Shown here in pieces: positions 1 through 64,000 of a DNA stretch of 64,000 bases. The stretch's first letter is position 1. Every line of letters begins with the position of its first letter. The DNA is taken from contig NZ_JBEWSZ010000005.1 in NCBI RefSeq assembly GCF_040537815.1, forward strand, positions 1 through 64,000. Direction: 5' to 3'. The DNA is from Mesorhizobium shangrilense. GTDB taxonomy: Bacteria; Pseudomonadota; Alphaproteobacteria; Rhizobiales; Rhizobiaceae. The notes beneath the pieces are model-generated. The model saw only the letters and a list, made by a program, of their open reading frames with translations. It ran no database searches and had not been told where the DNA came from. The position numbers and the translations under genes were made by a program.

Positions 1-35
1 GGCTGTAACCTCAGGTGGTACGGGCGACTTCGCCA

Positions 36-69
36 AGCCAAGGTCCGGGCGGCCGCCCGGACCTTGGCT
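36..69. repeat. 34-bp perfect palindrome, GC-rich
   Basis: Seen directly: the two 17-nt halves are exact reverse complements with no unpaired centre, reading AGCCAAGGTCCGGGCGG on the left half. It sits beyond the terminator of rpoH at the window edge, so the gene it belongs to may lie outside the window. There is no T-run on either side, so it is not an obvious intrinsic terminator. It could be a cruciform-forming repeat or part of a terminator for a gene to the left. Confidence 0.6.
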
Positions 70-213
70 CAATCGCTTCAATCCCACGAAATCTCTCTCG
101 TGTAGATACAAGGTGGCTCGGCGTAGCCGAGACGGAGAGGGGGAACACCATATGCGATTGCCCTGCGTTTTTGGCGGGGGCGAGAAAACGCCAATCGCGA
201 AGGCCGAACTCAC

Positions 214-245
214 AAAAAAAGCGGCGCCAGTTTCCTGACGCCGCT
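214..245 (-). terminator. Rho-independent terminator of rpoH
   Basis: On the minus strand an 11-bp stem (220-230 pairing with 235-245, one G-U pair) closes a 4-nt loop and is followed by seven T residues (214-220 on this strand). It lies 23 nt past the rpoH stop codon and in the right orientation. Confidence 0.85.
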
Positions 246-267
246 GTTGTATTTCGTTGCCGTCGCT

Positions 268-1179
268 TTACGCCGCCGGCTGTGCCTCGATGGTCCGCAG
301 TGCCTGCATCTGGCGCTTGGCGGCGGCCTTGACCGCGTCCTGCACCTTCTCGAAGGCGCGCACCTCGATCTGGCGCACGCGCTCGCGGCTGATGTCGAAC
401 TCCGCCGACAGTTCTTCCAGCGTCAGCGGCTCCTCGGCGAGGCGACGTGCCTCGAAGATGCGCCGCTCGCGATCGTTGAGCACCGCAAGGGCGCCCGACA
501 GCATGCCGCGCCGGTTTTCCAGCTCGTCCTGCTCGATCAGCATGTCTTCCTGGCTTTCGTGGTCATCGACCAGCCAGTCCTGCCATTCGCCGGATTCGCC
601 TTCGCTTGCCCGGATCGGGGCGTTGAGCGAGGCGTCGCCGGACAGGCGACGGTTCATCGACACGACTTCCGCTTCCGACACGTTGAGGCGGGTGGCGATC
701 TCGGTGATCTGATCGGGCTTGAGGTCGCCGTCGTCCAGCGCCTGGATCTTGCCCTTCACCTTGCGCAGGTTGAAGAACAGGCGCTTCTGGTTGGCGGTCG
801 TGCCCATCTTGACCAGGCTCCACGAGCGCAGGATGTACTCCTGGATCGAGGCCTTGATCCACCACATGGCATAGGTCGCGAGGCGGAAGCCACGCTCGGG
901 TTCGAATTTCTTGACGGCCTGCATCAGGCCGACATTGCCTTCCGAAATCACTTCGCCGATCGGCAGGCCGTAGCCGCGATAGCCCATGGCGATCTTGGCG
1001 ACGAGCCGAAGGTGGCTGGTGACTAGCTTGTGCGCGGCGGAGGTGTCTTCATGCTCGGCATAACGCTTGGCGAGCATGTACTCTTCCTGCGGCTGAAGCA
1101 TCGGAAAGCGGCGGATTTCTTCCAGGTAGCGGCTGAGGCCGCCTTCGCCGGAAACGATACTGGGTAGTGACTGGGCCAT
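268..1179 (-). CDS. rpoH: RNA polymerase heat-shock sigma factor RpoH (sigma-32)
   Basis: The 303-residue protein is a normal-length sigma-32. It directs RNA polymerase to heat-shock promoters (chaperones, proteases). Visible landmarks are region 2 (SEGNVGLMQAVKKFEPERGF, then ATYAMWWIKASIQEYIL), the RpoH-box-like QKRLFFNLRKVKGK that separates RpoH from other group members, and a C-terminal region 4 helix-turn-helix ending DISRERVRQIEVRAFEKV. The start is preceded by a purine-rich AGAGAGGGGG. It follows rluD on the same strand across an AT-richer 190-nt gap that should hold its promoter. Rhizobiales often carry two rpoH paralogues; which one this is cannot be told here. Confidence 0.96.
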   Translation of the reverse strand: MAQSLPSIVSGEGGLSRYLEEIRRFPMLQPQEEYMLAKRYAEHEDTSAAHKLVTSHLRLVAKIAMGYRGYGLPIGEVISEGNVGLMQAVKKFEPERGFRLATYAMWWIKASIQEYILRSWSLVKMGTTANQKRLFFNLRKVKGKIQALDDGDLKPDQITEIATRLNVSEAEVVSMNRRLSGDASLNAPIRASEGESGEWQDWLVDDHESQEDMLIEQDELENRRGMLSGALAVLNDRERRIFEARRLAEEPLTLEELSAEFDISRERVRQIEVRAFEKVQDAVKAAAKRQMQALRTIEAQPAA

Positions 1180-1368
1180 GATAGCGCCCCCTCTCTATTG
1201 GAGTGATGCCCCCGAAACGCGGCGGGCATGTGACGCGAGCACCAGAAGGCTCGCCCGCGACAACCGATTTATACAGGAACAAAACCAGAAAATACAGGCA
1301 TTTGTTCAACACGAAACAGTGTGTCACGCTGAAGTGAACAATGCCAGTCAGGTTTTTTGATGGCAGGT

Positions 1369-2409
1369 TCAGAGCTTGCGAAAGCCAACCACGAGTGCCT
1401 CCATGTCCCTCGGTATAGGTGCCTCGAACCTCATCGTGAGATGGGTAGCGGGATGGCGAAATGCAAGGAGGCGGGCATGCAAAGCTTGCCGCGGGAATGC
1501 CTTGACCTCGCTTTTCAGCGGTTCGGGCAGCCGGTTGACCTTGGTGCGGAAGGCCTGGCCATAATCGGGATCGCCAACGACGGGATGGCCGATATGGGCC
1601 ATGTGAACGCGGATCTGGTGGGTGCGTCCAGTCTCTAGCCGGCATTCGACGAGGCTTGCCGTGGCGAATTCCTGCTGTTTCTCGCCAAAGCGCTCCACCA
1701 CGGTAAAATGGGTAATGGCGTGGCGGGCGTCGTCGCGGCCTTCCGGCACCACGGCGCGGCGCACGCGGTCGGCGGCGCGGCCTAGCGGCGCGTCCACCGT
1801 TCCCGTCGGCCTCTGCGGTATGCCCCAGACCAGCGCCAGATAGGCGCGCTCGAGATCGCCGGTCCGGCCATGATCGGCGAAGGCTTCGGACAGCGCCTTG
1901 TGGGCGCGATCGGTCTTGGCCACGACCATGACGCCGCTGGTCTCCTTGTCGAGGCGGTGGACGATGCCTGGCCGCCGCACGCCGCCGATGCCTGAAAGGC
2001 TGTCGCCGCAGTGATGGATCAGCGCGTTGACCAGCGTTCCCGTCCAGTTGCCGGCGCCTGGATGCACGACAAGCCCGGCCGGCTTGTTGATGACGATCAA
2101 CTCGTCGTCTTCGTAGAGCACATCGAGGGTGATGTCCTCGCCCTGCGGTTCGGCCGGTTCCGGCTCCGGCATGGCGACCGACACGCTCTCGCCGGCGATC
2201 ATCTTGCGCTTGGTTTCGTCGACAGGCTTGCCGTCGACCCTGACCGCGCCTTGCTTGATCAGCATCTGCACCCGGCTGCGCGACATGTCCGGGCCAAGCT
2301 TGGCGGCCAGCCATTGGTCGAGGCGCTGTCCCGCGGCATCGGCGCCCGCTTCCAGCACGGTCGGCGCGGCCTCTATGAATTTCTGGGTCTCTTCGTTATG
2401 AGCGCTCAT
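1369..2409 (-). CDS. rluD: RluA/RluD-family 23S rRNA pseudouridine synthase
   Basis: The protein converts uridines to pseudouridine in large-subunit rRNA. An N-terminal S4 RNA-binding domain (GQRLDQWLAAKLGPDMSRSR onward) precedes the catalytic domain, which carries the family motif HRLDKETSG with catalytic Asp at about residue 144, and the later RTHQIRVHMAHIGHPVVGD block. Upstream ATGs at 2418 and 2445 are in frame, but the one at 2445 would overlap the divergent gene starting at 2433, so 2409 or 2418 is preferred. About 346 aa, normal for the family. It precedes rpoH on the same strand. RluD versus another RluA-type specificity is inferred from overall form only. Confidence 0.9.
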   Translation of the reverse strand: MSAHNEETQKFIEAAPTVLEAGADAAGQRLDQWLAAKLGPDMSRSRVQMLIKQGAVRVDGKPVDETKRKMIAGESVSVAMPEPEPAEPQGEDITLDVLYEDDELIVINKPAGLVVHPGAGNWTGTLVNALIHHCGDSLSGIGGVRRPGIVHRLDKETSGVMVVAKTDRAHKALSEAFADHGRTGDLERAYLALVWGIPQRPTGTVDAPLGRAADRVRRAVVPEGRDDARHAITHFTVVERFGEKQQEFATASLVECRLETGRTHQIRVHMAHIGHPVVGDPDYGQAFRTKVNRLPEPLKSEVKAFPRQALHARLLAFRHPATHLTMRFEAPIPRDMEALVVGFRKL

Positions 2410-2432
2410 CGATAACATTCCGGAATTCTGCC

Positions 2433-2813
2433 ATGGCCAGGCCACTTGTCGAGGAAGACGAAGAGAAGCCCCTCGACCCCGAGGTCGAAAAGGTGCGGAA
2501 GAAACTCGTCCGCTTCATCGTCATCAATCTCGGCATTCTGTTCCTCGCCCTTATGGTGGTGATCGGGGCCCTTGTCTACAAAGCGCGCAACGCACCACCC
2601 GCCGTGCAGCCGGCCGGCGATTTCCAGGCGCCCGCAGGTGAGCCGGTCAGCGGCGATATCGTACTGCCCGTCGGCGCCAAGGTGATCAGCCAGTCGCTCT
2701 CAGGCAACCGCCTGTCCATAGATGCCGAACTTGCCGACGGCAGCCGCGTGATCTTCGTCTATGACGTCGCCGAGCGCCGCATCGTCGGCCGATTTGCAAT
2801 CCGCAACAAATAA
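2433..2813 (+). CDS. Single-pass membrane protein, DUF6476-like
   Basis: 126 residues with an acidic/basic N-terminus, one hydrophobic helix at about residues 28-50 (FIVINLGILFLALMVVIGAL), and a periplasmic-side tail containing SLSGNRLSIDAELADGSRVIFVYD. I recognise the layout from a conserved alphaproteobacterial family of unknown function found next to rluD/rpoH. The family name is from memory and the function is not known. It is divergent from rluD and starts 23 nt from it. Confidence 0.75.
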   Translation: MARPLVEEDEEKPLDPEVEKVRKKLVRFIVINLGILFLALMVVIGALVYKARNAPPAVQPAGDFQAPAGEPVSGDIVLPVGAKVISQSLSGNRLSIDAELADGSRVIFVYDVAERRIVGRFAIRNK

Positions 2814-2843
2814 TGGGTCGCAACAAATGATGGGCAACAACGG

Positions 2844-3251
2844 ATGACCGGGTTCGCGGGCAATCGCCGTGTCGCCACCGTCGCCGTTGTCGTCGCGGAT
2901 TATGACGAGGCGATCGCCTGGTATGTCGACAGGCTGGGGTTCGTGCTCGCCGAGGACGTGGACCTTGGTGACGGCAAACGCTGGGTGACGATCGCGCCGG
3001 CAGGCGGGCACGGCGCAAGGCTGTTGCTGGCCGAGGCTTCCGATGACGCCCAGAGGAAAAGCATCGGCAATCAGACCGGCGGTCGCGTGTTCCTGTTCCT
3101 CGAAACCGACGATTTTGCCCGCGACCATGCGACGATGCTCGAAAAGGGCGTCGAGTTCCGTGAAGCACCACGTCATGAAGTCTATGGCACGGTGGCGGTT
3201 TTCGCCGATCTCCATGGAAATCTCTGGGACCTGATCGAGCCGAAACGATAG
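2844..3251 (+). CDS. VOC-superfamily (glyoxalase/bleomycin-resistance fold) protein
   Basis: 135 residues forming one VOC unit: the opening VATVAVVVADYDEAIAWYVDRLGF, a central GARLLLAEASD strand and the closing GTVAVFADLHGNLWDLIEP, where the final Glu is a usual metal ligand. Such proteins bind or transform small molecules using a metal site formed by paired beta-alpha-beta-beta-beta modules; a single module implies a dimer. No substrate can be assigned. It follows the preceding gene by 30 nt, so the two may be co-transcribed. Confidence 0.85.
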   Translation: MTGFAGNRRVATVAVVVADYDEAIAWYVDRLGFVLAEDVDLGDGKRWVTIAPAGGHGARLLLAEASDDAQRKSIGNQTGGRVFLFLETDDFARDHATMLEKGVEFREAPRHEVYGTVAVFADLHGNLWDLIEPKR

Positions 3252-3342
3252 ACTTTCCATCGGTCCGGCGCCGATGTGATAAAGCTGTCGGAAGCCCAGT
3301 TGCTTTTTCCAATCCGTCAGCCTATATCGCCGGTTCTTGAAC

Positions 3343-3417
3343 GCGCCCATCGTCTAGCGGTCAGGACACCGCCCTCTCACGGCGGGAACAGGGGTTCGAT
3401 TCCCCTTGGGCGTACCA
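3343..3417 (+). tRNA. tRNA-Glu, anticodon CTC
   Basis: A full cloverleaf can be folded: acceptor GCGCCCA with TGGGCGT (G1-U72 wobble), an anticodon stem CCGCC/GGCGG with loop CTCTCAC and anticodon CTC at 3376-3378, and a T-arm AGGGG-TTCGATT-CCCCT. The CCA end is encoded. A lower-GC accessory patch begins directly after it, as is common at tRNA integration sites, although no integrase is visible. Confidence 0.96.
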
Positions 3418-3568
3418 AGAAAATCTAAGTTAGGCTGCATTTCCCCGGCGCTATCGAATATCAGTCAAATAAACGGCTACGTACAGTGCCGAACGGACGG
3501 GCCGCTACAGCCAATTGACCGTCGTACGACCGCCTCCTATCGGTTTCTCAGCCTGGGAGGCATGCTCA

Positions 3569-4319
3569 ATGACGGAAGCCGAAAAGACCGATCGCGCTAA
3601 GCAGTTGGCCAGTATCCACGAGCCGGTCTACAGCGTAGCCATGATGCTGTTGAATTGCATCCCTACGTTGGGGCCGGCGATTGCGTGGTTTGCAGGTGGC
3701 GTATTCCCCGATCCGGGATCGCTTTGTGGTCGAGTTGGCAAAAAAAGTGGACGCGCTTTTTGAGCGTCAGGATATTGAGATTGCTTTGCAGCGGGAACCC
3801 GCGCCGGCCCTTTTGTCCCATGCTATGAACATCGCCTCTCGCTCGTTTGGACAAGAGAAACTTGAGGCCTTACGGAACGCAACCGTGAGTGGAATTTTCT
3901 ATTCGCCCCAGAATGTGAATCTCACAGCTTTGGTATTCTCGATGTTGGACCGGCTGACGGATGGCCACATCTCAATGTTGAAGGAAATAGCCAATCTAGA
4001 AAATGCGACAGACCATCATGTTCCGTGGGAACGTGTAAAAATGATTGGCGTCCATTTCATGCCGTCGCCAGATGGAATGAAGTCACCGACGCGTACACTC
4101 CCCATCAACGGCGAAGACAGATTCATAGATGGGCTCGACATTCAGACAAATGAAATATTGTTGGCCGACATGGTTAGCCTAGGACTTGTTGAACAGCGAT
4201 CGGAATCAATGACGGCCATTCACGAATGGTCGACGGGCCCCTCTCAGAACCTTTTCGGATACGCACTAGTGACCCACAAGGGTCGGTTGGTCCTCGAATA
4301 CATTTCAGAGGCGAAATGA
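3569..4319 (+). pseudogene. Frameshifted hypothetical gene (accessory region)
   Basis: Two consecutive frames make one plausible protein. The first begins at ATG 3569 after GGGAGG and reads MTEAEKTDRAKQLASIHEPV, then a hydrophobic NCIPTLGPAIAWFAGG. The second, one base out of phase, continues SPIRDRFVVELAKKVDALFE to the stop at 4317-4319. The join lies near 3690-3705 and corresponds to one extra base. Alone the first frame would stop at 3763, and the second has only a TTG start without a ribosome site. The hydrophobic patch followed by a DR-x-VEL-x-K-x-DAL helix resembles small bacterial hypothetical proteins of accessory loci (inference). It overlaps the next gene by ATGA. It may be a true pseudogene, a sequencing error or programmed frameshifting. 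Confidence 0.6.
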
Positions 4320-5227
4320 ATTTGCTCAGGCATTTTGCATCTTTAGGTGTCGCTTTAACGGTAGCTTACCTCATTATTTCTGGCGGTCTTGGCGTATGGC
4401 AGCAATATAATTTGGGCGGTAAGGCCTATATCGAATATCAACAACAAGCAGAACAGCACGAACGTGAGGCTGCCAACGAAATAATGCAGAAATGCCAAAC
4501 GGTAGCCCCGGTCAATCCAGCTTTCTCCGACTGCCTTTTCGAAGCTATTAAATCCTATCAATTGCAAGATCGTGCCAGGCAGGACTTGAAGGCCCAACAA
4601 GACATGGCCTACTGGTCGATGCTGACGGTCATACTTTCCGCCGTAGGCTTGGGCGTCAGCATTTTGGGCCTTTATGCCCTCTACCGCTCCCTCGTTCACA
4701 CCCGAACAGCTATAAAGGATACGCGAGAGATCGGGGAGGCCGAAGTTCGGGCATACATTGGCGTGGATATCTCCAGCCCGACAAACCTCATAATTAGGGA
4801 AATCACAGCGGGGAAGCCTATCGAGGTGGAATTTGGCTATAAAAACAACGGGGCGTCTCCGGCGAATAGAGTGGCCTACGTTGCGATCTGCGAGATACGG
4901 GAACACCCCATCAAATTCAGCGGCCCAGCGATAATAGTCCCCGCAGTCGGACAGCTAATCGCGCCTAACACCATGCAGAGTGGAGTAACAGCCTTTGGGA
5001 AAGCAGGTACGGCCGAGGCAGTTACGCCTGAATTGCTGAAAGAGGTGATGGAAGGAGAAAAGAGAATATATCTGATATTTAGAGCTGAATATGATGACGT
5101 TTTCGGCAGGAGACATTTTTCGAATGGATGTTTTTATTTGAAGTTCCTTAGTAAGGTTAAAGCGGGTGGCCAGTCCGAGCTTGTGGGTAAGTGGCATCTG
5201 GCGCAAACTCACAACAATGCAGATTGA
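4316..5227 (+). CDS. Two-helix membrane protein of unknown function
   Basis: The start at 4316 overlaps the stop of the preceding frame (ATGA), implying translational coupling. The 303-residue product has a membrane helix at about 9-28, a polar Gln/Glu-rich stretch (YQQQAEQHEREAANEIMQKC), a second helix at about 98-120 (SMLTVILSAVGLGVSILGLY), and a cytosolic domain with VRAYIGVD and GYKNNGASPAN. Similar double-helix proteins with a RAY-I/V motif are frequent in mobile or accessory regions of proteobacteria and have no assigned function. Base composition is clearly lower in GC than the housekeeping genes nearby. Confidence 0.7.
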   Translation: MNLLRHFASLGVALTVAYLIISGGLGVWQQYNLGGKAYIEYQQQAEQHEREAANEIMQKCQTVAPVNPAFSDCLFEAIKSYQLQDRARQDLKAQQDMAYWSMLTVILSAVGLGVSILGLYALYRSLVHTRTAIKDTREIGEAEVRAYIGVDISSPTNLIIREITAGKPIEVEFGYKNNGASPANRVAYVAICEIREHPIKFSGPAIIVPAVGQLIAPNTMQSGVTAFGKAGTAEAVTPELLKEVMEGEKRIYLIFRAEYDDVFGRRHFSNGCFYLKFLSKVKAGGQSELVGKWHLAQTHNNAD

Positions 5228-5284
5228 CGCGACGAGTGTCGAGATCTTCACGAACCATCGAACTCAGTTCCGGTTCGGTCAACG

Positions 5285-5446
5285 ATGACGGCAACCGGTC
5301 AAACTCCTCGCATTGATGGTCGTCTTCGTGATGATATTCGGCTCGCCATCGAAACCTTCATCGCTGATAAGCCGAAGCCGCCATCCGACGCCATCCGCCA
5401 AATTCTGACGGAATATCTTCGCACCAATGGCTATCTGCCAGTCTGA
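5285..5446 (+). CDS. Small ribbon-helix-helix-like protein (53 aa)
   Basis: A 53-residue frame reads PRIDGRLRDDIRLAIETFIA, then PPSDAIRQILTEYLRTNGYL and a TGA at 5444. The pattern of a short beta strand with Arg residues followed by two helices fits ribbon-helix-helix DNA-binding proteins common in Rhizobiales. That is inference from pattern; no partner toxin is visible. The start codon ATG lies at 5285, without a strong ribosome site. Confidence 0.5.
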   Translation: MTATGQTPRIDGRLRDDIRLAIETFIADKPKPPSDAIRQILTEYLRTNGYLPV

Positions 5447-5489
5447 AGCCTAAAGCGGTCGCGTTGGATCGATGGCCGTGTTGGTTTCG

Positions 5490-6035
5490 CTATCGACCGG
5501 TCGTTTTCGGAGGTGGCTCTAGAGGTTTGTCGTGCCATGGAAAATGCGCGTCGTCGGACCACCTTGGATTTTTGACGCGGTACTGTTGCATTCTGGCTTG
5601 GACCTCCCACGAAAGCGCTGAATAGTAAGCGAGTGCTTTTTGTGAGACCTCTGTGTTTTTTTTGGGCGTCAGCCAAGTTTCCGCCCGCCAGACGCCTACA
5701 GCTTCTGTGGAGGGGCTATACCAGCCAACTTCATCGTGAACGACTCGATGCCGGTAGTCAGCGACCCTCATAAACTCATGAGCAAGCGTCTTGATCTTTG
5801 CGCGATCTATCTCCGCTACCCGAGGTGACAGCCATTCTAGAAGTGTAGCGCGGGGGCGATAGTTCAAAATGCTAGCTGTAAAAGCTCGTCCGGTTGTCTC
5901 GTCCAATCCCGCCACGTGCCAAATAAGTTGGTTCATTTCCCCTTCCATCGCGCTGAAGCGAACCACGAAGAGGCCGATCAGCGGCACAAGGTCAGTCGGG
6001 ACTAGTGTTCCGGGAACGTATTCAACATTCGCCAT
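5490..6035 (-). CDS. Hypothetical protein, possibly HEPN-like
   Basis: About 181 residues from the ATG at 6035 (MANVEYVPGTLVPTDLVPLI). Mostly helical. It contains FMRVADYRHRVVHDEVGWY, where an Arg followed by HRVVHDE resembles the R-x4-H type motif seen in many HEPN-fold proteins. That assignment is speculative. The upstream in-frame start at 6116 lacks support. It lies in the lower-GC patch after tRNA-Glu, convergent with the small gene ending at 5446, and no obvious partner gene (for example a nucleotidyltransferase) is adjacent. Confidence 0.55.
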   Translation of the reverse strand: MANVEYVPGTLVPTDLVPLIGLFVVRFSAMEGEMNQLIWHVAGLDETTGRAFTASILNYRPRATLLEWLSPRVAEIDRAKIKTLAHEFMRVADYRHRVVHDEVGWYSPSTEAVGVWRAETWLTPKKNTEVSQKALAYYSALSWEVQARMQQYRVKNPRWSDDAHFPWHDKPLEPPPKTTGR

Positions 6036-6549
6036 GAGGCACCCAATTATGATTGAGGATATATTAATAAGAAGCGGTGGGTTTCTTGCCGCGCTTCTGT
6101 TGCGTTGACACTCCATTTGGAGTCATTCTCTTCAACGGAGCAGGGCGTATTGATGGCATATTTTAGCGGTCTTCGGAAGCGATCCTCAGCTTCATTGTCG
6201 CTATGTTTCGACAACCGCGCTGCGATACTTGAACACTACGCCTGATAAGCACGGTCTCGGCCTCGATCGTCATTACGATGGCGGCGTTCCCGAGTGGTTT
6301 ATCCACAGCTTCGCCGCGATCGGTAAAATTGTCCGGACCCGGTTAAGGTCTCAATCACACGCCCTGACCATGATCACCCGTGCGAGTGTGTTGCGTATTT
6401 CCTCGCCGCCCAAAAAGAGCCCGTTGCCGACCCCAAGCCCCCCCGCTGGCAGCGGGCTCTATTGGACCGCCGCCCGCTTGCGCCATTTCCAAGGCCTGTC
6501 GAACGATCCCGCCCACACACCGTCGGGCTTGCCGCCGAAATCGGTATAT
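6036..6549. other. Intergenic stretch, no supported gene
   Basis: Some 500 nt with short open frames on both strands but no good start site or recognisable product. The translated fragments are Pro/Arg-rich, as expected from random high-GC DNA. It may contain decayed coding sequence of the accessory region. No repeat or tRNA fragment was recognised. Confidence 0.5.
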
Positions 6550-7488
6550 CTATCGTTGCGCCTTGCGGCCTAGAAGCCTGTCGGCCCACCCGAACGACCA
6601 TATATGCCGCTGATCCCACACATCGATTGGCGTCCGCCAAACGCGGTATTTCGAGGCATTGTCGATCTGCTGGCTAACAGTCAGGTGGCTATTGGCATCG
6701 AAAAACGATTTGATCCGCTGACGTGCGAACAGCTTCTTGCCCTTGGTGCTGTAGTTGTGCAGCGGGAGCCGGTGACGGATAATCTTGCGGCCGTCGCTCG
6801 ACAACGCAATCCCCACGCAGAATTGTTCGGAAGTATGCGCCCGCACAATGCCGATCATCTGCTCAACAGTGGCGTATGCGTGGACCAGTCTCGAGACATT
6901 GTCACGATGGATCCCGAGCACCGCACTGGCCCACATTGTCTCGTTTCCGGTCAGGATGTGGCCGTCGAGTGCGATGCCTTGTCCGTTGAGTGCCTGGAAC
7001 GACTTCTTGGGGCGCCCTTCACGACGCCACATTATCGATCGCGATGCGGAAATCTGGTCGAAGCATTTCGAGATGTCGCCTACCGGGTAGACGTCGGTGT
7101 CCATGAAAAACAATCGGTCCGACCGGTTCAGCAGTTCAATGATGCCAGCGGCTTTTATCCCGAATTTGTACCTGCCGCCAAAGGACATCTCGGCCATCCG
7201 CTCTGGGGTCAGGCTAACGGTATCGATTGGATAGCCATCAAAAATATGAGGCCTGTCAGTGAGGACTTTGATATTGGCGCCCGGACAGTAATGCAAAAGC
7301 CGCAATGCGCTGAAAAGCGCCCCAACGGCAAAGATCTCGTCTTGCCCGAACGCGACGTAGCCGAAATGATCGGCGCCCATTGGTCCGTCAACCATCAGGG
7401 CCGGAATATCAGGGCGTTTTCTTCGGCTGTCGATCCGATCGACGCGGCCAGTTTCCCGCTCTCGTTGTGCATTCGCGTTCCCCTTCAC
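6550..7488 (-). CDS. Nucleotide-sugar glycosyltransferase-like protein
   Basis: 312 residues. The fold cues are an N-terminal strand-helix block (HFGYVAFGQDEIFAVGALFS, LLHYCPGANIKVLTD), then LNRSDRLFFMDTDVYPVGD, whose DTD is the DxD metal/nucleotide-sugar site of GT-A enzymes (GT8-like), and a later GQGIALDGHILTGNETMW. It probably transfers a sugar to a surface polysaccharide, which is inference. The first codon is GTG at 7488; an ATG at 7395 just before the conserved domain is an alternative start. It is isolated, without other polysaccharide genes, at the edge of the accessory patch. Confidence 0.7.
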   Translation of the reverse strand: MKGNANAQRERETGRVDRIDSRRKRPDIPALMVDGPMGADHFGYVAFGQDEIFAVGALFSALRLLHYCPGANIKVLTDRPHIFDGYPIDTVSLTPERMAEMSFGGRYKFGIKAAGIIELLNRSDRLFFMDTDVYPVGDISKCFDQISASRSIMWRREGRPKKSFQALNGQGIALDGHILTGNETMWASAVLGIHRDNVSRLVHAYATVEQMIGIVRAHTSEQFCVGIALSSDGRKIIRHRLPLHNYSTKGKKLFARQRIKSFFDANSHLTVSQQIDNASKYRVWRTPIDVWDQRHIWSFGWADRLLGRKAQR

Positions 7489-7846
7489 CCCAGTCGAACA
7501 TTAAGCGGAGACGACGAACCGGCACAATGGCTGAACCGCACCCGTCACGGCAGTGGGCGACATGCATTTGAAGAAGCTCTCCCCAGGCTCCTCAAGCGCC
7601 GACGGCGCTCCGCAGGCCGCCATGGTCCGGATACCTTACGAATCCGTAAGTCGCTGCCCCCAAGCCCGGCGGCTATAACGACGGCGAGCGGCTGATCGTC
7701 CGAGCTTTGGCACGGTTTGATCGGGCTCCGAACCCGGCGCCTGCTGCCATGGTGTTGCCTGGCAGCAAGCGCCACGGTCTTGGTCAGCAATGTCGTGGAG
7801 CGGTATCCCCAGGGTGACCCTTCACAAGAGGAAGGAAGAGTTTGCG
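7489..7846. other. Intergenic stretch, no supported gene
   Basis: About 360 nt between the glycosyltransferase start and the secreted protein gene. It should hold two divergent promoters, but I could not pick convincing -35/-10 pairs. The only clear element is the ribosome site GAGGAAGGAAG just before 7847. Confidence 0.5.
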
Positions 7847-8587
7847 ATGCGAGTGCAGTTTGCCCCCATGCTTTCGATCGCTGCTGTTGCGGTCATGATG
7901 GCGTTCGCGCCGAGTGCCGTAATGGCTGCCACCAAGACCGCCAAGGAATGCAATGCCGAGTACGCCGCCAACAAACCGGCCATTCAGGCCTCCGGCCAGA
8001 AGAAGGCGGATTTCATCGCTGCGTGCCGCGCCGGTACCGATACGACGTCTGGCGCCGCCGCGCCGGCCACCACGACCGCTCCTGCCAAGAATACCGCGCC
8101 AGCATCTACCAACAGCGCTGCGACCGGGAACGTGAAGACGGCAAAGGCTTGCGACGCGGAGTATGCGGCCAACAAGGACGCTATCAAGAAATCCGGCGAG
8201 ACCAAGAAGGATTTCGTCGCCGCCTGCCGCGCCGGAACCGAAGTGATCCCCGGGGACAAGAGCACAACCGCAGCCCCGATGCCCGCGCCGGCCACCACGA
8301 CGGCACCGGCCACCACGACGACCAAGCCTTCCTCGGCGCGGACCAAGACCGTGCCGGCACCATCAGTGGCCGGTACGCCGACCGGCGCCAACCAGTTCGC
8401 GACGGAAGCCCAGGCGAAGGCCCGTTGTCCGGCCGGGACGGTGGTGTGGGTGAACCTGAAGTCGAAGATTTTCCACTTCGCGGGCAGCAGGAATTACGGG
8501 AATACGAAACAAGGCGCCTATATCTGCGAGTCTGACGCAACCGCCTCCGGTTTCCGCGCCGCTGAAAACGAAAAGCAGCCGCAGTAG
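7847..8587 (+). CDS. Secreted protein with two PsiF-like Cys repeats
   Basis: 246 residues starting at ATG 7847 after GAGGAAGGAAG. A signal peptide (MLSIAAVAVMMAFAPSAVMA, cleavage near AMA) is followed by two near-copies of the unit CxAEYAANKxAIxxSGxxKxDFxAACRAGT, joined by Ala/Thr/Pro-rich linkers. A C-terminal domain follows (ARCPAGTVVWVNLKSKIFHF, then GNTKQGAYICESDA). The repeat resembles PsiF repeats; the end domain is a familiar Rhizobiales exported module with two conserved Cys. The protein is probably periplasmic. The function is unknown. Confidence 0.75.
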   Translation: MRVQFAPMLSIAAVAVMMAFAPSAVMAATKTAKECNAEYAANKPAIQASGQKKADFIAACRAGTDTTSGAAAPATTTAPAKNTAPASTNSAATGNVKTAKACDAEYAANKDAIKKSGETKKDFVAACRAGTEVIPGDKSTTAAPMPAPATTTAPATTTTKPSSARTKTVPAPSVAGTPTGANQFATEAQAKARCPAGTVVWVNLKSKIFHFAGSRNYGNTKQGAYICESDATASGFRAAENEKQPQ

Positions 8588-8739
8588 GGTTCCGTGGCGA
8601 GATACCGCAGTCGGGCTGATCAACCATGACGATCGTCGCGAAATTAAGGTTTCGTTAACCATTCCCCTGTTTACTGGGCTGGTGATCCACTTTCAGCCCG
8701 CGACCACGGATGTACTGGCGCGAATGGCGAAGTGGAATG

Positions 8740-8767
8740 AAAGGTCGGCCTTGTGCCGGCCTTTTGC
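8740..8767 (+). terminator. Hairpin plus T-tract; possible end of an unannotated RNA
   Basis: A 10-bp stem (8740-8749 with 8755-8764, one G-U) and 5-nt loop run into TTTGCTTT. It lies 150 nt past the preceding stop codon, which is far for that gene, so it may instead end a small RNA encoded within 8600-8765. The remainder of the gap (8588-8926) shows no protein gene. Confidence 0.55.
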
Positions 8768-8926
8768 TTTCCAGGCCCGACCGCTCGTCAACCAGCCACC
8801 GATTGCGCTGGCAGGGCGACGGGGGCCTGCACGGAAACGTGGCGACGAGACATATTGTCATCGCCACCGCCTGCTCTACCATAAATGTCCTGACATCACG
8901 GCGTGCTTTGGCGAGGGCATTTTGCA

Positions 8927-9292
8927 ATGCGAGCTTCTGTAACCCTGATCATGGCGATTTCGATCGTCGCGGGAACAGCCGGTCAGTCGAAAGCCGCCAC
9001 GCTCAACACCATGGATGACGTCGGGGCCGCGATCCGCGCCTGCTGGAACCCGCCGTCCGATGTCAAGAATTCCACCGTCACATTGAGTTTCAGCTTCAAA
9101 CGCGACGGCACGTTGATCGGACCGCCGCGGCCAACCGCCATCCATGTCGAAGGCGATGCAAAGGCGCGGAAATTCTTCGTGGATGCCGCGACCTCAGCGT
9201 TGGCGCAATGCCTGCCGCTAACCTTTTCCCCGACACTGGCCAAGGGAATCGCGGGCACGGTGTTTACGTTGCAGTTCCGGGCCAAACAATAA
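8927..9292 (+). CDS. Exported protein with TonB/TolA C-terminal-like fold
   Basis: 121 residues from ATG 8927. An N-terminal signal (MRASVTLIMAISIVAGTAGQ, cleavage after SKA) is followed by AAIRACWNPP, then TLSFSFKRDGTLIGPPRPTA and FVDAATSALAQCLPLTF. The pattern of a Trp-Pro turn, a strand-rich core and two Cys resembles the TonB or TolA C-terminal domain (family-level inference). No ExbB/ExbD or TolQR partner is adjacent, so it may be a stand-alone periplasmic domain. Confidence 0.65.
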   Translation: MRASVTLIMAISIVAGTAGQSKAATLNTMDDVGAAIRACWNPPSDVKNSTVTLSFSFKRDGTLIGPPRPTAIHVEGDAKARKFFVDAATSALAQCLPLTFSPTLAKGIAGTVFTLQFRAKQ

Positions 9293-9416
9293 TCACATTG
9301 GACCGGTTGCGATAATCCCGGAAGATCGCGCCGGCTCAAATCGTCCAGATTGAATGAAAGCCCAGGCAGCGTCGCCCGAGTTCAAATGAGTGCGAAAGTC
9401 CTGCTTGCGCTCCCAG

Positions 9417-9632
9417 TCAGTGCTGGCTGCGTCTGGCATTGACATGCCGCGCCAGTTCCGGCGTCTCGAAGACATAGTCGTTCCAGGCCGACTCAGGGAT
9501 TTGACCCGCCAGATAGCATTCCAGCAACAGGCTTTGCTCGGGATTGAGGGGCCTTGGCGCGCGCTGATTGTCCAGCCCGAGCGAATGAAAAAGGTTTCTG
9601 GTCAGACCCGATACCGTGAAGTGGATCGACAT
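9417..9632 (-). CDS. Small conserved hypothetical protein (71 aa)
   Basis: The 71-residue frame starts at 9632 after a strong ribosome site AAGGAG spaced for initiation. It reads MSIHFTVSGLTRNLFHSLGL, then LNPEQSLLLECYLAGQIPE and a terminal RHVNARRSQH. Soluble and helical, with no signal. Longer in-frame extensions to 10286 run through antisense sequence and are not credible. It is divergent from the stress promoter and gene at 9722-10013. The function is unknown. Confidence 0.6.
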   Translation of the reverse strand: MSIHFTVSGLTRNLFHSLGLDNQRAPRPLNPEQSLLLECYLAGQIPESAWNDYVFETPELARHVNARRSQH

Positions 9633-9721
9633 GTGGGTTCTCCTTCCCACCCCCTCAACGCGGAAAGGAGGCAAAGGTTGCACGCCGGTTTGGTCAAGGT
9701 TCGTTCTCGAAACCCCTGTCC

Positions 9722-9746
9722 GGAACGCCCGGGCAATCGCGGCGTT
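9722..9746 (+). promoter_or_regulatory. Predicted EcfG promoter for 9777 gene
   Basis: GGAAC at 9722-9726 and CGTT at 9743-9746 with 16 nt between match the known alphaproteobacterial EcfG consensus exactly. The -10 element ends 30 nt before the start codon of the small gene at 9777. This is the outlying member of a set otherwise found at 28-37.2 kb. Confidence 0.75.
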
Positions 9747-9776
9747 GTGAATGGCGATCAACCGGGAGCAGCTGCC

Positions 9777-10013
9777 ATGGCCACGTTCAGGGAAATGAGG
9801 GTGCATGAGATTGTCGAGGACGGCTCTCTGTCCACCGAACAGAAAATCGCGGAACTTCGGGGCATAGAGTCCGAGGCACGCGGGCTGCAGCGGGCAGCTT
9901 CGGAAAGCTCGATGGGAGACGATGACGGCTGGCAGGACGAACTGCGTCAGGTTCGCTTTGCGCTGGAAAAGCTTGGTGCCAAAGAACCGAGGAAAGGCGC
10001 CGCGACGCTCTGA
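9777..10013 (+). CDS. Small soluble stress-associated protein (78 aa)
   Basis: 78 residues from ATG 9777, after GGGAG. It begins MATFREMRVHEIVEDGSLS, followed by TEQKIAELRGIESEARGLQR and an acidic SSMGDDDGWQDELRQVRFAL. It is strongly helical and charged, perhaps a coiled coil. A perfect EcfG-type promoter lies 30 nt upstream, so it is probably induced in the general stress response. No domain is recognised. In-frame sequence upstream of 9777 reads through antisense of the neighbouring gene and is not likely translated. Confidence 0.65.
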   Translation: MATFREMRVHEIVEDGSLSTEQKIAELRGIESEARGLQRAASESSMGDDDGWQDELRQVRFALEKLGAKEPRKGAATL

Positions 10014-10035
10014 GCCGGTTGACGCACGGAAACCG

Positions 10036-10386
10036 TTATTCGCAGACCATACGGTACCGCTGGCCCGGCTCGCTGACGTTCCTGCAGGTAAGGGGCTTTT
10101 CCGGCTTGGAAGAAGAGAGCGGAGGGCTGGAGAGCCTCGACACGCGTCTCGTGGCCGCCTTGTGGTGTGTGGCACGGCGCGGTTCGAAGCTTCGTGGTTC
10201 CTGCGGCGCGACCGGAAACACGCTGGGTTCGATGAGCGGCTGCGGCGTGCGCGGTGGCACCTTGTCAAAGAACCGTCTCGCATCAAGCGGCTTGGGAATG
10301 ATCACCGTACCGTCATAGCTACGCGCGCAACCGCCGCTGAAAAGTAACGCCAGCCCCAGGAAAAAAGGCAGAATCCGCTCAAACAT
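10036..10386 (-). CDS. Small lipoprotein
   Basis: 116 residues from ATG 10386 after GCAGGGG. The signal peptide MFERILPFFLGLALLFSGGC ends in a lipobox (LFSGGC), so the mature protein is lipid-anchored at Cys20. The mature part is Pro/Arg-rich (FFDKVPPRTPQPLIEP) and ends with a Cys pair region LTCRNVSEPGQRYRMVCE. The function is unknown. It is convergent with the stress gene ending at 10013. Confidence 0.65.
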   Translation of the reverse strand: MFERILPFFLGLALLFSGGCARSYDGTVIIPKPLDARRFFDKVPPRTPQPLIEPSVFPVAPQEPRSFEPRRATHHKAATRRVSRLSSPPLSSSKPEKPLTCRNVSEPGQRYRMVCE

Positions 10387-10587
10387 ATGTACACCCCTGC
10401 TGGGCTTATAACGCGGCTTGCATATCGCCGACAACCGGCGGAATGGCGCAGGCAAAGGTCGAATTCGAATGGGCAGCGATCGGCTGGTGGCGATTTGTTA
10501 AGGTTAGCCGATCGTTAATGCTTCTGAGGCACATTCCGCGAACGAACCTCGGGGGAGGGTTCGACCTGATTTTCGGGGTGGGACGGC

Positions 10588-14718
<4,131 letters not shown>

Positions 14719-15310
14719 CCGGCCCCGCACGACGCGGCGTCAGCGAGATCCCTTACAGGACGCGATGGGGTCGTTGTGTACGGTTGTTACCGAACGGAAG
14801 ACCATCGCCGAAACTGATAGTATTGGTTTCGATCGAGATTCGGGCGCTGCTCTTGTGCGAAAGGCTATGGTGCGATCGCGCCATATCAAAGCTAAGGTCC
14901 AGCCGGGACAATATCTGTATTCGAGTTCCGCTCCTCAGTTACGGGCGGGAGCAGCGACCGCCGGCATGGAACAGCGTCAATCTACCCCAACGGACCTGTT
15001 TTCGGCGACGGCTCGGCCAAGACATCCTCTGGCCGAATGCAACGCGCTCCCGCCCGGATTTTCTTTGTCAGGGCGGACGCCGCCGCGCTGGTGGCGAATA
15101 TCGACTGAAAAACGCGCAAGCCCATGATTCCCGGGACAAACTCCGCTTCTGTCCGGAAGAGCCGACGGCGTTCGTTTCCGGTGCCGCCATGCGGCGTTAC
15201 CGGGGTGACATGAAACTGTCATGCGACTGTAATAATCGAAGGCTATTGGCCTCAGCGGGCGCTGAAAGGAATGGCGCCGAGAGACCATCTTCCGAACAGG
15301 AGCAGGCCAC
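14719..15310. other. Long pst leader/intergenic region
   Basis: A gap of 590 nt between the hybrid kinase and pstS. The only clear element is the Pho box near its right end. The left two thirds show no convincing gene, hairpin or repeat on either strand. Confidence 0.6.
15205..15233 (+). promoter_or_regulatory. Pho box (PhoB binding site) before pstS
   Basis: CTGTCAT at 15216 and CTGTAAT at 15227 are spaced exactly 11 nt apart, matching the known PhoB direct-repeat pattern (CTGTCAT-N4-CTGTCAT). A weaker third unit, GTGACAT at 15205, keeps the same 11-nt phase. The block ends 77 nt before the pstS start. PhoB encoded at the end of this operon should bind here under phosphate limitation. Confidence 0.88.
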
Positions 15311-16366
15311 ATGAGACATTTCATCCGCTCGGCGGCTGTTGCGATTGCAATGGCTGCGGCGTCTACCCTCACCCTCTCTGCAGCAATGGCCGCGGATCTT
15401 TCCGGCGCCGGCTCGACCTTCATCTATCCGGTGTTCGCCAAGTGGGCCGACACCTACAAGAAGGACACCGGCATCGGCCTCAACTACCAGTCGATCGGTT
15501 CCGGCGGCGGCATCAAGCAGGTCATCGCCAAGACCGTGACCTTCGGCGCCACCGACAAGCCGATGTCCGATGCCGACCTCGAGAAGAACGGCCTCGTGCA
15601 GTTCCCGATGGTGATGGGCGGCATCGTGCCGATCGTCAACCTCTCCGGCGTCAAGCCGGGCGAACTCGTCCTTGACGGCAAGACGATCGCACAGATCTAC
15701 CTCGGCGCCATCACCACCTGGGACGACGCCGCGATCAAGGCGCTGAACCCGACCCTCACCCTGCCGTCCACCGCCATCGCCGTCGTCCACCGTTCGGACG
15801 GCTCGGGCACGACCTTCAATTTCACCGACTACCTGGTCAAGCTGTCGCCTGACTGGAAGTCGAAGGTTGGTTCGGACACCGCTGTCGAATGGCCGGTCGG
15901 CGTCGGCGCCAAGGGCAGCGAAGGCGTTGCCAACACCGTCAAGCAGACCGACGGCGGCATCGGCTACGTCGAATACGCCTACGCCAAGCAGAACAAGTTG
16001 TCCTACTCCAAGATGCTGAATGCCGCCGGCAAGGTTGTCGAGCCGTCGCTCGAATCCTTTGGCGCGGCTGCTTCGAATGCCGACTTCAAGGGCTCGAAGA
16101 ACTTCAACGTCATCATCACCAACGAGCCGGGCGACGCCACCTGGCCGATCGCAGCCTCGACCTGGGTGCTGATCCACAAGGCTCCGGATGATGCCGCGGC
16201 CACCGGCGAAGCGCTGAAGTTCTTTGCCTGGGCCTACAAGGACGGCAAGGACACCGCCAAGGCGCTCGACTACGTCTCGATCCCCGACAGCGTCGTCGAC
16301 CTGATCAAGGCCTCGTGGAAGGCCGATATCAAGGCTGACGGCAAGCCGGTCTTCGCGGGCGAATAA
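15311..16366 (+). CDS. pstS: Phosphate ABC transporter substrate-binding protein PstS
   Basis: 351 residues with a signal peptide (cleavage near SAAMA at about residue 28). The mature protein opens [20 protein letters not shown], the classic PstS N-terminus, and holds the phosphate loops [18 protein letters not shown] and [16 protein letters not shown]. It captures inorganic phosphate in the periplasm for PstCAB. First gene of the operon, preceded by the Pho box and by AACAGGAG near the start. A hairpin follows its stop, probably keeping pstS mRNA more abundant than the membrane genes. Confidence 0.97.
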
Positions 16367-16377
16367 CCATACCTGAG

Positions 16378-16404
16378 GGGGCGTCGCATGGCGGCGCCCC
16401 TTTT
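16378..16404 (+). terminator. Hairpin between pstS and pstC (attenuator)
   Basis: A 10-bp GC stem (16378-16387 with 16391-16400) and 3-nt loop followed by TTTT. It lies inside an operon, so it is likely a partial terminator or 3' stabiliser giving more pstS than pstC mRNA. Confidence 0.65.
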
Positions 16405-16430
16405 CCTCAAGACAAAGAGCCGAGCCTGAC

Positions 16431-17414
16431 ATGAGCGCTGCCCAGGAAGCCTTGCCAGCCATTCGCGGTTCGCGTGACGCGACTGTCAAACGGTTCGCGC
16501 TGACAGATGCCGTCTTTCACGGCATGACCCGGGCCGCCGCCATATTGGTGCTGGTCCTGCTCGGCGGTGTCGCGATCTCGCTGTTCGCCGGTTCCTGGCA
16601 GGCCCTGTCCACCTTCGGCTTCTCCTTCCTGACCACCGAAAGCTGGAATCCGGTGACGGAGAAATTCGGTGCGCTGGCGCCGATCTATGGCACGATCGTC
16701 ACCTCGGCCATCGCCATCCTGATTGCCGTGCCGCTCGGCATCGGCATCGCCATATTCCTCACCGAGCTTTGCCCGCGCCCGCTTCGGCGCCCGATCGGCA
16801 TGGCGGTGGAGTTGCTCGCCGGCATCCCCTCGATCATCTACGGCATCTGGGGCCTGTTCGTGCTGGCACCTTTCCTGCAGACGACCGTGCAGCCCTTCAT
16901 CATCGGCGTGTTCCATGGCATTCCCGGCCTCAACAGCCTGTTTGCCGGTCCGCCCTACGGCATTGGCCTGCTGACCTCGTCCCTGATCCTTGCCATCATG
17001 GTGCTGCCCTTCATCACCTCGATCACCAAGGACGTCTTCGACACGGTGCCGCCGGTGCTGAAAGAGTCCGCCTACGGCATTGGCTGCACGACCTGGGAAG
17101 TGACCCGCCGGGTTGTCATTCCCTACACACGGATCGGCATCATGGGCGGCGTCATGCTCGGCCTTGGCCGCGCGCTGGGCGAAACCATGGCGGTGACCTT
17201 CGTCATCGGCAACGCGCACCGCATCAGCACATCGCTGTTCGCGCCGGCCACGACGATCTCGGCGACCATCGCCAACGAATTCACCGAAGCCGTCGGCGAT
17301 CTCTACACCTCGTCGCTGGTGGCGCTCGGCCTGATCCTCTTCGTCATCACTTTCCTGATCCTTGCCATCGCACGCTACATGCTGATGCGCATCGACGCCC
17401 GCACGGGAGCCTGA
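16431..17414 (+). CDS. pstC: Phosphate ABC transporter permease PstC
   Basis: 327 residues with about six membrane helices. The permease-type EAA loop lies around ESAYGIGCTTWEVTRRVVIP, followed by GLGRALGETMAVTFVIGN, typical of PstC. Together with PstA it forms the inner-membrane channel for phosphate. It starts 64 nt after pstS, past the hairpin, and is followed 3 nt later by pstA, so it is in the pst operon. Confidence 0.96.
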   Translation: MSAAQEALPAIRGSRDATVKRFALTDAVFHGMTRAAAILVLVLLGGVAISLFAGSWQALSTFGFSFLTTESWNPVTEKFGALAPIYGTIVTSAIAILIAVPLGIGIAIFLTELCPRPLRRPIGMAVELLAGIPSIIYGIWGLFVLAPFLQTTVQPFIIGVFHGIPGLNSLFAGPPYGIGLLTSSLILAIMVLPFITSITKDVFDTVPPVLKESAYGIGCTTWEVTRRVVIPYTRIGIMGGVMLGLGRALGETMAVTFVIGNAHRISTSLFAPATTISATIANEFTEAVGDLYTSSLVALGLILFVITFLILAIARYMLMRIDARTGA

Positions 17415-17417
17415 CCG

Positions 17418-18269
17418 ATGTCGACAGCCACATCGCTTCACCAGAGCCGCAAGAGGAAGAATGGCGTGATGATGACGCTGTGCGTCATTGCTGCGGGCAT
17501 CGGACTTGTCTGGCTGGCGCTCATTCTCGGCGCGCTGGTCTACAAGGGCGCGGCCGGCCTGTCGCTTGACGTGTTCACGCAGATGACGCCGCCTCCCGGC
17601 GACGCCGGCGGCCTGCTCAACGCCATCTACGGCAGCGTAGTGATGACCGTCATCGCCGTCATTGTCGGCACGCCGATCGGCGTGCTGGCCGGCACCTACA
17701 TGGCCGAGTATGGCCGCTTTTCAAAGCTCACCACGGTGGTGCGCTTCATCAACGACATCCTGTTGTCGGCGCCGTCGATCATCATCGGTCTGTTCGTCTA
17801 CGAACTGATGGTGCGGCCGATGGGGCATTTCTCGGCGCTTGCCGGCGCGGTCGCTCTCGCCATCCTGGTGATCCCGGTCGTCGTGCGCACCACGGAGGAC
17901 ATGCTCAACCTGGTGCCGAACGCCCTGCGCGAAGCCGGCACCGCGATCGGCGCGCCGCGCTGGGTGGTCATCAAGTCGGTCGCCTATCGCGCCGCCCTTT
18001 CCGGCATCGTCACCGGCATATTGCTGTCGATTGCCCGCATCTCCGGCGAGACGGCGCCACTGCTCTTCACAGCGCTCAACAACCAGTTCTGGTCGAGCAA
18101 TCTCAACGCGCCGATGGCCAGCCTGCCTGTCACCATCTTCCAGTTCGCTCTCAGCCCTTACGAGGAATGGCAGCAACTGGCCTGGACCGGCGCACTCATC
18201 ATCACATTGACGGTTCTTGCGCTCAGCATCTTTGCGCGCAGCCTGACCGGACGCAGAGAGGACAAATGA
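17418..18269 (+). CDS. pstA: Phosphate ABC transporter permease PstA
   Basis: 283 residues with six predicted helices, second half of the Pst channel. Diagnostic stretches are [20 protein letters not shown], the EAA-like loop [20 protein letters not shown], and [18 protein letters not shown]. Its stop codon overlaps the pstB start (ATGA), which indicates coupled translation within the pst operon. Confidence 0.96.
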
Positions 18270-19072
18270 GCCAGATGCTGTCTCCAGACATGACGATCGC
18301 CGCCGAGGCAACCGCCACCAAGGCCAAGATCGAGGTCAAGAACCTCAACTTCTACTACGGCCAGTCGAAGGCGCTGAAGGACATCACGCTGTCGTTGCCG
18401 GAGCGCAGCGTCACCGCCTTCATCGGCCCGTCGGGCTGCGGAAAGTCGACGCTGCTGCGCGTCTTCAACCGCATCTACGAACTCTATCCCAAGCAGACCG
18501 CCGAGGGCCAGGTGCTGCTCGACGGTCAGAACGTTCTCGACCGCTCGCAGGACCTCAACCTGCTGCGCACCAAGATCGGCATGGTGTTCCAGAAGCCGAC
18601 GCCGTTCCCGATGTCGATCTATGAAAACATCGCTTTCGGCGTCAGGCTCTATGAGAAGATCAGCAAGTCGGAGATGGACGGCCGCGTCGAACAGGCGCTG
18701 AAGCGCGCCGCGCTGTGGACCGAGGTCAAGGACAAGCTCAACGCCAGCGGCCTCAGCCTCTCCGGCGGCCAGCAGCAGCGGCTCTGCATCGCCCGCACCG
18801 TGGCGGTGAAGCCGGAAGTCATCCTGCTCGACGAGCCGGCCTCGGCGCTCGATCCGCTGTCGACCGCCAAGATCGAGGAGCTGATCGACGAATTGCAAGC
18901 CGACTACACGATCGTCATCGTCACCCATAACATGCAGCAGGCAGCACGCGTGTCGAAGCAGACCGCCTTCATGTATCTGGGCGAACTGGTCGAGTTCGAC
19001 CGCACCGAGAAGATCTTCACGTCGCCCCGCGAGAAGCGCACCCAGGACTACATCACCGGCCGCTTCGGCTGA
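18266..19072 (+). CDS. pstB: Phosphate ABC transporter ATPase PstB
   Basis: 268 residues from the ATG overlapping the pstA stop. Walker A is GPSGCGKST, the signature is [16 protein letters not shown], and Walker B is [13 protein letters not shown]. The PstB-specific start [16 protein letters not shown] is also clear. It hydrolyses ATP to drive phosphate import and, with PhoU, takes part in phosphate signalling. Confidence 0.97.
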
Positions 19073-19098
19073 GCTCAGGCATACGAGGGACTAAGATC

Positions 19099-19806
19099 AT
19101 GAGCGAACACACAGTCGCTGCTTTCGACGAGGATCTCGGACAGATCAGCAGGCTCATCAGCGACATGGGCGATCTCGCCGGCTCGATGGTCGGTGGCGCG
19201 ACCAAGGCATTGCTGAATTCCGACAACGCACTGGCACAGCGCGTCGTTTCCGATGACGCCATCATGGATGCGCGTCAGCGCGAGCTCGACGACCGCGCCA
19301 TCACGCTGATCGCCAAGCGGCAGCCGATGGCCGACGACCTGCGTCATGTCGTCGGCTCGATCCGCATGGCCGGCGATCTCGAACGCATCGGCGACCTTGC
19401 CAAGAACATCGCCAAGCGTGTCGGCACAGTCGGCCTCAGCGTCACTCCGCGCGACCTGTCGCATTCGATCGACGGCATGGCGCAGCTGGTGCTGATCCAG
19501 GTGCAGGGCGTTATCGAGGAATACGCGGCACGCGATGCGGCCGCACTGGCCAAGCTGCGGGCCGACGACGAACGCATCGACGTCAAGTACACGTCGGTGT
19601 TCCGCGAATTGCTGACCTACATGATGGAAGACCCGCGCAACATCACCGCGTGTACGCATCTTCTGTTCTGCGCCAAGAATCTCGAGCGCATCGGCGACCA
19701 CGTGACCAACATCGCTGAAAATGCGTACTATGTTCTGACCGGCACGCAGCTGCCCGCCAATCGCCCGAAGCAGGACGAGACGGCGATGTCCGTGCCGGCG
19801 GCATGA
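19099..19806 (+). CDS. phoU: Phosphate signalling regulator PhoU
   Basis: 235 residues made of two similar three-helix units, the PhoU fold. Metal-cluster-type motifs are visible as DDLRHVVGSIRMAGDLERIGD in the first half and ITACTHLLFCAKNLERIGDH in the second. It links Pst transport activity to the PhoR-PhoB pathway by repressing signalling when phosphate is ample. It lies 26 nt after pstB and 16 nt before phoB, in the same operon. Confidence 0.96.
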   Translation: MSEHTVAAFDEDLGQISRLISDMGDLAGSMVGGATKALLNSDNALAQRVVSDDAIMDARQRELDDRAITLIAKRQPMADDLRHVVGSIRMAGDLERIGDLAKNIAKRVGTVGLSVTPRDLSHSIDGMAQLVLIQVQGVIEEYAARDAAALAKLRADDERIDVKYTSVFRELLTYMMEDPRNITACTHLLFCAKNLERIGDHVTNIAENAYYVLTGTQLPANRPKQDETAMSVPAA

Positions 19807-19822
19807 CAGGGGTGACCAGCCG

Positions 19823-20512
19823 ATGATCGCGCCACGTATCATGGTGGTGGAGGATGAGGAGCCGTTGGGGGTGCTGCTCCGCTACAATCTCGAATCCGAA
19901 GGCTATCAGGTCGAGGTGGTGACGCGCGGCGACGAGGCCGAGATCCGGCTGCAGGAGAACGTTCCCGACCTGCTGGTGCTGGACTGGATGGTGCCGGCGG
20001 TGTCGGGCATCGAACTCTGCCGCAGGTTGCGGATGCGCTCCGAAACCGAACGGCTGCCGATCATCATGCTGACCGCGCGTGGCGAAGAGAGCGACCGGGT
20101 ACGTGGCCTGTCCACCGGCGCCGACGACTATCTGGTCAAGCCGTTCTCGACGCCGGAATTCATGGCCAGGGTCAAGGCATTGCTGCGCCGCGCGAAGCCG
20201 GAAGTCCTGTCCAGCGTGTTGAAGGTCGGCGATATCGTGCTCGATCGCGAGTCGCACCGGGTCTATCGCAAGAAGAGCGAGATCAGGCTTGGCCCGACCG
20301 AATTCCGCCTGCTTGAATTCATGATGCGCCACCCGGGCCGGGTGTTCTCGCGCAGCCAGCTGCTCGACAATGTCTGGGGCGAGACGATCTATATCGACGA
20401 GCGTACGGTGGACGTCCACGTCGGCCGGCTGCGCAAGGCGGTCAACAATGGCCGCATGCCCGACGTGATCCGCACCATCCGCGGGGCGGGCTACGCCATA
20501 CGCGAGGATTGA
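19823..20512 (+). CDS. phoB: Phosphate regulon response regulator PhoB
   Basis: 229 residues: receiver (acidic pair at EDEEP, phospho-acceptor Asp54 in LVLDWMVPAVSG, conserved KPFSTPEF) and a winged-helix output domain ending TVDVHVGRLRKAVNNG. It activates phosphate-starvation genes by binding Pho boxes, including the one before pstS, so the operon is autoregulated. No phoR sensor kinase gene is found in this window, which is notable because phoR often sits next to this cluster. Confidence 0.94.
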   Translation: MIAPRIMVVEDEEPLGVLLRYNLESEGYQVEVVTRGDEAEIRLQENVPDLLVLDWMVPAVSGIELCRRLRMRSETERLPIIMLTARGEESDRVRGLSTGADDYLVKPFSTPEFMARVKALLRRAKPEVLSSVLKVGDIVLDRESHRVYRKKSEIRLGPTEFRLLEFMMRHPGRVFSRSQLLDNVWGETIYIDERTVDVHVGRLRKAVNNGRMPDVIRTIRGAGYAIRED

Positions 20513-20524
20513 TAGCGAACGGAC

Positions 20525-21769
20525 TCAGGCGACATTCTTGCCGATAGTGCCAGCTCGCGTCTGCGCGCCCGGCGCGAAAATCTCCTGGTCGACGAAGGTC
20601 AGCGCGCGCATGGCGCAGCCTTCGCGGATCAGTGGTAGTTCGTTCGGCTCGGTATCGAAGGAAATCGAGGCGGAATGCTGGCCGCCGGCGGTCTGTGCGA
20701 TGGCCTCGCGCAATGCCGGCTCGATCAGGTCGAAGGCGGCGGCGCTGACGCCGACCATGGCGACCGGGGCGGGGTCGATGAGCGCGAACAGGCTGCCCAG
20801 GCCGAAGCCAAGCGCTTCGCCGGCCTTGCGATAGGCTTCGCGCTCCGGGCCGTCCTTTTCGCGCGCCGTGGCCGCCAGTGCGCGCATGTCCGCGTCGCTG
20901 ACGTCGACCGGCTCGGCGTCCTCGCCCATCTGCTTTGCGTTGCGCCAGATGGCGTAGTTGCCGGCATAGGCCTCGACGCAGCCGCGCCGCCCGCAGCGGC
21001 AGAGCGCGCCATTCGGCCGGTGGATCATATGGCCGAACTCACCGCCTGACGAATGCGTGCCGGTGAAAAGCTCGCCTTTCAGAACCAGGCCCATGCCGAT
21101 GCCGTGCGAAAGCAGGATGGCGATGAAATCGTCGCGATAACGCTCCGGATCGCGCCAGCGCAGCGCCACTGCCATCATGTTGCAGTCGTTCTCCATGGTG
21201 GCGGGGATGCCGAACTCGCGCTCCAGTATGTCGGCGAAAGCGATGTTGGTCTGTGGCGTGATCGGCGACCACAGCATGGCGCGCGCATGGGAATCGGTGA
21301 TGCCCTGGATCGCCAGCGCGATGCGGGCGATGCTGCGCACGTCGAGGTCAGGATCCTCGAGCCGGCGCCGGACGATGGCTACGCATTCGCCGATCAACTC
21401 GTCGCGCGGCAAGGTCAGCGTGTCCAGGCGGCGCTGCTCCTCGGCGATGACCTGTCCAGCATAGTCGATGACGGCAACCGAGAGAAAATTGAGCGACAGC
21501 ACCACGGTCATCACCGCCGCCGCTTCCGGGTTGAGGCCAAGACCAACCTGCGGCCGGCCTCGCTTCAATGCTCCAGCCTCGCTTGGCTTGCTTTCCGCCA
21601 GGATGCCTTCGCCGATCAGATCGGATGAGATCGTCGATATGGTCGAATGGCTAAGCCCGGTGGTCGCCGCGATCTCGGTGCGCGAGGGTTGCCCGGTCCG
21701 GCGCACGGCCGCAATCACCATCGCCCGGTTGCGCCGGCGCAAATCGTCGTGACGGATTCCGACCGACAT
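20525..21769 (-). CDS. ROK-family transcriptional repressor (XylR-like)
   Basis: 414 residues. A MarR-like helix-turn-helix ([20 protein letters not shown]) is followed by a ROK sugar-kinase-like domain with the zinc motif [14 protein letters not shown] and [12 protein letters not shown]. Such repressors bind a sugar ligand and release DNA. It is divergent from a xylose-type transporter, so it is the likely repressor of xylFHG. Two near-identical palindromes in the shared intergenic region are its probable operators. The kinase-like core is likely only a sensing domain. Confidence 0.9.
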
Positions 21770-21901
21770 GCTCTTTCACATCCTCCCAGCCGCAGCAGCC
21801 TTTCGTGGTCTCGAAGGCCGTCAGCGACACCTGAAGCGCGTCGCGCTCCAGGTTCTTGTTTCCGGCCAAATTCTGGCAGAACCCCACCATCCTGTCATTA
21901 T

Positions 21902-21920
21902 TTATTCGGAGCTCGAAAAA
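21902..21920. promoter_or_regulatory. Candidate ROK operator O1
   Basis: TTATTCGGAGCTCGAAAAA, which matches O2 at 21986 in 16 of 19 positions. It lies on the repressor-gene side of the divergent region, 132 nt before the repressor start, so it may serve autoregulation or DNA looping. Confidence 0.6.
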
Positions 21921-21956
21921 AATTCACGGGGACATCAAAATCCATCAGAATCGATG

Positions 21957-22004
21957 TTGACAGCGTTCCGGTGTTGGATCAGTGTTTTTTCGAGGCTCGA
22001 AAAA
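21957..22004 (+). promoter_or_regulatory. xylF promoter region with ROK operator O2
   Basis: A consensus -35 TTGACA lies at 21957-21962; the -10 about 17-18 nt later is weak (around CAGTGT). Directly after it, 21986-22004 is a near-perfect palindrome TTTTTCGAG-G-CTCGAAAAA, so a bound repressor would block the start site. The centre of O2 is 84 bp from that of O1, about eight helical turns. Confidence 0.62.
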
Positions 22005-22069
22005 ATGGAGCCTTTGTGCCGGCCCTCGGGTCAGTTTGGTCGCGCCACACGCGGCGCAGGGAGGATAAT

Positions 22070-23110
22070 ATGAAAAGATTTACAGCCGCCATCCTGGCGG
22101 GTGTCGCCATGTCGCTGACGCTCGTGTCGGTCGCGCAGGCAAAGGGCAAGGTCATCGGCGTTTCCTGGTCGAACTTCCAGGAAGAGCGCTGGAAGACCGA
22201 TGAGGCCGCCATGAAGAAGGCGATCGAGGCAGCTGGCGACAAGTATATTTCCGCCGATGCGCAGTCCAACCCGGGCAAGCAGCTGACCGACGTCGAAAGC
22301 CTGATCTCGCAGGGCGCCAATGCGCTGATCATCCTGGCGCAGGATGCCTCGGCCATCGGCCCGGCCGTGCAGAAGGCGCTGGACGAAGGCATTCCGGTTG
22401 TCGGCTATGACCGTCTGATCGAGAACAAGGACGTCTTCTACCTCACCTTCGACAACAAGGAAGTCGGCCGCATGCAGGCCCGCGAAGTGTTCAAGGTGAA
22501 GCCGGAAGGCAACTACGTCTTCATCAAGGGCTCGGGCGCCGATCCGAACGCCGACTTCCTGTTCTCGGGTTCGATGGAAGTGCTCAAGGCAGCCATCGAC
22601 AGCGGCAAGATCAAGAATGTCGGCGAGGCCTACACCGATGGCTGGCTGCCGGCCAACGCCCAGAAGAACATGGAACAGTTCCTGACCGCCAACGACAACA
22701 AGGTCGATGCGGTGGTCGCGGCCAATGACGGCACCGCCGGCGGCGTCGTCGCCGCGCTGACGGCGCAGGGCCTGGCTGGAACCGTGCCGGTATCGGGCCA
22801 GGACGGCGACCACGCCGCGCTGAACCGTATCGCACTGGGCACGCAGACCGTGTCGGTGTGGAAGGACGCGCGCGAGCTGGGCAAGAATGCCGCCGAGATC
22901 GCTTCGCAGCTGGCCGACGGCAAGAAGATGACCGACGTCGCCGGTGAGAAGGACTTCACCACGCCTGGCGGCAACACCGTCAAGTCGTTGTTCCTGACCC
23001 CGGTCGCCATCACCAAGGCCAACCTCAACCTCGTCATCGACGCCGGTTGGATCAAGAAGGACGAGGTTTGCGCTGGCGTGGCGGCAGGCACCGTTCCCGC
23101 CTGCAACTAA
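22070..23110 (+). CDS. xylF: Xylose-type ABC transporter substrate-binding protein
   Basis: 346 residues from ATG 22070 after GGGAGGATAAT. The signal peptide ([20 protein letters not shown], cleavage after AQA) leads into a periplasmic sugar-binding fold: [55 protein letters not shown] and [19 protein letters not shown] match XylF closely. It binds D-xylose or a similar pentose. It is regulated with the divergent ROK repressor, and a strong hairpin follows it. Substrate identity is by family resemblance. Confidence 0.92.
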
Positions 23111-23139
23111 GAGGCAGGACGAACTCTGCTCGATCTCAG

Positions 23140-23168
23140 CGCCGCGGCTCCAAAAGCCGCGGCGTTTT
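23140..23168 (+). terminator. Hairpin between xylF and xylH (attenuator)
   Basis: A perfect 10-bp GC stem (23140-23149 with 23155-23164) with loop CCAAA, followed by TTTT. Lying between the binding-protein and permease genes, it is likely a partial terminator favouring xylF mRNA, as also seen after pstS. Confidence 0.75.
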
Positions 23169-23259
23169 CTCAAAAAGATTTGTGTTTCCGCCTCGGGCGA
23201 GTAGCCTCTAGGCTGGTTTTCGGCATCCGCGTCAGACGGCAAGCCGTTGGGAGGAAATC

Positions 23260-24612
23260 ATGACCGACACAACGTCCACCCCGCAGGCCGATACCGCGCG
23301 GGCCTCCGAACTTGGCGCGGTTGCCCGTTTCCTGAAGGCAACGGAGATCGATACACGCATGCTCGGCATGGTCGGCGCGCTGCTGGTCATCTGGATCGGC
23401 TTGCACGTCATTTCCAGCATGCGCCTCGGCGTCAATCCGCTCGATTTCGACAGCCGCACGTTTCTCACACCGCGCAATCTCTGGAACCTGTCGGTGCAGA
23501 CATCCGCCGTCGCCATCATGGCTTGCGGCATGGTGCTGGTCATCGTCATGCGCAACATCGATCTCTCCGTCGGCTCAGCCGAGGGCGTCATCGGCATGGT
23601 GATGGGCTTTGCGCAAGTGCATTTCCTGGTGCGGTTTGTCGGCCTCGAACTCGGCAATCCGTGGATCTGGGTCCTGGCGCTGTTGATCGGCCTGGCGCTC
23701 GGCTTGTTGATCGGTGCCTTCCAGGGCTTCATCATCGCCTATCTCGAAGTGCCGGCCTTCATCGTGACGCTGGGTGGCCTGCTGATCTGGCGCGGTGCCG
23801 CCTGGTGGGTAACCAGCGGCCAGACCGTGGCCCCGCTCGACGCCACCTTCCAGCTGATGGGCGGCGGGCCGGCCGGATCGATCGGCGCGACATGGAGCTG
23901 GGTTGTCGGCATCGTCGCCTGTCTTGCCGTGGTGTTCGCGCTGTTCAACGGGCGCGTGCAGCGCAAGCGTTTTCGTTTTCCGTTGCGTCCGATCTGGGCC
24001 GAGACATTGCTTGGCGTGGTCACCTGCGCGCTCATCCTGGGCGCGGTCTGGCTTGCCAATTCCTATCCGTGGCCGATCGGCATCGTGAACCGGTACGCGG
24101 CGGCCAATAACATCACCGTTCCCGACGGTGGCCTGTTCATCGCCCACGGCATCGCCATTCCAGTGCTGATGGCCGTAGCGGTCGGCCTTATCATGACCTT
24201 CATCACCAACCGCACGCGCTTCGGCCGCTATGTCTTCGCCATCGGCGGCAATCCGGAAGCCGCCAACCTCGCCGGCATCAACACGCGCTGGATCACGATG
24301 AAGGTGTTCATGATCATGGGCGTGCTGGCGACGATCGCCGCGGCGATCTCGTCGGCCCGGCAGAATTCGTCCACCAACGTGCTTGGAACGCTGGACGAAC
24401 TGCTGGTCATCGCCGCCGCCGTCATCGGCGGCACGTCGCTGGCCGGCGGCTCGGGAACGATCATCGGCGCCATGCTCGGCGCACTCCTGATGCAGTCGCT
24501 GCAGTCCGGCATGGTGCTGCTTGGTGTCGACTCGCCGCTGCAGAGTATCGTCGTCGGCGCCGTGCTAGTCATCGCCGTCTGGCTCGACACTGTTTACCGC
24601 AAGCGCGTTTAG
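23260..24612 (+). CDS. xylH: Xylose-type ABC transporter permease
   Basis: 450 residues with about ten or more hydrophobic helices. The family blocks are [20 protein letters not shown] near residue 87-106, [20 protein letters not shown], and the C-terminal [20 protein letters not shown]. It forms the sugar channel, working with the ATPase 13 nt downstream. The length exceeds that of ribose-type permeases and fits XylH. Confidence 0.92.
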
Positions 24613-24625
24613 GGGAGGCATCGCC

Positions 24626-25426
24626 ATGATTGACAAGACTGCTCCTGCAGCCACCGCGCTGATCGACATGCGCAACATCTCGATCGCCTTTGGCGGCATC
24701 CGTGCTGTCGACGACGCGTCGATAGACCTTTTCCCCGGTGAAGTCGTGGCGCTGCTCGGCCACAATGGCGCCGGCAAGTCGACGCTGATCAAGATCCTGT
24801 CCGGGGCCTACAAGCGCGATGCCGGCCAGATATTCGTCAATGGCCAGGAGGCTTCGATCTCCAACCCACGCGACGCCAAGAAATACGGCATCGAAACGAT
24901 CTACCAGACGCTGGCGCTGGCCGACAATGTCGATGCCGCCGCCAATCTCTTCCTTGGCCGCGAAATCATGACTGCCTATGGCACGCTCGACGATGTCGCC
25001 ATGGAGGCCGAGGCGCGCAAGGTGATGGGCCGACTCAATCCGCGTTTCCAGCGCTTCAAGGAGCCGGTGATCAAGCTCTCTGGCGGCCAGCGACAGTCGG
25101 TGGCGATCGCGCGCGCTATCCTGTTCAACGCGCGCATCCTGATCATGGATGAGCCGACTGCGGCACTCGGGCCCCAGGAGACGGCCCAGGTCGGTGAACT
25201 GGTCAAGCAGCTCAAGGCGGATGGCATCGGCATCTTCCTGATCAGCCACGACATCCACGACGTGTTCGAGCTTGCCGACCGCGTCTGCGTCATGAAGAAC
25301 GGCCAAGTGGTCGGCACGGCACGCACCAGTGACGTGACCCAGGACGAGGTGCTCGGCATGATCATCCTCGGCAAGTGCCCGCCCGGCGCCATTCCTGGAC
25401 CAGGCGCGCTGAAGATCGCCGCCTGA
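24626..25426 (+). CDS. xylG: Sugar ABC transporter ATPase, single cassette
   Basis: 266 residues holding one ATP-binding cassette: Walker [10 protein letters not shown], signature [15 protein letters not shown], Walker [14 protein letters not shown] and switch His in [11 protein letters not shown]. Classical XylG/RbsA proteins carry two fused cassettes and about 500 residues; this half-size form is like FrcA of rhizobia and must act as a dimer. It is last in the operon with xylF and xylH. Confidence 0.9.
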
Positions 25427-25594
25427 AAAAACGGCGGAGCGAGATTGGTAAACCCGGCTGTCCTCACGGATCGGCAGCCGGCTAATTGCCGATCATGTGA
25501 TATGCCAGTGATGCCGATGGTTTGGCCCCGGCATTGTGTTGGTGGGGGGACTTGCCCATAAAGGTGGCGAACCGCTCACGGGCCGCATTATCCA

Positions 25595-27217
25595 TTGAAG
25601 AAATTCTTTCCGATCGTTGCCTTCATCGCCGTCGCACTGATCAGCCTGACGATGGCCGGGTTCGCCTATTTCGCCACACAGGAAGCGGCGCGCATCAAGT
25701 TCGAGGCGGCGGCCGACGATGCGCTCAACCGGATCGAAAGCCGCATCGACCTGCATCTCTCCTTGCTGCGTTCGACCCAGGCGCTGTTCGACGCCCGCAA
25801 CGGCGACATTTCACAGAACGAATTCAAGGCGTTCTTCAAGGCGCTCGACGTCGACAACAATTTCGCCGGCCTGCGCGGCATAGGCTTCCTCAGGCTGGTG
25901 AAGGCTGGTGACGAGGCTGCGGTTGAACGCGATATCCTGCGCGACCAGGGTGTGGCCCATGCGGTTTATCCGGATACGACGCTGCCCTGGCGCGCGCCCA
26001 TCGTCCTGTTCGAGCCGCTGGATCCTTCCAACCGGTCCAGTATCGGCTACGACATGTTCACCGAACCGGTGCGGCGCGAGGCGATCGAGAAGGCCATGGC
26101 CGACGATCAGCAGCACGCCAGCGGTCTCGTGCAACTCGGCCAGGGCACCGGCGCGGCGCAGGTTTTCACAGGCTTCCTGGTCTTTGTGCGGCTCAATGTC
26201 GAAACAGCGCCGGACGTCATCAACGCGTCGAGGTCCTCGACAGCCGGTTTTCTCTATGCCGCCTTTCGCGCCGAGGACCTGTTCCAGGTCGCGCTCAGCC
26301 GAGTGCCGCTGCTGCCGGTCAATACCGAGATTTATGATGGCGCGGTGAAGGCCGAGAATCTTTTGTTCCGGTCGGAAACGCCGCCTGTTTCCCTGTTCGG
26401 GGACAGGCTTCTGGTCACCCGCAAGATCATGGTGGCCGGCCGGCCATGGACCGTCCAGTTCCGGCCGACAAGCGCCTTCTCGCAACCATCCTCGCGCGCC
26501 ATTCCCGTCATGCTTGGATTGTTCGGGCTGTTGCTGGCTGGCGCCATCGCCCTGGTGGCGCGCTATCAGGAGCGTGCCTATGACGCTGTCTCGCTGCTGC
26601 ACGAGACGACCGAAAAGAGCCTGCAGGAAAAGGATTTGATGCTGCAGGAGATGAAGCATCGCATCAAGAATTCGATTACACGGGTTCTGGCGATCGCGCG
26701 CCAGACGGCGTCGCGCGCCGCCGACGTCAACGAGTTCTCATCGTCCTTCTCCGCCCGGCTGCAGGCGATGGCCGCTTCGCAGGACATGCTGACGCGCTCG
26801 CGGTGGCAGAAGGCCGATCTTGGTGACCTCCTGCGCATCGAACTTGGCCAGGTGTTCGGCAAGGAACTTCCCGAAGGACTTCTGTCGGGGCCGGAGGTGC
26901 AGCTCGACGAGACGACGACGCAGGCGCTCGGCCTGACCTTTCACGAACTGGCGACGAACGCGCTGAAATATGGCGAGGCCGGCAATTCCGTAGGTGCGCT
27001 GAAAGTCGACTGGTCGCTCGAAGGGCATGGGCGCGACAGGACGCTGGCCCTCAATTGGCGGGAAGCCGGGCAGAAGAAACTGGAAATGCCAACCAAGACC
27101 GGTTTTGGCACCAAGCTGATCGACCTCAACGTGACGCGCGAATTGCGCGGCACGATCAAGCGCGATTTTCATGCCAATGGTCTGACTGTGGAAATAAGGA
27201 TTCCGCTGACGGCTTAA
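25595..27217 (+). CDS. Membrane CHASE-domain HWE/HisKA_2 sensor kinase
   Basis: 540 residues. TM1 (about 5-28) and TM2 (about 303-323, VMLGLFGLLLAGAIALVARY) flank a periplasmic CHASE domain with GLRGIGFLRLVKAGDEAAVE and YPDTTLPWRAPIVLFEPLDP. The cytosolic part has the HisKA_2-type phosphorylation block LQEMKHRIKNSITRVLAIAR (His355) and an ATPase domain with FHELATNALKYGEAG. Kinases of this class commonly feed PhyR, encoded 4 kb away (inference). The only start in frame is TTG at 25595, since a stop lies at 25559. No EcfG site precedes it. Confidence 0.88.
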   Translation: MKKFFPIVAFIAVALISLTMAGFAYFATQEAARIKFEAAADDALNRIESRIDLHLSLLRSTQALFDARNGDISQNEFKAFFKALDVDNNFAGLRGIGFLRLVKAGDEAAVERDILRDQGVAHAVYPDTTLPWRAPIVLFEPLDPSNRSSIGYDMFTEPVRREAIEKAMADDQQHASGLVQLGQGTGAAQVFTGFLVFVRLNVETAPDVINASRSSTAGFLYAAFRAEDLFQVALSRVPLLPVNTEIYDGAVKAENLLFRSETPPVSLFGDRLLVTRKIMVAGRPWTVQFRPTSAFSQPSSRAIPVMLGLFGLLLAGAIALVARYQERAYDAVSLLHETTEKSLQEKDLMLQEMKHRIKNSITRVLAIARQTASRAADVNEFSSSFSARLQAMAASQDMLTRSRWQKADLGDLLRIELGQVFGKELPEGLLSGPEVQLDETTTQALGLTFHELATNALKYGEAGNSVGALKVDWSLEGHGRDRTLALNWREAGQKKLEMPTKTGFGTKLIDLNVTRELRGTIKRDFHANGLTVEIRIPLTA

Positions 27218-27317
27218 CCCCCAGACAGGCATGACCTTGTCCATGCACCCACTATCCCAAAACCTCTGCGTGCTTCCAGGCCACATGTATTGGGGTGTGC
27301 AGACATGGAATGGAGGT

Positions 27318-27343
27318 CCGGAAGCCGGCGAACCGGCTTCCGG
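27318..27343. terminator. Strong hairpin between convergent genes
   Basis: A perfect 11-bp stem (27318-27328 with 27333-27343) and a 4-nt loop between two convergent genes. Neither side has a long T-run, so termination may be weak or Rho-assisted. Confidence 0.55.
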
Positions 27344-27367
27344 ATTCAAATCTTGATTATCGCTGAA

Positions 27368-27625
27368 CTAGTTGCAGCGGGCCGTGTAGGTGAAGGGGCG
27401 ACCGTGACGATCATGACCACGATACACGCAACGGCCATTGCGCAGATTGCGCACCAGCAGGCCGGAACCTGCACCGACAGCCGCACCGATCAGCGCGCCC
27501 TTGCCGCCGCCGACCAAGCCACCGACGCCGGCGCCAATCAAGCCGCCACCGACCACATCCTGCTCGGTGGTGGTACAGCCGCTCAGCGCAGCTACCGCGG
27601 CCACGGCGATAATAATCTTCCGCAT
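27368..27625 (-). CDS. Glycine-zipper lipoprotein
   Basis: 85 residues from ATG 27625 after GAGGAG. The signal MRKIIIAVAAVAALSGC ends in a lipobox, giving a lipidated Cys17. It is followed by a glycine-zipper membrane segment (GGGLIGAGVGGLVGGGKGAL) and a short C-terminal tail CVYRGHDRHGRPFTYTARC. This is the 17-kDa-antigen-like type of outer-membrane-associated protein found widely in Rhizobiales. It precedes the stress-gene cluster but has no EcfG motif itself. Confidence 0.8.
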   Translation of the reverse strand: MRKIIIAVAAVAALSGCTTTEQDVVGGGLIGAGVGGLVGGGKGALIGAAVGAGSGLLVRNLRNGRCVYRGHDRHGRPFTYTARCN

Positions 27626-27709
27626 AGAGTCACTCCTCACTTTGTGTCCTCACTTCAATAAGCTCCAACCGCTATTTATCATGAAATAACAGTCTTTGCC
27701 CGCTCGATT

Positions 27710-28036
27710 TTATTGTTGGCTAAGATAGTCTTTTTCGGGACGCGTCCCGCTGGATGCCAGCAGCAGATTGGAAATCTCGAGGGAGGCATCAAGCGTCCCG
27801 TCGGGTCGCACGTTCCACGCGATCTTGTTGTAATCATCCTCCAGCGCCGGATCGACCGGCAGGCATTTCGCAACGATATGCTCAGCCTGGCCCTGGACAT
27901 CGCCCAAGGCGAAGGGCCGTTCGGCGGTACATTCGGCAGCCGTCTCAAAAATGCTCACCGGAACGGACAATTCGCGGCACTCGGTCATGTTGCTTGAACA
28001 GCCAATAACGAGCAGCAAGGCGGCGATGTGTTCCAT
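27710..28036 (-). CDS. Stress-regulated small lipoprotein/secreted protein
   Basis: 108 residues from ATG 28036. A short hydrophobic leader MEHIAALLLVIGC ends in a Cys that could be a lipobox. The mature part has conserved-looking SVPVSIFETAAECTAERPFA and AEHIVAKCLPVDPALEDDYN. An exact EcfG promoter sits 25 nt before the start, so transcription is expected under general stress. The biochemical role is unknown. Confidence 0.65.
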   Translation of the reverse strand: MEHIAALLLVIGCSSNMTECRELSVPVSIFETAAECTAERPFALGDVQGQAEHIVAKCLPVDPALEDDYNKIAWNVRPDGTLDASLEISNLLLASSGTRPEKDYLSQQ

Positions 28037-28060
28037 GGCGACATGTCCTCTCGCCATAAC

Positions 28061-28085
28061 AACGACTCAAAACCGCCAAAGTTCC
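28061..28085 (-). promoter_or_regulatory. Predicted EcfG promoter for 28036 gene
   Basis: On the minus strand GGAAC (28081-28085) is followed after 16 nt by CGTT (28061-28064), an exact consensus match, 25 nt before the start codon. Confidence 0.8.
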
Positions 28086-28168
28086 TGCGGTAGCAAGCTA
28101 GTCAACGAATAATTGGACGCCGGTTACACGCACTGCCGCCAACGCATGCCGCCGCTCCTGTCCCGCAA

Positions 28169-28342
28169 TCAGAACAGCTGGAAGGCTGCCACCAATAGGA
28201 CCGCCGCGATCAGTGCGAATGCGGCGAGGCGGAGAGCGAGGTGGGAGGTTCGTGGCGCGGGTGAGGCAGGTAATTCCGGGTCCTGAAACTCGCCCATCGA
28301 AACGCGGGCGGCCTGTTCCAGTCTGTTCATGTCGGCAACCAT
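28169..28342 (-). CDS. Small membrane protein under stress control (57 aa)
   Basis: About 57 residues, start chosen at ATG 28342 because GGGGAGG lies at proper distance; ATGs at 28351 and 28330 are alternatives. A charged N-terminus (NRLEQAARVSMGEFQDPE) precedes a single C-terminal membrane helix (ALRLAAFALIAAVLLVAAFQ). An exact EcfG promoter lies 36 nt upstream. The function is unknown; such small single-helix proteins are frequent in general stress regulons. Confidence 0.65.
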   Translation of the reverse strand: MVADMNRLEQAARVSMGEFQDPELPASPAPRTSHLALRLAAFALIAAVLLVAAFQLF

Positions 28343-28377
28343 CAAAACCATTCCTCCCCTACCGCGCTGCGAATCGG

Positions 28378-28402
28378 AACGTCCAGAGGACAGGCAGGTT
28401 CC
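28378..28402 (-). promoter_or_regulatory. Predicted EcfG promoter for 28342 gene
   Basis: Minus-strand GGAAC (28398-28402), 16-nt spacer, CGTT (28378-28381). Exact consensus, 36 nt before the chosen start. Confidence 0.8.
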
Positions 28403-28482
28403 AGCGATATCTGGGAAATACAGTGTGGGATGTTATGGTAAATAGCCGGTTAAGGTTTGCGTGACGCCGGGTGTCCGCCCAG

Positions 28483-29514
28483 TCAGTCTGTCTCGAAATT
28501 GCCGTGGGGAACGACGAGGCGGTATTCGAGGCGGCCAGCCGTGATTTCAAGCGTTGCCGTGCCATTCAGCGATGCCGGCACGACCCGCTCGAGGGCGACG
28601 CTGCCAAAGCGTTTCTCGCTGCGCTGATTGTCATTGGCCCCGATCGCCTCGGCCCAGGTCAATGACAGGGCGGCTTCACCGGCGGAAACGGCCATGAGAT
28701 TGGCGGTCACCTCGACAAAGCCGCCTGGCCGCGACAGGGCGCCATAGCTGACGGAATTGACGGCGAGCTCATGCATGGCCAAGCCGATATGCAGGGCCGC
28801 ATTGGGATTGAGATATGGATTGACCCCCTGGAAACGCAAGCTGCGCACGGGATCAGCTCCGTAGCGGCCGACCTGGCCGGACACCAGTTCGCGAAGAGCC
28901 GCCCCGCGCCAGTTGGAGGACGTCACCAGATCCTGGGACGACGCGAGCGATTGCAGCCGGCCACGAAAGCGCGTCAGGAAATCGCCGATGGTGTCAGAGT
29001 AGCGGCCGGTCTGGGTGGCGATGCTCTGGATGATGGCCAGGAGATTTTTCGAGCGATGGCTGACTTCGCGCAACAGCGTCTTCAGGGTCTGTTCGCGACG
29101 CTTCTGCTCGGTCGTTTCGACCATTGTGGTGACAACGCCCTGCACTGTGCCGCTGTCGCCATGGTCGGCGTCTATCCATACCTGGAACCAGCGAACGCCG
29201 TCTTCGGCGGGAACGCTGAGTTCGAGACGCTCCGCGTTTCCGGACGCCATGACGTTGCGTTTGGTCACGTCGATGCGCTCTGCCTGGGCCAGCGGCAGGA
29301 TGCCGTTGCTGTCAGCGCTGTCGGCCCATGGCGCACGCATGTTGCGCGCCCATACGGTCTTCAACTCGCGATCCTGGTAAAGTACGGAAATGCCGGCATT
29401 GTGCAGCGCGTGCAGGAGGGCCCGGCCGAGCTGCATTCCACTTTCGGCGGGATGCAAGGCGATGATCTCATCGCTCTGCCTGCCCTCTTTGATGTCTCCG
29501 GCCTTGGAACGCAT
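28483..29514 (-). CDS. Soluble PAS-HWE histidine kinase, stress-regulated
   Basis: 343 residues, no membrane helix. A PAS-like sensor (GISVLYQDRELKTVWARNMR to VTTMVETTEQ) is followed by the HWE-type phosphorylation block LLREVSHRSKNLLAIIQSIA with His153 and an ATPase domain with GLAMHELAVNSVSYGALS. HWE kinases are the usual inputs to PhyR. Its own gene carries an exact EcfG promoter ending 29 nt before the start, implying feedback. No receiver domain is attached. Confidence 0.88.
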   Translation of the reverse strand: MRSKAGDIKEGRQSDEIIALHPAESGMQLGRALLHALHNAGISVLYQDRELKTVWARNMRAPWADSADSNGILPLAQAERIDVTKRNVMASGNAERLELSVPAEDGVRWFQVWIDADHGDSGTVQGVVTTMVETTEQKRREQTLKTLLREVSHRSKNLLAIIQSIATQTGRYSDTIGDFLTRFRGRLQSLASSQDLVTSSNWRGAALRELVSGQVGRYGADPVRSLRFQGVNPYLNPNAALHIGLAMHELAVNSVSYGALSRPGGFVEVTANLMAVSAGEAALSLTWAEAIGANDNQRSEKRFGSVALERVVPASLNGTATLEITAGRLEYRLVVPHGNFETD

Positions 29515-29542
29515 CGCTTGTTATGTCCACCCAGTTCAGCTG

Positions 29543-29567
29543 AACGGCCCACTGACAAATGGGTTCC
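29543..29567 (-). promoter_or_regulatory. Predicted EcfG promoter for HWE kinase
   Basis: Minus-strand GGAAC (29563-29567), 16-nt spacer, CGTT (29543-29546). Exact consensus, 29 nt before the kinase start. A second nearby GGAAC (29594-29598 region) has no CGTT at the right distance. Confidence 0.78.
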
Positions 29568-29699
29568 CAAGAAGGAGCAGGTTCCGGTCCCCCAAAAGCG
29601 GTCCGCCGAGCGGCGTCCTGTGAAGGATACCGCCCGGCGGTGGCTGGAAACCGTTTGAGGGGTGCGGCTTCCAGTGTTCGCTCAAGGTCCGCCTAGTCG

Positions 29700-29867
29700 T
29701 CACGCGCGCTTGAACAAGCCTGCGAGAAGCGAAATGACCAGGAAAGCGAGAAAGATGTAGAACAGGATCTGCGCTATCCCGGCCGATGAACCGACGATGC
29801 CTCCAAACCCGAGCGCGCCCGCGATGATCGCGACGACAAGAAAAACAAGCGCCCAGTAGAGCATCAT
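29700..29867 (-). CDS. DUF1328 small membrane protein (55 aa)
   Basis: The product opens [20 protein letters not shown] and continues through [20 protein letters not shown] to LAGLFKRA. The two hydrophobic helices and the near-invariant YWALVFLV / FGGIA-type pattern identify the DUF1328 (YtjA-like) family. The start is preceded by GAAGGAG. An exact EcfG promoter lies 27 nt upstream. Members are repeatedly stress-induced in bacteria, but the molecular role is unknown. Confidence 0.9.
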
Positions 29868-29893
29868 CCATCTCCTTCAAATGGTGTCATAAA

Positions 29894-29918
29894 AACGTGG
29901 TTCGCCGCCGTTTGTTCC
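29894..29918 (-). promoter_or_regulatory. Predicted EcfG promoter for DUF1328 gene
   Basis: Minus-strand GGAAC (29914-29918), 16-nt spacer, CGTT (29894-29897). Exact consensus, 27 nt before the start. Confidence 0.82.
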
Positions 29919-30064
29919 ACCATTGGCCGAAAAAGACGAGCCTGCAAATCGCCCGAGAAGCCTGATGGGCACGGAAAATTCTCGGCGATGCCGACCAATC
30001 ATGAAGAAGGCCGCCCGATGCAGTGCATCGAGCGGCCCTTTTCATGCATTCGATGGCAGGAAGG

Positions 30065-30859
30065 CTATGCCGCGGCCTTCGCCTGCCGGTCGAAAAACAG
30101 CGCCTGGCTGATCAAGGCCTTGACCATATCCGGGTTGAACGGCTTGGTGACCAGGAACGCTGGCTCAGGCCGCTCGCCAGTCAGCAAGCGTTCGGGGAAG
30201 GCGGTGATGAAGATCACCGGCACGGAGGTGGATGAGAGGATCTCGTTGACGGCTTCGATGCCGGAGCTGCCGTCGGCAAGCTGGATGTCGGCCAGAATCA
30301 TCTTCGGTCGTGTCTTGCCAAACAGCGTCACCGCCTCGGCATGGGTGCGCGCCGTTCCGACCACGCGATGGCCAAGACTTTCGACCATTTCCTCTATGTC
30401 CATGGCGATCAGCGGCTCGTCTTCGATGATCAGCACATCGGTCGCCACCTGGCGGGAAATCTCGTTGCTGGCCTGGGCCAGAAGCTCCGAGAATTCGGCG
30501 TCGCCGACATCGAGAATCTCCGCTGCCTCGTCTTCGGTGAATCCTTCGACCGCGACCAGCAGGAAAGCCTGGCGGGGGCGGGGGGCGATGGCATTGAGGT
30601 TTGCGGCCGCACGCTGTTCCCAGGCGGACTGGGCATGCTCCTGCGGAACGCGGATGGCGACCGAGGTGAAGAGCTTGGCGAATATCTTGTAGAGTGCGAT
30701 GCGGTCGTTCGATGCTTCCGGAAAGATATCGACATCGGTGATGAGGGCTTCAAGCATCGCGGCGACCAGCGCGTCGCCACTCTCCTGCGACCCGGAGACT
30801 GCCCGCGAAAAGCGGCGCAGGAACGGCAGGTGTGGAGCGATGGTTGCGGATAAACTCAT
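30065..30859 (-). CDS. phyR: General stress response regulator PhyR (anti-anti-sigma)
   Basis: 264 residues from ATG 30859. The N-terminal half is a sigma-factor-like domain (LPFLRRFSRAVSGSQESGDA; ARPRQAFLLVAVEGFTEDEA-type sequence), and the C-terminal half is a receiver (VLIIEDEPLIAMDIEEMVES, phospho-acceptor Asp191 in ILADIQLADG, conserved Lys in LVTKPFNPDM). When phosphorylated, PhyR's sigma-like domain captures NepR and frees EcfG. The divergent nepR-ecfG operon and its own EcfG promoter complete the known feedback loop. Confidence 0.97.
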   Translation of the reverse strand: MSLSATIAPHLPFLRRFSRAVSGSQESGDALVAAMLEALITDVDIFPEASNDRIALYKIFAKLFTSVAIRVPQEHAQSAWEQRAAANLNAIAPRPRQAFLLVAVEGFTEDEAAEILDVGDAEFSELLAQASNEISRQVATDVLIIEDEPLIAMDIEEMVESLGHRVVGTARTHAEAVTLFGKTRPKMILADIQLADGSSGIEAVNEILSSTSVPVIFITAFPERLLTGERPEPAFLVTKPFNPDMVKALISQALFFDRQAKAAA

Positions 30860-30931
30860 GATGAACGTCTCCCTCAGATGACGTGGTTGCATAGATTGCA
30901 GGTCAAGCTGATTGCAAGCCCCGGAACAACA

Positions 30932-30956
30932 AACGCCGTGTTTTGGAAAAAGTTCC
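30932..30956 (-). promoter_or_regulatory. Predicted EcfG promoter for phyR
   Basis: Minus-strand GGAAC (30952-30956), 16-nt spacer, CGTT (30932-30935). Exact consensus, about 73 nt before the phyR start. Its -35 lies only 10 nt from that of the divergent nepR promoter. Confidence 0.88.
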
Positions 30957-30966
30957 GGGCATCTGC

Positions 30967-30991
30967 GGAACTAATATGCGGGGAAGGCGTT
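30967..30991 (+). promoter_or_regulatory. Predicted EcfG promoter for nepR-ecfG
   Basis: GGAAC (30967-30971), 16-nt spacer, CGTT (30988-30991). Exact consensus, 90 nt before nepR, back to back with the phyR promoter. Confidence 0.9.
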
Positions 30992-31080
30992 TGAGGTCGG
31001 GATGGGCGACCAGACGAGGGTGCCGCTTGCCTTGTATTGTGTAGTATGGCGGCCTGGTAGCTGGGGGAATAAAGGGCGAA

Positions 31081-31284
31081 ATGAAGGATATGATGAAACA
31101 TACAATGGCTGGCGCCGTCGAAAGGCGCCGGGATGGTTCCGGCGACCCGCTTGGGCCGAACTCGGAAATTGGTCGTAAACTCAAGCAGTATTATGACGAG
31201 CTGGTCTCCGACGATGTGCCGGATCGCTTCGCCCAGCTGCTCAGCCAGCTGGAACAGGCAGAACCCGCGCAGAAGAAGGACTGA
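31081..31284 (+). CDS. nepR: Anti-sigma factor NepR
   Basis: 67 residues. The NepR core is visible as IGRKLKQYYDELVSDDVPDR followed by FAQLLSQLEQAE. NepR binds and silences EcfG until phosphorylated PhyR displaces it. The gene starts after AAAGGGCGAA and stops 3 nt before ecfG, so anti-sigma and sigma factor are made together. Short N-terminal alternatives (ATG at 31090 or 31093) exist. Confidence 0.93.
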   Translation: MKDMMKHTMAGAVERRRDGSGDPLGPNSEIGRKLKQYYDELVSDDVPDRFAQLLSQLEQAEPAQKKD

Positions 31285-31287
31285 GGC

Positions 31288-31839
31288 ATGGCTGCCGTCT
31301 CTCAGGGCTTCAAGACCGATCTGCTCGGATCGATCCCCAGTCTGCGCGCCTTTGCAGTGTCGCTGACGCAGAATGCCGACAAGGCCGACGACCTGGTGCA
31401 GGAGACGCTGGTCAAGGCGTGGGACAAGCATGAAAGCTTCCAGCCGGGCACCAATCTCAAGGCCTGGCTGTTCACCATCCTGCGCAACGAATTCTATTCG
31501 CAGATGCGCAAGCGCGGCCGCGAAGTGCAGGATAGCGATGGTATCATGACGGCAAGGCTTGCCGTTCATCCGGCCCAGCACGGTCAGCTTGACCTGAAGG
31601 ATTTTCGCGGCGCGCTCGAACAATTGCCCGAGGACCAGCGCGAAGCCATCATCCTCATCGGCGCGTCGGGTTTCTCCTATGAGGAAGCCGCCGAGATTTG
31701 CGGATGCGCGGTCGGAACAATCAAGAGCCGCGTCAGCCGAGCCCGCACGCGGCTGCAGGAAATCCTGAAGATTTCCGGTGAGGACGAGTACGGCCCCGAT
31801 GCGATCTCGGCCCAGGTGATGGGCACGCCGGGAAGCTGA
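31288..31839 (+). CDS. ecfG: General stress ECF sigma factor EcfG
   Basis: 183 residues with ECF regions 2 and 4: SLTQNADKADDLVQETLVKA and FQPGTNLKAWLFTILRNEFY, then LPEDQREAIILIGASGFSYE and AAEICGCAVGTIKSRVSRAR. It directs RNA polymerase to GGAAC-N16/17-CGTT promoters of the general stress response. The many exact copies of that motif in this window are its expected targets. Co-transcribed with nepR. Confidence 0.95.
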   Translation: MAAVSQGFKTDLLGSIPSLRAFAVSLTQNADKADDLVQETLVKAWDKHESFQPGTNLKAWLFTILRNEFYSQMRKRGREVQDSDGIMTARLAVHPAQHGQLDLKDFRGALEQLPEDQREAIILIGASGFSYEEAAEICGCAVGTIKSRVSRARTRLQEILKISGEDEYGPDAISAQVMGTPGS

Positions 31840-31906
31840 GGCGTGACGGAGAAGGCGGGATCGGGATCGTGCCGCTCAGCAATCAAGATATGTCGGTTAT
31901 GGGGTG

Positions 31907-32320
31907 TCAGTTGGCGGGCTTCCGGCCGCAGGCGGCCGCCACGGCCTCGACAAGGTCCTCTCCCGAATAGGGCTTCGTGACCAGCCTGATGCCGGGAAAG
32001 GACGCCTTGATCTCGTCAACGTCCGAATAACCCGAGGCGAAGACGAAAGGCAGGCCGGTTTCCCGCAAACCCGAGGCGAAATCAAGCGTGGAGGCCCCGC
32101 CCAGCATGAGATCGACAATGGCGGCGTCGAATCGTCCAGCAACGTCCTGCTTGTCAATATCCGCCAGATCGCGGGCGATAACCACCTCGCCGGCGCCATA
32201 GTCGCGGCACAGCTGCTCGACATCCATGGCGATCAGGAATTCATCCTCCAAGACCAGAATTCGCAGTCCGTCAAGCAATGGTGGCACGTAGCAATGTCTC
32301 CTTGAAACCAAGGGAGTCAT
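31907..32320 (-). CDS. Single-domain response regulator
   Basis: About 137 residues from ATG 32320 (ATG 32344 gives 145). A receiver only: LRILVLEDEFLIAMDVEQLC supplies the acidic pocket, DAAIVDLMLGG the phospho-acceptor Asp and RLVTKPYSGEDL the conserved Lys. Without an output domain it probably acts by protein contact or as a phosphate sink. Position beside phyR-nepR-ecfG and HWE kinases suggests a role in the same network, as for other single-domain receivers in rhizobia (inference). Confidence 0.83.
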   Translation of the reverse strand: MTPLVSRRHCYVPPLLDGLRILVLEDEFLIAMDVEQLCRDYGAGEVVIARDLADIDKQDVAGRFDAAIVDLMLGGASTLDFASGLRETGLPFVFASGYSDVDEIKASFPGIRLVTKPYSGEDLVEAVAAACGRKPAN

Positions 32321-32373
32321 GATCGTTATTTGGCATCCTGTCATTTAAAAAAGACATGCCGGGCGCAGATGGT

Positions 32374-32398
32374 GGAACCACCGCCGCCGCGACGCGTT
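32374..32398 (+). promoter_or_regulatory. Predicted EcfG promoter for Crp/Fnr gene
   Basis: GGAAC (32374-32378), 16-nt spacer, CGTT (32395-32398). Exact consensus, 49 nt before the start codon at 32447. Confidence 0.8.
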
Positions 32399-32446
32399 GG
32401 AAATCAACTCTCTCGAAGAGGGGCAACGCTTTCGAAGAGGGTCGAA

Positions 32447-33208
32447 ATGTCGGGCCAGAACGGTCGTTCCTTCTCCAGCCGCCAATATCCTTGCGAAAAC
32501 TGTCCGCTTCGGCCGCTGCCGGTGTTCCGTGAGTTCGAAAAGCAGGAACTCGTCTTCATCAGCAAGTTCAAGAAGGGTGAGCTTGCCGTCGACAAGGGCG
32601 CCACGGTGCTGGTCGAGGGCAGTCACAGCGCCCACCTTTATACGGTGCTTTCGGGCTGGGCCTTCCGCTACAAGCTGTTGTCGGATGGCCGCCGCCAGAT
32701 TCTCAACTATCTGATGCCGGGCGATCTCATCGGCCTGCAAGGCAGCGTGATGGGCGAGATGCAGCATTCCGTCGAGGCCCTGTCGCCGATGCTGCTGTGC
32801 GTCTTCGAGCGCGAGTCCCTGCACGAACTCTACCGCAATCACCCCGGCCTCGCCTACGACATCACCTGGATCGCGTCGCGAGAGGAGCGGATGCTCGATG
32901 AAAACCTGCTCAGCGTCGGTCGTCGCAGCGCCATCGAGCGCGCCGCCTACCTCATCTCCTTCATAGGCAGCCGGGCCAAGGTGGTCGGCGTCAACGGCAA
33001 GCAATCCGTCCGGATCCCGATCACGCAGCAGCACATAGCCGATACGCTCGGCCTCTCCCTGGTTCACACCAACAAGACGATCCGCAAGCTGATGGATCGA
33101 AAGCTGATCCTCTGGCGCGACGGCGGCTGCGAGGTTGTCGACAATGAAGGGCTCAAGGAACTCGCCCATTGGGAGGGATTGACCGAGGGTCGTCGGCCGT
33201 TGATCTGA
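32447..33208 (+). CDS. Crp/Fnr-family transcriptional regulator
   Basis: 253 residues from ATG 32447. A Cys-containing N-terminus (YPCENCPLRPLPVF) precedes a cyclic-nucleotide-binding-like beta barrel (SHSAHLYTVLSGWAFRYKLL, NYLMPGDLIGLQG) and a winged helix-turn-helix (ITQQHIADTLGLSLVHTNKT). CxxC near the start resembles the FNR/FixK group but I see no full four-Cys cluster. An exact EcfG promoter lies 49 nt upstream, making this a likely secondary regulator within the stress response. Confidence 0.9.
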   Translation: MSGQNGRSFSSRQYPCENCPLRPLPVFREFEKQELVFISKFKKGELAVDKGATVLVEGSHSAHLYTVLSGWAFRYKLLSDGRRQILNYLMPGDLIGLQGSVMGEMQHSVEALSPMLLCVFERESLHELYRNHPGLAYDITWIASREERMLDENLLSVGRRSAIERAAYLISFIGSRAKVVGVNGKQSVRIPITQQHIADTLGLSLVHTNKTIRKLMDRKLILWRDGGCEVVDNEGLKELAHWEGLTEGRRPLI

Positions 33209-33309
33209 CGGTGCGCACGTTAACCTGAAGCCAAATCGCGGCTGGACTCGACCGCAGAAACAACCTTTCATCAGACCACTATGATTTCGGGGCTTGGGCC
33301 CGTCGTTTC

Positions 33310-33334
33310 GGAACCTTGGCGTCCATCGAACGTT
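33310..33334 (+). promoter_or_regulatory. Predicted EcfG promoter for DUF883 gene
   Basis: GGAAC (33310-33314), 16-nt spacer, CGTT (33331-33334). Exact consensus, 31 nt before the start at 33365. Confidence 0.83.
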
Positions 33335-33364
33335 TGAAATCAAGCGAACGCAAGGAGTTAAGCA

Positions 33365-33691
33365 ATGGCTACCGCCACCGGAAAAACCGCAAATGAAAGC
33401 CGGACGAACCCAGACCTTGAAGCCGACATCAAGCAGCTCAAGGCCGATATCGAGAAGCTGACCAAGCAATTGGCCAAGACCGGCGAGCATGGCTATGGGA
33501 CAGCCCGTCGCGCGGCGAGCGAAGGTGTCGAGCAATTGCGTGCCCAGGGCGAGGCGGCCTTCGACAATTTGCGCAGCAATGCCAGGGATGTCGAGGCGCA
33601 GCTGCTGGCCAGCGTGCGTGAAAAGCCGGTGACGTCGCTGGCGATCGCGGCCGGCGTCGGCTTCCTGTTCGCGCTTCTCGCCCGGCGCTAA
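33365..33691 (+). CDS. DUF883 (ElaB/YqjD-type) membrane-anchored protein
   Basis: 108 residues from ATG 33365 after AAGGAG. A long amphipathic coiled helix (LEADIKQLKADIEKLTKQLA; EGVEQLRAQGEAAFDNLRSN) leads to a C-terminal membrane anchor (SLAIAAGVGFLFALLARR), the ElaB/YqjD architecture. E. coli relatives bind stationary-phase ribosomes and associate with the membrane. An exact EcfG promoter precedes it, and it forms an operon with the membrane protein starting 6-12 nt after its stop. Confidence 0.88.
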   Translation: MATATGKTANESRTNPDLEADIKQLKADIEKLTKQLAKTGEHGYGTARRAASEGVEQLRAQGEAAFDNLRSNARDVEAQLLASVREKPVTSLAIAAGVGFLFALLARR

Positions 33692-33696
33692 TTCCC

Positions 33697-34161
33697 GTGG
33701 GAATGCTGGCATCGCTTATTTCGGGTTTCGCCTCCGGCGAGACCGTGGCCGCCATACGCCGCGCTCGCACCGCCGCGATCGTCTATGCGGTTGCCGCCCT
33801 GGCGGCGCTCTGCGGTCTCGGGTTCCTGGTCGGAGCGGCCTATATCTGGACGGCCGGCCGCTACGGATCGATGGCCGCCTCGCTGGGCTTTGGGGCCGGC
33901 TTCCTGGTCATCGCCGGGCTTATACTGCTCGTCTATCAGCTAGCTTCAGGCGCGCGCGCCCGGCGCCGCGCGAAACGGCGCGACGCGGACTTGAAGGCGA
34001 TCGGCATTACAGCAGCACTTGCCGTGTTGCCGACGCTGCTCAAGGGGAAGGGCGGTCTGGGCGTCATTCTCGGGCCGGCGGTGGCGCTTGTCGCCTACGC
34101 CATCTACCGTGAAAACGTGAAGCCCGGCACGGATGGCCGTGATGATGGCGACGCGAAATAG
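33697..34161 (+). CDS. Integral membrane protein, phage-holin-like/DUF1469-like
   Basis: About 154 residues, start GTG 33697 or ATG 33703. Two helices form a hairpin (IVYAVAALAALCGLGFLVGA; ASLGFGAGFLVIAGLILLVY), followed by a basic loop RARRRAKRRDADLK and a further hydrophobic stretch. It is co-transcribed with the DUF883 gene, a pairing common for YqjD-YqjE-type genes, where the second gene is of the DUF1469/holin-like group. The family name is inferred from that context. It should share the EcfG promoter at 33310. Confidence 0.7.
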   Translation: MGMLASLISGFASGETVAAIRRARTAAIVYAVAALAALCGLGFLVGAAYIWTAGRYGSMAASLGFGAGFLVIAGLILLVYQLASGARARRRAKRRDADLKAIGITAALAVLPTLLKGKGGLGVILGPAVALVAYAIYRENVKPGTDGRDDGDAK

Positions 34162-34167
34162 CGCGGG

Positions 34168-35775
34168 CTATTTCGACAAATCTTCCAGCGGCATGGATAT
34201 CTCGGCATAGACGCCCTCCGGCCTGAACTCATGCGTCACCTCGCTGGAGATGACCTTGGCCAGGCTGCGACGGATCAGGATCGAACCGAAGCCGTGGCGT
34301 TCCGGCGGGGTGACTTCAGGGCCGCCACTTTCGCGCCAGGTCAGCACCAGGCGCCGGTCGCCCTTCTTGCCTTGCGTCTTCCAGTCGAGATCCACCTTGC
34401 CGGCCGCCACGGACAGCGATCCGTATTGCAGCGCGTTGCTGGCCAGTTCATGCAGGATCAGGCCAAGTCCGACGGCCTGGTCGGGTGACAGCAACAGGTC
34501 GGCGCCGGAGATTTTCATGCGCGGCTGCGCGGCGTTGTCAAACGGCTTCACTTCGATCTGCACGAGTTCGCGGATGCCGATGCCGCGCCACTCGCGATCC
34601 GACAAAAGACTATGGGCAACGCCAAGCGCTTGCAGCCGGGCGCCGAAGGCCTCGAGAAATTCACTCGGCTGGCGTGCGTGCCGGACCGTCTGCGTTGCCA
34701 GTGCCTGGACTGTCGCCAGCGTGTTCTTGACGCGGTGATTGAGCTCGCGCAGCAAAAGCCGTTGCCGTTCGTCGCCAAGCTTGCGCTCGGTGATATCGTA
34801 ATTGACGCCGAAGATCAGCGTCGGCTTGCCGTCGTCATCGCGTTCGATGACGCGCCCGCGCGTGGCGAGCCAGCGCGGCGGGGAGAAGCCTTTCACCCGG
34901 TATTCGCCGAAATAGTCGTCGCTGCCGGTCAGGGCGTCACGGAAGCGGGTTTCAGTCTGATAGACGTCGCGTGGATCGATGGCGGTCAGGATATCGCGGG
35001 CCCGCAACCGGGTCGAACGCGGCAGGTTGAACAGTTCGGACATCAAGACATCGCATTCGATCATTTCGGCGCGGATATCCCAGGCCCAACTGGCGAGCGA
35101 AGCCGCGTCGAGCGCGATGGCGCGCCGCTTTTCCTCGCGCGCCAGTGCTGCCTCGGCGATGGCGCCGCTGCGGGTCGCGTCCTTCAGCATGAACAGGCTG
35201 GCGGCGAGGCCGGCCAGCGCCTTCAATTGATCGAGCTTGGCGGCGGACGGGAACGCGTGCGGCTTGCGGTCGAGTACGCACAGCGTGCCGATGCGCGCGC
35301 CGGCGACCACCATCGGCGCCCCGGCATAGAAACGGACGTGGTGCTTGCCGGTGACCAGTGGATTGGTCATGAAACGTGGGTCGAGCGTGGCGTCGGTCAC
35401 CACCAGCGGTTCATCGCCCGCGGCGATTGCATGGGCACAGAACGATATGTCGGTCGTCGTTTCGGTTTCGTCGATCCCGACGCAGGACTTGAACCATTGC
35501 CGGTCCAGATCGAGCAGCGTAACAAGCGCGATCGGTGCTTGCATCACTGACGCCGCGAGATTGCTGATGCGGTCGAAATCAGGGTCGGCCGCCGTGTCCA
35601 GCATCTCCAGCCCGTGCAGCACGGACAGCCGATCCCTGTCACTTACCGCGCGAAAAATCTCGGCCGGCAGGCCCGGCGCGCCTTCAATCGTATTGTCCAC
35701 CAGATCCCCAATGCCCCGTCTTGCGGTCGTTCCTTGTTGCCCCTGCTGGCCGGCGAGAGGTCGTCCCCCAAGCAT
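34168..35775 (-). CDS. Soluble GAF-PAS-HWE histidine kinase
   Basis: 535 residues if it starts at ATG 35775, chosen because GAAGG precedes it. A GAF domain (about 45-190: FDRISNLAASVMQAPIALVT, RIGTLCVLDRKPHAF) is followed by a PAS domain (about 225-340) and the HWE block LLRELNHRVKNTLATVQALA with His347; the ATPase part has LILHELASNALQYGSL. This is the third HWE/HisKA_2 kinase in the stress island and a candidate PhyR kinase. No EcfG motif is seen before it. Confidence 0.88.
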   Translation of the reverse strand: MLGGRPLAGQQGQQGTTARRGIGDLVDNTIEGAPGLPAEIFRAVSDRDRLSVLHGLEMLDTAADPDFDRISNLAASVMQAPIALVTLLDLDRQWFKSCVGIDETETTTDISFCAHAIAAGDEPLVVTDATLDPRFMTNPLVTGKHHVRFYAGAPMVVAGARIGTLCVLDRKPHAFPSAAKLDQLKALAGLAASLFMLKDATRSGAIAEAALAREEKRRAIALDAASLASWAWDIRAEMIECDVLMSELFNLPRSTRLRARDILTAIDPRDVYQTETRFRDALTGSDDYFGEYRVKGFSPPRWLATRGRVIERDDDGKPTLIFGVNYDITERKLGDERQRLLLRELNHRVKNTLATVQALATQTVRHARQPSEFLEAFGARLQALGVAHSLLSDREWRGIGIRELVQIEVKPFDNAAQPRMKISGADLLLSPDQAVGLGLILHELASNALQYGSLSVAAGKVDLDWKTQGKKGDRRLVLTWRESGGPEVTPPERHGFGSILIRRSLAKVISSEVTHEFRPEGVYAEISMPLEDLSK

Positions 35776-35800
35776 GGAACCTTCGTAGCGGGGAACAGTT
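35776..35800 (+). promoter_or_regulatory. Near-consensus EcfG promoter for 35858 gene
   Basis: GGAAC (35776-35780), 16-nt spacer, AGTT (35797-35800): one mismatch in the less conserved first base of the -10. It lies 58 nt before a small membrane protein gene. Confidence 0.55.
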
Positions 35801-35857
35801 ACCCGAACATGTTTTTTCGAACACGCCTGCCGGCGCCAAGCAATACTGAGGCCGAAC

Positions 35858-36031
35858 ATGACCAAAATCATCCCTGAAGACAAAGCCCGTCAGGGGCGCT
35901 GGGGGTGGCACGGCTTTCGCATCCTCATTGCGGCGCTGCTCCTGGCCTTCATCGCGTGGGGCGCGGCGAAAATCTATGGCGAGGTGATCAAGTCGCCGAC
36001 GACCCAGCAAAATAGCATCCCCCAAGGCTAG
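35858..36031 (+). CDS. Small single-helix membrane protein (57 aa)
   Basis: 57 residues: a charged N-terminus (MTKIIPEDKARQGRWGWHGF), one membrane helix (RILIAALLLAFIAWGAAKIY) and a short polar tail. The gene lies between two convergent or divergent larger genes and has a near-consensus EcfG promoter 58 nt upstream. No family is recognised. It resembles the stress-controlled small membrane protein encoded at 28169-28342 in size and topology only. Confidence 0.6.
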   Translation: MTKIIPEDKARQGRWGWHGFRILIAALLLAFIAWGAAKIYGEVIKSPTTQQNSIPQG

Positions 36032-36054
36032 GGGGTCCACGGAACCGGATCGCA

Positions 36055-36975
36055 TCATGCGGCCTCGGCTTGAGCATTGCGCGCGGGCACCAGCACATTG
36101 AGTGCGCCGGGGTGGATTTTGATCGTCGTTTCCTGATCAAGCTTGACCAGTTCGCCATCGATCACCGCGCGGTATTTTTTCGCTGGCGAATGGACTTTCA
36201 CCACCACCCGCTCGGCCTGGTGAATCTCGACATGTTCGTTATCGCGCCACTTGCCGCGCGCCATGTTGAAGAAGAATTTGACCAGGTGGCGGCGCTGCTC
36301 GGCCACCGTGACATAGATGCCAAGCACGCCGCCCGCGGGATCGTCGGCGTAGGGCAGGTGGCCTTCCCCAAACAGATTGTTGGTAATGCCGATGGCGGTG
36401 GTCCGTGTGACGATCTCGACTTCGCCCACCGTCAGCGTCACCTTCATTGCCTGTGGGTCGTTGATCGTTGCCCAGGCAGCCTGTGCCGAGGCTCTTATCT
36501 TTCCCAGACGTGAACCGAACTCCAGTTTCTGGCGACGCTGCACCATCTTGGCATGCATGCCGATCGAGAACTGATGCACGAACGGACGACCGTTCGCTGT
36601 GGCGATATCCACCGCCGTCACGTCGGCGTCGACAAAGGATTCCAGTGCGGCATCGAGCGTATGGGGAATGCCGAGCCCGCGCGCGAACAGGTTCATGGTG
36701 CCTGCCGGCAAAATCGCCAACGCCTTGTTCTTGCCCATCAGCCGGGCCGCCGCCGCCGAAATGGTGCCGTCGCCTCCACCGGCCAGCACAATATCGATCC
36801 CGCGCCGCGACGCCGCACTGTCCAGCGCCGCTACAACATTCTTGCCGGCGACGACATCGAGATCGATGGAGTGACCGGCTGCCTCAAGGGTCTGGCGCAT
36901 GCGCTGGGAGAAACCGGCGATGTCGGTCGTGCGCAAGGTGCCACCGTCCTGGTTCAGCACCGCCGCAAACCGCAT
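36055..36975 (-). CDS. Diacylglycerol/lipid kinase-family protein
   Basis: 306 residues. The catalytic core shows VLAGGGDGTISAAAARLMGK and AILPAGTMNLFARGLGIP, the glycine-rich nucleotide site of DgkB/YegS-like lipid kinases, then a beta-sandwich C-terminal domain. It should phosphorylate a lipid alcohol at the membrane; the exact substrate is unknown. An exact EcfG promoter lies 60 nt before the start, so lipid metabolism may be linked to the stress response. Confidence 0.9.
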   Translation of the reverse strand: MRFAAVLNQDGGTLRTTDIAGFSQRMRQTLEAAGHSIDLDVVAGKNVVAALDSAASRRGIDIVLAGGGDGTISAAAARLMGKNKALAILPAGTMNLFARGLGIPHTLDAALESFVDADVTAVDIATANGRPFVHQFSIGMHAKMVQRRQKLEFGSRLGKIRASAQAAWATINDPQAMKVTLTVGEVEIVTRTTAIGITNNLFGEGHLPYADDPAGGVLGIYVTVAEQRRHLVKFFFNMARGKWRDNEHVEIHQAERVVVKVHSPAKKYRAVIDGELVKLDQETTIKIHPGALNVLVPARNAQAEAA

Positions 36976-37034
36976 AGTTCGCTCCGCATTTTGACATGAC
37001 CCACCAGGCCGGGACTTGCCCAGCCACAGGCTGA

Positions 37035-37059
37035 AACGGACGTTGTGGAAAAAGGTTCC
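37035..37059 (-). promoter_or_regulatory. Predicted EcfG promoter for lipid kinase
   Basis: Minus-strand GGAAC (37055-37059), 16-nt spacer, CGTT (37035-37038). Exact consensus, 60 nt before the start at 36975. Confidence 0.78.
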
Positions 37060-37148
37060 GCTCGCAGGGGTATATCGAGACGCGAATTCCCCTGCGCCCG
37101 GGCGTGGATTTCGCTACCGAGCCGGCGGTCTGCCGACGGTCTTTTGTC

Positions 37149-37173
37149 GGAACAACAGCGCGGTCACGACGTT
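37149..37173 (+). promoter_or_regulatory. Predicted EcfG promoter for PRC-barrel gene
   Basis: GGAAC (37149-37153), 16-nt spacer, CGTT (37170-37173). Exact consensus, 94 nt before ATG 37267, and divergent from the lipid-kinase promoter 90 nt away. Confidence 0.78.
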
Positions 37174-37266
37174 GTGAATGCGCAGAGGATGCCGCGTCCG
37201 GTCTTCCCAGCGACGGTTTAACCGGACGCGGTGCGCATGAAATCACGCACGAGGGAGATACCTATC

Positions 37267-38583
37267 ATGATCCGCAACCTTTTAGCCACGACCGCGCTCG
37301 CAACGCTGATAGCGACGGGTGCATATGCCCAGACAGCCACAACGCCGGCACCAGCCCAGACGCCGGCAGTCCAGAATGCGGCTCCCGCCGCACAGATGCA
37401 GCGCGCCGAGGGCAGCCTCGTCACCAACATCATTGGCACGAGCGTCTACAATGGTAGCGGCGACAGTGCTGAGAATATCGGCAAGGTCAGCGACGTCGTG
37501 TTCGACAAGGAAGGCCAGGTGAAATCCGTTGTCATCGGCGTCGGCGGCTTCCTTGGCGTCGGGGCCAAGAAAGTCGCCTTCGACTACAGCAAGGTGCAGT
37601 GGGCCGAGAAGAACGGCGACCGCTGGCTGGTGGCGCCGACGACGAAGGAGCAACTGACGGCGCAGGCCGAATTCGACGCCAAGCCGTATGCTCCGGCGCC
37701 GGCAACGCCAGCTACGGCGCCGGCGGCGGGCACGGATGCCGCGCAAGCTCCCGCCGCCGCGCCTGCCGAGCCGGTGAAGCGTGCCGAGGGCAATCTCGCG
37801 ACGAACATCGTTGGTCAGAAAGTCTACGATAGCACCAGCGATGACGCCCAGAACATCGGCAGTATCAACGACATCGTTCTGGCCAAGGACGGCAAGGCCG
37901 AATCCCTGGTCATTGGGGTCGGCGGCTTCCTAGGCATGGGGGCCAAGAACGTCGCCTTTGATTTCGGCAAGGCCGAATGGGCCGAGAAGAACGGCGAGCG
38001 TTGGCTGGTCGCGCAGACCACCAAGGAACAGCTGCAGGCGCAGCCGGATTTTAACCGCAGGGCCTATGACCCAGCTCCGGCGGTGACCGCTTCCAACGGT
38101 GCCACAGCTCCGGCTCCAATGAACGCGGTGCCGTCCGACAGCTCGCCTCCGGCCGTGGCCCCTGCTGACAAAACAGCGCAGGCGCCAGCCGCGGCCACGC
38201 CTACCATGTCTCCCGACCAGATGCAGACTGCCGCCATAGACAAATCGGGGCTGAATGAAATGCCGATCGGCGAAATCCGCGGCGATGATCTGAAGGGCAC
38301 GACCGTCTACGGCGCCAACGACGCCAAGGTGGGCGAGATCGGCGACGTCGTGCTGACGCCCGATACCAAACCCGACGCGGTGATCGTCGACGTCGGGGGT
38401 TTCCTGGGCATCGGCGAGAAGGAAGTGGCCGTTAGCATGGATAATCTGAAGTTCATGACCGACAAGGACGGCAAGAAGTATCTCTACACGACCTTCACCA
38501 AGGAGCAGCTCGAAGCGCAAGCGGCCTATGACAAGAGCAGCTACACGCAAAATCGCGCCAAGCAGCGACTGATCGTGCAGTAG
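37267..38583 (+). CDS. Exported protein with three PRC-barrel domains
   Basis: 438 residues from ATG 37267. A signal peptide (MIRNLLATTALATLIATGAY, cleavage after YAQ region) is followed by three PRC-barrels at about 47-130, 170-260 and 345-430, separated by Ala/Pro-rich linkers. Units 1 and 2 are close copies (VVIGVGGFLGVGAKKVAFDY versus VIGVGGFLGMGAKNVAFDFG, then WAEKNG-RWLVA-TTKEQL). Unit 3 differs (VIVDVGGFLGIGEKEVAVSM). PRC-barrels are small all-beta adaptor domains; an exported triple form suggests an envelope role, which is inference. Confidence 0.85.
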   Translation: MIRNLLATTALATLIATGAYAQTATTPAPAQTPAVQNAAPAAQMQRAEGSLVTNIIGTSVYNGSGDSAENIGKVSDVVFDKEGQVKSVVIGVGGFLGVGAKKVAFDYSKVQWAEKNGDRWLVAPTTKEQLTAQAEFDAKPYAPAPATPATAPAAGTDAAQAPAAAPAEPVKRAEGNLATNIVGQKVYDSTSDDAQNIGSINDIVLAKDGKAESLVIGVGGFLGMGAKNVAFDFGKAEWAEKNGERWLVAQTTKEQLQAQPDFNRRAYDPAPAVTASNGATAPAPMNAVPSDSSPPAVAPADKTAQAPAAATPTMSPDQMQTAAIDKSGLNEMPIGEIRGDDLKGTTVYGANDAKVGEIGDVVLTPDTKPDAVIVDVGGFLGIGEKEVAVSMDNLKFMTDKDGKKYLYTTFTKEQLEAQAAYDKSSYTQNRAKQRLIVQ

Positions 38584-38672
38584 GGAGTAAGTCAGTAGGG
38601 CAGTAGGCAGTAGGGACTGCGTCGCAGTTCAGCCTATTGCCTTGCTGCCCTATTCCCTTATTCCCCTACTAA
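38581..38672. repeat. Degenerate inverted repeat between convergent genes
   Basis: Left part repeats AGTAGGG/AGTAGGCAGTAGGG several times; right part is its approximate complement (TGCCCTATTCCCTTATTCCCC). The transcript would fold into a long imperfect hairpin. Such AGTAGGG-type intergenic repeats are familiar in Mesorhizobium (from memory). It could end transcription of both neighbours. Confidence 0.6.
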
Positions 38673-40233
38673 CATGGCCCACAACGCCATTGTCCGTCAG
38701 TTCGGCAAGCGCCAGCGACTGGTCGAGATGCTCGGCCCGCCAGGCGAGCAACCGTTCGGCGAATTCCAGCCGCACCGACAGATAGGCCGGATCGCCAGCG
38801 ACATTGTCCAGCTCGCCCGGGTCCGTCTCCAGATCGAACAGAAGCGGCTGCAGCCCACTGCCGAAATGCACATATTTGAATTTCTCCGTGCGGATGACGG
38901 CGAGGTTGCACTGGCGCGAGGTGATGCCGAAATGGTTTTCGGCGCGACCGTCGCCAATCGAGCGGAAATCGAATTCCCAATGCGCGGCGTTGCGCCAATC
39001 CTGGGGTTGTTTGGCTTCCATGAACGGTTTGAGCGAGCGCCCGTCGAGATGTGGTGGCGGGGTCTCGCCGACCAAGTCGAGTAGCGTCGGCACCATGTCG
39101 ACAGCCTCGGTGAAGCGATCGACACTCGTGCCGGCCGCCTTGTCGTGGCTGGGGTCGCGGATGATCAGCGGGATATGATAGCTGCCATCGAAGAAGCCGC
39201 CCTTGCCGAGCATGAAATGGTCGCCCATCATCTCGGCATGGTCGGAGGTCAGCACGACGATCGTGTCGTCCCAGGCATCGGCAGCCTTGATCGCCAGCCA
39301 GATACGGCCAAGCTGCGCGTCGACCTCCGAGATCATGCCGTAATAGATCGCACGGATCCGGCGAAAATCGTCTTCGCTCCAGTCGTGCACCTTGCCTGGT
39401 GTGCCGGGAAGGAACTTGCCGCGCTCCTGCCGGCTCAGATCATAGGCAAGGTAGGGATGGCTCTCCGCCTCTGCTTGCCAGGTTTCGGCACGTCGGAAAG
39501 CCGGGCCTTCGGCCGGACCATACATGGTGTTGTATGGGGCAGGCACGATGAAGGGCGGATGCGGGCTGATGAAGGAGAGATGCGCGAACCATGGCGCATC
39601 ATGCTCCTGTTCGCCAAGCCAGCGGATAAACTCGCCGGCAATGAAGGCAGCCGGCGTCTCGTCCTTCGAATAGACCGGCGGCCCATTGCTGACCGCGCCG
39701 TCCGTCCTGTTCCCATGGCGCTCATCGACCGGGCGATGAATGCCGGGGGACCCCGCTGTTGTATCGACGCCACGCGCCTTGAGCCAGGACAGCCATGGTT
39801 TCTGATGCTCGGGCAGAAGCTGGCGCACGGTAAAGCCGGGCAGCACGCCTTCGTAGCTTCTCAGCCTCGGATCACCGGGCTCCAGCGTGCGCGGATCGAG
39901 CGATACGTCTGTGTAGCCGAACAGCGTCGGATCATAGCCGAGGGCGCGTGCGTGCAGCGCGATGTTGCCGTGCCGCGCGTCGAGCGGCGTGCCGTTGCGA
40001 CAGACGCGGTTGTTCATCTGGTAGAGGCCGGTGTAGAGGCAGGCGCGCGCCGGCGAGCAAGGGGCCGCCCCGCCAAAGTGCCTTTTGAACAGTACGCCTT
40101 CGGCGGCGAGCGCGTCGGCATTTGGCGTCCTCACCACCGGATGCCCTGCCGCCGACAGGCAATCGCCGCGCCACTGGTCGCAAGTAATCAGGAGAACGTT
40201 AGGGCGTCTGCTTGCTCTGGCCAATCGCGGCAT
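38650..40233 (-). CDS. Sulfatase-superfamily hydrolase, phosphonate monoester hydrolase-like
   Basis: 527 residues from ATG 40233 (a TTG at 40224 is better spaced from GGAGG). The start RRPNVLLITCDQWRGDCLSA gives a metal Asp, and CSPARACLYTGL holds the formylglycine-forming Cys59 (C-x-P-x-R). Later blocks are FISPHPPF, TSDHAEMMGDHFMLGKGGFF and KFKYVHFG. The overall pattern, including the NGTPLDARHGNIALHARALG block, is closest in my memory to rhizobial phosphonate monoester hydrolases/phosphodiesterases (PehA type) rather than true arylsulfatases. A separate FGly-generating enzyme is needed and is not seen nearby. Confidence 0.8.
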   Translation of the reverse strand: MPRLARASRRPNVLLITCDQWRGDCLSAAGHPVVRTPNADALAAEGVLFKRHFGGAAPCSPARACLYTGLYQMNNRVCRNGTPLDARHGNIALHARALGYDPTLFGYTDVSLDPRTLEPGDPRLRSYEGVLPGFTVRQLLPEHQKPWLSWLKARGVDTTAGSPGIHRPVDERHGNRTDGAVSNGPPVYSKDETPAAFIAGEFIRWLGEQEHDAPWFAHLSFISPHPPFIVPAPYNTMYGPAEGPAFRRAETWQAEAESHPYLAYDLSRQERGKFLPGTPGKVHDWSEDDFRRIRAIYYGMISEVDAQLGRIWLAIKAADAWDDTIVVLTSDHAEMMGDHFMLGKGGFFDGSYHIPLIIRDPSHDKAAGTSVDRFTEAVDMVPTLLDLVGETPPPHLDGRSLKPFMEAKQPQDWRNAAHWEFDFRSIGDGRAENHFGITSRQCNLAVIRTEKFKYVHFGSGLQPLLFDLETDPGELDNVAGDPAYLSVRLEFAERLLAWRAEHLDQSLALAELTDNGVVGHVSRGIRE

Positions 40234-40468
40234 CCTCCATTCATCCGGGCGCGCCCATGGAACCGAAATCCGGCGCCGAGGCAAGCCTCAGACAGGCAAT
40301 AAGCCAAGCCAGAAGTATCGCTCTAATGGTGAACAAAAGACATTTCATCGTTCACTTTTACAGCACAGTCCATTCTGTGTTTGCCGCCTTTGCCGGGGAC
40401 GGGCCAGCCCTCATATTGGCGTGGACAGCGGCGAGGGCCGCACCATCACCAAGGGAAGGAGCAAGAAA

Positions 40469-41401
40469 ATGCTCGATCAGATCAAGGGCCTGCATCACGT
40501 CACCTCGATGGCCAGCGATGCGCGCCAGAACAATGCGTTCTTCACCAACACGCTCGGCCTGCGCCGGGTGAAGAAGACCGTCAACTTCGACGCCCCCGAT
40601 GTCTATCACCTCTATTATGGCGACGAGGTTGGCACGCCGGGTTCGGTGATGACCTACTTTCCGTTCCCCAACATCGGCAAGGGTCGTCACGGCGTCGGCG
40701 AAGTCGGCACCACGGTCTATTCGGTGCCTGAGGGCACGCTCGCCTATTGGGAAAAGCGTTTTGCCGACGAGGGCATTGCGGGCCTCTCCCGCGAAGAGAC
40801 CTTCGGCGAGCAGCGCCTCGCATTTGCCGGGCCGGATGGCGATGGCTTCGCCCTGGTCGAGGAGAAGAACGACCAGCGCGCACCATGGCTGAAGGGCAGC
40901 GTTCCCGCTGACGAAGCGATCCGCGGCTTTCACTCCGTGTCGCTGCGGCTGAAGGACGGCGGCGCCACCGAGGAGTTGTTGAAATTCATGGGCTATGAGG
41001 AGGTCGATGCCTCCGGCAACGTCAAGCGTCTGGCGGTGAAGAACGGCAATGGCGCCGATGTCGTCGACATCGAATCGCTGCCGGGCGCCGGCTTCGCCAA
41101 TCTCGGTGCAGGCTCCGTCCACCATGTCGCTTTCGCCGTCGAGAACCGTGCCAAGCAGCTCGAGGTGCGCAAGGCGCTGATGGACACCGGATATCAGGTG
41201 ACGCCGGTGATCGACCGCGATTATTTCTGGGCGATCTATTTCCGCACGCCGGGTGGCGTGCTGTTCGAAGTCGCCACCAATGAGCCAGGCTTCGACCGCG
41301 ACGAGGATACCGCTCATCTGGGCGAGGCGCTGAAACTGCCGTCGCAGCACCAGCACCTGCGGCCCTATCTGGAACAACATCTGCAGAAACTGGAAGGCTG
41401 A
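40469..41401 (+). CDS. mhqO: Ring-cleaving dioxygenase, MhqO-type (two VOC domains)
   Basis: 310 residues from ATG 40469 after AAGGGAAGGAGC. Two VOC modules: the first starts MLDQIKGLHHVTSMASDARQ, the second around IRGFHSVSLRLKDGGATEEL, with GSVHHVAFAVENRAKQLEVR and GGVLFEVATNEPGF near the end. His and Glu positions fit an Fe(II) extradiol site. MhqO-type enzymes act in catechol/hydroquinone defence. It heads a tight operon with an esterase and an acetyltransferase. The symbol is by family resemblance to Bacillus MhqO. Confidence 0.82.
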   Translation: MLDQIKGLHHVTSMASDARQNNAFFTNTLGLRRVKKTVNFDAPDVYHLYYGDEVGTPGSVMTYFPFPNIGKGRHGVGEVGTTVYSVPEGTLAYWEKRFADEGIAGLSREETFGEQRLAFAGPDGDGFALVEEKNDQRAPWLKGSVPADEAIRGFHSVSLRLKDGGATEELLKFMGYEEVDASGNVKRLAVKNGNGADVVDIESLPGAGFANLGAGSVHHVAFAVENRAKQLEVRKALMDTGYQVTPVIDRDYFWAIYFRTPGGVLFEVATNEPGFDRDEDTAHLGEALKLPSQHQHLRPYLEQHLQKLEG

Positions 41402-41411
41402 GGATCAGGTC

Positions 41412-42035
41412 ATGAGCAAGGACGCTTACATCCACAAGATGCTGCCCGGTTCGCCGGGCGGCCCGCTGCTCTTCGTCTTCCACGGCACGGGAGCCGACGA
41501 GAGCCAGCTTCTGTCGCTGGGGCGCGATCTCGCGCCCCTGGCAACCATCATCTCGCCGCGCGGCGATGTGTCGGAACAAGGTGCTGCGCGCTTCTTCCGC
41601 CGCACGGGCGAGGGTGTCTACGACATGGCTGACCTGGCGCGGGCGACGGGCAAGATGGCGGGTTTCGTCAAGGCGCATGTCGAGGCGGCGAAACCATCTT
41701 CTGTGCTTGGCCTCGGCTACTCCAACGGCGCCAACATCCTCGCCTCGGTGGTGTTCGCGGCGCCGGAGCTGTTCGATGCCACGGTGTTGATGCATCCGCT
41801 GATCCCGTTCGAACCGGACGTGAAAGGCAGTCTTGCCGGCCGCCGTATCCTGCTGACCGCGGGCAAGCGCGATCCGATCTGCCCGCCAACCCTGACGAGC
41901 CGGCTGGAAGCCTATTTGCGTGCCGACGGCGCCGATGTCACAGTGGAGTGGCATGAGGGCGGGCACGAGGTGCGGCCGAATGAAATCGAAGCGGCACGGC
42001 GGTTCCTCGCCGGCGCGCGCGTTGAAGGAGCCTGA
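41412..42035 (+). CDS. Alpha/beta hydrolase (phospholipase/carboxylesterase, MhqD-like)
   Basis: 207 residues. The fold markers are PLLFVFHGTGADESQLLSLG (oxyanion strand), the nucleophile elbow GLGYSNGANILAS with the catalytic Ser, an Asp in AGKRDPICPP, and the final His in WHEGGHEVRPNE. In Bacillus an MhqD-type hydrolase accompanies MhqO in quinone resistance, and the same pairing appears here 10 nt downstream of the dioxygenase. The natural ester is unknown. Confidence 0.85.
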   Translation: MSKDAYIHKMLPGSPGGPLLFVFHGTGADESQLLSLGRDLAPLATIISPRGDVSEQGAARFFRRTGEGVYDMADLARATGKMAGFVKAHVEAAKPSSVLGLGYSNGANILASVVFAAPELFDATVLMHPLIPFEPDVKGSLAGRRILLTAGKRDPICPPTLTSRLEAYLRADGADVTVEWHEGGHEVRPNEIEAARRFLAGARVEGA

Positions 42036-42038
42036 GCT

Positions 42039-42338
42039 ATGCCCGATCAATTGCCGGAGATCGAACTCGAGGATCGCGGTTCCAAGGGCCGTTATGTGCT
42101 ACGCGGACCGGACGGCGCCGAGGCCGAGATGACCTTCACCAAGATCGGTGAACACCAGATCATCATCGACCACACCGAGGTGCCCGACGTGTTTCGCGGC
42201 CAGGGGGCGGGGCTTCGCCTCGTCACCCGCGCCGTCGAGGATGCGCGGGCAGCGGGCAAGAAGATCATTCCGCTCTGCCCCTTCGCCAACGCCCAGTTTC
42301 GCCGCCATCCGGAATGGGCGGACGTGCTGAAACAGTGA
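42039..42338 (+). CDS. Small GNAT-like N-acetyltransferase (YjdJ type)
   Basis: 99 residues, starting 3 nt after the esterase. The acetyl-CoA site is DVFRGQGAGLRLVTRAVEDA, followed by KKIIPLCPFANAQFRRHPEW, a pattern of the minimal GNAT-related YjdJ/Gtn family. It probably acetylates a small molecule or protein; no substrate is known. Third gene of the dioxygenase operon. Confidence 0.85.
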   Translation: MPDQLPEIELEDRGSKGRYVLRGPDGAEAEMTFTKIGEHQIIIDHTEVPDVFRGQGAGLRLVTRAVEDARAAGKKIIPLCPFANAQFRRHPEWADVLKQ

Positions 42339-42492
42339 GGTCGCGGAAGATTTGTCGGCGGCAAAAATGCTGATGATATGACTGGTCATAACGGCAATAT
42401 GGATCTGGCATTTGCGCGGGCGGTCCATCTTGCCTAAGTAGGTATGATATATCGCAGGCAGTCGCCGACAAATCGAACCGAATGATCCCCTC

Positions 42493-43548
42493 ATGACCGA
42501 ACCCGACCTCGTTCCCGTCTTTGACGGCCACAACGACACGCTGCTCCGGCTCTACAATTCGAAGGACACGAACGTCGAAGGGCTGTTCATCGAGGAAACG
42601 CAGGGCGGCCATATCGACCTGCCGCGCGCGAGGAAGGGTGGATTTGCCGGCGGCATGTTCGCGATCTTTCCGCCGCCCGTGGAAAAGGCAAGGCGCGCTG
42701 TTCCCTTGGCGCCGAGCGATACCGAGCCCTTGCCGCCGGAAGTTCCGCGCGCCGATGCGCTCAACTCGACCATCGCGATGGCCTCGATCCTGTTCCGGCT
42801 GGAGCGGGCCGGGGCGCTCACCGTCTGCCGAAGCGCTGGCGATGTGCGCAACGCCATGGCGCAAGGCTCGATCGCGGCAGTGTTCCATATCGAAGGGGTC
42901 GAGGCGATCGATCCCGAGCTCACCATGCTCGACGTGCTGCATGCCGCGGGCCTGCGCTCGCTCGGCATCGTCTGGAGCCGCCCGAACGCCTTCGGTCATG
43001 GCGTGCCGTTCCGCTTTCCGTCTTCGCCCGACACCGGGCCCGGCCTGACCGATGCCGGCAAGGTGCTGGTCAAGGCGTGTAACCAGTTGAAGATCATGAT
43101 CGACCTCTCGCATCTCAACGAGAAGGGTTTTCGCGATGTCGCTGCCATCAGCGACGCACCACTGGTCGCCACCCATTCCAATGTGCATGCGATCTGCGGC
43201 CATTCCCGCAATCTCACCGAATGGCAGCTTGGCGCTATCCGCGAGTCCGGCGGCATGGTCGGGCTGAACTTCGCCACGGGCTTCCTGCGCGAAGACGGCA
43301 GGATGAATTCAGACACCAGCCTCGACATCATGGTGCGCCATGTCGATTCCCTGCTGCAGGCGCTGGGTGAAGACGGCGTCGGCCTGGGCTCGGATTTCGA
43401 CGGCGCCATGATCCCCGCGGTCATCGGCGATGTCGCCGGCCTGCCGAAGCTGCTCGATGCGTTTGCGGCGCGTGGTTTTGGGCACGCGCTGATCGAGAAG
43501 ATCGCCTACCGCAACTGGCTGAGCATGCTGGAAAGGACGATTGGATAG
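42493..43548 (+). CDS. Membrane dipeptidase family M19 amidohydrolase
   Basis: 351 residues. VFDGHNDTLL gives zinc ligands His13 and Asp15, HIEGVEAID the bridging Glu, and ATHSNVHAICGHSRN the second set of His ligands; the end VGLGSDFDGAMIP is also diagnostic. No signal peptide, so cytosolic despite the family name. M19 enzymes cleave dipeptides or amide-like small molecules. A dipeptidase of this family also lies in the Pseudomonas choline/betaine catabolic cluster, which fits the amine-catabolism genes downstream here. Confidence 0.9.
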   Translation: MTEPDLVPVFDGHNDTLLRLYNSKDTNVEGLFIEETQGGHIDLPRARKGGFAGGMFAIFPPPVEKARRAVPLAPSDTEPLPPEVPRADALNSTIAMASILFRLERAGALTVCRSAGDVRNAMAQGSIAAVFHIEGVEAIDPELTMLDVLHAAGLRSLGIVWSRPNAFGHGVPFRFPSSPDTGPGLTDAGKVLVKACNQLKIMIDLSHLNEKGFRDVAAISDAPLVATHSNVHAICGHSRNLTEWQLGAIRESGGMVGLNFATGFLREDGRMNSDTSLDIMVRHVDSLLQALGEDGVGLGSDFDGAMIPAVIGDVAGLPKLLDAFAARGFGHALIEKIAYRNWLSMLERTIG

Positions 43549-43558
43549 CGCGCAAGCG

Positions 43559-43819
43559 CTATTCGAAACCGATGCGCTTCAGCCAATCCTTGCCGACGCC
43601 GCGATCACGGATGATCGGCAGCGGGTCTTCCGAATCGAGCCGGGCGCAGATGCGGTAGACTTCCAGAGTCTCGGCGCTCATCTCGTCACGCTTGTAGAAG
43701 AACATGGCCGCGGCATAGCGCGTGCGGCCCGACCATTTTTCACCGAGCGGCGTGTTGACCAGTTCCCACTGCTCGGCGGCTTCCCCATCGTCCTGCGGCT
43801 TGTCGGTCTCGTCCGCCAT
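43559..43819 (-). CDS. Small hypothetical protein coupled to the GcvT-like gene
   Basis: 86 residues from ATG 43819, which lies 2 nt after the TGA of the upstream GcvT-like gene. It reads AEQWELVNTPLGEKWSGRTR, then YAAAMFFYKRDEMSAETLEV and ends IRDRGVGKDWLKRIGFE. Soluble and charged, no known domain. The tight spacing suggests it is translated with, and may assist, the folate-dependent enzyme. Confidence 0.7.
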   Translation of the reverse strand: MADETDKPQDDGEAAEQWELVNTPLGEKWSGRTRYAAAMFFYKRDEMSAETLEVYRICARLDSEDPLPIIRDRGVGKDWLKRIGFE

Positions 43820-43821
43820 GG

Positions 43822-45096
43822 TCAGAAATCGGCCGGCGGATTGGCGGTGCGGCGATCGAGCTTGATGAACGGCCGCGCCACCACCTTGGCCCGCTTCATC
43901 AGCTTCTGGTACTGCAACTCGCGCATGGCGTAGATCTCGACCCACAGGTCCTCGACCATCGTATCACCGAATGGCCGCTCGAGCGAGGCGATGGCGACGT
44001 TGCGCTTGGCCATCGGCGACCACATGGCGGCGCTGACCAGCCCGACCTCCTGGCTCTTCTTGTAGTAGACGATGGCGTGTTCGGCCGGGATGTTGCCCTC
44101 GATCTCCAGCCCGACCAGCACATGGCGCAGCTTGCGTTTCGCCCGTGCTTCAAGGATGGCGCGGCGGCCGTTGAAGTGCCCCTTTTCAAGGTCGATCATG
44201 AAGCCGAGCCCGATCTCGTCGGGCCTGCGCAGTCGGTCGGCGCGTACGGCATGCTCGGCGGTGGTGAAATCCGCATTGGCGACGATCAGCCCGGCCTCGA
44301 GCCGGGCGCGGTTGAGCGCCGTATAGCCGATGGCGCGGATGCCGCGCAGTTCGCCCGCTGTCATCAGCCGGTCCCAGAGGCTGAGCGCCTTGTCGGCCTG
44401 GACGAACAGTTCGTAGCCGAGATCGCCGGTGAAGCCGGTGCGCGAGATGGTGACTTGGCTGTTTCCCTGGGGGCCGTCATCATGCGGGAAATCGGCGAGG
44501 TCGAAGACTTTCAGCTTCTCAACGCCGTCGAACCCGGCATCGCGCAAAACGGCGAAGGAGGTCGGCCCCTGCAAGGCAAGGCCGGCAACGGCCTCGGTCT
44601 CTTCCTCGACCGTCACGTCGAAACCGATGGCGCTGTCGAGCAGCCAGGGCAGATGCCGCTCCTGCGAGCAGAGCCGGAAACGTGTCGGCGACAGGCGGAA
44701 CAAGGTGCCGTCGTCGAGCACAAAACCGGCGTCGTCGCACCAGGCGGTGTAGTGAACGCGGCCGGGCTTGAGCTTGGTGACATCGCGCAGCGTGACGCGG
44801 TTGAGGAAGGCCTCGGCGTCCTTGCCCTCTATGCGGTATTTCGTCATCGGCGAGATGTCGAACAGGGCGGCCTGGCTGCGGATGGCGAAGTATTCGAGTT
44901 CCTCGTCCCACAGCGAATGCGGCGCGCGGTAGCCGGCCCAGTTGTACCAGTCCTGGGTTTTGGCCAGCGCGTCGATGCGCGGCTGGAAGGGGGTGCCCTG
45001 GCGCAATGTACGAAAATGGCCCTGGGCGGTAGTGCGGGCGGAGACGGCCGGGGCAGTGGTCTCAGCGACGGGGTTCTTTATGGTTGTCCACGCCAT
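43822..45096 (-). CDS. GcvT/DmdA-like folate-dependent aminomethyltransferase
   Basis: 424 residues. Family blocks include YFAIRSQAALFDISPMTKYR, AFLNRVTLRDVTKLKPGRVH, the folate-loop region ISRTGFTGDLGYELFVQADK and a C-terminal barrel (GLVSAAMWSPMAKRNVAIAS). Such proteins transfer C1 units from an N- or S-methylated substrate to tetrahydrofolate. With no GcvP/GcvH nearby it is not the housekeeping glycine cleavage protein. It sits 3 nt after an FAD oxidoreductase gene and probably handles methyl groups from the pathway substrate. Confidence 0.85.
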   Translation of the reverse strand: MAWTTIKNPVAETTAPAVSARTTAQGHFRTLRQGTPFQPRIDALAKTQDWYNWAGYRAPHSLWDEELEYFAIRSQAALFDISPMTKYRIEGKDAEAFLNRVTLRDVTKLKPGRVHYTAWCDDAGFVLDDGTLFRLSPTRFRLCSQERHLPWLLDSAIGFDVTVEEETEAVAGLALQGPTSFAVLRDAGFDGVEKLKVFDLADFPHDDGPQGNSQVTISRTGFTGDLGYELFVQADKALSLWDRLMTAGELRGIRAIGYTALNRARLEAGLIVANADFTTAEHAVRADRLRRPDEIGLGFMIDLEKGHFNGRRAILEARAKRKLRHVLVGLEIEGNIPAEHAIVYYKKSQEVGLVSAAMWSPMAKRNVAIASLERPFGDTMVEDLWVEIYAMRELQYQKLMKRAKVVARPFIKLDRRTANPPADF

Positions 45097-45099
45097 TCC

Positions 45100-46665
45100 T
45101 TAGCCCTTCATCGCAATGATGCGCCGCGCGGCGTTAAGGCCGGGAGCGCCGGAGATTCCGCCACCAGGATGCGAACCGGCGCCGGCGAGGAACAGCCCGT
45201 CGACCGGCGTGTCGTAGCCCGACCAGCCGGACACGGGCCGCGACATCAGCATCTGGTCGGCTTGCAATTCGCCATGGTGCCAATGGCCGCCCGGCATGCG
45301 ATAGCGCGCCTCGATATCGGCCGGCGTCAAAAGCTCGGCATGGACGACACTTTTGCCGATGCCGGGAGCATAAGCCTCCAGCTGAGCCATGATCGCCCGC
45401 AGGAATTTCGGCTTGCCGGCATCCCAACCTTCTTTCAGTGCGTAAGGCGCATACTGCACCACCGCCGACAAAACACAGGCGCCACTGGGTGCGAGCGTCG
45501 GGTCGGCAAGGCTGGGCAGGGTGATCTCCATCACCGGCTCGGTGGAGAACTCGCCGTATTTCGACGGATTGAAGGCGCGCTCGACATGATCGGGCGATGG
45601 CGCGATGACCAGACGGCCCTTGTGATCGGCGGCGTCGACGCCGGTGAATTGCGGCGGCCGGTCAAGCGCCAGGTTGAGCTTGGCCGCATCGCCCTTCGTG
45701 CGGATGTTCTTCACCTTGCGGACAAAACCGGTGTCGATCTCGCGCGAGCCGACGAGGTCAAGGAAGGTCGTTGCCGGATTGATGGCGGAGACGATCGTCC
45801 TGGCTGGCAGTATTTCGCCATTGTCGAGCGTGACACCAACGGCGCGGCCTTTTTCGACTATGATCTTCGCAACTGGTGTCCCGGTGCGGATCGTCACGCC
45901 GGCATTCTCGGCGGCGGCGCGAATGGCTGATACGACCGCGCCCATGCCGCCTTTCGGCACGATTTGCGCGCCGGCGGCACCGCCTGTCTCTCCCGCCAGC
46001 CGGTAGTAGAGGCCGAGCAGCGAGGTCGGCGACCTCGGGCCGAGATGGCTGCCAAGCGTGGCGTCGAAGGCAAGCAGTCCCTTCAGCCGGTCATCCTCGA
46101 GCTGTTCGTCGAGCAGGTCGGCGACATTCATCAGCAGCACACGCAGGAAATCGCGCATGTCCTCCTTGCCGAGCTTCTTCAGCGCCAATGCGCTCTGGCC
46201 GAGAGCGGCGGTTTCAAGCAACGACATGCCGTCGAGATCGGGCGGCCGGCGCGCCAGGAATGGTTTCAGGATACCGGCATACCGCAACAGCTGCGCGCGC
46301 AGTTCCTTCCACGCGGATTGCTCTGCCGAGCTGCCGCCGGTCAGCACCTCGCCATAGGCGCCATGCAGGATGAGCGGCGGGCCGTCCTTCGACAGGGCCA
46401 GGGATGGCACGAAATCCCCGCGCGCAACGATCAGCCCATGCTTTTCCAGCTCCAGCGACTTCACCACGTCGGGGTGCAGACGATTCAGCACATGAGCGAT
46501 CGAAGAAGTGCGGAACCCAGGGGCGAATTCCTCGGTGCGCGCGGCACCGCCGACTTCGCCCGCGGCCTCCAGCACCAGCACCTTGCGTCCGGCTTTCGCC
46601 AGCGTGGCGGCGGCGACAAGGCCATTGTGGCCGCCGCCTATGATGATCGCGTCAAATGACGTCAT
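45100..46665 (-). CDS. CrtI/phytoene-dehydrogenase-like FAD oxidoreductase 1
   Basis: 521 residues. The N-terminal dinucleotide motif is DAIIIGGGHNGLVAAATLAK with the ADP-ribose Glu in VLVLEAAGEVGGAARTEEF. The C-terminal FAD block is VDGLFLAGAGSHPGGGISGA. No carotenoid genes are present, so carotenoid synthesis is unlikely; relatives of this type act on small molecules of unknown identity. Its start overlaps the end of the similar gene upstream by 14 nt. Confidence 0.85.
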   Translation of the reverse strand: MTSFDAIIIGGGHNGLVAAATLAKAGRKVLVLEAAGEVGGAARTEEFAPGFRTSSIAHVLNRLHPDVVKSLELEKHGLIVARGDFVPSLALSKDGPPLILHGAYGEVLTGGSSAEQSAWKELRAQLLRYAGILKPFLARRPPDLDGMSLLETAALGQSALALKKLGKEDMRDFLRVLLMNVADLLDEQLEDDRLKGLLAFDATLGSHLGPRSPTSLLGLYYRLAGETGGAAGAQIVPKGGMGAVVSAIRAAAENAGVTIRTGTPVAKIIVEKGRAVGVTLDNGEILPARTIVSAINPATTFLDLVGSREIDTGFVRKVKNIRTKGDAAKLNLALDRPPQFTGVDAADHKGRLVIAPSPDHVERAFNPSKYGEFSTEPVMEITLPSLADPTLAPSGACVLSAVVQYAPYALKEGWDAGKPKFLRAIMAQLEAYAPGIGKSVVHAELLTPADIEARYRMPGGHWHHGELQADQMLMSRPVSGWSGYDTPVDGLFLAGAGSHPGGGISGAPGLNAARRIIAMKG

Positions 46666-48271
46666 GGGCCGGGCTCATATGCGAGGTGGACTTGGCGAGG
46701 TCGCGCAGGATTTCGGCCGCGGCATTGCGGCCGGGGGCACCCATGACGCCGCCGCCGGGATGGGTCGAGGAGCCACACATGTACAGCCCGCCAACCGGCG
46801 AGCGGTATTGCGCGTAGCCCGGCACCGGCCGGTTGAACAGAAGCTGGTCGAAGGTCAGTTCGCCCTGAAAGATGTTGCCTTCGGTGAGGCCGACTTCGGC
46901 CTCGATCTCGCGGGGCGTGCGCACTTCCATGTGGACGATGCGGTCGCGGAAGCCGGGCGAATAGTCGGCGATCTGCGAAATCACGCTTTCGGCAAAGCCG
47001 TCGCGGTCGGCATCGGTCCAGTCGCGGCCATCAATCTTGGGCGGCGCATACTGCACGAAGCAGCTCATGAAATGTTTTCCAGGCGGCGCCATGGTCGGGT
47101 CGAGTGTCGTGGGGATGACCATGTCGAGGAATGGGTCTGCCGACCAGCGCCCGGCCTTCCAGTCGTCATAGGCGCGTTCCATGCGCTCCATCGAATCGGT
47201 GAAATGCATGTCGCCGCGATAAACCGGAGAATCCTTCGGCAGTGCCGGAAATTCCGGCAGCGAATCCAGCGCGATGTTGACCTTGCCGGAGGAGCCGCGA
47301 ATCTTGAAATTCCTGACCCGGCGCAGGAAGATGTCGGGCAATTCCTTCTCCTCGACCAACTTCAGGAAGGTGCGCTTCACGTCGGCGTTGGAGACGACGA
47401 GCTTGCCGTAAACCTCCTCGCCGCCCGCCAGCACCACGCCCTTGGCCTTGCCGCGGCTCACCAGCACATGGTCGACCTCGGCGCCGGTGCGGATGGTGCC
47501 GCCGGAGGCCTTGAACGAGGCGGCAAGCGCCTTGGTGACCGCACCCATGCCGCCACGCGCATAGCCCCAGGCCCCAACCGAGCCGTCGACCTCGCCCATA
47601 TAGTGGTGCAGCAGTACGTAAGCTGTGCCCGGCGACATCGGTCCGAGCGCGGTACCGATGATGCCTGACAAAGCGAAATTGGCCTTGATGACATCGGTCT
47701 CGAAATATTCGTCGAGGAATTCCGAGATCGACATGGTCCAGAAGCGCAGGGTCAGCGCCATCTCTTCGGCCGACAGGCCGGCGAACTTCTTGCCGAGATA
47801 GAGAAGCTCGCCGAGATCGCGTGGCCTAAGGCTGGTAGGATCTGGTGCGGTGCGCATCAGCAGTGGCTGGATGAAGCGGCATTGCCGCGTCACGTCACGG
47901 GCGTAGCGGTCATAGGCTTCGGCGTCGTGTTTCGAGAACCGAGCGAATTCGCGTCGATGGGCATCATGGTCGCGGTAGTTGGCAAGGTAGTCGCCGTCGC
48001 GCGTGAACACCGCGCCGCCCTCATAGGAGATCACCTGCAGGCCGAAGCGCGGCAGTTCGAGGTCGCGCATGATCTCGGGCCGGAACAGCGAGCACACATA
48101 GGAGCAGTTGGAATAGAGGAAGCCCGGCGTCAGTTCGCGGCTGGTGGCGGCACCGCCGACCCAATCGTTCTTTTCGACGACCAGGACATCGAGGCCAGCG
48201 CGCTGCAGGTAGCAGGCATTGACCAGGCCGTTGTGTCCGCCGCCGATGATGATCGCATCCCAAGCTTTCAT
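46652..48271 (-). CDS. CrtI/phytoene-dehydrogenase-like FAD oxidoreductase 2
   Basis: 539 residues from ATG 48271, chosen because it stands just before AWDAIIIGGGHNGLVNACYL. The second FAD block is VGGLYMCGSSTHPGGGVMGA. It is a paralogue of the gene at 45100-46665 (same start and end motifs), and the 14-nt overlap suggests a hetero-oligomer or successive steps. A palindrome of the TetR-type operator set lies 98 nt before its start. Confidence 0.85.
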   Translation of the reverse strand: MKAWDAIIIGGGHNGLVNACYLQRAGLDVLVVEKNDWVGGAATSRELTPGFLYSNCSYVCSLFRPEIMRDLELPRFGLQVISYEGGAVFTRDGDYLANYRDHDAHRREFARFSKHDAEAYDRYARDVTRQCRFIQPLLMRTAPDPTSLRPRDLGELLYLGKKFAGLSAEEMALTLRFWTMSISEFLDEYFETDVIKANFALSGIIGTALGPMSPGTAYVLLHHYMGEVDGSVGAWGYARGGMGAVTKALAASFKASGGTIRTGAEVDHVLVSRGKAKGVVLAGGEEVYGKLVVSNADVKRTFLKLVEEKELPDIFLRRVRNFKIRGSSGKVNIALDSLPEFPALPKDSPVYRGDMHFTDSMERMERAYDDWKAGRWSADPFLDMVIPTTLDPTMAPPGKHFMSCFVQYAPPKIDGRDWTDADRDGFAESVISQIADYSPGFRDRIVHMEVRTPREIEAEVGLTEGNIFQGELTFDQLLFNRPVPGYAQYRSPVGGLYMCGSSTHPGGGVMGAPGRNAAAEILRDLAKSTSHMSPAHDVI

Positions 48272-48368
48272 GCTGGCCCAGTCTTCATTGTGACCGACGC
48301 TTTCTCGCGTGATCCGTTCCCCGAATGCGCGAAATCTGGCACGGCGGTCGATATTCTGTCCAGCCATT

Positions 48369-48384
48369 TTGAATGAATGTTCAA
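48369..48384. promoter_or_regulatory. TetR/BetI-type operator copy 1
   Basis: TTGAATGAATGTTCAA: arms TTGAA and TTCAA separated by 6 nt. It lies between the FAD-oxidoreductase operon (minus) and the methyltransferase-tetR-transporter genes (plus). The same pattern recurs at 56570 and 59526. Confidence 0.65.
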
Positions 48385-48468
48385 CAAATGGTATTGCGTT
48401 TTCCCGTTCATGCGCTACGCTTTGCCAGCACTCGACACTGGGCATTCGACGCTTGGGACCAAGGTCTG

Positions 48469-49263
48469 ATGATCGAAACGGCTGACGCCGCGCCTGAGTA
48501 TGACGACACCGCCATCCGCTTCCTGGAGGCGCTGTGGGGCGAAGGGTATCTGTCGCCGGGCGGGCCAGATGAGGTCGACAGGGTCCTCGAAGGCCTTTCG
48601 CTACGGGAGAAGACGGTCCTCGACATAGGCTGCGGCTCAGGCGGCATCGCCCTGCACCTGGTCGAGCGCCATGGCGCCGCGCACGCCACCGGCTTCGATG
48701 TCGAGCGACCGGTGATAGCGGCAGCCAAACAGCGGGCGGTGGAGCACGGGCTGGGCGGGCGCGTGCGCTTCGTTCATGCGGCCCCCGGGCCGCTGCCTTT
48801 TGCCGATGGCTCTTTCGATGTCGTCTTCTCCAAGGATGCGCTGGTGCATGTGTCGGACAAGGACGCCTTGTTCGCCGAAATCTTCCGCGTGCTGAGACCG
48901 GGTGGCGCCTTCGCGGCCTCGAACTGGATGATTTCGCATGACGGCGAGCCATCACCGGACATGAAGGCCTATTTCGCGGCCGAGGGCCTTTCCTTCGCGA
49001 TGGCGTCGCCCGAGCGTTATGCGCAGGCAATGCGCCGGGCGGGTTTTGCCGATGTCACCATCCGCGACCGCAATCCCTGGTACCGGGAAGTCGCGCGCGG
49101 GGAGTTGGAGAGGCTGAAAGGCCCGCTCTACCCGACCATCGCAGTGGCGGTTGGCGCGGCCTATGTCGACAAGAACATACGAACCTGGGAAGCGATGCAG
49201 AAGGTTCTTGACAGTGGTGAGCACCGTCCGGCTCATCTTCGCGCATGGAAGCCGGCGGGATAG
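48469..49263 (+). CDS. SAM-dependent methyltransferase
   Basis: 264 residues from ATG 48469 after AAGG. Class I motifs: [17 protein letters not shown] (motif I), [20 protein letters not shown] and [14 protein letters not shown]. The C-terminal part ([20 protein letters not shown]) is typical of small-molecule or amine methyltransferases. It is followed 6 nt later by the TetR regulator gene. Whether it adds methyl groups to an amine in this cluster is inference. Confidence 0.85.
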
Positions 49264-49269
49264 CCGGCG

Positions 49270-49983
49270 ATGTGGAGCATGACGGTATCAATGAAAGCTG
49301 CAGCGCGCGAAGAGCGGTCCCCGGACGCCAGGAGCAATGAGCAGGAGAAACGCGGCCGCAAGGCGTCGAAGGAAGTCAGGCAGCTTCAGCTGATCGAGGC
49401 GACAATCGATTCGCTGGCCAAGCGCGGCTATTCGGAGACCACGATGGCCGATGTCGCCGACGGAGCCGGCCTGTCGCGCGGCATCGTCAACTTCCACTTC
49501 GAGAGCAAGGAAAAGCTGCTTATCGCGACCTTGCAGCATATGTACGACGAGTATTCGACGCACTGGCGCAACGCGCTGCAGAAGGCAGGCGATGATCCCG
49601 CACGGCAGCTCCAGGCGCTGGTCGCTGCCGATTTCGATCGCTCGATCTGCAACAAGCGCAAGCTCGCGGCGTGGTGCGCTTTCTGGGGCGAGGCGAAATC
49701 GCGGCCGACCTATCAGGCGCTGAGCAGTGCACGCGATGCCGTCTACCAGAACATCTACATCGACCTTTGCGCGACGCTGAAACAAAGCGGCGGCTACGCC
49801 TTCGAGCCGCAGGTCATGGCGCTGGCGCTCAGCGCCATGCTGGAGGGGTTGTGGCTGCGGTTGATGATGGGAACCGAGGACACCACCCGCGAGACCGCGC
49901 TGCAGGCGGCAAACGAATTCCTGGCGGCGGCGTTTCCCAGGCACTTTGCGCCAACGACCGCCGTCGGCGGTGGAACGACGTAA
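49270..49983 (+). CDS. TetR-family regulator, BetI-like
   Basis: 237 residues (ATG 49270; 49279 and 49291 are other options). The helix-turn-helix is TTMADVADGAGLSRGIVNFH followed by FESKEKLL. The ligand domain contains KLAAWCAFWGEAKSRPTYQA and MLEGLWLRLMMG, both close to the choline-sensing regulator BetI. Three TTGAA-N6-TTCAA palindromes in the cluster are its probable operators. It is likely to sense a quaternary amine or a pathway intermediate (inference). Confidence 0.85.
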   Translation: MWSMTVSMKAAAREERSPDARSNEQEKRGRKASKEVRQLQLIEATIDSLAKRGYSETTMADVADGAGLSRGIVNFHFESKEKLLIATLQHMYDEYSTHWRNALQKAGDDPARQLQALVAADFDRSICNKRKLAAWCAFWGEAKSRPTYQALSSARDAVYQNIYIDLCATLKQSGGYAFEPQVMALALSAMLEGLWLRLMMGTEDTTRETALQAANEFLAAAFPRHFAPTTAVGGGTT

Positions 49984-50017
49984 CATAACCCAAAAAAATC
50001 AAGAGGATGGAACAGCA

Positions 50018-51100
50018 ATGAAGACAATGACTCGACGCTTGGCACTCACCCTTGGCCTTGCCGCAACACTGGCGGCCTCGGCGGCCGCGCTTGCGATTGC
50101 CGCGGACAAGGATCTGATCGTGTTCGACTGGTCGGGCTATGAGGCGCCCGGTTTCCATCCCGATTACGTCAAGAAGCATGGCGACTCGCCAACCTTCGCC
50201 TTCTTCGGCGACGAGGACGAGGCGTTCGAGAAAGTCCGTTCCGGCTTCAAGGCCGATCTTGGCCATCCCTGCTCGCAGAGCGTGGTGAAATGGCGCGAGG
50301 CCGGCCTGCTGCAGCCGCTCGACACCTCGAAGATCACTGGCTGGAAGGACCTCAATCCCGGCATCATGGCGATGAAGAATCTCGCCACGACGGATGACGG
50401 CAAGGCCTGGTTCATGCCTTGGGACTGGGGCAACACCCTGGTCACCTACAATTCCGACAAGGTCGATGAGAAGGACATCCAGTCGCTGAAGGCCTTTGCC
50501 GATCCGAAGTTCAAGGGTCGCGTTTCCATCGGCGACAATGTCGACGATGCCTATGCGCTGGCCAGCCTAGCCATTGGCCTGAAGGACTGGACCAAGATGA
50601 CGGACGACCAGTTCAAGCAGGCGTCCGACTTCCTGCGTCAGGTGCACAAGAACGTCCGGCTCTACTGGACTGACAACACCGAGATCGTGCAGGCCTTTAC
50701 CGGCGGCGAGGTCGATCTCGCCTGGGCCTGGAACGATGCCGCCGTGCAGTCGGCGCTCGCCGGCTCGCCGATCAAGGCGAAGCGCGACACCAATGAAGGC
50801 ATTTCGACCTGGGTTTGCGGCTATGTGCTGTTCAAGGATGCGCCGGGGAATGTCGACAAAGCCTATGACTACCTGAACGCGGTCAACGATCCGGCCGTCG
50901 CCAATGTGCTGGTCAAGGACTGGGGTTACGGCCAGGCCAATGCCAAGGGCATGGCCGGCGTCGACCCGGCAGTGCTCAAGGGCAAGGGCTATGACGACGT
51001 GGAGAAATTCGTCGACAAGACGCTGTTCCAGGCGCCGCTGTCGTCGGATCTGAAGCTCAAGATGATCGCTGAATTCGAGAAGATCAAAGCCGGCTATTGA
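50018..51100 (+). CDS. Polyamine/amine ABC transporter substrate-binding protein 1
   Basis: 360 residues from ATG 50018. The signal peptide MKTMTRRLALTLGLAATLAA (cleavage after AIA) is followed by ADKDLIVFDWSGYEAPGFHP, a PotD/PotF-type start, and SIGDNVDDAYALASLAIGLK. It captures an amine in the periplasm for the PotABC-like permease encoded at 53556-56411. The neighbour at 51215 is a close paralogue. A GC hairpin follows the stop. The substrate is unknown. Confidence 0.87.
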   Translation: MKTMTRRLALTLGLAATLAASAAALAIAADKDLIVFDWSGYEAPGFHPDYVKKHGDSPTFAFFGDEDEAFEKVRSGFKADLGHPCSQSVVKWREAGLLQPLDTSKITGWKDLNPGIMAMKNLATTDDGKAWFMPWDWGNTLVTYNSDKVDEKDIQSLKAFADPKFKGRVSIGDNVDDAYALASLAIGLKDWTKMTDDQFKQASDFLRQVHKNVRLYWTDNTEIVQAFTGGEVDLAWAWNDAAVQSALAGSPIKAKRDTNEGISTWVCGYVLFKDAPGNVDKAYDYLNAVNDPAVANVLVKDWGYGQANAKGMAGVDPAVLKGKGYDDVEKFVDKTLFQAPLSSDLKLKMIAEFEKIKAGY

Positions 51101-51113
51101 ACCATTGCAGTTC

Positions 51114-51149
51114 GCCCGCCCGCCTGCCTCAAACGGCCGGCGGGCGGGC
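51114..51149 (+). terminator. GC hairpin between tandem binding-protein genes
   Basis: An 11-bp stem (51114-51124 with 51139-51149) around a 14-nt loop, no T-run. Probably stabilises the 3' end of the first gene's mRNA rather than stopping transcription outright. Confidence 0.5.
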
Positions 51150-51214
51150 TCGCCAAAGTTGCAGAATTCTCCTAACCTCGCCCTGATGTTCTCGCGAAGG
51201 GGGAGTTTCGCGCC

Positions 51215-52291
51215 ATGAATTCCATGTTTCGCCGTCTTGTCCTTGCCGCCGCCTGCACGATTGGCGCCGGCGCAGTCATCGCCTTCGCGGAGGGTGGTGG
51301 CGATCTCGTCGTGTTCGACTGGTCGGGATACGAGGATCCGCTGCTCCACGCCGCCTACACCGCCAAGAACGGCGCCGAGCCGACCTTCGCCTTCTTCGGC
51401 GACGAGGACGAGGCCTTCGAGAAGATGCGGGCCGGCTTCAAGGCTGATATAGCCCACCCCTGTTCGCAAAGCGTGGGCAAGTGGCGCGACGCTGGCATGC
51501 TGCAACCGCTGGACACGTCGAAGATATCAGGGTGGAAAGATCTCAATCCCGGCATCATGGCGATGAAGAATCTCGCCACGACCGAGGACGGCAAGGCGTG
51601 GTTCATGCCTTTTGACTGGGGCAATACCGCACTGCTCTACCGGACCGATCATGTGACACCGCAGGAGGCGCAGTCGCTGCGCATCTTCGCCGATCCGAAA
51701 TTCAAGGGCCGCGTCACCATTGGCGACAATGTCGACGACGCCTATGCGCTGGCAAGCCTGGTCATCGGCCTCAAGGACTGGACCAAAATGACCGATCAGC
51801 AATTCAAGGACGCCTCCGATTTCCTGCGCCAGGTGCACAAGAACATCCGTCTGTACTGGACCGACTCGACCGACATCGACCAGGCCTTTTCCGGCAATGA
51901 GGTCGACCTCGCCTGGGGGTGGGGTCAAACGCTGATCGCGATGACCCAGCAGGGCGTTCCGATCGCCATGAACCGCGACACCAAGGAGGGGATGTCGACC
52001 TGGGTGTGCGGTTATGTTCTCTTGAAGGACGCGCCCGGCAAGCTCGGCCAGGCCTATGATTTCCTGAATGCCGTCAATGCTCCCGATGTGTCGAAATACA
52101 TGGTCACGACATTTGGCTATGGGCATGGCAATGGCGCCGGGATGGCTGATATCGACCACAAGGTGCTGGCCGATCGCGGCTATGACGATCTCGGCAAGTT
52201 CCTCGACAAGACGCTTTTCCAGCAACCGGTCGCGCCGGAGCTGAAGAAGCGCATGGTCGACGAATTCGAGAAGATCAAGGCGGGCTATTGA
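51215..52291 (+). CDS. Polyamine/amine ABC transporter substrate-binding protein 2
   Basis: 358 residues, with start MNSMFRRLVLAAACTIGAGA and mature domain beginning GDLVVFDWSGYEDPLLHAAY. Long stretches equal the first copy (AFFGDEDEAFEK, DLNPGIMAMKNLATT, GDNVDDAYALASL, RQVHKN-RLYWTD, KFLDKTLFQ), so the pair arose by tandem duplication. The binding-site side differs (GWGQTLIAMTQQGVPIAMNR versus WAWNDAAVQSALAGSPIKAK), suggesting different ligands. Its TGA overlaps the TTG start of the amine oxidase gene. Confidence 0.87.
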   Translation: MNSMFRRLVLAAACTIGAGAVIAFAEGGGDLVVFDWSGYEDPLLHAAYTAKNGAEPTFAFFGDEDEAFEKMRAGFKADIAHPCSQSVGKWRDAGMLQPLDTSKISGWKDLNPGIMAMKNLATTEDGKAWFMPFDWGNTALLYRTDHVTPQEAQSLRIFADPKFKGRVTIGDNVDDAYALASLVIGLKDWTKMTDQQFKDASDFLRQVHKNIRLYWTDSTDIDQAFSGNEVDLAWGWGQTLIAMTQQGVPIAMNRDTKEGMSTWVCGYVLLKDAPGKLGQAYDFLNAVNAPDVSKYMVTTFGYGHGNGAGMADIDHKVLADRGYDDLGKFLDKTLFQQPVAPELKKRMVDEFEKIKAGY

Positions 52292-53592
52292 GCAACCAGC
52301 GAACGGAAGTCGTCATTGTCGGCGCGGGCTTCAGCGGGCTGTCGGCGGCGCATGAGCTGAAGAAGGCCGGCGTCGATTTTGTCCTGCTCGAGGCGCGCGA
52401 CCGCGTCGGCGGGCGGGTCGAAGCCAAGCAGAATGGCCTTGGCGAGCGCGTCGACAGCGGCGGGCAGTTCCTGTGCCAGGACATGCCGGAACTGATGGCA
52501 CTGGTGGGCGCGCGCGGCAGAACACTGGTCGAGACCCATGTCGACGGGGAATTCATCGCGCAACCGCCGATGAGCGAGGCGGAAGCCGAACGGACCTATG
52601 CCGCATCGATGGCGATCCGCGAGCGCATGAGCCGGATTTCTCCAGACGATCCGGCTATTGCCGGCCTGACAGTCGCCGACTGGCTGGAGCGTCAGAGCGA
52701 TCCGCGCGACGTCAAGGCGGCCTTCCGGTCGATGATCGAAGGGCTGTGGTGCCAGGCGCTGGAAAAGGTGCCGCTCTGGCACCTCATCGACAATGATCGC
52801 CGCATCACCAACGAAGTGACGGAGCTTCAGTATTTCGTGGGCGAGACCATGCATTCGCTGGCGGATGACCTGGCGGGTGATCTCGGTGACCGACTGCGCC
52901 TTGGCATGCCCGTCACGCGCATCGAACGCCAGCAAGATGGGGTACGGGTCGTCACCGCGACGTGTTCGATCGAGGCGCGCGCGGTGCTTGTCGCCGTGCC
53001 GCCGGTGATGGCGTCGAGGATCGAGCATTCGCCGCCGCTGCCGGTCGGACTGTCGAAGGCGCTGGGCGCCTGGCAAAGCGGCACGGTGATCAAGGTGCTG
53101 GTGCGCTACGCCAGGGCTTTCTGGCGCGACCGTGGCTTGAGCGGCATGGTGATGTGGCGCGACCTGCCGGGGTTGTTTGCCTGCGACGCCGGCAAGGATG
53201 ACGATCATGCGGCGCTCGTTGTCTTCATTGGCGGGCCGCTCGCCTTGCGCTGGCGTGAGCTCAGCGATGCGGCATTGCGTTCGCAGTTGACGGCAAAACT
53301 GGAGGCCGCGCTCGGCGCCGAGGCGGCAGCCGTGCTCGACATCAGCTACCGTGACTGGACGAACGATCGTTGGAGCGGCGGCGCCTATAGCGATCTCATT
53401 GTCGATGTGACGGCCACCAACGCCGAACGGGACATCCTGGCCGGTGCGTCGCCGGTGTATTTCGCCGCGTCGGAACTGTCACCGTCATTTCCCGGCTATA
53501 TCGAGGGCGCGATCGTGGCGGGGCGGATCGCGGCGCGAAAGGTCATCCCGGGCCTTCAGTCGGCCATCGCCACCAGCGCTTCCGGGTCGTAG
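52288..53592 (+). CDS. Flavin monoamine oxidase family protein
   Basis: 434 residues starting at TTG 52288, which overlaps the previous stop (TTGA). FAD motif VVIVGAGFSGLSAAHELKKA with LLEARDRVGGRVEAKQ is the amine-oxidase signature; the C-terminal FAD block is YFAASELSPSFPGYIEGAIV. It should oxidatively deaminate or demethylate an amine delivered by the neighbouring transporter. Ends 36 nt inside the convergent PotA-like gene end region, so the two genes overlap tail to tail. Confidence 0.88.
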   Translation: MSNQRTEVVIVGAGFSGLSAAHELKKAGVDFVLLEARDRVGGRVEAKQNGLGERVDSGGQFLCQDMPELMALVGARGRTLVETHVDGEFIAQPPMSEAEAERTYAASMAIRERMSRISPDDPAIAGLTVADWLERQSDPRDVKAAFRSMIEGLWCQALEKVPLWHLIDNDRRITNEVTELQYFVGETMHSLADDLAGDLGDRLRLGMPVTRIERQQDGVRVVTATCSIEARAVLVAVPPVMASRIEHSPPLPVGLSKALGAWQSGTVIKVLVRYARAFWRDRGLSGMVMWRDLPGLFACDAGKDDDHAALVVFIGGPLALRWRELSDAALRSQLTAKLEAALGAEAAAVLDISYRDWTNDRWSGGAYSDLIVDVTATNAERDILAGASPVYFAASELSPSFPGYIEGAIVAGRIAARKVIPGLQSAIATSASGS

Positions 53593-54677
53593 GCAAGGCG
53601 GATAGACGTGCCCACCGGAATGTCGTCGGCGCCGAAATCATTGGTCTCGGTGACCGACAGCGGCTTTTCCAGGCCGGGTATCTCGACGATCAGATGGGTG
53701 ATCTCGCCGAAATAGTGGCGCTCGACCACCTTGCCAGCGACCTCGAACTTGGCTGTCGCATTGTCCCACAGGACACGCAGGCGTTCGGGCCGGATGCCGA
53801 GCGTCGCGGCACTACCATTGCGGACAAAGGCCTTGGGCTTGTCGGTCTTCACGCGGCCGAAGCCCAGCGTGTCGACGACGATCGAGGCGCCATTCTCCTC
53901 GACGATCTCGGCCTTGACGAAGTTCATGCCGCCGAGGAAGTCGGCGACCTGCCGGTTGACCGGCCGCTGATAGATTTCCTTGGGCGAGGCGACCTGCGCG
54001 ATCTTGCCGCCGAACATGACGGCGATGCGGTCGGACATCGCCAATGCCTCATACTGGTCGTGGGTGACCAGGATGAAGGTGATGCCCACCGCCTGCTGCA
54101 GGCGGCGCAATTCGATCTGCATCTGCTCGCGCAACTTCTTGTCGAGCGCCGACAGCGGCTCGTCGAGCAACAGCACTTTCGGCCGCATGACCAGCGCTCG
54201 CGCCAGCGCCACGCGCTGCCGCTGGCCGCCGGAAAGCTCCGTTGCGCGGCGCTTGCCGAGCCCGACCAGCGACACCTGCGCCAGCGCCTCGGCGACACGC
54301 CGCTTTTCTTCCGTCTCGCCAAGCTTCAGCCGCTTCAACCCGTAGGCGACATTCTGCTCGACATTGAGATGCGGAAAGATCGCGTAGCTCTGGAACACCA
54401 TGTTGGAGGGCCGGCGGTTGGCCGGGATACCTTCCATGGGCTGTCCGTCGACGGCGATCGAGCCGCTTGTGGGATTGTCGAAGCCGGCGATCATGCGCAG
54501 CAGCGTGGTCTTGCCGCAGCCCGATGGACCGAGCAGCGAGAAGAACTCGCCCTCCCGGATGGTCAGCGAGGCATCGTCCAGCGCCTTGAACGCCCCGTAG
54601 CTGCGGGTGACGTTGCGGATCTCGATCATCGATCGTTCCGTCTGGCGGGATCGCTCGGCTTCGGGCCGCTCAGGCAT
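53556..54677 (-). CDS. potA: Spermidine/putrescine-type ABC transporter ATPase (PotA-like)
   Basis: 373 residues from ATG 54677, which has GGGAGG five nt upstream and overlaps the permease stop by 8 nt. Walker A GPSGCGKTT, signature LSGGQRQRVALARAL and Walker B VLLLDEPLSALDKK are followed by a C-terminal TOBE-type regulatory domain (GIRPERLRVLWDNATAKFEV). It energises the PotBC channel. The binding proteins encoded on the opposite strand are the probable partners. Confidence 0.92.
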   Translation of the reverse strand: MPERPEAERSRQTERSMIEIRNVTRSYGAFKALDDASLTIREGEFFSLLGPSGCGKTTLLRMIAGFDNPTSGSIAVDGQPMEGIPANRRPSNMVFQSYAIFPHLNVEQNVAYGLKRLKLGETEEKRRVAEALAQVSLVGLGKRRATELSGGQRQRVALARALVMRPKVLLLDEPLSALDKKLREQMQIELRRLQQAVGITFILVTHDQYEALAMSDRIAVMFGGKIAQVASPKEIYQRPVNRQVADFLGGMNFVKAEIVEENGASIVVDTLGFGRVKTDKPKAFVRNGSAATLGIRPERLRVLWDNATAKFEVAGKVVERHYFGEITHLIVEIPGLEKPLSVTETNDFGADDIPVGTSIRLAYDPEALVAMAD

Positions 54678-55497
54678 AGAGGCCTCCCTCGTTCTGGGTG
54701 CGTCTGGCCGCGCGGCGGCGCAGGATTTCGGCAATGGTCATCAGCAGGAAAGAGGCAATCAGCAACAGCGTGCCCAGCGCCAGAACGCCGGGCAGCTTCG
54801 AGGCGAAACGCAACTGGCCCCAGATATAGACCGGCAGCGTCGCCTCGGTTCCGGTGAGGAAGAAGGCGATGATGAACTCGTCGAGCGAGATGGTGAAGGA
54901 GACCAGCAGGCTGGAAATGATCGCCGGCGCCACCATGGGCAGGGTCACCCGCCGGAAGGTGCCGAAGGCGCTTTCGCCGAGATCGGCCGATGCCTCCTCC
55001 AGGCTGCGGTCGAACCCCTCGAAGCCGGAGATCAGCACGGTCATCGAATAGGGTATGCAGACGAGTATATGGCCGAGCACGACGGTGAACAGCGACAGGC
55101 TGAGGCCCAGCTGCAGCATCACCAGCAGCATGGAAATGGCGACGATCACTTCCGGCAGCACCAGCGGCGCCATGATCAGCGCATTGATCGGACGGCGGCC
55201 GGGGAAGCGATAGCGGGTGATGGCGCGCGCGGCGAGTATGCCAAGGGTCGTGGAGAGCACCGCGGCCGAGACGCCGACGATCAGGCTGTTCCAGGCCGCA
55301 TCGAGCAGAGCCGGCGTGTTCGGTAGGTCCTCGTACCATTGCAGGGTGAAGCCCGAGAGCGGGAATTTCGGCGTCGCCGAGGTGTTGATCGAGAAGATCG
55401 GCAGGAAGATGATCGGCAGATAGAGGAAGGCAACGTAGAGCAGGGCATAGACCGCCAGCCAGCTGTTGCCGGGCAGGAAACGCCGCAACCCCTTCAT
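54670..55497 (-). CDS. potC: ABC transporter permease, PotC-like
   Basis: 275 residues with six helices, from ATG 55497 overlapping the PotB-like stop (ATGA). The EAA loop is LEEASADLGESAFGTFRRVT followed by LPMVAPAIISSLLVSFTISL, and FIIAFFLTGTEATLPVYIWG is characteristic of PotC. Second permease of the amine importer. Confidence 0.92.
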   Translation of the reverse strand: MKGLRRFLPGNSWLAVYALLYVAFLYLPIIFLPIFSINTSATPKFPLSGFTLQWYEDLPNTPALLDAAWNSLIVGVSAAVLSTTLGILAARAITRYRFPGRRPINALIMAPLVLPEVIVAISMLLVMLQLGLSLSLFTVVLGHILVCIPYSMTVLISGFEGFDRSLEEASADLGESAFGTFRRVTLPMVAPAIISSLLVSFTISLDEFIIAFFLTGTEATLPVYIWGQLRFASKLPGVLALGTLLLIASFLLMTIAEILRRRAARRTQNEGGLYA

Positions 55498-56411
55498 CGG
55501 GCAAGCCTCGCCGCGGAACGGATGACGAAGACGGTGGCGCCCGCCATCAACGTGACGATGAACATGGTGGTGACCGACAGGGCGGCGCCCAGCGGCCAGT
55601 TGGCGGCCTTGCCAAATTGCGCCTGGATGGCGTTGGCGATCATGACGCCGTCCTTGCCGCCGACGAGGCGCGGCGTGACGTAGTCGCCCACCGTCGGGAT
55701 CATCACGATCAGGATGGCCGAGATGACGCCCGGCGCCGACAGCGGCAATGTCACGCGCAGGAAGGAGCGTAATGGCCCGTCGCCGAGATCCTTGGCCGCC
55801 TCGATCAAGGTGCGGTCGACCTTTTCCAGTGACACGAAGATCGGCAGGATGGCGAAGGCCGCCCAGGCATGGGTCAGCGTGATGATGACGGCCGACGTGT
55901 TGTAGAGCAGGGCCGTCGATGGCTCGTCGATGATGCCGAGGCCCATCAGGCCGGAATTCAGCACGCCATTGTAGCCGAGGATGACCTTCCACGACATGAC
56001 CCGCAGCAGATAGCTGGTCCAGAAGGGAATGGTGATCAGGAACAGCCACAGGCCCTTGTGGCGGCCGCCATGGAACGAGATGAAGAACGCGATCGGGTAG
56101 GCGAGGATGACGGTGAAGAAGCTGACCGTCAGCGAGATGTAGAGCGAGCGCCAGAGCAGGTCGCGATAGATCGGCTCGGTCAGCGCAATGCGATAGTTTT
56201 CGAGGGTGAAGGTGCGGTCGATCGTCAGATAGTGCTGCGTCCAGAAGGAATGGGCGATGACCACCAGGATCGGCAGCACCAGAAGGATCAGGGCATAGAG
56301 GAATGTCGGGCTGATCAGGGCGAAGCCCTGGACGGATTCGGATTGCAGAAGGGCATTTCGTCTGGCCCGCGATCGCGACAATGCAGGCGACCCTTCCGCG
56401 GCCACCGTCAT
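55494..56411 (-). CDS. potB: ABC transporter permease, PotB-like
   Basis: 305 residues if started at ATG 56411 (GGAG upstream); an in-frame ATG at 56468 would add 19. Six helices; the EAA loop is LIEAAKDLGDGPLRSFLRVT then LPLSAPGVISAILIVMIPTV, with GDYVTPRLVGGKDGVMIANA typical of PotB. First gene of the minus-strand transporter operon, divergent from the aminotransferase; operator copy 2 lies between. Confidence 0.92.
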   Translation of the reverse strand: MTVAAEGSPALSRSRARRNALLQSESVQGFALISPTFLYALILLVLPILVVIAHSFWTQHYLTIDRTFTLENYRIALTEPIYRDLLWRSLYISLTVSFFTVILAYPIAFFISFHGGRHKGLWLFLITIPFWTSYLLRVMSWKVILGYNGVLNSGLMGLGIIDEPSTALLYNTSAVIITLTHAWAAFAILPIFVSLEKVDRTLIEAAKDLGDGPLRSFLRVTLPLSAPGVISAILIVMIPTVGDYVTPRLVGGKDGVMIANAIQAQFGKAANWPLGAALSVTTMFIVTLMAGATVFVIRSAARLAR

Positions 56412-56569
56412 TGCAGGGCTCCGGGTGTGATCTCGGTTGCTGGCTCGGTCTGTCCCGCCATGCGGCATCCCATTGGCTGCACCGGCAGCTTGTTCCCCTT
56501 GCTTGCCGGCTTTCTTTCATCATGCGCGCATCCGCCGATTGAAATCAAGCGTTAATTCTGCGATATTGA

Positions 56570-56585
56570 TTGAACGACCATTCAA
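56570..56585. promoter_or_regulatory. TetR/BetI-type operator copy 2
   Basis: TTGAACGACCATTCAA: arms TTGAA and TTCAA with 6 nt between, in the divergent region of the PotB-like and aminotransferase genes. Confidence 0.68.
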
Positions 56586-56668
56586 AATGAAATGAAGAAA
56601 GCCGACATTCCAAGCTCGGCACCGAGCTTCGTATTGATGGGAATTTGTCAAAGGGCATGGAGGCGAAG

Positions 56669-58087
56669 ATGGCGGCTGCAAGAGACCTGAGAGCGACCGA
56701 GACGGCTGCTGACGGCGGCGACGATGCGATCGAACTGGCCAAGCGCCATCTCATCCAGCCTTGGCCGTATGCCGGTTCTGTTGGCGCCGAAGCGCGGGCG
56801 CTGATCGGCGAAGGCGACGGCATCTACATCACCGACAACACCGGCAAGCGGCTCATCGACGGGCCAGCCGGCATGTGGTGCGTCAACATCGGCCACCGCC
56901 GCGAGGAACTCGCGGAGGTGATGTACGACCAGGCGATGGCGCTGTCCTACAACACGCCGTGGTACACGATGAACGCGCCGTCGGCGGAACTGGCCATGCG
57001 CATCGCCGGCCATGCGCCGGGCGATCTCAGTCACGTCTTCTACACCACGGGCGGCTCCTCGGCCGTCGAGACGGCGCTGCGCTTCATGCAGTTCTACAAC
57101 AATGTGCGGGGGCGGCCGGAGAAGAAGCTGATCCTGAGCCGGGGCGGCGCCTATCACGGCTCGACCTATCTGTCGGCCTCGCTCAACGGCAGGCCGCGCG
57201 ACCGCGACTGGATGGACGGCGCCGACGATCTGGTCGTCAAGCTGTCCTCGCCCGATCCGTTCCGGCGTCCGGCTGGGATGAGCCTTGCCGTCTTCACCGA
57301 TTTCCTCGTCGACCAGTTCCGCGGCACGGTCGCACGCGTCGGCGCCGACAAGATCGGCGCCTTCGTCGGCGAGCCGGTGCAGGCGTCGGGCGGTGTCGTG
57401 GTGCCGCCGGACGGCTACCTCAAGCGCATCCGCGAGATCTGCCGCGAGAACGACATCCTCTATGTCTCCGACGAGGTGGTGACCGCCTTCGGCCGACTCG
57501 GCCATGTCTTTGCGTCGGGCGATGTGTTCGGCATCGATCCGGACATGATCACCTTCGCCAAGGGCGTCACGTCAGGCTACTTCCCGCTGGGCGGCGTCAT
57601 CATCTCCGAGCGGCTGCTGGAGGAGCTGCGCCGGTCGAACCATCCGGACGCGATGTTCGGTCACGGGCTGACCTATACCAGCCATCCGGTGGGCTGCGCG
57701 GTAGCGCTCAGGAACCTCGACATCCTTGAAGAGAGCGTGCTCGCGCATACGCGGGAGGTCGCGCCCTATTTCCAGGCGCAGCTGAAGACGCTGGAGGAAC
57801 TGCCGCTGGTCGGCGAAGTGCGCGGCATGGGATTGATGGGCTGCGTGGAATGCGTCGCCGATCGCGAAAGCAAGGATCCGCTGCAGCTCGACAAGGATGT
57901 CGGCAAGCGCATCGACGCGCACTGCCATGAACTCGGCCTGCTGGTGCGGCCGCTGATCAACATGTGCGTGATGTCGCCGCCGCTGATCATCACCCGCGAG
58001 CAGATCGACGACATGGTCGGCATCCTGCGCGAAGGCATTTCACGCACGATGGATGATTTGAGGAAAGAAGGGGTGTGGCGGGGATAG
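56669..58087 (+). CDS. Class III (omega) aminotransferase
   Basis: 472 residues from ATG 56669, chosen because GGAGG lies 5 nt upstream; ATG 56657 and TTG 56645 are alternatives. The PLP site is visible: FYTTGGSSAVETALRFMQFY, the SDEVVTAFGRLGHVFA Asp region and Lys298 in TFAKGVTSGYFPLGG. Enzymes of this group move amino groups from polyamines or omega-amines to pyruvate or 2-oxoglutarate. Controlled with the transporter through operator copy 2 (inference). Confidence 0.9.
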   Translation: MAAARDLRATETAADGGDDAIELAKRHLIQPWPYAGSVGAEARALIGEGDGIYITDNTGKRLIDGPAGMWCVNIGHRREELAEVMYDQAMALSYNTPWYTMNAPSAELAMRIAGHAPGDLSHVFYTTGGSSAVETALRFMQFYNNVRGRPEKKLILSRGGAYHGSTYLSASLNGRPRDRDWMDGADDLVVKLSSPDPFRRPAGMSLAVFTDFLVDQFRGTVARVGADKIGAFVGEPVQASGGVVVPPDGYLKRIREICRENDILYVSDEVVTAFGRLGHVFASGDVFGIDPDMITFAKGVTSGYFPLGGVIISERLLEELRRSNHPDAMFGHGLTYTSHPVGCAVALRNLDILEESVLAHTREVAPYFQAQLKTLEELPLVGEVRGMGLMGCVECVADRESKDPLQLDKDVGKRIDAHCHELGLLVRPLINMCVMSPPLIITREQIDDMVGILREGISRTMDDLRKEGVWRG

Positions 58088-58263
58088 CTCCCTTCTCCCC
58101 GTTCTACGGGGAGAAGGTGCCGGCAGGCGGATGAGGGGCCGCGCCAGCGTTGGCTGAGTCCGCAATACGGTCGACTGTCAGAGGCGACAATCCCCGCAAG
58201 CTTGGCGCTGCCCCTCACCTGCCTGCCGGCATCCTCTCCCCGTATAGTGACGGGGAGAGGGAC
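58088..58263. repeat. RIME-like palindromic intergenic element
   Basis: Each end carries its own hairpin: CTTCTCCCCG with CGGGGAGAAG at 58092-58116, and CTCTCCCCGT with ACGGGGAGAG at 58234-58259. The inner segments GTGCCGGCAGGCGGATGAGG and its near-complement CCTCACCTGCCTGCCGGCA pair with each other. This layout matches the Rhizobium-specific intergenic mosaic elements known across Rhizobiales. It separates two convergent genes and may also end their transcripts. Confidence 0.82.
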
Positions 58264-58304
58264 GCTCTCATTAACAGGTTCGCCAATTATCAACGTGGGC
58301 GCGC

Positions 58305-59507
58305 CTACGAGCGCGATCTCAGCGCGTCGTTCAGATTCCCCATGTCCTTTTCCTCGGGCGCCGTTTCCAGGCCAAGCACCGGCAGCATCTTACGCAGATG
58401 GTCGTGGTGGGTGCGCACGCCATATTCGAGATCGGAGAGGTAAAAGCCCTCGAAGGCCTCGGACAGCATGGATTCGTTCGACCATACCGAAAGCTGCACG
58501 TCCTCAGACATGGTGTCACGGTCGATGCGGAACGACAGATAGCGGGCGGCGGCCTGTTCGCGGCTCTCGTCGCGGTAGCGGTAGATGGCGCCGCGCAGCA
58601 ACGTCTCGCCAGTCGACAGCGGGAACTCTTGGTAGAACTGCACCGATTCCGGCATCACCGAGATCACCGCATTCGGGAAGATGCCGTAATAGACCCAGGC
58701 CTTCTTCAGATGATCGGGCAGATGCGTCGGCTCCGGTGCGATCTTGACGTAGTTCCTGACGCTCCAGCGGCGGCCGGCATGCGGGTTATAGGTGGCGAAG
58801 GAGCGCGAGACGCCATTGATGAAGGGTTCGTCGAAATAGGTGGCGCCGTAGAGATCCTGTAGGGCGGGGTGGGCCATGGCGACATGGTAGCCTTCATTGT
58901 CGACGTCGCGCACCGACTTCCAGTTGACCGGGGTCTTCTGGGTCCAGATGCCCCAGGACGGCACCATGTCGGCGGCCTTGTAGTGTGCAAGCTCGGGTTC
59001 GATCGGCTTCAGTAGCTCGGCGACCGAGGGCTGCGGGCCGCCATTGCGGAAGCGGATGAAGATAAAACCCATCCAGATTTCGAGATCGAGCGGCATCAGG
59101 CCGAACTCGGTCTTGTCGAGGTCCGGGAAGGAGCGCGGGCGTGCGGCGCCGCGCAGCGTGCCGTCGAGATTGTAGACCCAGCCGTGGAACGGGCAGACCA
59201 GGGCATTCTTGCAATTGCCCTGGCTGTCGGCGACGACGCGGCTGCCGCGATGGCGGCACATGTTGTTGAAGCCGCGCACGACGCCGTCCTTGCCGCGCAC
59301 GATCAGCGCGCGCTCGCCGACCACATCCATGGTCAGGTAATCGCCGGCATTCGGCAGGTCGGAGACGTGGCCGACGATCTGCCAGTGATTGCGGAAGACA
59401 TGCTCTTTCTCGAGTTCGAGAAGGGCGTCGGAGTGATAGCTCCAGCCCGGCAGGCCCCGCCTGTCCCAATCATTGGGGATCGCCACGTCACGGAGATGCG
59501 GGTTCAT
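58305..59507 (-). CDS. Rieske-type ring-hydroxylating/N-demethylating oxygenase, alpha subunit
   Basis: 400 residues. The Rieske [2Fe-2S] ligands are Cys84, His86, Cys105 and His108 (CRHRGS and CPFHGW). The mononuclear iron site shows His208 and His213 in NEGYHVAMAHP, and the bridging residue is Glu205 rather than the usual Asp. A bridging Glu is known from carnitine and betaine-type Rieske oxygenases. This supports oxidative demethylation or cleavage of a quaternary amine over aromatic hydroxylation. No reductase gene is adjacent. Operator copy 3 lies just before the start. Confidence 0.88.
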   Translation of the reverse strand: MNPHLRDVAIPNDWDRRGLPGWSYHSDALLELEKEHVFRNHWQIVGHVSDLPNAGDYLTMDVVGERALIVRGKDGVVRGFNNMCRHRGSRVVADSQGNCKNALVCPFHGWVYNLDGTLRGAARPRSFPDLDKTEFGLMPLDLEIWMGFIFIRFRNGGPQPSVAELLKPIEPELAHYKAADMVPSWGIWTQKTPVNWKSVRDVDNEGYHVAMAHPALQDLYGATYFDEPFINGVSRSFATYNPHAGRRWSVRNYVKIAPEPTHLPDHLKKAWVYYGIFPNAVISVMPESVQFYQEFPLSTGETLLRGAIYRYRDESREQAAARYLSFRIDRDTMSEDVQLSVWSNESMLSEAFEGFYLSDLEYGVRTHHDHLRKMLPVLGLETAPEEKDMGNLNDALRSRS

Positions 59508-59525
59508 AAGCGGCTCTTCTTTTTA

Positions 59526-59541
59526 TTGAATGCTTGTTCAA
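59526..59541. promoter_or_regulatory. TetR/BetI-type operator copy 3
   Basis: TTGAATGCTTGTTCAA, extended to an 18-bp palindrome-armed site by flanking A and T. It lies 19 nt before the Rieske oxygenase start, well placed to block transcription. Confidence 0.7.
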
Positions 59542-60019
59542 TAGAATCATATTTTTCATTGAAATGCAATGGCTTGTGGAAATATCGGGCTTCTTGCGTT
59601 CGGCGCCGAAGCCGACATTCGACCCGTACGGCTGAAGAAAATCCCGGAAATTCCGAGCCTTAACATGGCTGTCAGCAAGCGTCTCGCGTGGGGATCGGCG
59701 CTTGATGTCAGCAAAATCACGCCCGTTTTCGCACGGAAAATACGGCTCTCCAGTCCGGAGTGTGAGGTTGCTCATAGTCTGGCCGGCCGGGTTCGGGCTT
59801 TGCTGCCTGCTATCGAAATCTCAGCAACATTCAGGTCGCGCATATGAAACAGCTTCACGAAAAAGCCCATGCATCGGCCAATGACCGCTTTTGCCCGAAT
59901 TTGCCCGAATTAATTGTTTCAGCTTTGTTACACGGGCATCCCTTGCGTATCATTCGCCCGTTACCAAGTGCGATTAAATTCGTTTTATAGAAAAAGAAAA
60001 AAATACGAAGGGAACGGCG
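59542..60019. other. Intergenic stretch, no supported gene
   Basis: About 480 nt. Short open frames have no ribosome site or recognisable product. The right end is AT-rich (TTCGTTTTATAGAAAAAGAAAA), fitting a promoter and leader for the gene at 60020, but no firm -35/-10 pair is named. Confidence 0.5.
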
Positions 60020-60433
60020 ATGAAAACGAAGGTCAAAAACTCAGGCAGCCGCGATATCCGCCTTGAAGCCCCGGAGCGCAACGACCGGCGTCCGAAACTG
60101 GCGCTTCGCCAGCGCGCCAGCGATCATCCGATGGCAATGTTCATGGTGCTGGCCGTTTCCACCTTCGCCGGCATGTTGTTCGCACCGACAGTAGGCCCGG
60201 CCTTCGCTTCCTGGAATCCGCCAGCGAACGTTGTCGAGGGCGAGATGACAACGACGAAGACCGCGCGCCTGCCGATGCCGGAAATCGAATTCGCCTGCAA
60301 AGGACAGGCCTGGGGTGCCGAGACGGCGGACTGCCTGCGCGTCATTGCCGACCAGTCCGGCAAGCATAGGGCCCGCGCTGTTCGCATGATCGCCAACGCC
60401 GCTCCGCTGACGAATACGCCCAATATTTTCTGA
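60020..60433 (+). CDS. Hypothetical membrane-anchored or exported protein
   Basis: 137 residues from ATG 60020 after AAGGGAAC. A basic N-terminus of about 35 residues precedes one hydrophobic helix (AMFMVLAVSTFAGMLFAPTV) ending PAFA, which may be a membrane anchor or late signal peptide. The mature part holds two Cys in FACKGQAWGAETADCLRVIA. I do not recognise the family. A clear terminator lies 80 nt after the stop. Confidence 0.65.
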   Translation: MKTKVKNSGSRDIRLEAPERNDRRPKLALRQRASDHPMAMFMVLAVSTFAGMLFAPTVGPAFASWNPPANVVEGEMTTTKTARLPMPEIEFACKGQAWGAETADCLRVIADQSGKHRARAVRMIANAAPLTNTPNIF

Positions 60434-60512
60434 CACGTGATGCGCGGACCGGCTCCCCGCTGCGTGATCGCCCCTTGAACTCCCCCGAGCGCTACCCTCC
60501 GGCGCTCCATTC

Positions 60513-60548
60513 GGCTCCCACCGCATCGTCGGTTGGGAGCCTTTTTTT
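60513..60548 (+). terminator. Rho-independent terminator
   Basis: Stem GGCTCCCA (60513-60520) with TGGGAGCC (60534-60541), extended by CCG/CGG inside with one bulge, followed by seven T residues. Ends the gene at 60020-60433. Confidence 0.85.
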
Positions 60549-60556
60549 GGACCTTG

Positions 60557-62641
60557 TCAGCCTTGCGCGGCCTGCTCGGCAATCGCCGAAAGCACGCTGC
60601 GCACATCGAGCGTGCTGAACGGCTTTTCCAGTATCTGTGGCCGCTGTGGCGCCGGCAATGCTTCGATTTCGGCCTTGGCCCCGATAAGGTCGCCGGTGAC
60701 CAGAACGAAACGTCGCGCCAGCAACGGTCGCTCAATCATCAGTTCGCGATAGATGGCGATGCCGCTGGTGCCGGGCATGCGCAGGTCGGAAAAGACGATG
60801 TCGGGCGGCATGTTGCCGTTCAGGGTCGCCGCGACCGAGCCCCAGAGAGGCACGATCCGCGATTTGATGCCCATTAGTTCCAGGATGTCGGACAGTGAGC
60901 CGGCGACATCCGGCTCGTCATCGATGATCAGTGCGTGGCGCAGCCCGCTGGATCGCGCTGGACTGTCGCCGATGGCGGCCATGCCGGCGGCAATCGCCGG
61001 CAACTGGACGACGAAACGCGCCCCTCTCGGCAGCACTTCCTCGAACCAGACATTGCCATTGTGCCGTTCGATGATCGATTTCGAGATCGACAAGCCGATG
61101 CCGGTGCCGACGCCGACCGGCTTGGTGGTGAAATAGGATTCGAAGATGCGGGGACGTATCGCCTCCGGCACGCCAGGGCCGTTGTCCTCGACCGAGAAAC
61201 CAGGGTTGCCCCGATCACCGCGAAACGTACGAACCTTGATCAGTCGGTCGCCAGCAATGCCGGCCAGCGCATGCTGGCTGTTGATGAGGAAGTTGGCGGC
61301 CACCTGGGTCACATGGTCGGCGTCGGCCATGGCCAGCAGCGGACCAGGAGCAAAATCGGTGTCGATCATGATGCCGGTTGATCGCGCGCCATAGGCGGTG
61401 ACTTCGAGGGCGGCGCGGATCACCTGGTTGAGGTCGGTCTCGGCTTGCGCGGTGGGATGGAGGCGGACCATCGAGAGGAAGCTCTTGACGATGCGGCCGC
61501 AACGCTCGGCGGCGGCGCGCACCTTCTCGGCGCGGACCTTGGTCTGCGGATCGGCGGCGAATTCGTGCAGCAATGTCGATTGGGCGACCACGACGGCCAG
61601 CGGATTGTTCAGTTCGTGCGATACGCCGGCCAGCAGCGAGCCCATCGCCGCCATCTTCTCGTTCTGATGCAGTTTTTCGCGCTGGCGATTGATCTCTTCC
61701 TCGGCGCGCAACTTGTCACGCAGGTCGCGGATGGAGCCGAAGATCAGGCGGCGGTCGGCAACACGCATCTCCGTCGCGGTCAGTTCGATCGGAAAGACCT
61801 CGCCGGCCGCATTCTGGGTGACGGTCTCCAGCCGCTGGCCAACCATCGGCGCGCCACGCCCGGACATGTATTCGGCGCCCGACACATAGCCCTTGCGGTA
61901 GTAAGCGGGAACGACGGTGTCGAGCAGATCCTTGCCCAGTATGTCGCTACGCTGGTAACCAAACATCTTCTCGGCGGCCGGGTTGAATTCGATGATCGAG
62001 CCGGTCTCGTCGATGACGATGATGGCGTCGAGCGAGGCCTGCAGCATGGTGCGGCGGATGACCTCGCTGGCATGGGCATCCGAGGGCGATCGCTCGATCG
62101 CGTCGCCGATGGCCAGCGCGATGATGTGCAACGTCGCCTCTTCCTCGTCGGTCCATTCACGCTCGTTGACGCAGTCATTGACCGCGAGCGTGCCCCACAG
62201 ATGACCGTGGGAGAACACAGACACCGAAAGGAACGATTTGATGCTCTGCTTCTCGAAGTCGCGTCTCAGGAAGCCGTCGAGATTGCGCGTATGGCCGGCG
62301 AACACCTTGCCCTGCCGCTCGTCCTCGGCCAACCGTTCCAGCAGCGGGTCCGAATTGATGATGGATTGCATGATGACCGTTGGCGAAGCCAGCTCGCCGC
62401 CAAATCGGGAATCGATCCAGTATGCGGCGACCGATTGGGCAAATCCCTGGCCGGGCAGTTCTCGCAGGCGGAAGAGGATGCCGCGCTGGCAGTCCAGCGC
62501 CGTGCAAAGCGTCTCGAGTATCGTGTCCATCTCGCGTTGCCAGTCACCGGCTTCGCGGAGCCGGCGAACGACGCGAACGGCAGCCATCGCCGCGCCTTGG
62601 CGGCCGCCATGCATGTCCGTGCGTGTTGAGTCAGCGGTCAT
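60557..62641 (-). CDS. GAF-PAS hybrid sensor histidine kinase with C-terminal receiver
   Basis: 694 residues, soluble. A GAF domain (about 20-185: MDTILETLCTALDCQRGILF to LHIIALAIGDAIE) is followed by a PAS domain (about 195-310: TMLQASLDAIIVIDETGSII), a HisKA helix with AGVSHELNNPLAVVVAQSTL, an ATPase domain (VEDNGPGVPEAIRPRIFESY, GVGTGIGLSISKSI) and a receiver with the Asp in IVFSDLRMPGTSG. It faces the same way as the OmpR-type regulator gene 195 nt upstream, so the two may form one pathway. Confidence 0.92.
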   Translation of the reverse strand: MTADSTRTDMHGGRQGAAMAAVRVVRRLREAGDWQREMDTILETLCTALDCQRGILFRLRELPGQGFAQSVAAYWIDSRFGGELASPTVIMQSIINSDPLLERLAEDERQGKVFAGHTRNLDGFLRRDFEKQSIKSFLSVSVFSHGHLWGTLAVNDCVNEREWTDEEEATLHIIALAIGDAIERSPSDAHASEVIRRTMLQASLDAIIVIDETGSIIEFNPAAEKMFGYQRSDILGKDLLDTVVPAYYRKGYVSGAEYMSGRGAPMVGQRLETVTQNAAGEVFPIELTATEMRVADRRLIFGSIRDLRDKLRAEEEINRQREKLHQNEKMAAMGSLLAGVSHELNNPLAVVVAQSTLLHEFAADPQTKVRAEKVRAAAERCGRIVKSFLSMVRLHPTAQAETDLNQVIRAALEVTAYGARSTGIMIDTDFAPGPLLAMADADHVTQVAANFLINSQHALAGIAGDRLIKVRTFRGDRGNPGFSVEDNGPGVPEAIRPRIFESYFTTKPVGVGTGIGLSISKSIIERHNGNVWFEEVLPRGARFVVQLPAIAAGMAAIGDSPARSSGLRHALIIDDEPDVAGSLSDILELMGIKSRIVPLWGSVAATLNGNMPPDIVFSDLRMPGTSGIAIYRELMIERPLLARRFVLVTGDLIGAKAEIEALPAPQRPQILEKPFSTLDVRSVLSAIAEQAAQG

Positions 62642-62836
62642 GGTCTGCCGTCATTCCGGCCCCGGTTGTTTCGCGCCGATCCACTTTCGTCCGAGTATGG
62701 TCTTTTCCGAGCCAGCCCCGGTTTCGGAATCATGCTCTTAAGCGGTTCATCGTTTCACGGAAACGCGGAACCGCCCATTTCTTTTGTTGGCGCAATTCCG
62801 GACGGAAAACCGTTTCACACTTTTCCTGGAATTGCT

Positions 62837-63616
62837 CTAATTGCCTTCGCTGGTCGGCAGCGAGAAGATATAGCCCTCGCCGCGTACCGTGCGCAGGAAT
62901 TTCGGATTGGCCGGGTCGGCCTCTATCTTTTTTCGCAGCCGCATGATGCGGATGTCGACAGCGCGAGAGGATTCCGGATCCTCCATGAAGCCGATTGCCT
63001 CGGAAATCGCCGCGCGCGTCAACAGCCGGTTGGCGCGCGTCAGGAAAACCTCCAGCACGTCGAACTCGCTCTTGGCCATGTCGATGACCGTGCCGTTGGC
63101 GCCGGTGACAAGCCTGCCGTCGAGGTCGGCCTGGAAGGGGCCGAAGGCCATGAAGCGACGGCCCGTAGCGGCTTCGACCTTGCTGGCTTGCGGTGCGGCC
63201 GGTTGTGGAACGCGGCGCAGGACGCTGCGCACCCTCGCCAGCACTTCGCGCAATTCATAAGGTTTGACGATGTAGTCGTCGGCGCCGAGTTCCAGCCCGA
63301 CAATACGGTCAAGCGCCGTTCCGGCGGCTGTCGCATAGATGATGCCGATCGGTAGTTTCGACCGCATCCACCGGCCGAGCGACAGGCCGTCTTCGCCGGG
63401 CATGGCGATGTCGAGGACGGCAAGGTGGAAGGACTGCTTCTCAAGCATGGCTCGTGCGGCGGCAGCGCTTTCCGCTGTGGCCACATCATAGCCGTTGGCG
63501 CCGAGATACTCAGCAACCGCATCCCGCAGATCGGGCTCGTCCTCGACGATGATAATTCGCGCCCGCACTATGTTCTCGCCCCCGCTGTCAGCGGAAAGTA
63601 GATTGGGTATAAACAT
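62837..63616 (-). CDS. OmpR-type response regulator
   Basis: 259 residues from ATG 63616; a GTG at 63568 just before RARIIIVEDE is an alternative start. Receiver with acidic pair in VEDEPDLRD, Asp69 in LAVLDIAMPGEDG and Lys in YIVKPYELREVL; winged-helix output ends AVDIRIMRLRKKIEADPANP then FLRTVRGEGYIFSL. Probably a transcription factor phosphorylated by a nearby kinase such as the one at 60557. Confidence 0.93.
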   Translation of the reverse strand: MFIPNLLSADSGGENIVRARIIIVEDEPDLRDAVAEYLGANGYDVATAESAAAARAMLEKQSFHLAVLDIAMPGEDGLSLGRWMRSKLPIGIIYATAAGTALDRIVGLELGADDYIVKPYELREVLARVRSVLRRVPQPAAPQASKVEAATGRRFMAFGPFQADLDGRLVTGANGTVIDMAKSEFDVLEVFLTRANRLLTRAAISEAIGFMEDPESSRAVDIRIMRLRKKIEADPANPKFLRTVRGEGYIFSLPTSEGN

Positions 63617-63661
63617 GATGTCCAGCGCTCATATCCGGTTGCCGAAGGGGACGATAGGAAA

Positions 63662-64000
63662 ATGGCTGCTCGTTCTGTCATTGCGCTTGTTTGCGTTGCC
63701 GACGTGGTCGCGACCGATCTTGCCGATCATCTTGAACGGCGCGGCCATGATGTGCGTGAGGCACGGCAGCCATGGGAGGCGGAATCCCTGCTTTCGGGGC
63801 GGGGCATCGATATCGTCATTGTCGGCGACAGCCTTAGCCAGGCGGAGGGGCGCGACCTGCTTAGGCGTCATGGCGGCGAGGGCGGACCGGACTTCATCCT
63901 GATCTGCCGGCCGGCCGATCTTGTCGACAAGGTGCTGGCGCTTGAACTCGGGGCCGCCGACGTCGTCGAGAGCCCGATCAATGTCAGGGAACTCGCGGCC
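63662..64000 (+). CDS. Degenerate receiver-domain response regulator (partial)
   Basis: The first 113 residues of a gene running off the window. The fold is receiver-like (ALVCVADVVATDLADHLERR; ALELGAADVVESPINVRELA), but the acidic pocket is missing and the phospho-acceptor position reads DIVIVGDS, with Gly where Asp is expected. The conserved Lys region reads VVESPIN instead of xVxKPx. It may therefore work without phosphorylation. Divergent from the intact regulator at 62837-63616. The C-terminal output domain is not visible. Confidence 0.75.
   Translation, partial: MAARSVIALVCVADVVATDLADHLERRGHDVREARQPWEAESLLSGRGIDIVIVGDSLSQAEGRDLLRRHGGEGGPDFILICRPADLVDKVLALELGAADVVESPINVRELAA

Follow-up and report, generated by a model that had tools for sequence, protein, structure and literature searches.

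In the 64,000-nt stretch of Mesorhizobium shangrilense DNA analysed here (the window), a PhyR–NepR–EcfG switch lies among eleven promoter-like sites packed into 9.1 kb, and we consider it likely that the locus is a general-stress hub in which the switch is joined to a local EcfG-type regulon, to back-to-back promoters for its own genes and to a neighbourhood anchored on phyR (Table 1). Ten of the eleven putative EcfG-type promoters are retained across the genus, and the set would drive the switch together with an HWE kinase, a Crp/Fnr regulator and small proteins of the envelope or membrane; judged from sequence, the genes of the cluster are probably turned on by the switch. By analogy with the known system, HWE kinases would phosphorylate PhyR under stress, PhyR would then take NepR off EcfG, and EcfG would transcribe the local units together.

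Table 1 Sites and genes of the phyR neighbourhood (window positions; counts are relatives with an exact site)
Feature	Position	Strand	Basis
108-aa lipoprotein-like protein	27710..28036	-	ORF, start 28036 preferred; lipobox-like LVIGC by eye
Putative EcfG-type promoter, lipoprotein-like gene	28061..28085	-	exact N16; N16/N17 exact in 67/68
60-aa small protein, C-terminal hydrophobic stretch	28169..28351	-	ORF; no Pfam match
Exact site before 60-aa gene	28378..28402	-	exact N16; 1/56, looser forms in 13
343-aa HWE histidine kinase, HRSKN box, candidate PhyR kinase	28483..29514	-	PF07536 E 7.6e-23
Putative EcfG-type promoter, HWE kinase	29543..29567	-	exact N16; 55/80
DUF1328 small membrane protein	29700..29867	-	PF07043 E 1.6e-14
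Putative EcfG-type promoter, DUF1328	29894..29918	-	exact N16; 79/80
phyR, response regulator with sigma-like domain, anti-anti-sigma factor	30065..30892	-	PF22029, PF22233, PF00072 above cut-off
Putative EcfG-type promoter, phyR	30932..30956	-	exact N16; 79/80
Gap between phyR and nepR-ecfG -35 boxes, 10 bp here	30957..30966		
Putative EcfG-type promoter, nepR-ecfG	30967..30991	+	exact N16; 76/80
nepR, anti-sigma factor	31081..31284	+	PF18557 E 9.9e-17, above cut-off
ecfG, general stress sigma factor	31288..31839	+	PF04542, PF08281, PF22029; adjacency to nepR and phyR
Putative EcfG-type promoter, Crp/Fnr regulator	32374..32398	+	exact N16; 46/57
Crp/Fnr-family regulator	32447..33208	+	PF00027, PF13545; start 32447 preferred
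Putative EcfG-type promoter, DUF883	33310..33334	+	exact N16; 77/78
DUF883-like protein	33365..33691	+	PF05957, PF19029, each slightly below curated cut-off
154-aa membrane-like protein (TM154)	33697..34161	+	5-nt gap from DUF883; no Pfam match
Putative near-match promoter (AGTT), 57-aa gene	35776..35800	+	consensus form in relatives
57-aa membrane-like protein	35858..36031	+	ORF; no Pfam match
Diacylglycerol-kinase-like / YegS-like lipid kinase	36055..36975	-	PF00781, PF19279
Putative EcfG-type promoter, lipid kinase	37035..37059	-	exact N16; 63/66
Putative EcfG-type promoter, triple PRC protein	37149..37173	+	exact N16; 64/73
Secreted-looking protein, three PRC-barrel stretches	37231..38583	+	PF05239 x3

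The initial annotation had placed ten exact GGAAC-N16-CGTT sites and one AGTT near-match in about 9 kb, with an exact outlier at 9.7 kb. All lie where it put them (the ten exact sites at 28061–37173), and the spacer is indeed 16 nt throughout, a scan for GGAAC-N17-CGTT having found no site in the window. With the preferred starts (28036 for the lipoprotein-like gene, 32447 for the Crp gene and, for the PRC gene, an internal ATG lying 36 nt downstream of the GTG) the sites end 24–93 nt before a start codon, close to the 25–94 nt first given. Spacers of 15–18 nt yielded 12 matches in the window versus 1.86 (sd 1.29) in 100 dinucleotide shuffles. The whole genome (8.35 Mb) holds 83 exact N16 sites, 10 of them within the 9.1 kb around phyR and nepR-ecfG, and 41 N17 sites; the ten spacers from 18 to 27 nt gave 525 sites, or 52.5 each, so that about 30 of the 83 N16 sites stand above background. 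The reversed pattern is commoner than the motif (151 versus 83), but we judged other spacer lengths to be a fairer comparison because the dinucleotide make-up of the reversed pattern differs. Density is 1.10/kb inside the cluster and 0.0087/kb outside it, a 125-fold difference that recurs nowhere else in the genome: the next densest 9.14-kb window has 3 sites, no second cluster of similar size was found, and when 83 sites were placed at random 20,000 times the highest count in 9.14 kb never rose above 5. In one relative (G114) the phyR locus has 8 sites and the next windows 4. The clustering is thus by far the densest in the genome, but it is kept in Mesorhizobium and is common in weaker form in the order, so that the initial 'unusual' holds only in part. 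The exact consensus under-counts the regulon, so the local share of all EcfG targets is probably below the share of exact sites; elsewhere in the genome 26 sites carry the preferred -35, of which 21 were inspected, with 10 ORFs scanned by choice.

The switch is of a known kind. phyR, which has no rival among PhyR matches at E<=1e-30 anywhere in the genome, is divergent from nepR-ecfG (nepR preceding ecfG across a 3-nt gap), and EcfG-type sites stand before both; the layout known from PMC8103513 is one in which both divergent units regulate themselves and a kinase lies close by. Kinases of the HRXXN type are at hand, since three HWE kinases at 25.6–35.9 kb have HRIKN, HRSKN and HRVKN boxes; the whole genome has 8 matches. 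As given in passages of PMC3892343, the Rhizobium etli EcfG1 motif is identical (GGAAC-N16-CGTT) and occurs in exact form in 19 of 56 down-regulated units, and the R. etli ecfG1–phyR–tcrY region shares with this locus the divergence of phyR from nepR-ecfG, the EcfG-type promoters and the nearby kinase, and also holds an ncRNA with the motif. Unlike that region, the present one packs eleven promoter-like sites into 9.1 kb, two at the divergent pair and nine elsewhere, and DUF1328 rather than the kinase follows phyR. Methylobacterium extorquens has six ecfG genes in its general stress response, none at the phyR locus, whereas ecfG is linked here. The EcfG regulons of Sphingomonas melonis (PMC6599016) and Sphingopyxis granuli (PMC7083833) have the GGAAC -35 in common; S. 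melonis has an excess of sites within 100 bp of starts, and its targets include PRC-barrel proteins and cAMP-binding-type regulators. The relevant passages of both papers list targets by gene and leave phyR-centred clustering unmentioned. Neither a fixed gap nor phyR-anchored clustering is described in the passages of the literature searched, which took in few subscription papers, and to that extent the fixed gap is new here, the switch itself being familiar.

To assess conservation, we compared the sites in 80 relatives, mostly of one genus, so that the counts are not independent. The cluster is conserved throughout Mesorhizobium, and ten of the eleven sites are mostly kept (55/80 to 79/80 exact), matching the EcfG-type promoter in the sense of a conserved GGAAC-N16/17-CGTT upstream of a start. 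The near-match at 35776 is among them, being exact in 63 of 69 relatives, or in 64 with N16 and N17 counted together. The eleventh site, at 28378, has an exact counterpart in 1 of 56 relatives, which leaves ten conserved promoter-like elements. When the box pair was set against 111 other base combinations from its own upstream region, it was the best retained at 8 of the window's 9 conserved exact sites; the site of the 343-aa HWE kinase is weaker, 9% of other upstream box pairs being retained equally often. The spacer shifts between 16 and 17 nt with both boxes kept before the lipoprotein-like gene (31 versus 36) and the lipid kinase gene (42 versus 21). Seven neighbouring genes served as negative controls, with exact N16/N17 sites before the CHASE-HWE kinase in 0/71, the Gly-zipper gene in 1/73, ecfG in 0/79, RR145 in 1/79 (plus 4 near-matches in which the C of CGTT is replaced by another base), TM154 in 0/78, the GAF-HWE kinase in 0/48 and the sulfatase in 0/67. 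TM154, with no exact promoter of its own in those 78 relatives, probably shares the transcript and promoter of DUF883. No Pfam match was obtained for the longer, 115-aa reading of the lipoprotein-like ORF.

The phyR and nepR promoters stand in a fixed relation. Their -35 boxes lie back to back with a gap of 8–10 bp in 70 of 75 relatives, the gap sequence itself being free (60 different variants); the other five loci have no exact pair, yet by eye their -35 boxes are still 7–8 bp apart. For comparison, the lipid kinase/PRC pair in the same set has gaps of 25–120 bp (mean 66, sd 22, 60 pairs), none of the 60 at 8–10 bp. Across the order, 12 of 22 divergent pairs near phyR, from 8 families, have the 8–10 bp gap and 10 do not, all divergent pairs being counted, with or without nepR. 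Helical phasing of wider gaps was not significant near phyR (p 0.07–0.09) or in other pairs of the order set (p 0.17–0.65), nor in Mesorhizobium pairs (p 0.28–0.88). The fixed back-to-back spacing suggests a built-in balancing of the switch's own parts. From the sequence we infer that promoter occupancy is mutually exclusive and balances PhyR against NepR–EcfG: two RNA polymerases would be unable to occupy both promoters at once, initiation would alternate, now for the anti-anti-sigma factor, now for the anti-sigma/sigma pair, and the DNA itself would set their ratio. How a partner switch works depends on the proportions of its components, and fixed spacing with free sequence would, if this is true, be a simple means of holding them. 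Only tentatively, and as a proposal that may well prove wrong, we suggest in full that the free-sequence gap is a selected, length-coded device for exclusive polymerase occupancy and alternating synthesis of anti-anti-sigma and anti-sigma factor in a set ratio, and that the stress promoters peculiar to each lineage of the order have collected around phyR instead of the sigma gene.

Across 75 genomes from 26 families of the order, 3 of the genomes being Mesorhizobium, we counted 235 exact sites within 10 kb either side of true phyR centres versus 14.6 expected; 32 genomes were significant, and 17 without the core. These figures supersede a whole-locus count (239 sites, 33 significant, 19 without the core), in which phyR was off-centre in G089 and G118 and two copies flanked the centre in G091. 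The 10 kb on either side of phyR are empty of N16 sites in nine of the 75 genomes, and six genomes of families f28 and f25 show a single site. Outside the family (71 genomes), density is 0.74/kb within 0.7 kb of phyR, 0.20 at 0.7–1.5, 0.13 at 1.5–3, 0.12 at 3–5, 0.10 at 5–7.5 and 0.053 at 7.5–10 kb, against 0.006–0.016/kb for control spacers; a profile beyond 10 kb came from 20 chosen genomes with at least 3 local sites each and was given no weight.

Plain inheritance, that is, an ancestral order of stress genes retained with no advantage in their closeness, is a conceivable but unlikely account of this pattern. Gene order is largely conserved in Mesorhizobium and Aminobacter (5 of 6 loci inspected), and local sites in the order precede DUF1328 in 10 families, PRC in 8, DUF883 in 6 and Crp in 5. 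Local sites nevertheless often precede genes other than those of this cluster: among 289 N16/N17 sites in the 60 of 75 genomes tallied, 125 stand before unlike genes and 4 before no ORF, where the other spacers predict about 20, so that genes turn over and the enrichment persists. Products behind 123 of these sites include CsbD (9), AI-2E transporters (8), DUF892 (3) and ferritin-like proteins (3), in a Pfam tally that took the longest ORF per site and omitted one f1 site, the four ORF-less sites and one ORF of more than 1500 aa.

We regard as improbable the idea that EcfG is made and released near its gene, that nearby promoters respond first or more strongly and that selection gathers targets there. 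The fall in density with distance from phyR fits it, but four genomes of two families in which ecfG lies elsewhere keep 2, 1, 2 and 5 sites near phyR and show no N16 site closer than 10 kb to an unlinked EcfG match of at least 56% identity (nearest, 14 kb in G100), and local sigma concentration is disfavoured by them. These numbers are small, a site does lie less than 4 kb from each of two weaker paralogs at 39–43% identity (G023 C1:404106 and G100 C1:1075724), and the difference in site number between linked and unlinked ecfG (71 versus 4 genomes) is not significant (p 0.17). In G100, whose layout resembles that of M. extorquens, nepR still faces phyR across a 9-bp gap and the local DUF1328 site is retained. 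The initial annotation saw the regulon as packed around its own sigma factor; ecfG is in the cluster, but since the sites stay with phyR where ecfG is unlinked, 'around phyR' is apter, and our preferred reading is of a neighbourhood anchored on phyR to which lineages would have added different stress genes.

It is very improbable that a paralogous ECF sigma factor, and not EcfG, reads these promoters: the genome encodes two more (37–38% identity), but EcfG is the only one encoded at the locus, neither paralog has an exact N16 site within 10 kb, and the motif is that published for EcfG1, as passages of PMC3892343 give it. Chance or a composition artefact, which may account for the 28378 site and the 9722 outlier and to which the commoner reversed pattern might point, is excluded for the set by shuffles, other spacers, the scan statistic and conservation, and refuted for ten of the eleven sites.

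For uncharacterised bacteria of the order, genes that carry the motif and lie no more than 10 kb from phyR would be good first general-stress candidates, among them families without known function such as DUF1328 and DUF883; PhyR was also found in 16 further genomes beyond the order. The outlier (9722–9746, +) was rejected as a cluster member: it is an exact N16 site, but it is probably chance because it has the rare GGAACG form (G at that base in 3% of the conserved set) and sits within overlapping ORFs on both strands. RR145 (31907–32344, -) reads PFVFASGY, one residue off the PFXFATG(G/Y) motif that passages of PMC5964349 give for FATGUY single-domain response regulators of the MrrA/SdrG type.

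The locus at 28061 to 37173 is of a known kind, and its clustering of putative EcfG-type promoters is real and strong; what is new is the quantified, phyR-anchored clustering and a fixed gap between two divergent promoters. A motif scan refound the ten exact GGAAC-N16-CGTT sites of the initial annotation, the AGTT near-match at 35776 and the outlier at 9722-9746. The proposed gene identities largely agree with Pfam, which recognised PhyR, NepR, an ECF sigma factor, DUF1328, an HWE kinase of 343 aa (HWE343), a Crp/Fnr regulator, a YegS-like lipid kinase and a protein with three PRC stretches, the DUF883-like protein scoring below cut-off; two further HWE kinases (CHASE-HWE and GAF-HWE) lie in the stretch. 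The best named matches of this PhyR are from Mesorhizobium. Between ecfG and crp lies a single-domain response regulator (RR145) that is present in 79 of 80 relatives, almost always without an exact site, and reads PFVFASGY, one residue off the FATGUY motif; according to PMC5964349, MrrA/SdrG proteins with that motif are phosphorelay hubs in the same stress response.

The genome-wide scan that had been set as the test of the cluster covered 8.35 Mb in 49 contigs; the window forms the opening 64 kb of one of them, C5. Ten of the 83 exact N16 sites fall within 9.1 kb, a density 125 times that elsewhere; no other 9.14-kb stretch has more than 3 sites, and in 20,000 random placements of the sites the maximum never exceeded 5. 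Reversed, the pattern occurs more often than in its proper orientation (151 versus 83), and therefore genome-wide totals alone would reveal no signal. Other spacers do reveal one: with 41 sites at N17 and 52.5 per spacer at 18-27, roughly 30 N16 sites exceed background. In an alignment of the 80 relatives (phyR loci of named genomes, mostly of one genus), G was rare directly after GGAAC and the following two bases were mostly A or T. The extended -35 defined from these relatives (first and third base after GGAAC not G, second A or T) was passed by 8/10 cluster sites, 26/73 other N16 sites and 8/41 N17 sites, and is a useful addition to the motif in scans. Ten ORFs picked behind passing sites outside the cluster were scanned with Pfam: CsbD and DUF982 came up twice each, and an encapsulated-ferritin-like protein, an AI-2E transporter, a BA14K protein and, below cut-off, DUF1328 once each; the other two ORFs had no match. 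An exact site carrying the preferred -35 extension lies 65 nt before the start of the encapsulated-ferritin-like gene (PF22277; stretch L022, 1591-1905), which suggests that an encapsulin cargo may be under EcfG control. The genome has five HWE kinase matches beyond this locus, and four of them (contig C1: 340567, 460377, 505427 and 516490) lie no more than 5 kb from an exact N16 site, so kinase genes and EcfG-type sites meet elsewhere too.

The 80 phyR loci (1.62 Mb) contain 622 N16 sites; the counts for the other spacers between 8 and 25 run from 5 to 87. Conservation was scored per gene as an exact N16 or N17 site upstream of the homologue; seven neighbour genes, used as negative controls in the relatives, gave 0 or 1 exact sites each.

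Conservation of exact sites upstream of genes in the window
Gene	Position	Relatives with exact site
CHASE-HWE kinase	25595-27217	0/71
lipoprotein		67/68
60-aa gene	28378-28402 (site)	1/56
HWE343		55/80
DUF1328		79/80
phyR		79/80
nepR		76/80
RR145	31907-32344 (-)	1/79
Crp		46/57
DUF883		77/78
GAF-HWE kinase	34168-35883	0/48
57-aa gene		64/69
lipid kinase		63/66
PRC		64/73

Upstream of each gene the box pair outlasted every other 5+4-base pair at equal distance, with three exceptions: HWE343, for which 9% of the other such pairs were retained equally often, the 60-aa gene and the 57-aa gene. The site before the 60-aa gene is a recent gain or chance. Before the 57-aa gene the AGTT form occurs in 0/69 relatives, among which CGTT is found. 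The spacer shifts between 16 and 17 with both boxes retained, as would be expected of selection on a promoter.

The suggestion that such clustering is unusual holds only in part: the cluster is by far the densest in this genome, it is conserved in the genus, and a weaker form is common in the order. Of 119 other genomes drawn, 75 of this order with PhyR were analysed, three of these 75 being Mesorhizobium; in them we counted 235 N16 sites within 10 kb of phyR, where the rates of the individual genomes predict 14.6. Thirty-two genomes were significant after correction (17 without the 0.7 kb either side of the middle), 41 had three or more sites and 9 had none; the excess declines with distance, and at 7.5-10 kb the density is 0.053/kb. 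For 60 of these genomes, the retrieved loci gave 289 N16/N17 sites: 78 upstream of phyR, nepR or ecfG, 82 upstream of homologues of cluster genes, 125 upstream of different genes and 4 with no ORF behind them; thus the content of the cluster turns over. Two families (f28 and f25, six genomes: G028, G065, G096, G025, G062 and G117) have an EcfG match near phyR in 6/6 and one N16 site near phyR across all six, and may use another promoter form.

In four genomes (G023, G092, G116 and G100) ecfG was not found near phyR, the G092 stretch ending at a contig end 1 kb behind the phyR middle. These retain 2, 1, 2 and 5 N16 sites near phyR, and no N16 site anywhere in them falls within 10 kb of an unlinked EcfG match of at least 56% identity; within 4 kb of two weaker paralogs, a site is present. 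In G100, nepR (PF18557) still lies opposite phyR, next to a DUF1328 gene that is preceded by a site of its own. Because sites stay near phyR where ecfG is unlinked, this evidence, from two families, speaks for phyR as the anchor of clustering.

phyR and nepR-ecfG have their -35 boxes back to back. Of the 75 relatives in which both sites are exact, 51 have a gap of 9 bp, 14 of 8 bp and 5 of 10 bp, and the last 5 have 18, 19 or 22 bp; the gap occurs in 60 sequence variants. The five loci left over still show the boxes, by eye, 7-8 bp apart. For the lipid kinase/PRC pair in these relatives the gap lies anywhere between 25 and 120 bp (60 pairs, not one with 8-10 bp), and the distance from site to own start varies for phyR (16-55 nt) and nepR (68-93 nt). 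A length that is kept and a sequence that is free would point to a geometric constraint and hardly to an operator within the gap. Two RNA polymerase holoenzymes would, from their footprints, overlap at such a gap, so that the phyR and nepR promoters would be occupied exclusively, by one polymerase at a time. The fixed gap would then be a DNA-level means of keeping the stoichiometry of the three proteins, which auto-regulation is thought to maintain (PMC8103513). The order set contains 22 near-phyR pairs (including one of 7 bp, in G118), of which 12, from 8 families, have 8-10 bp. Three Aminobacter loci (L103, L104 and L106) carry an additional divergent pair upstream of DUF883, its boxes 9-10 bp apart; at phyR/nepR in these loci, both -35 boxes are present but the site of nepR is inexact.
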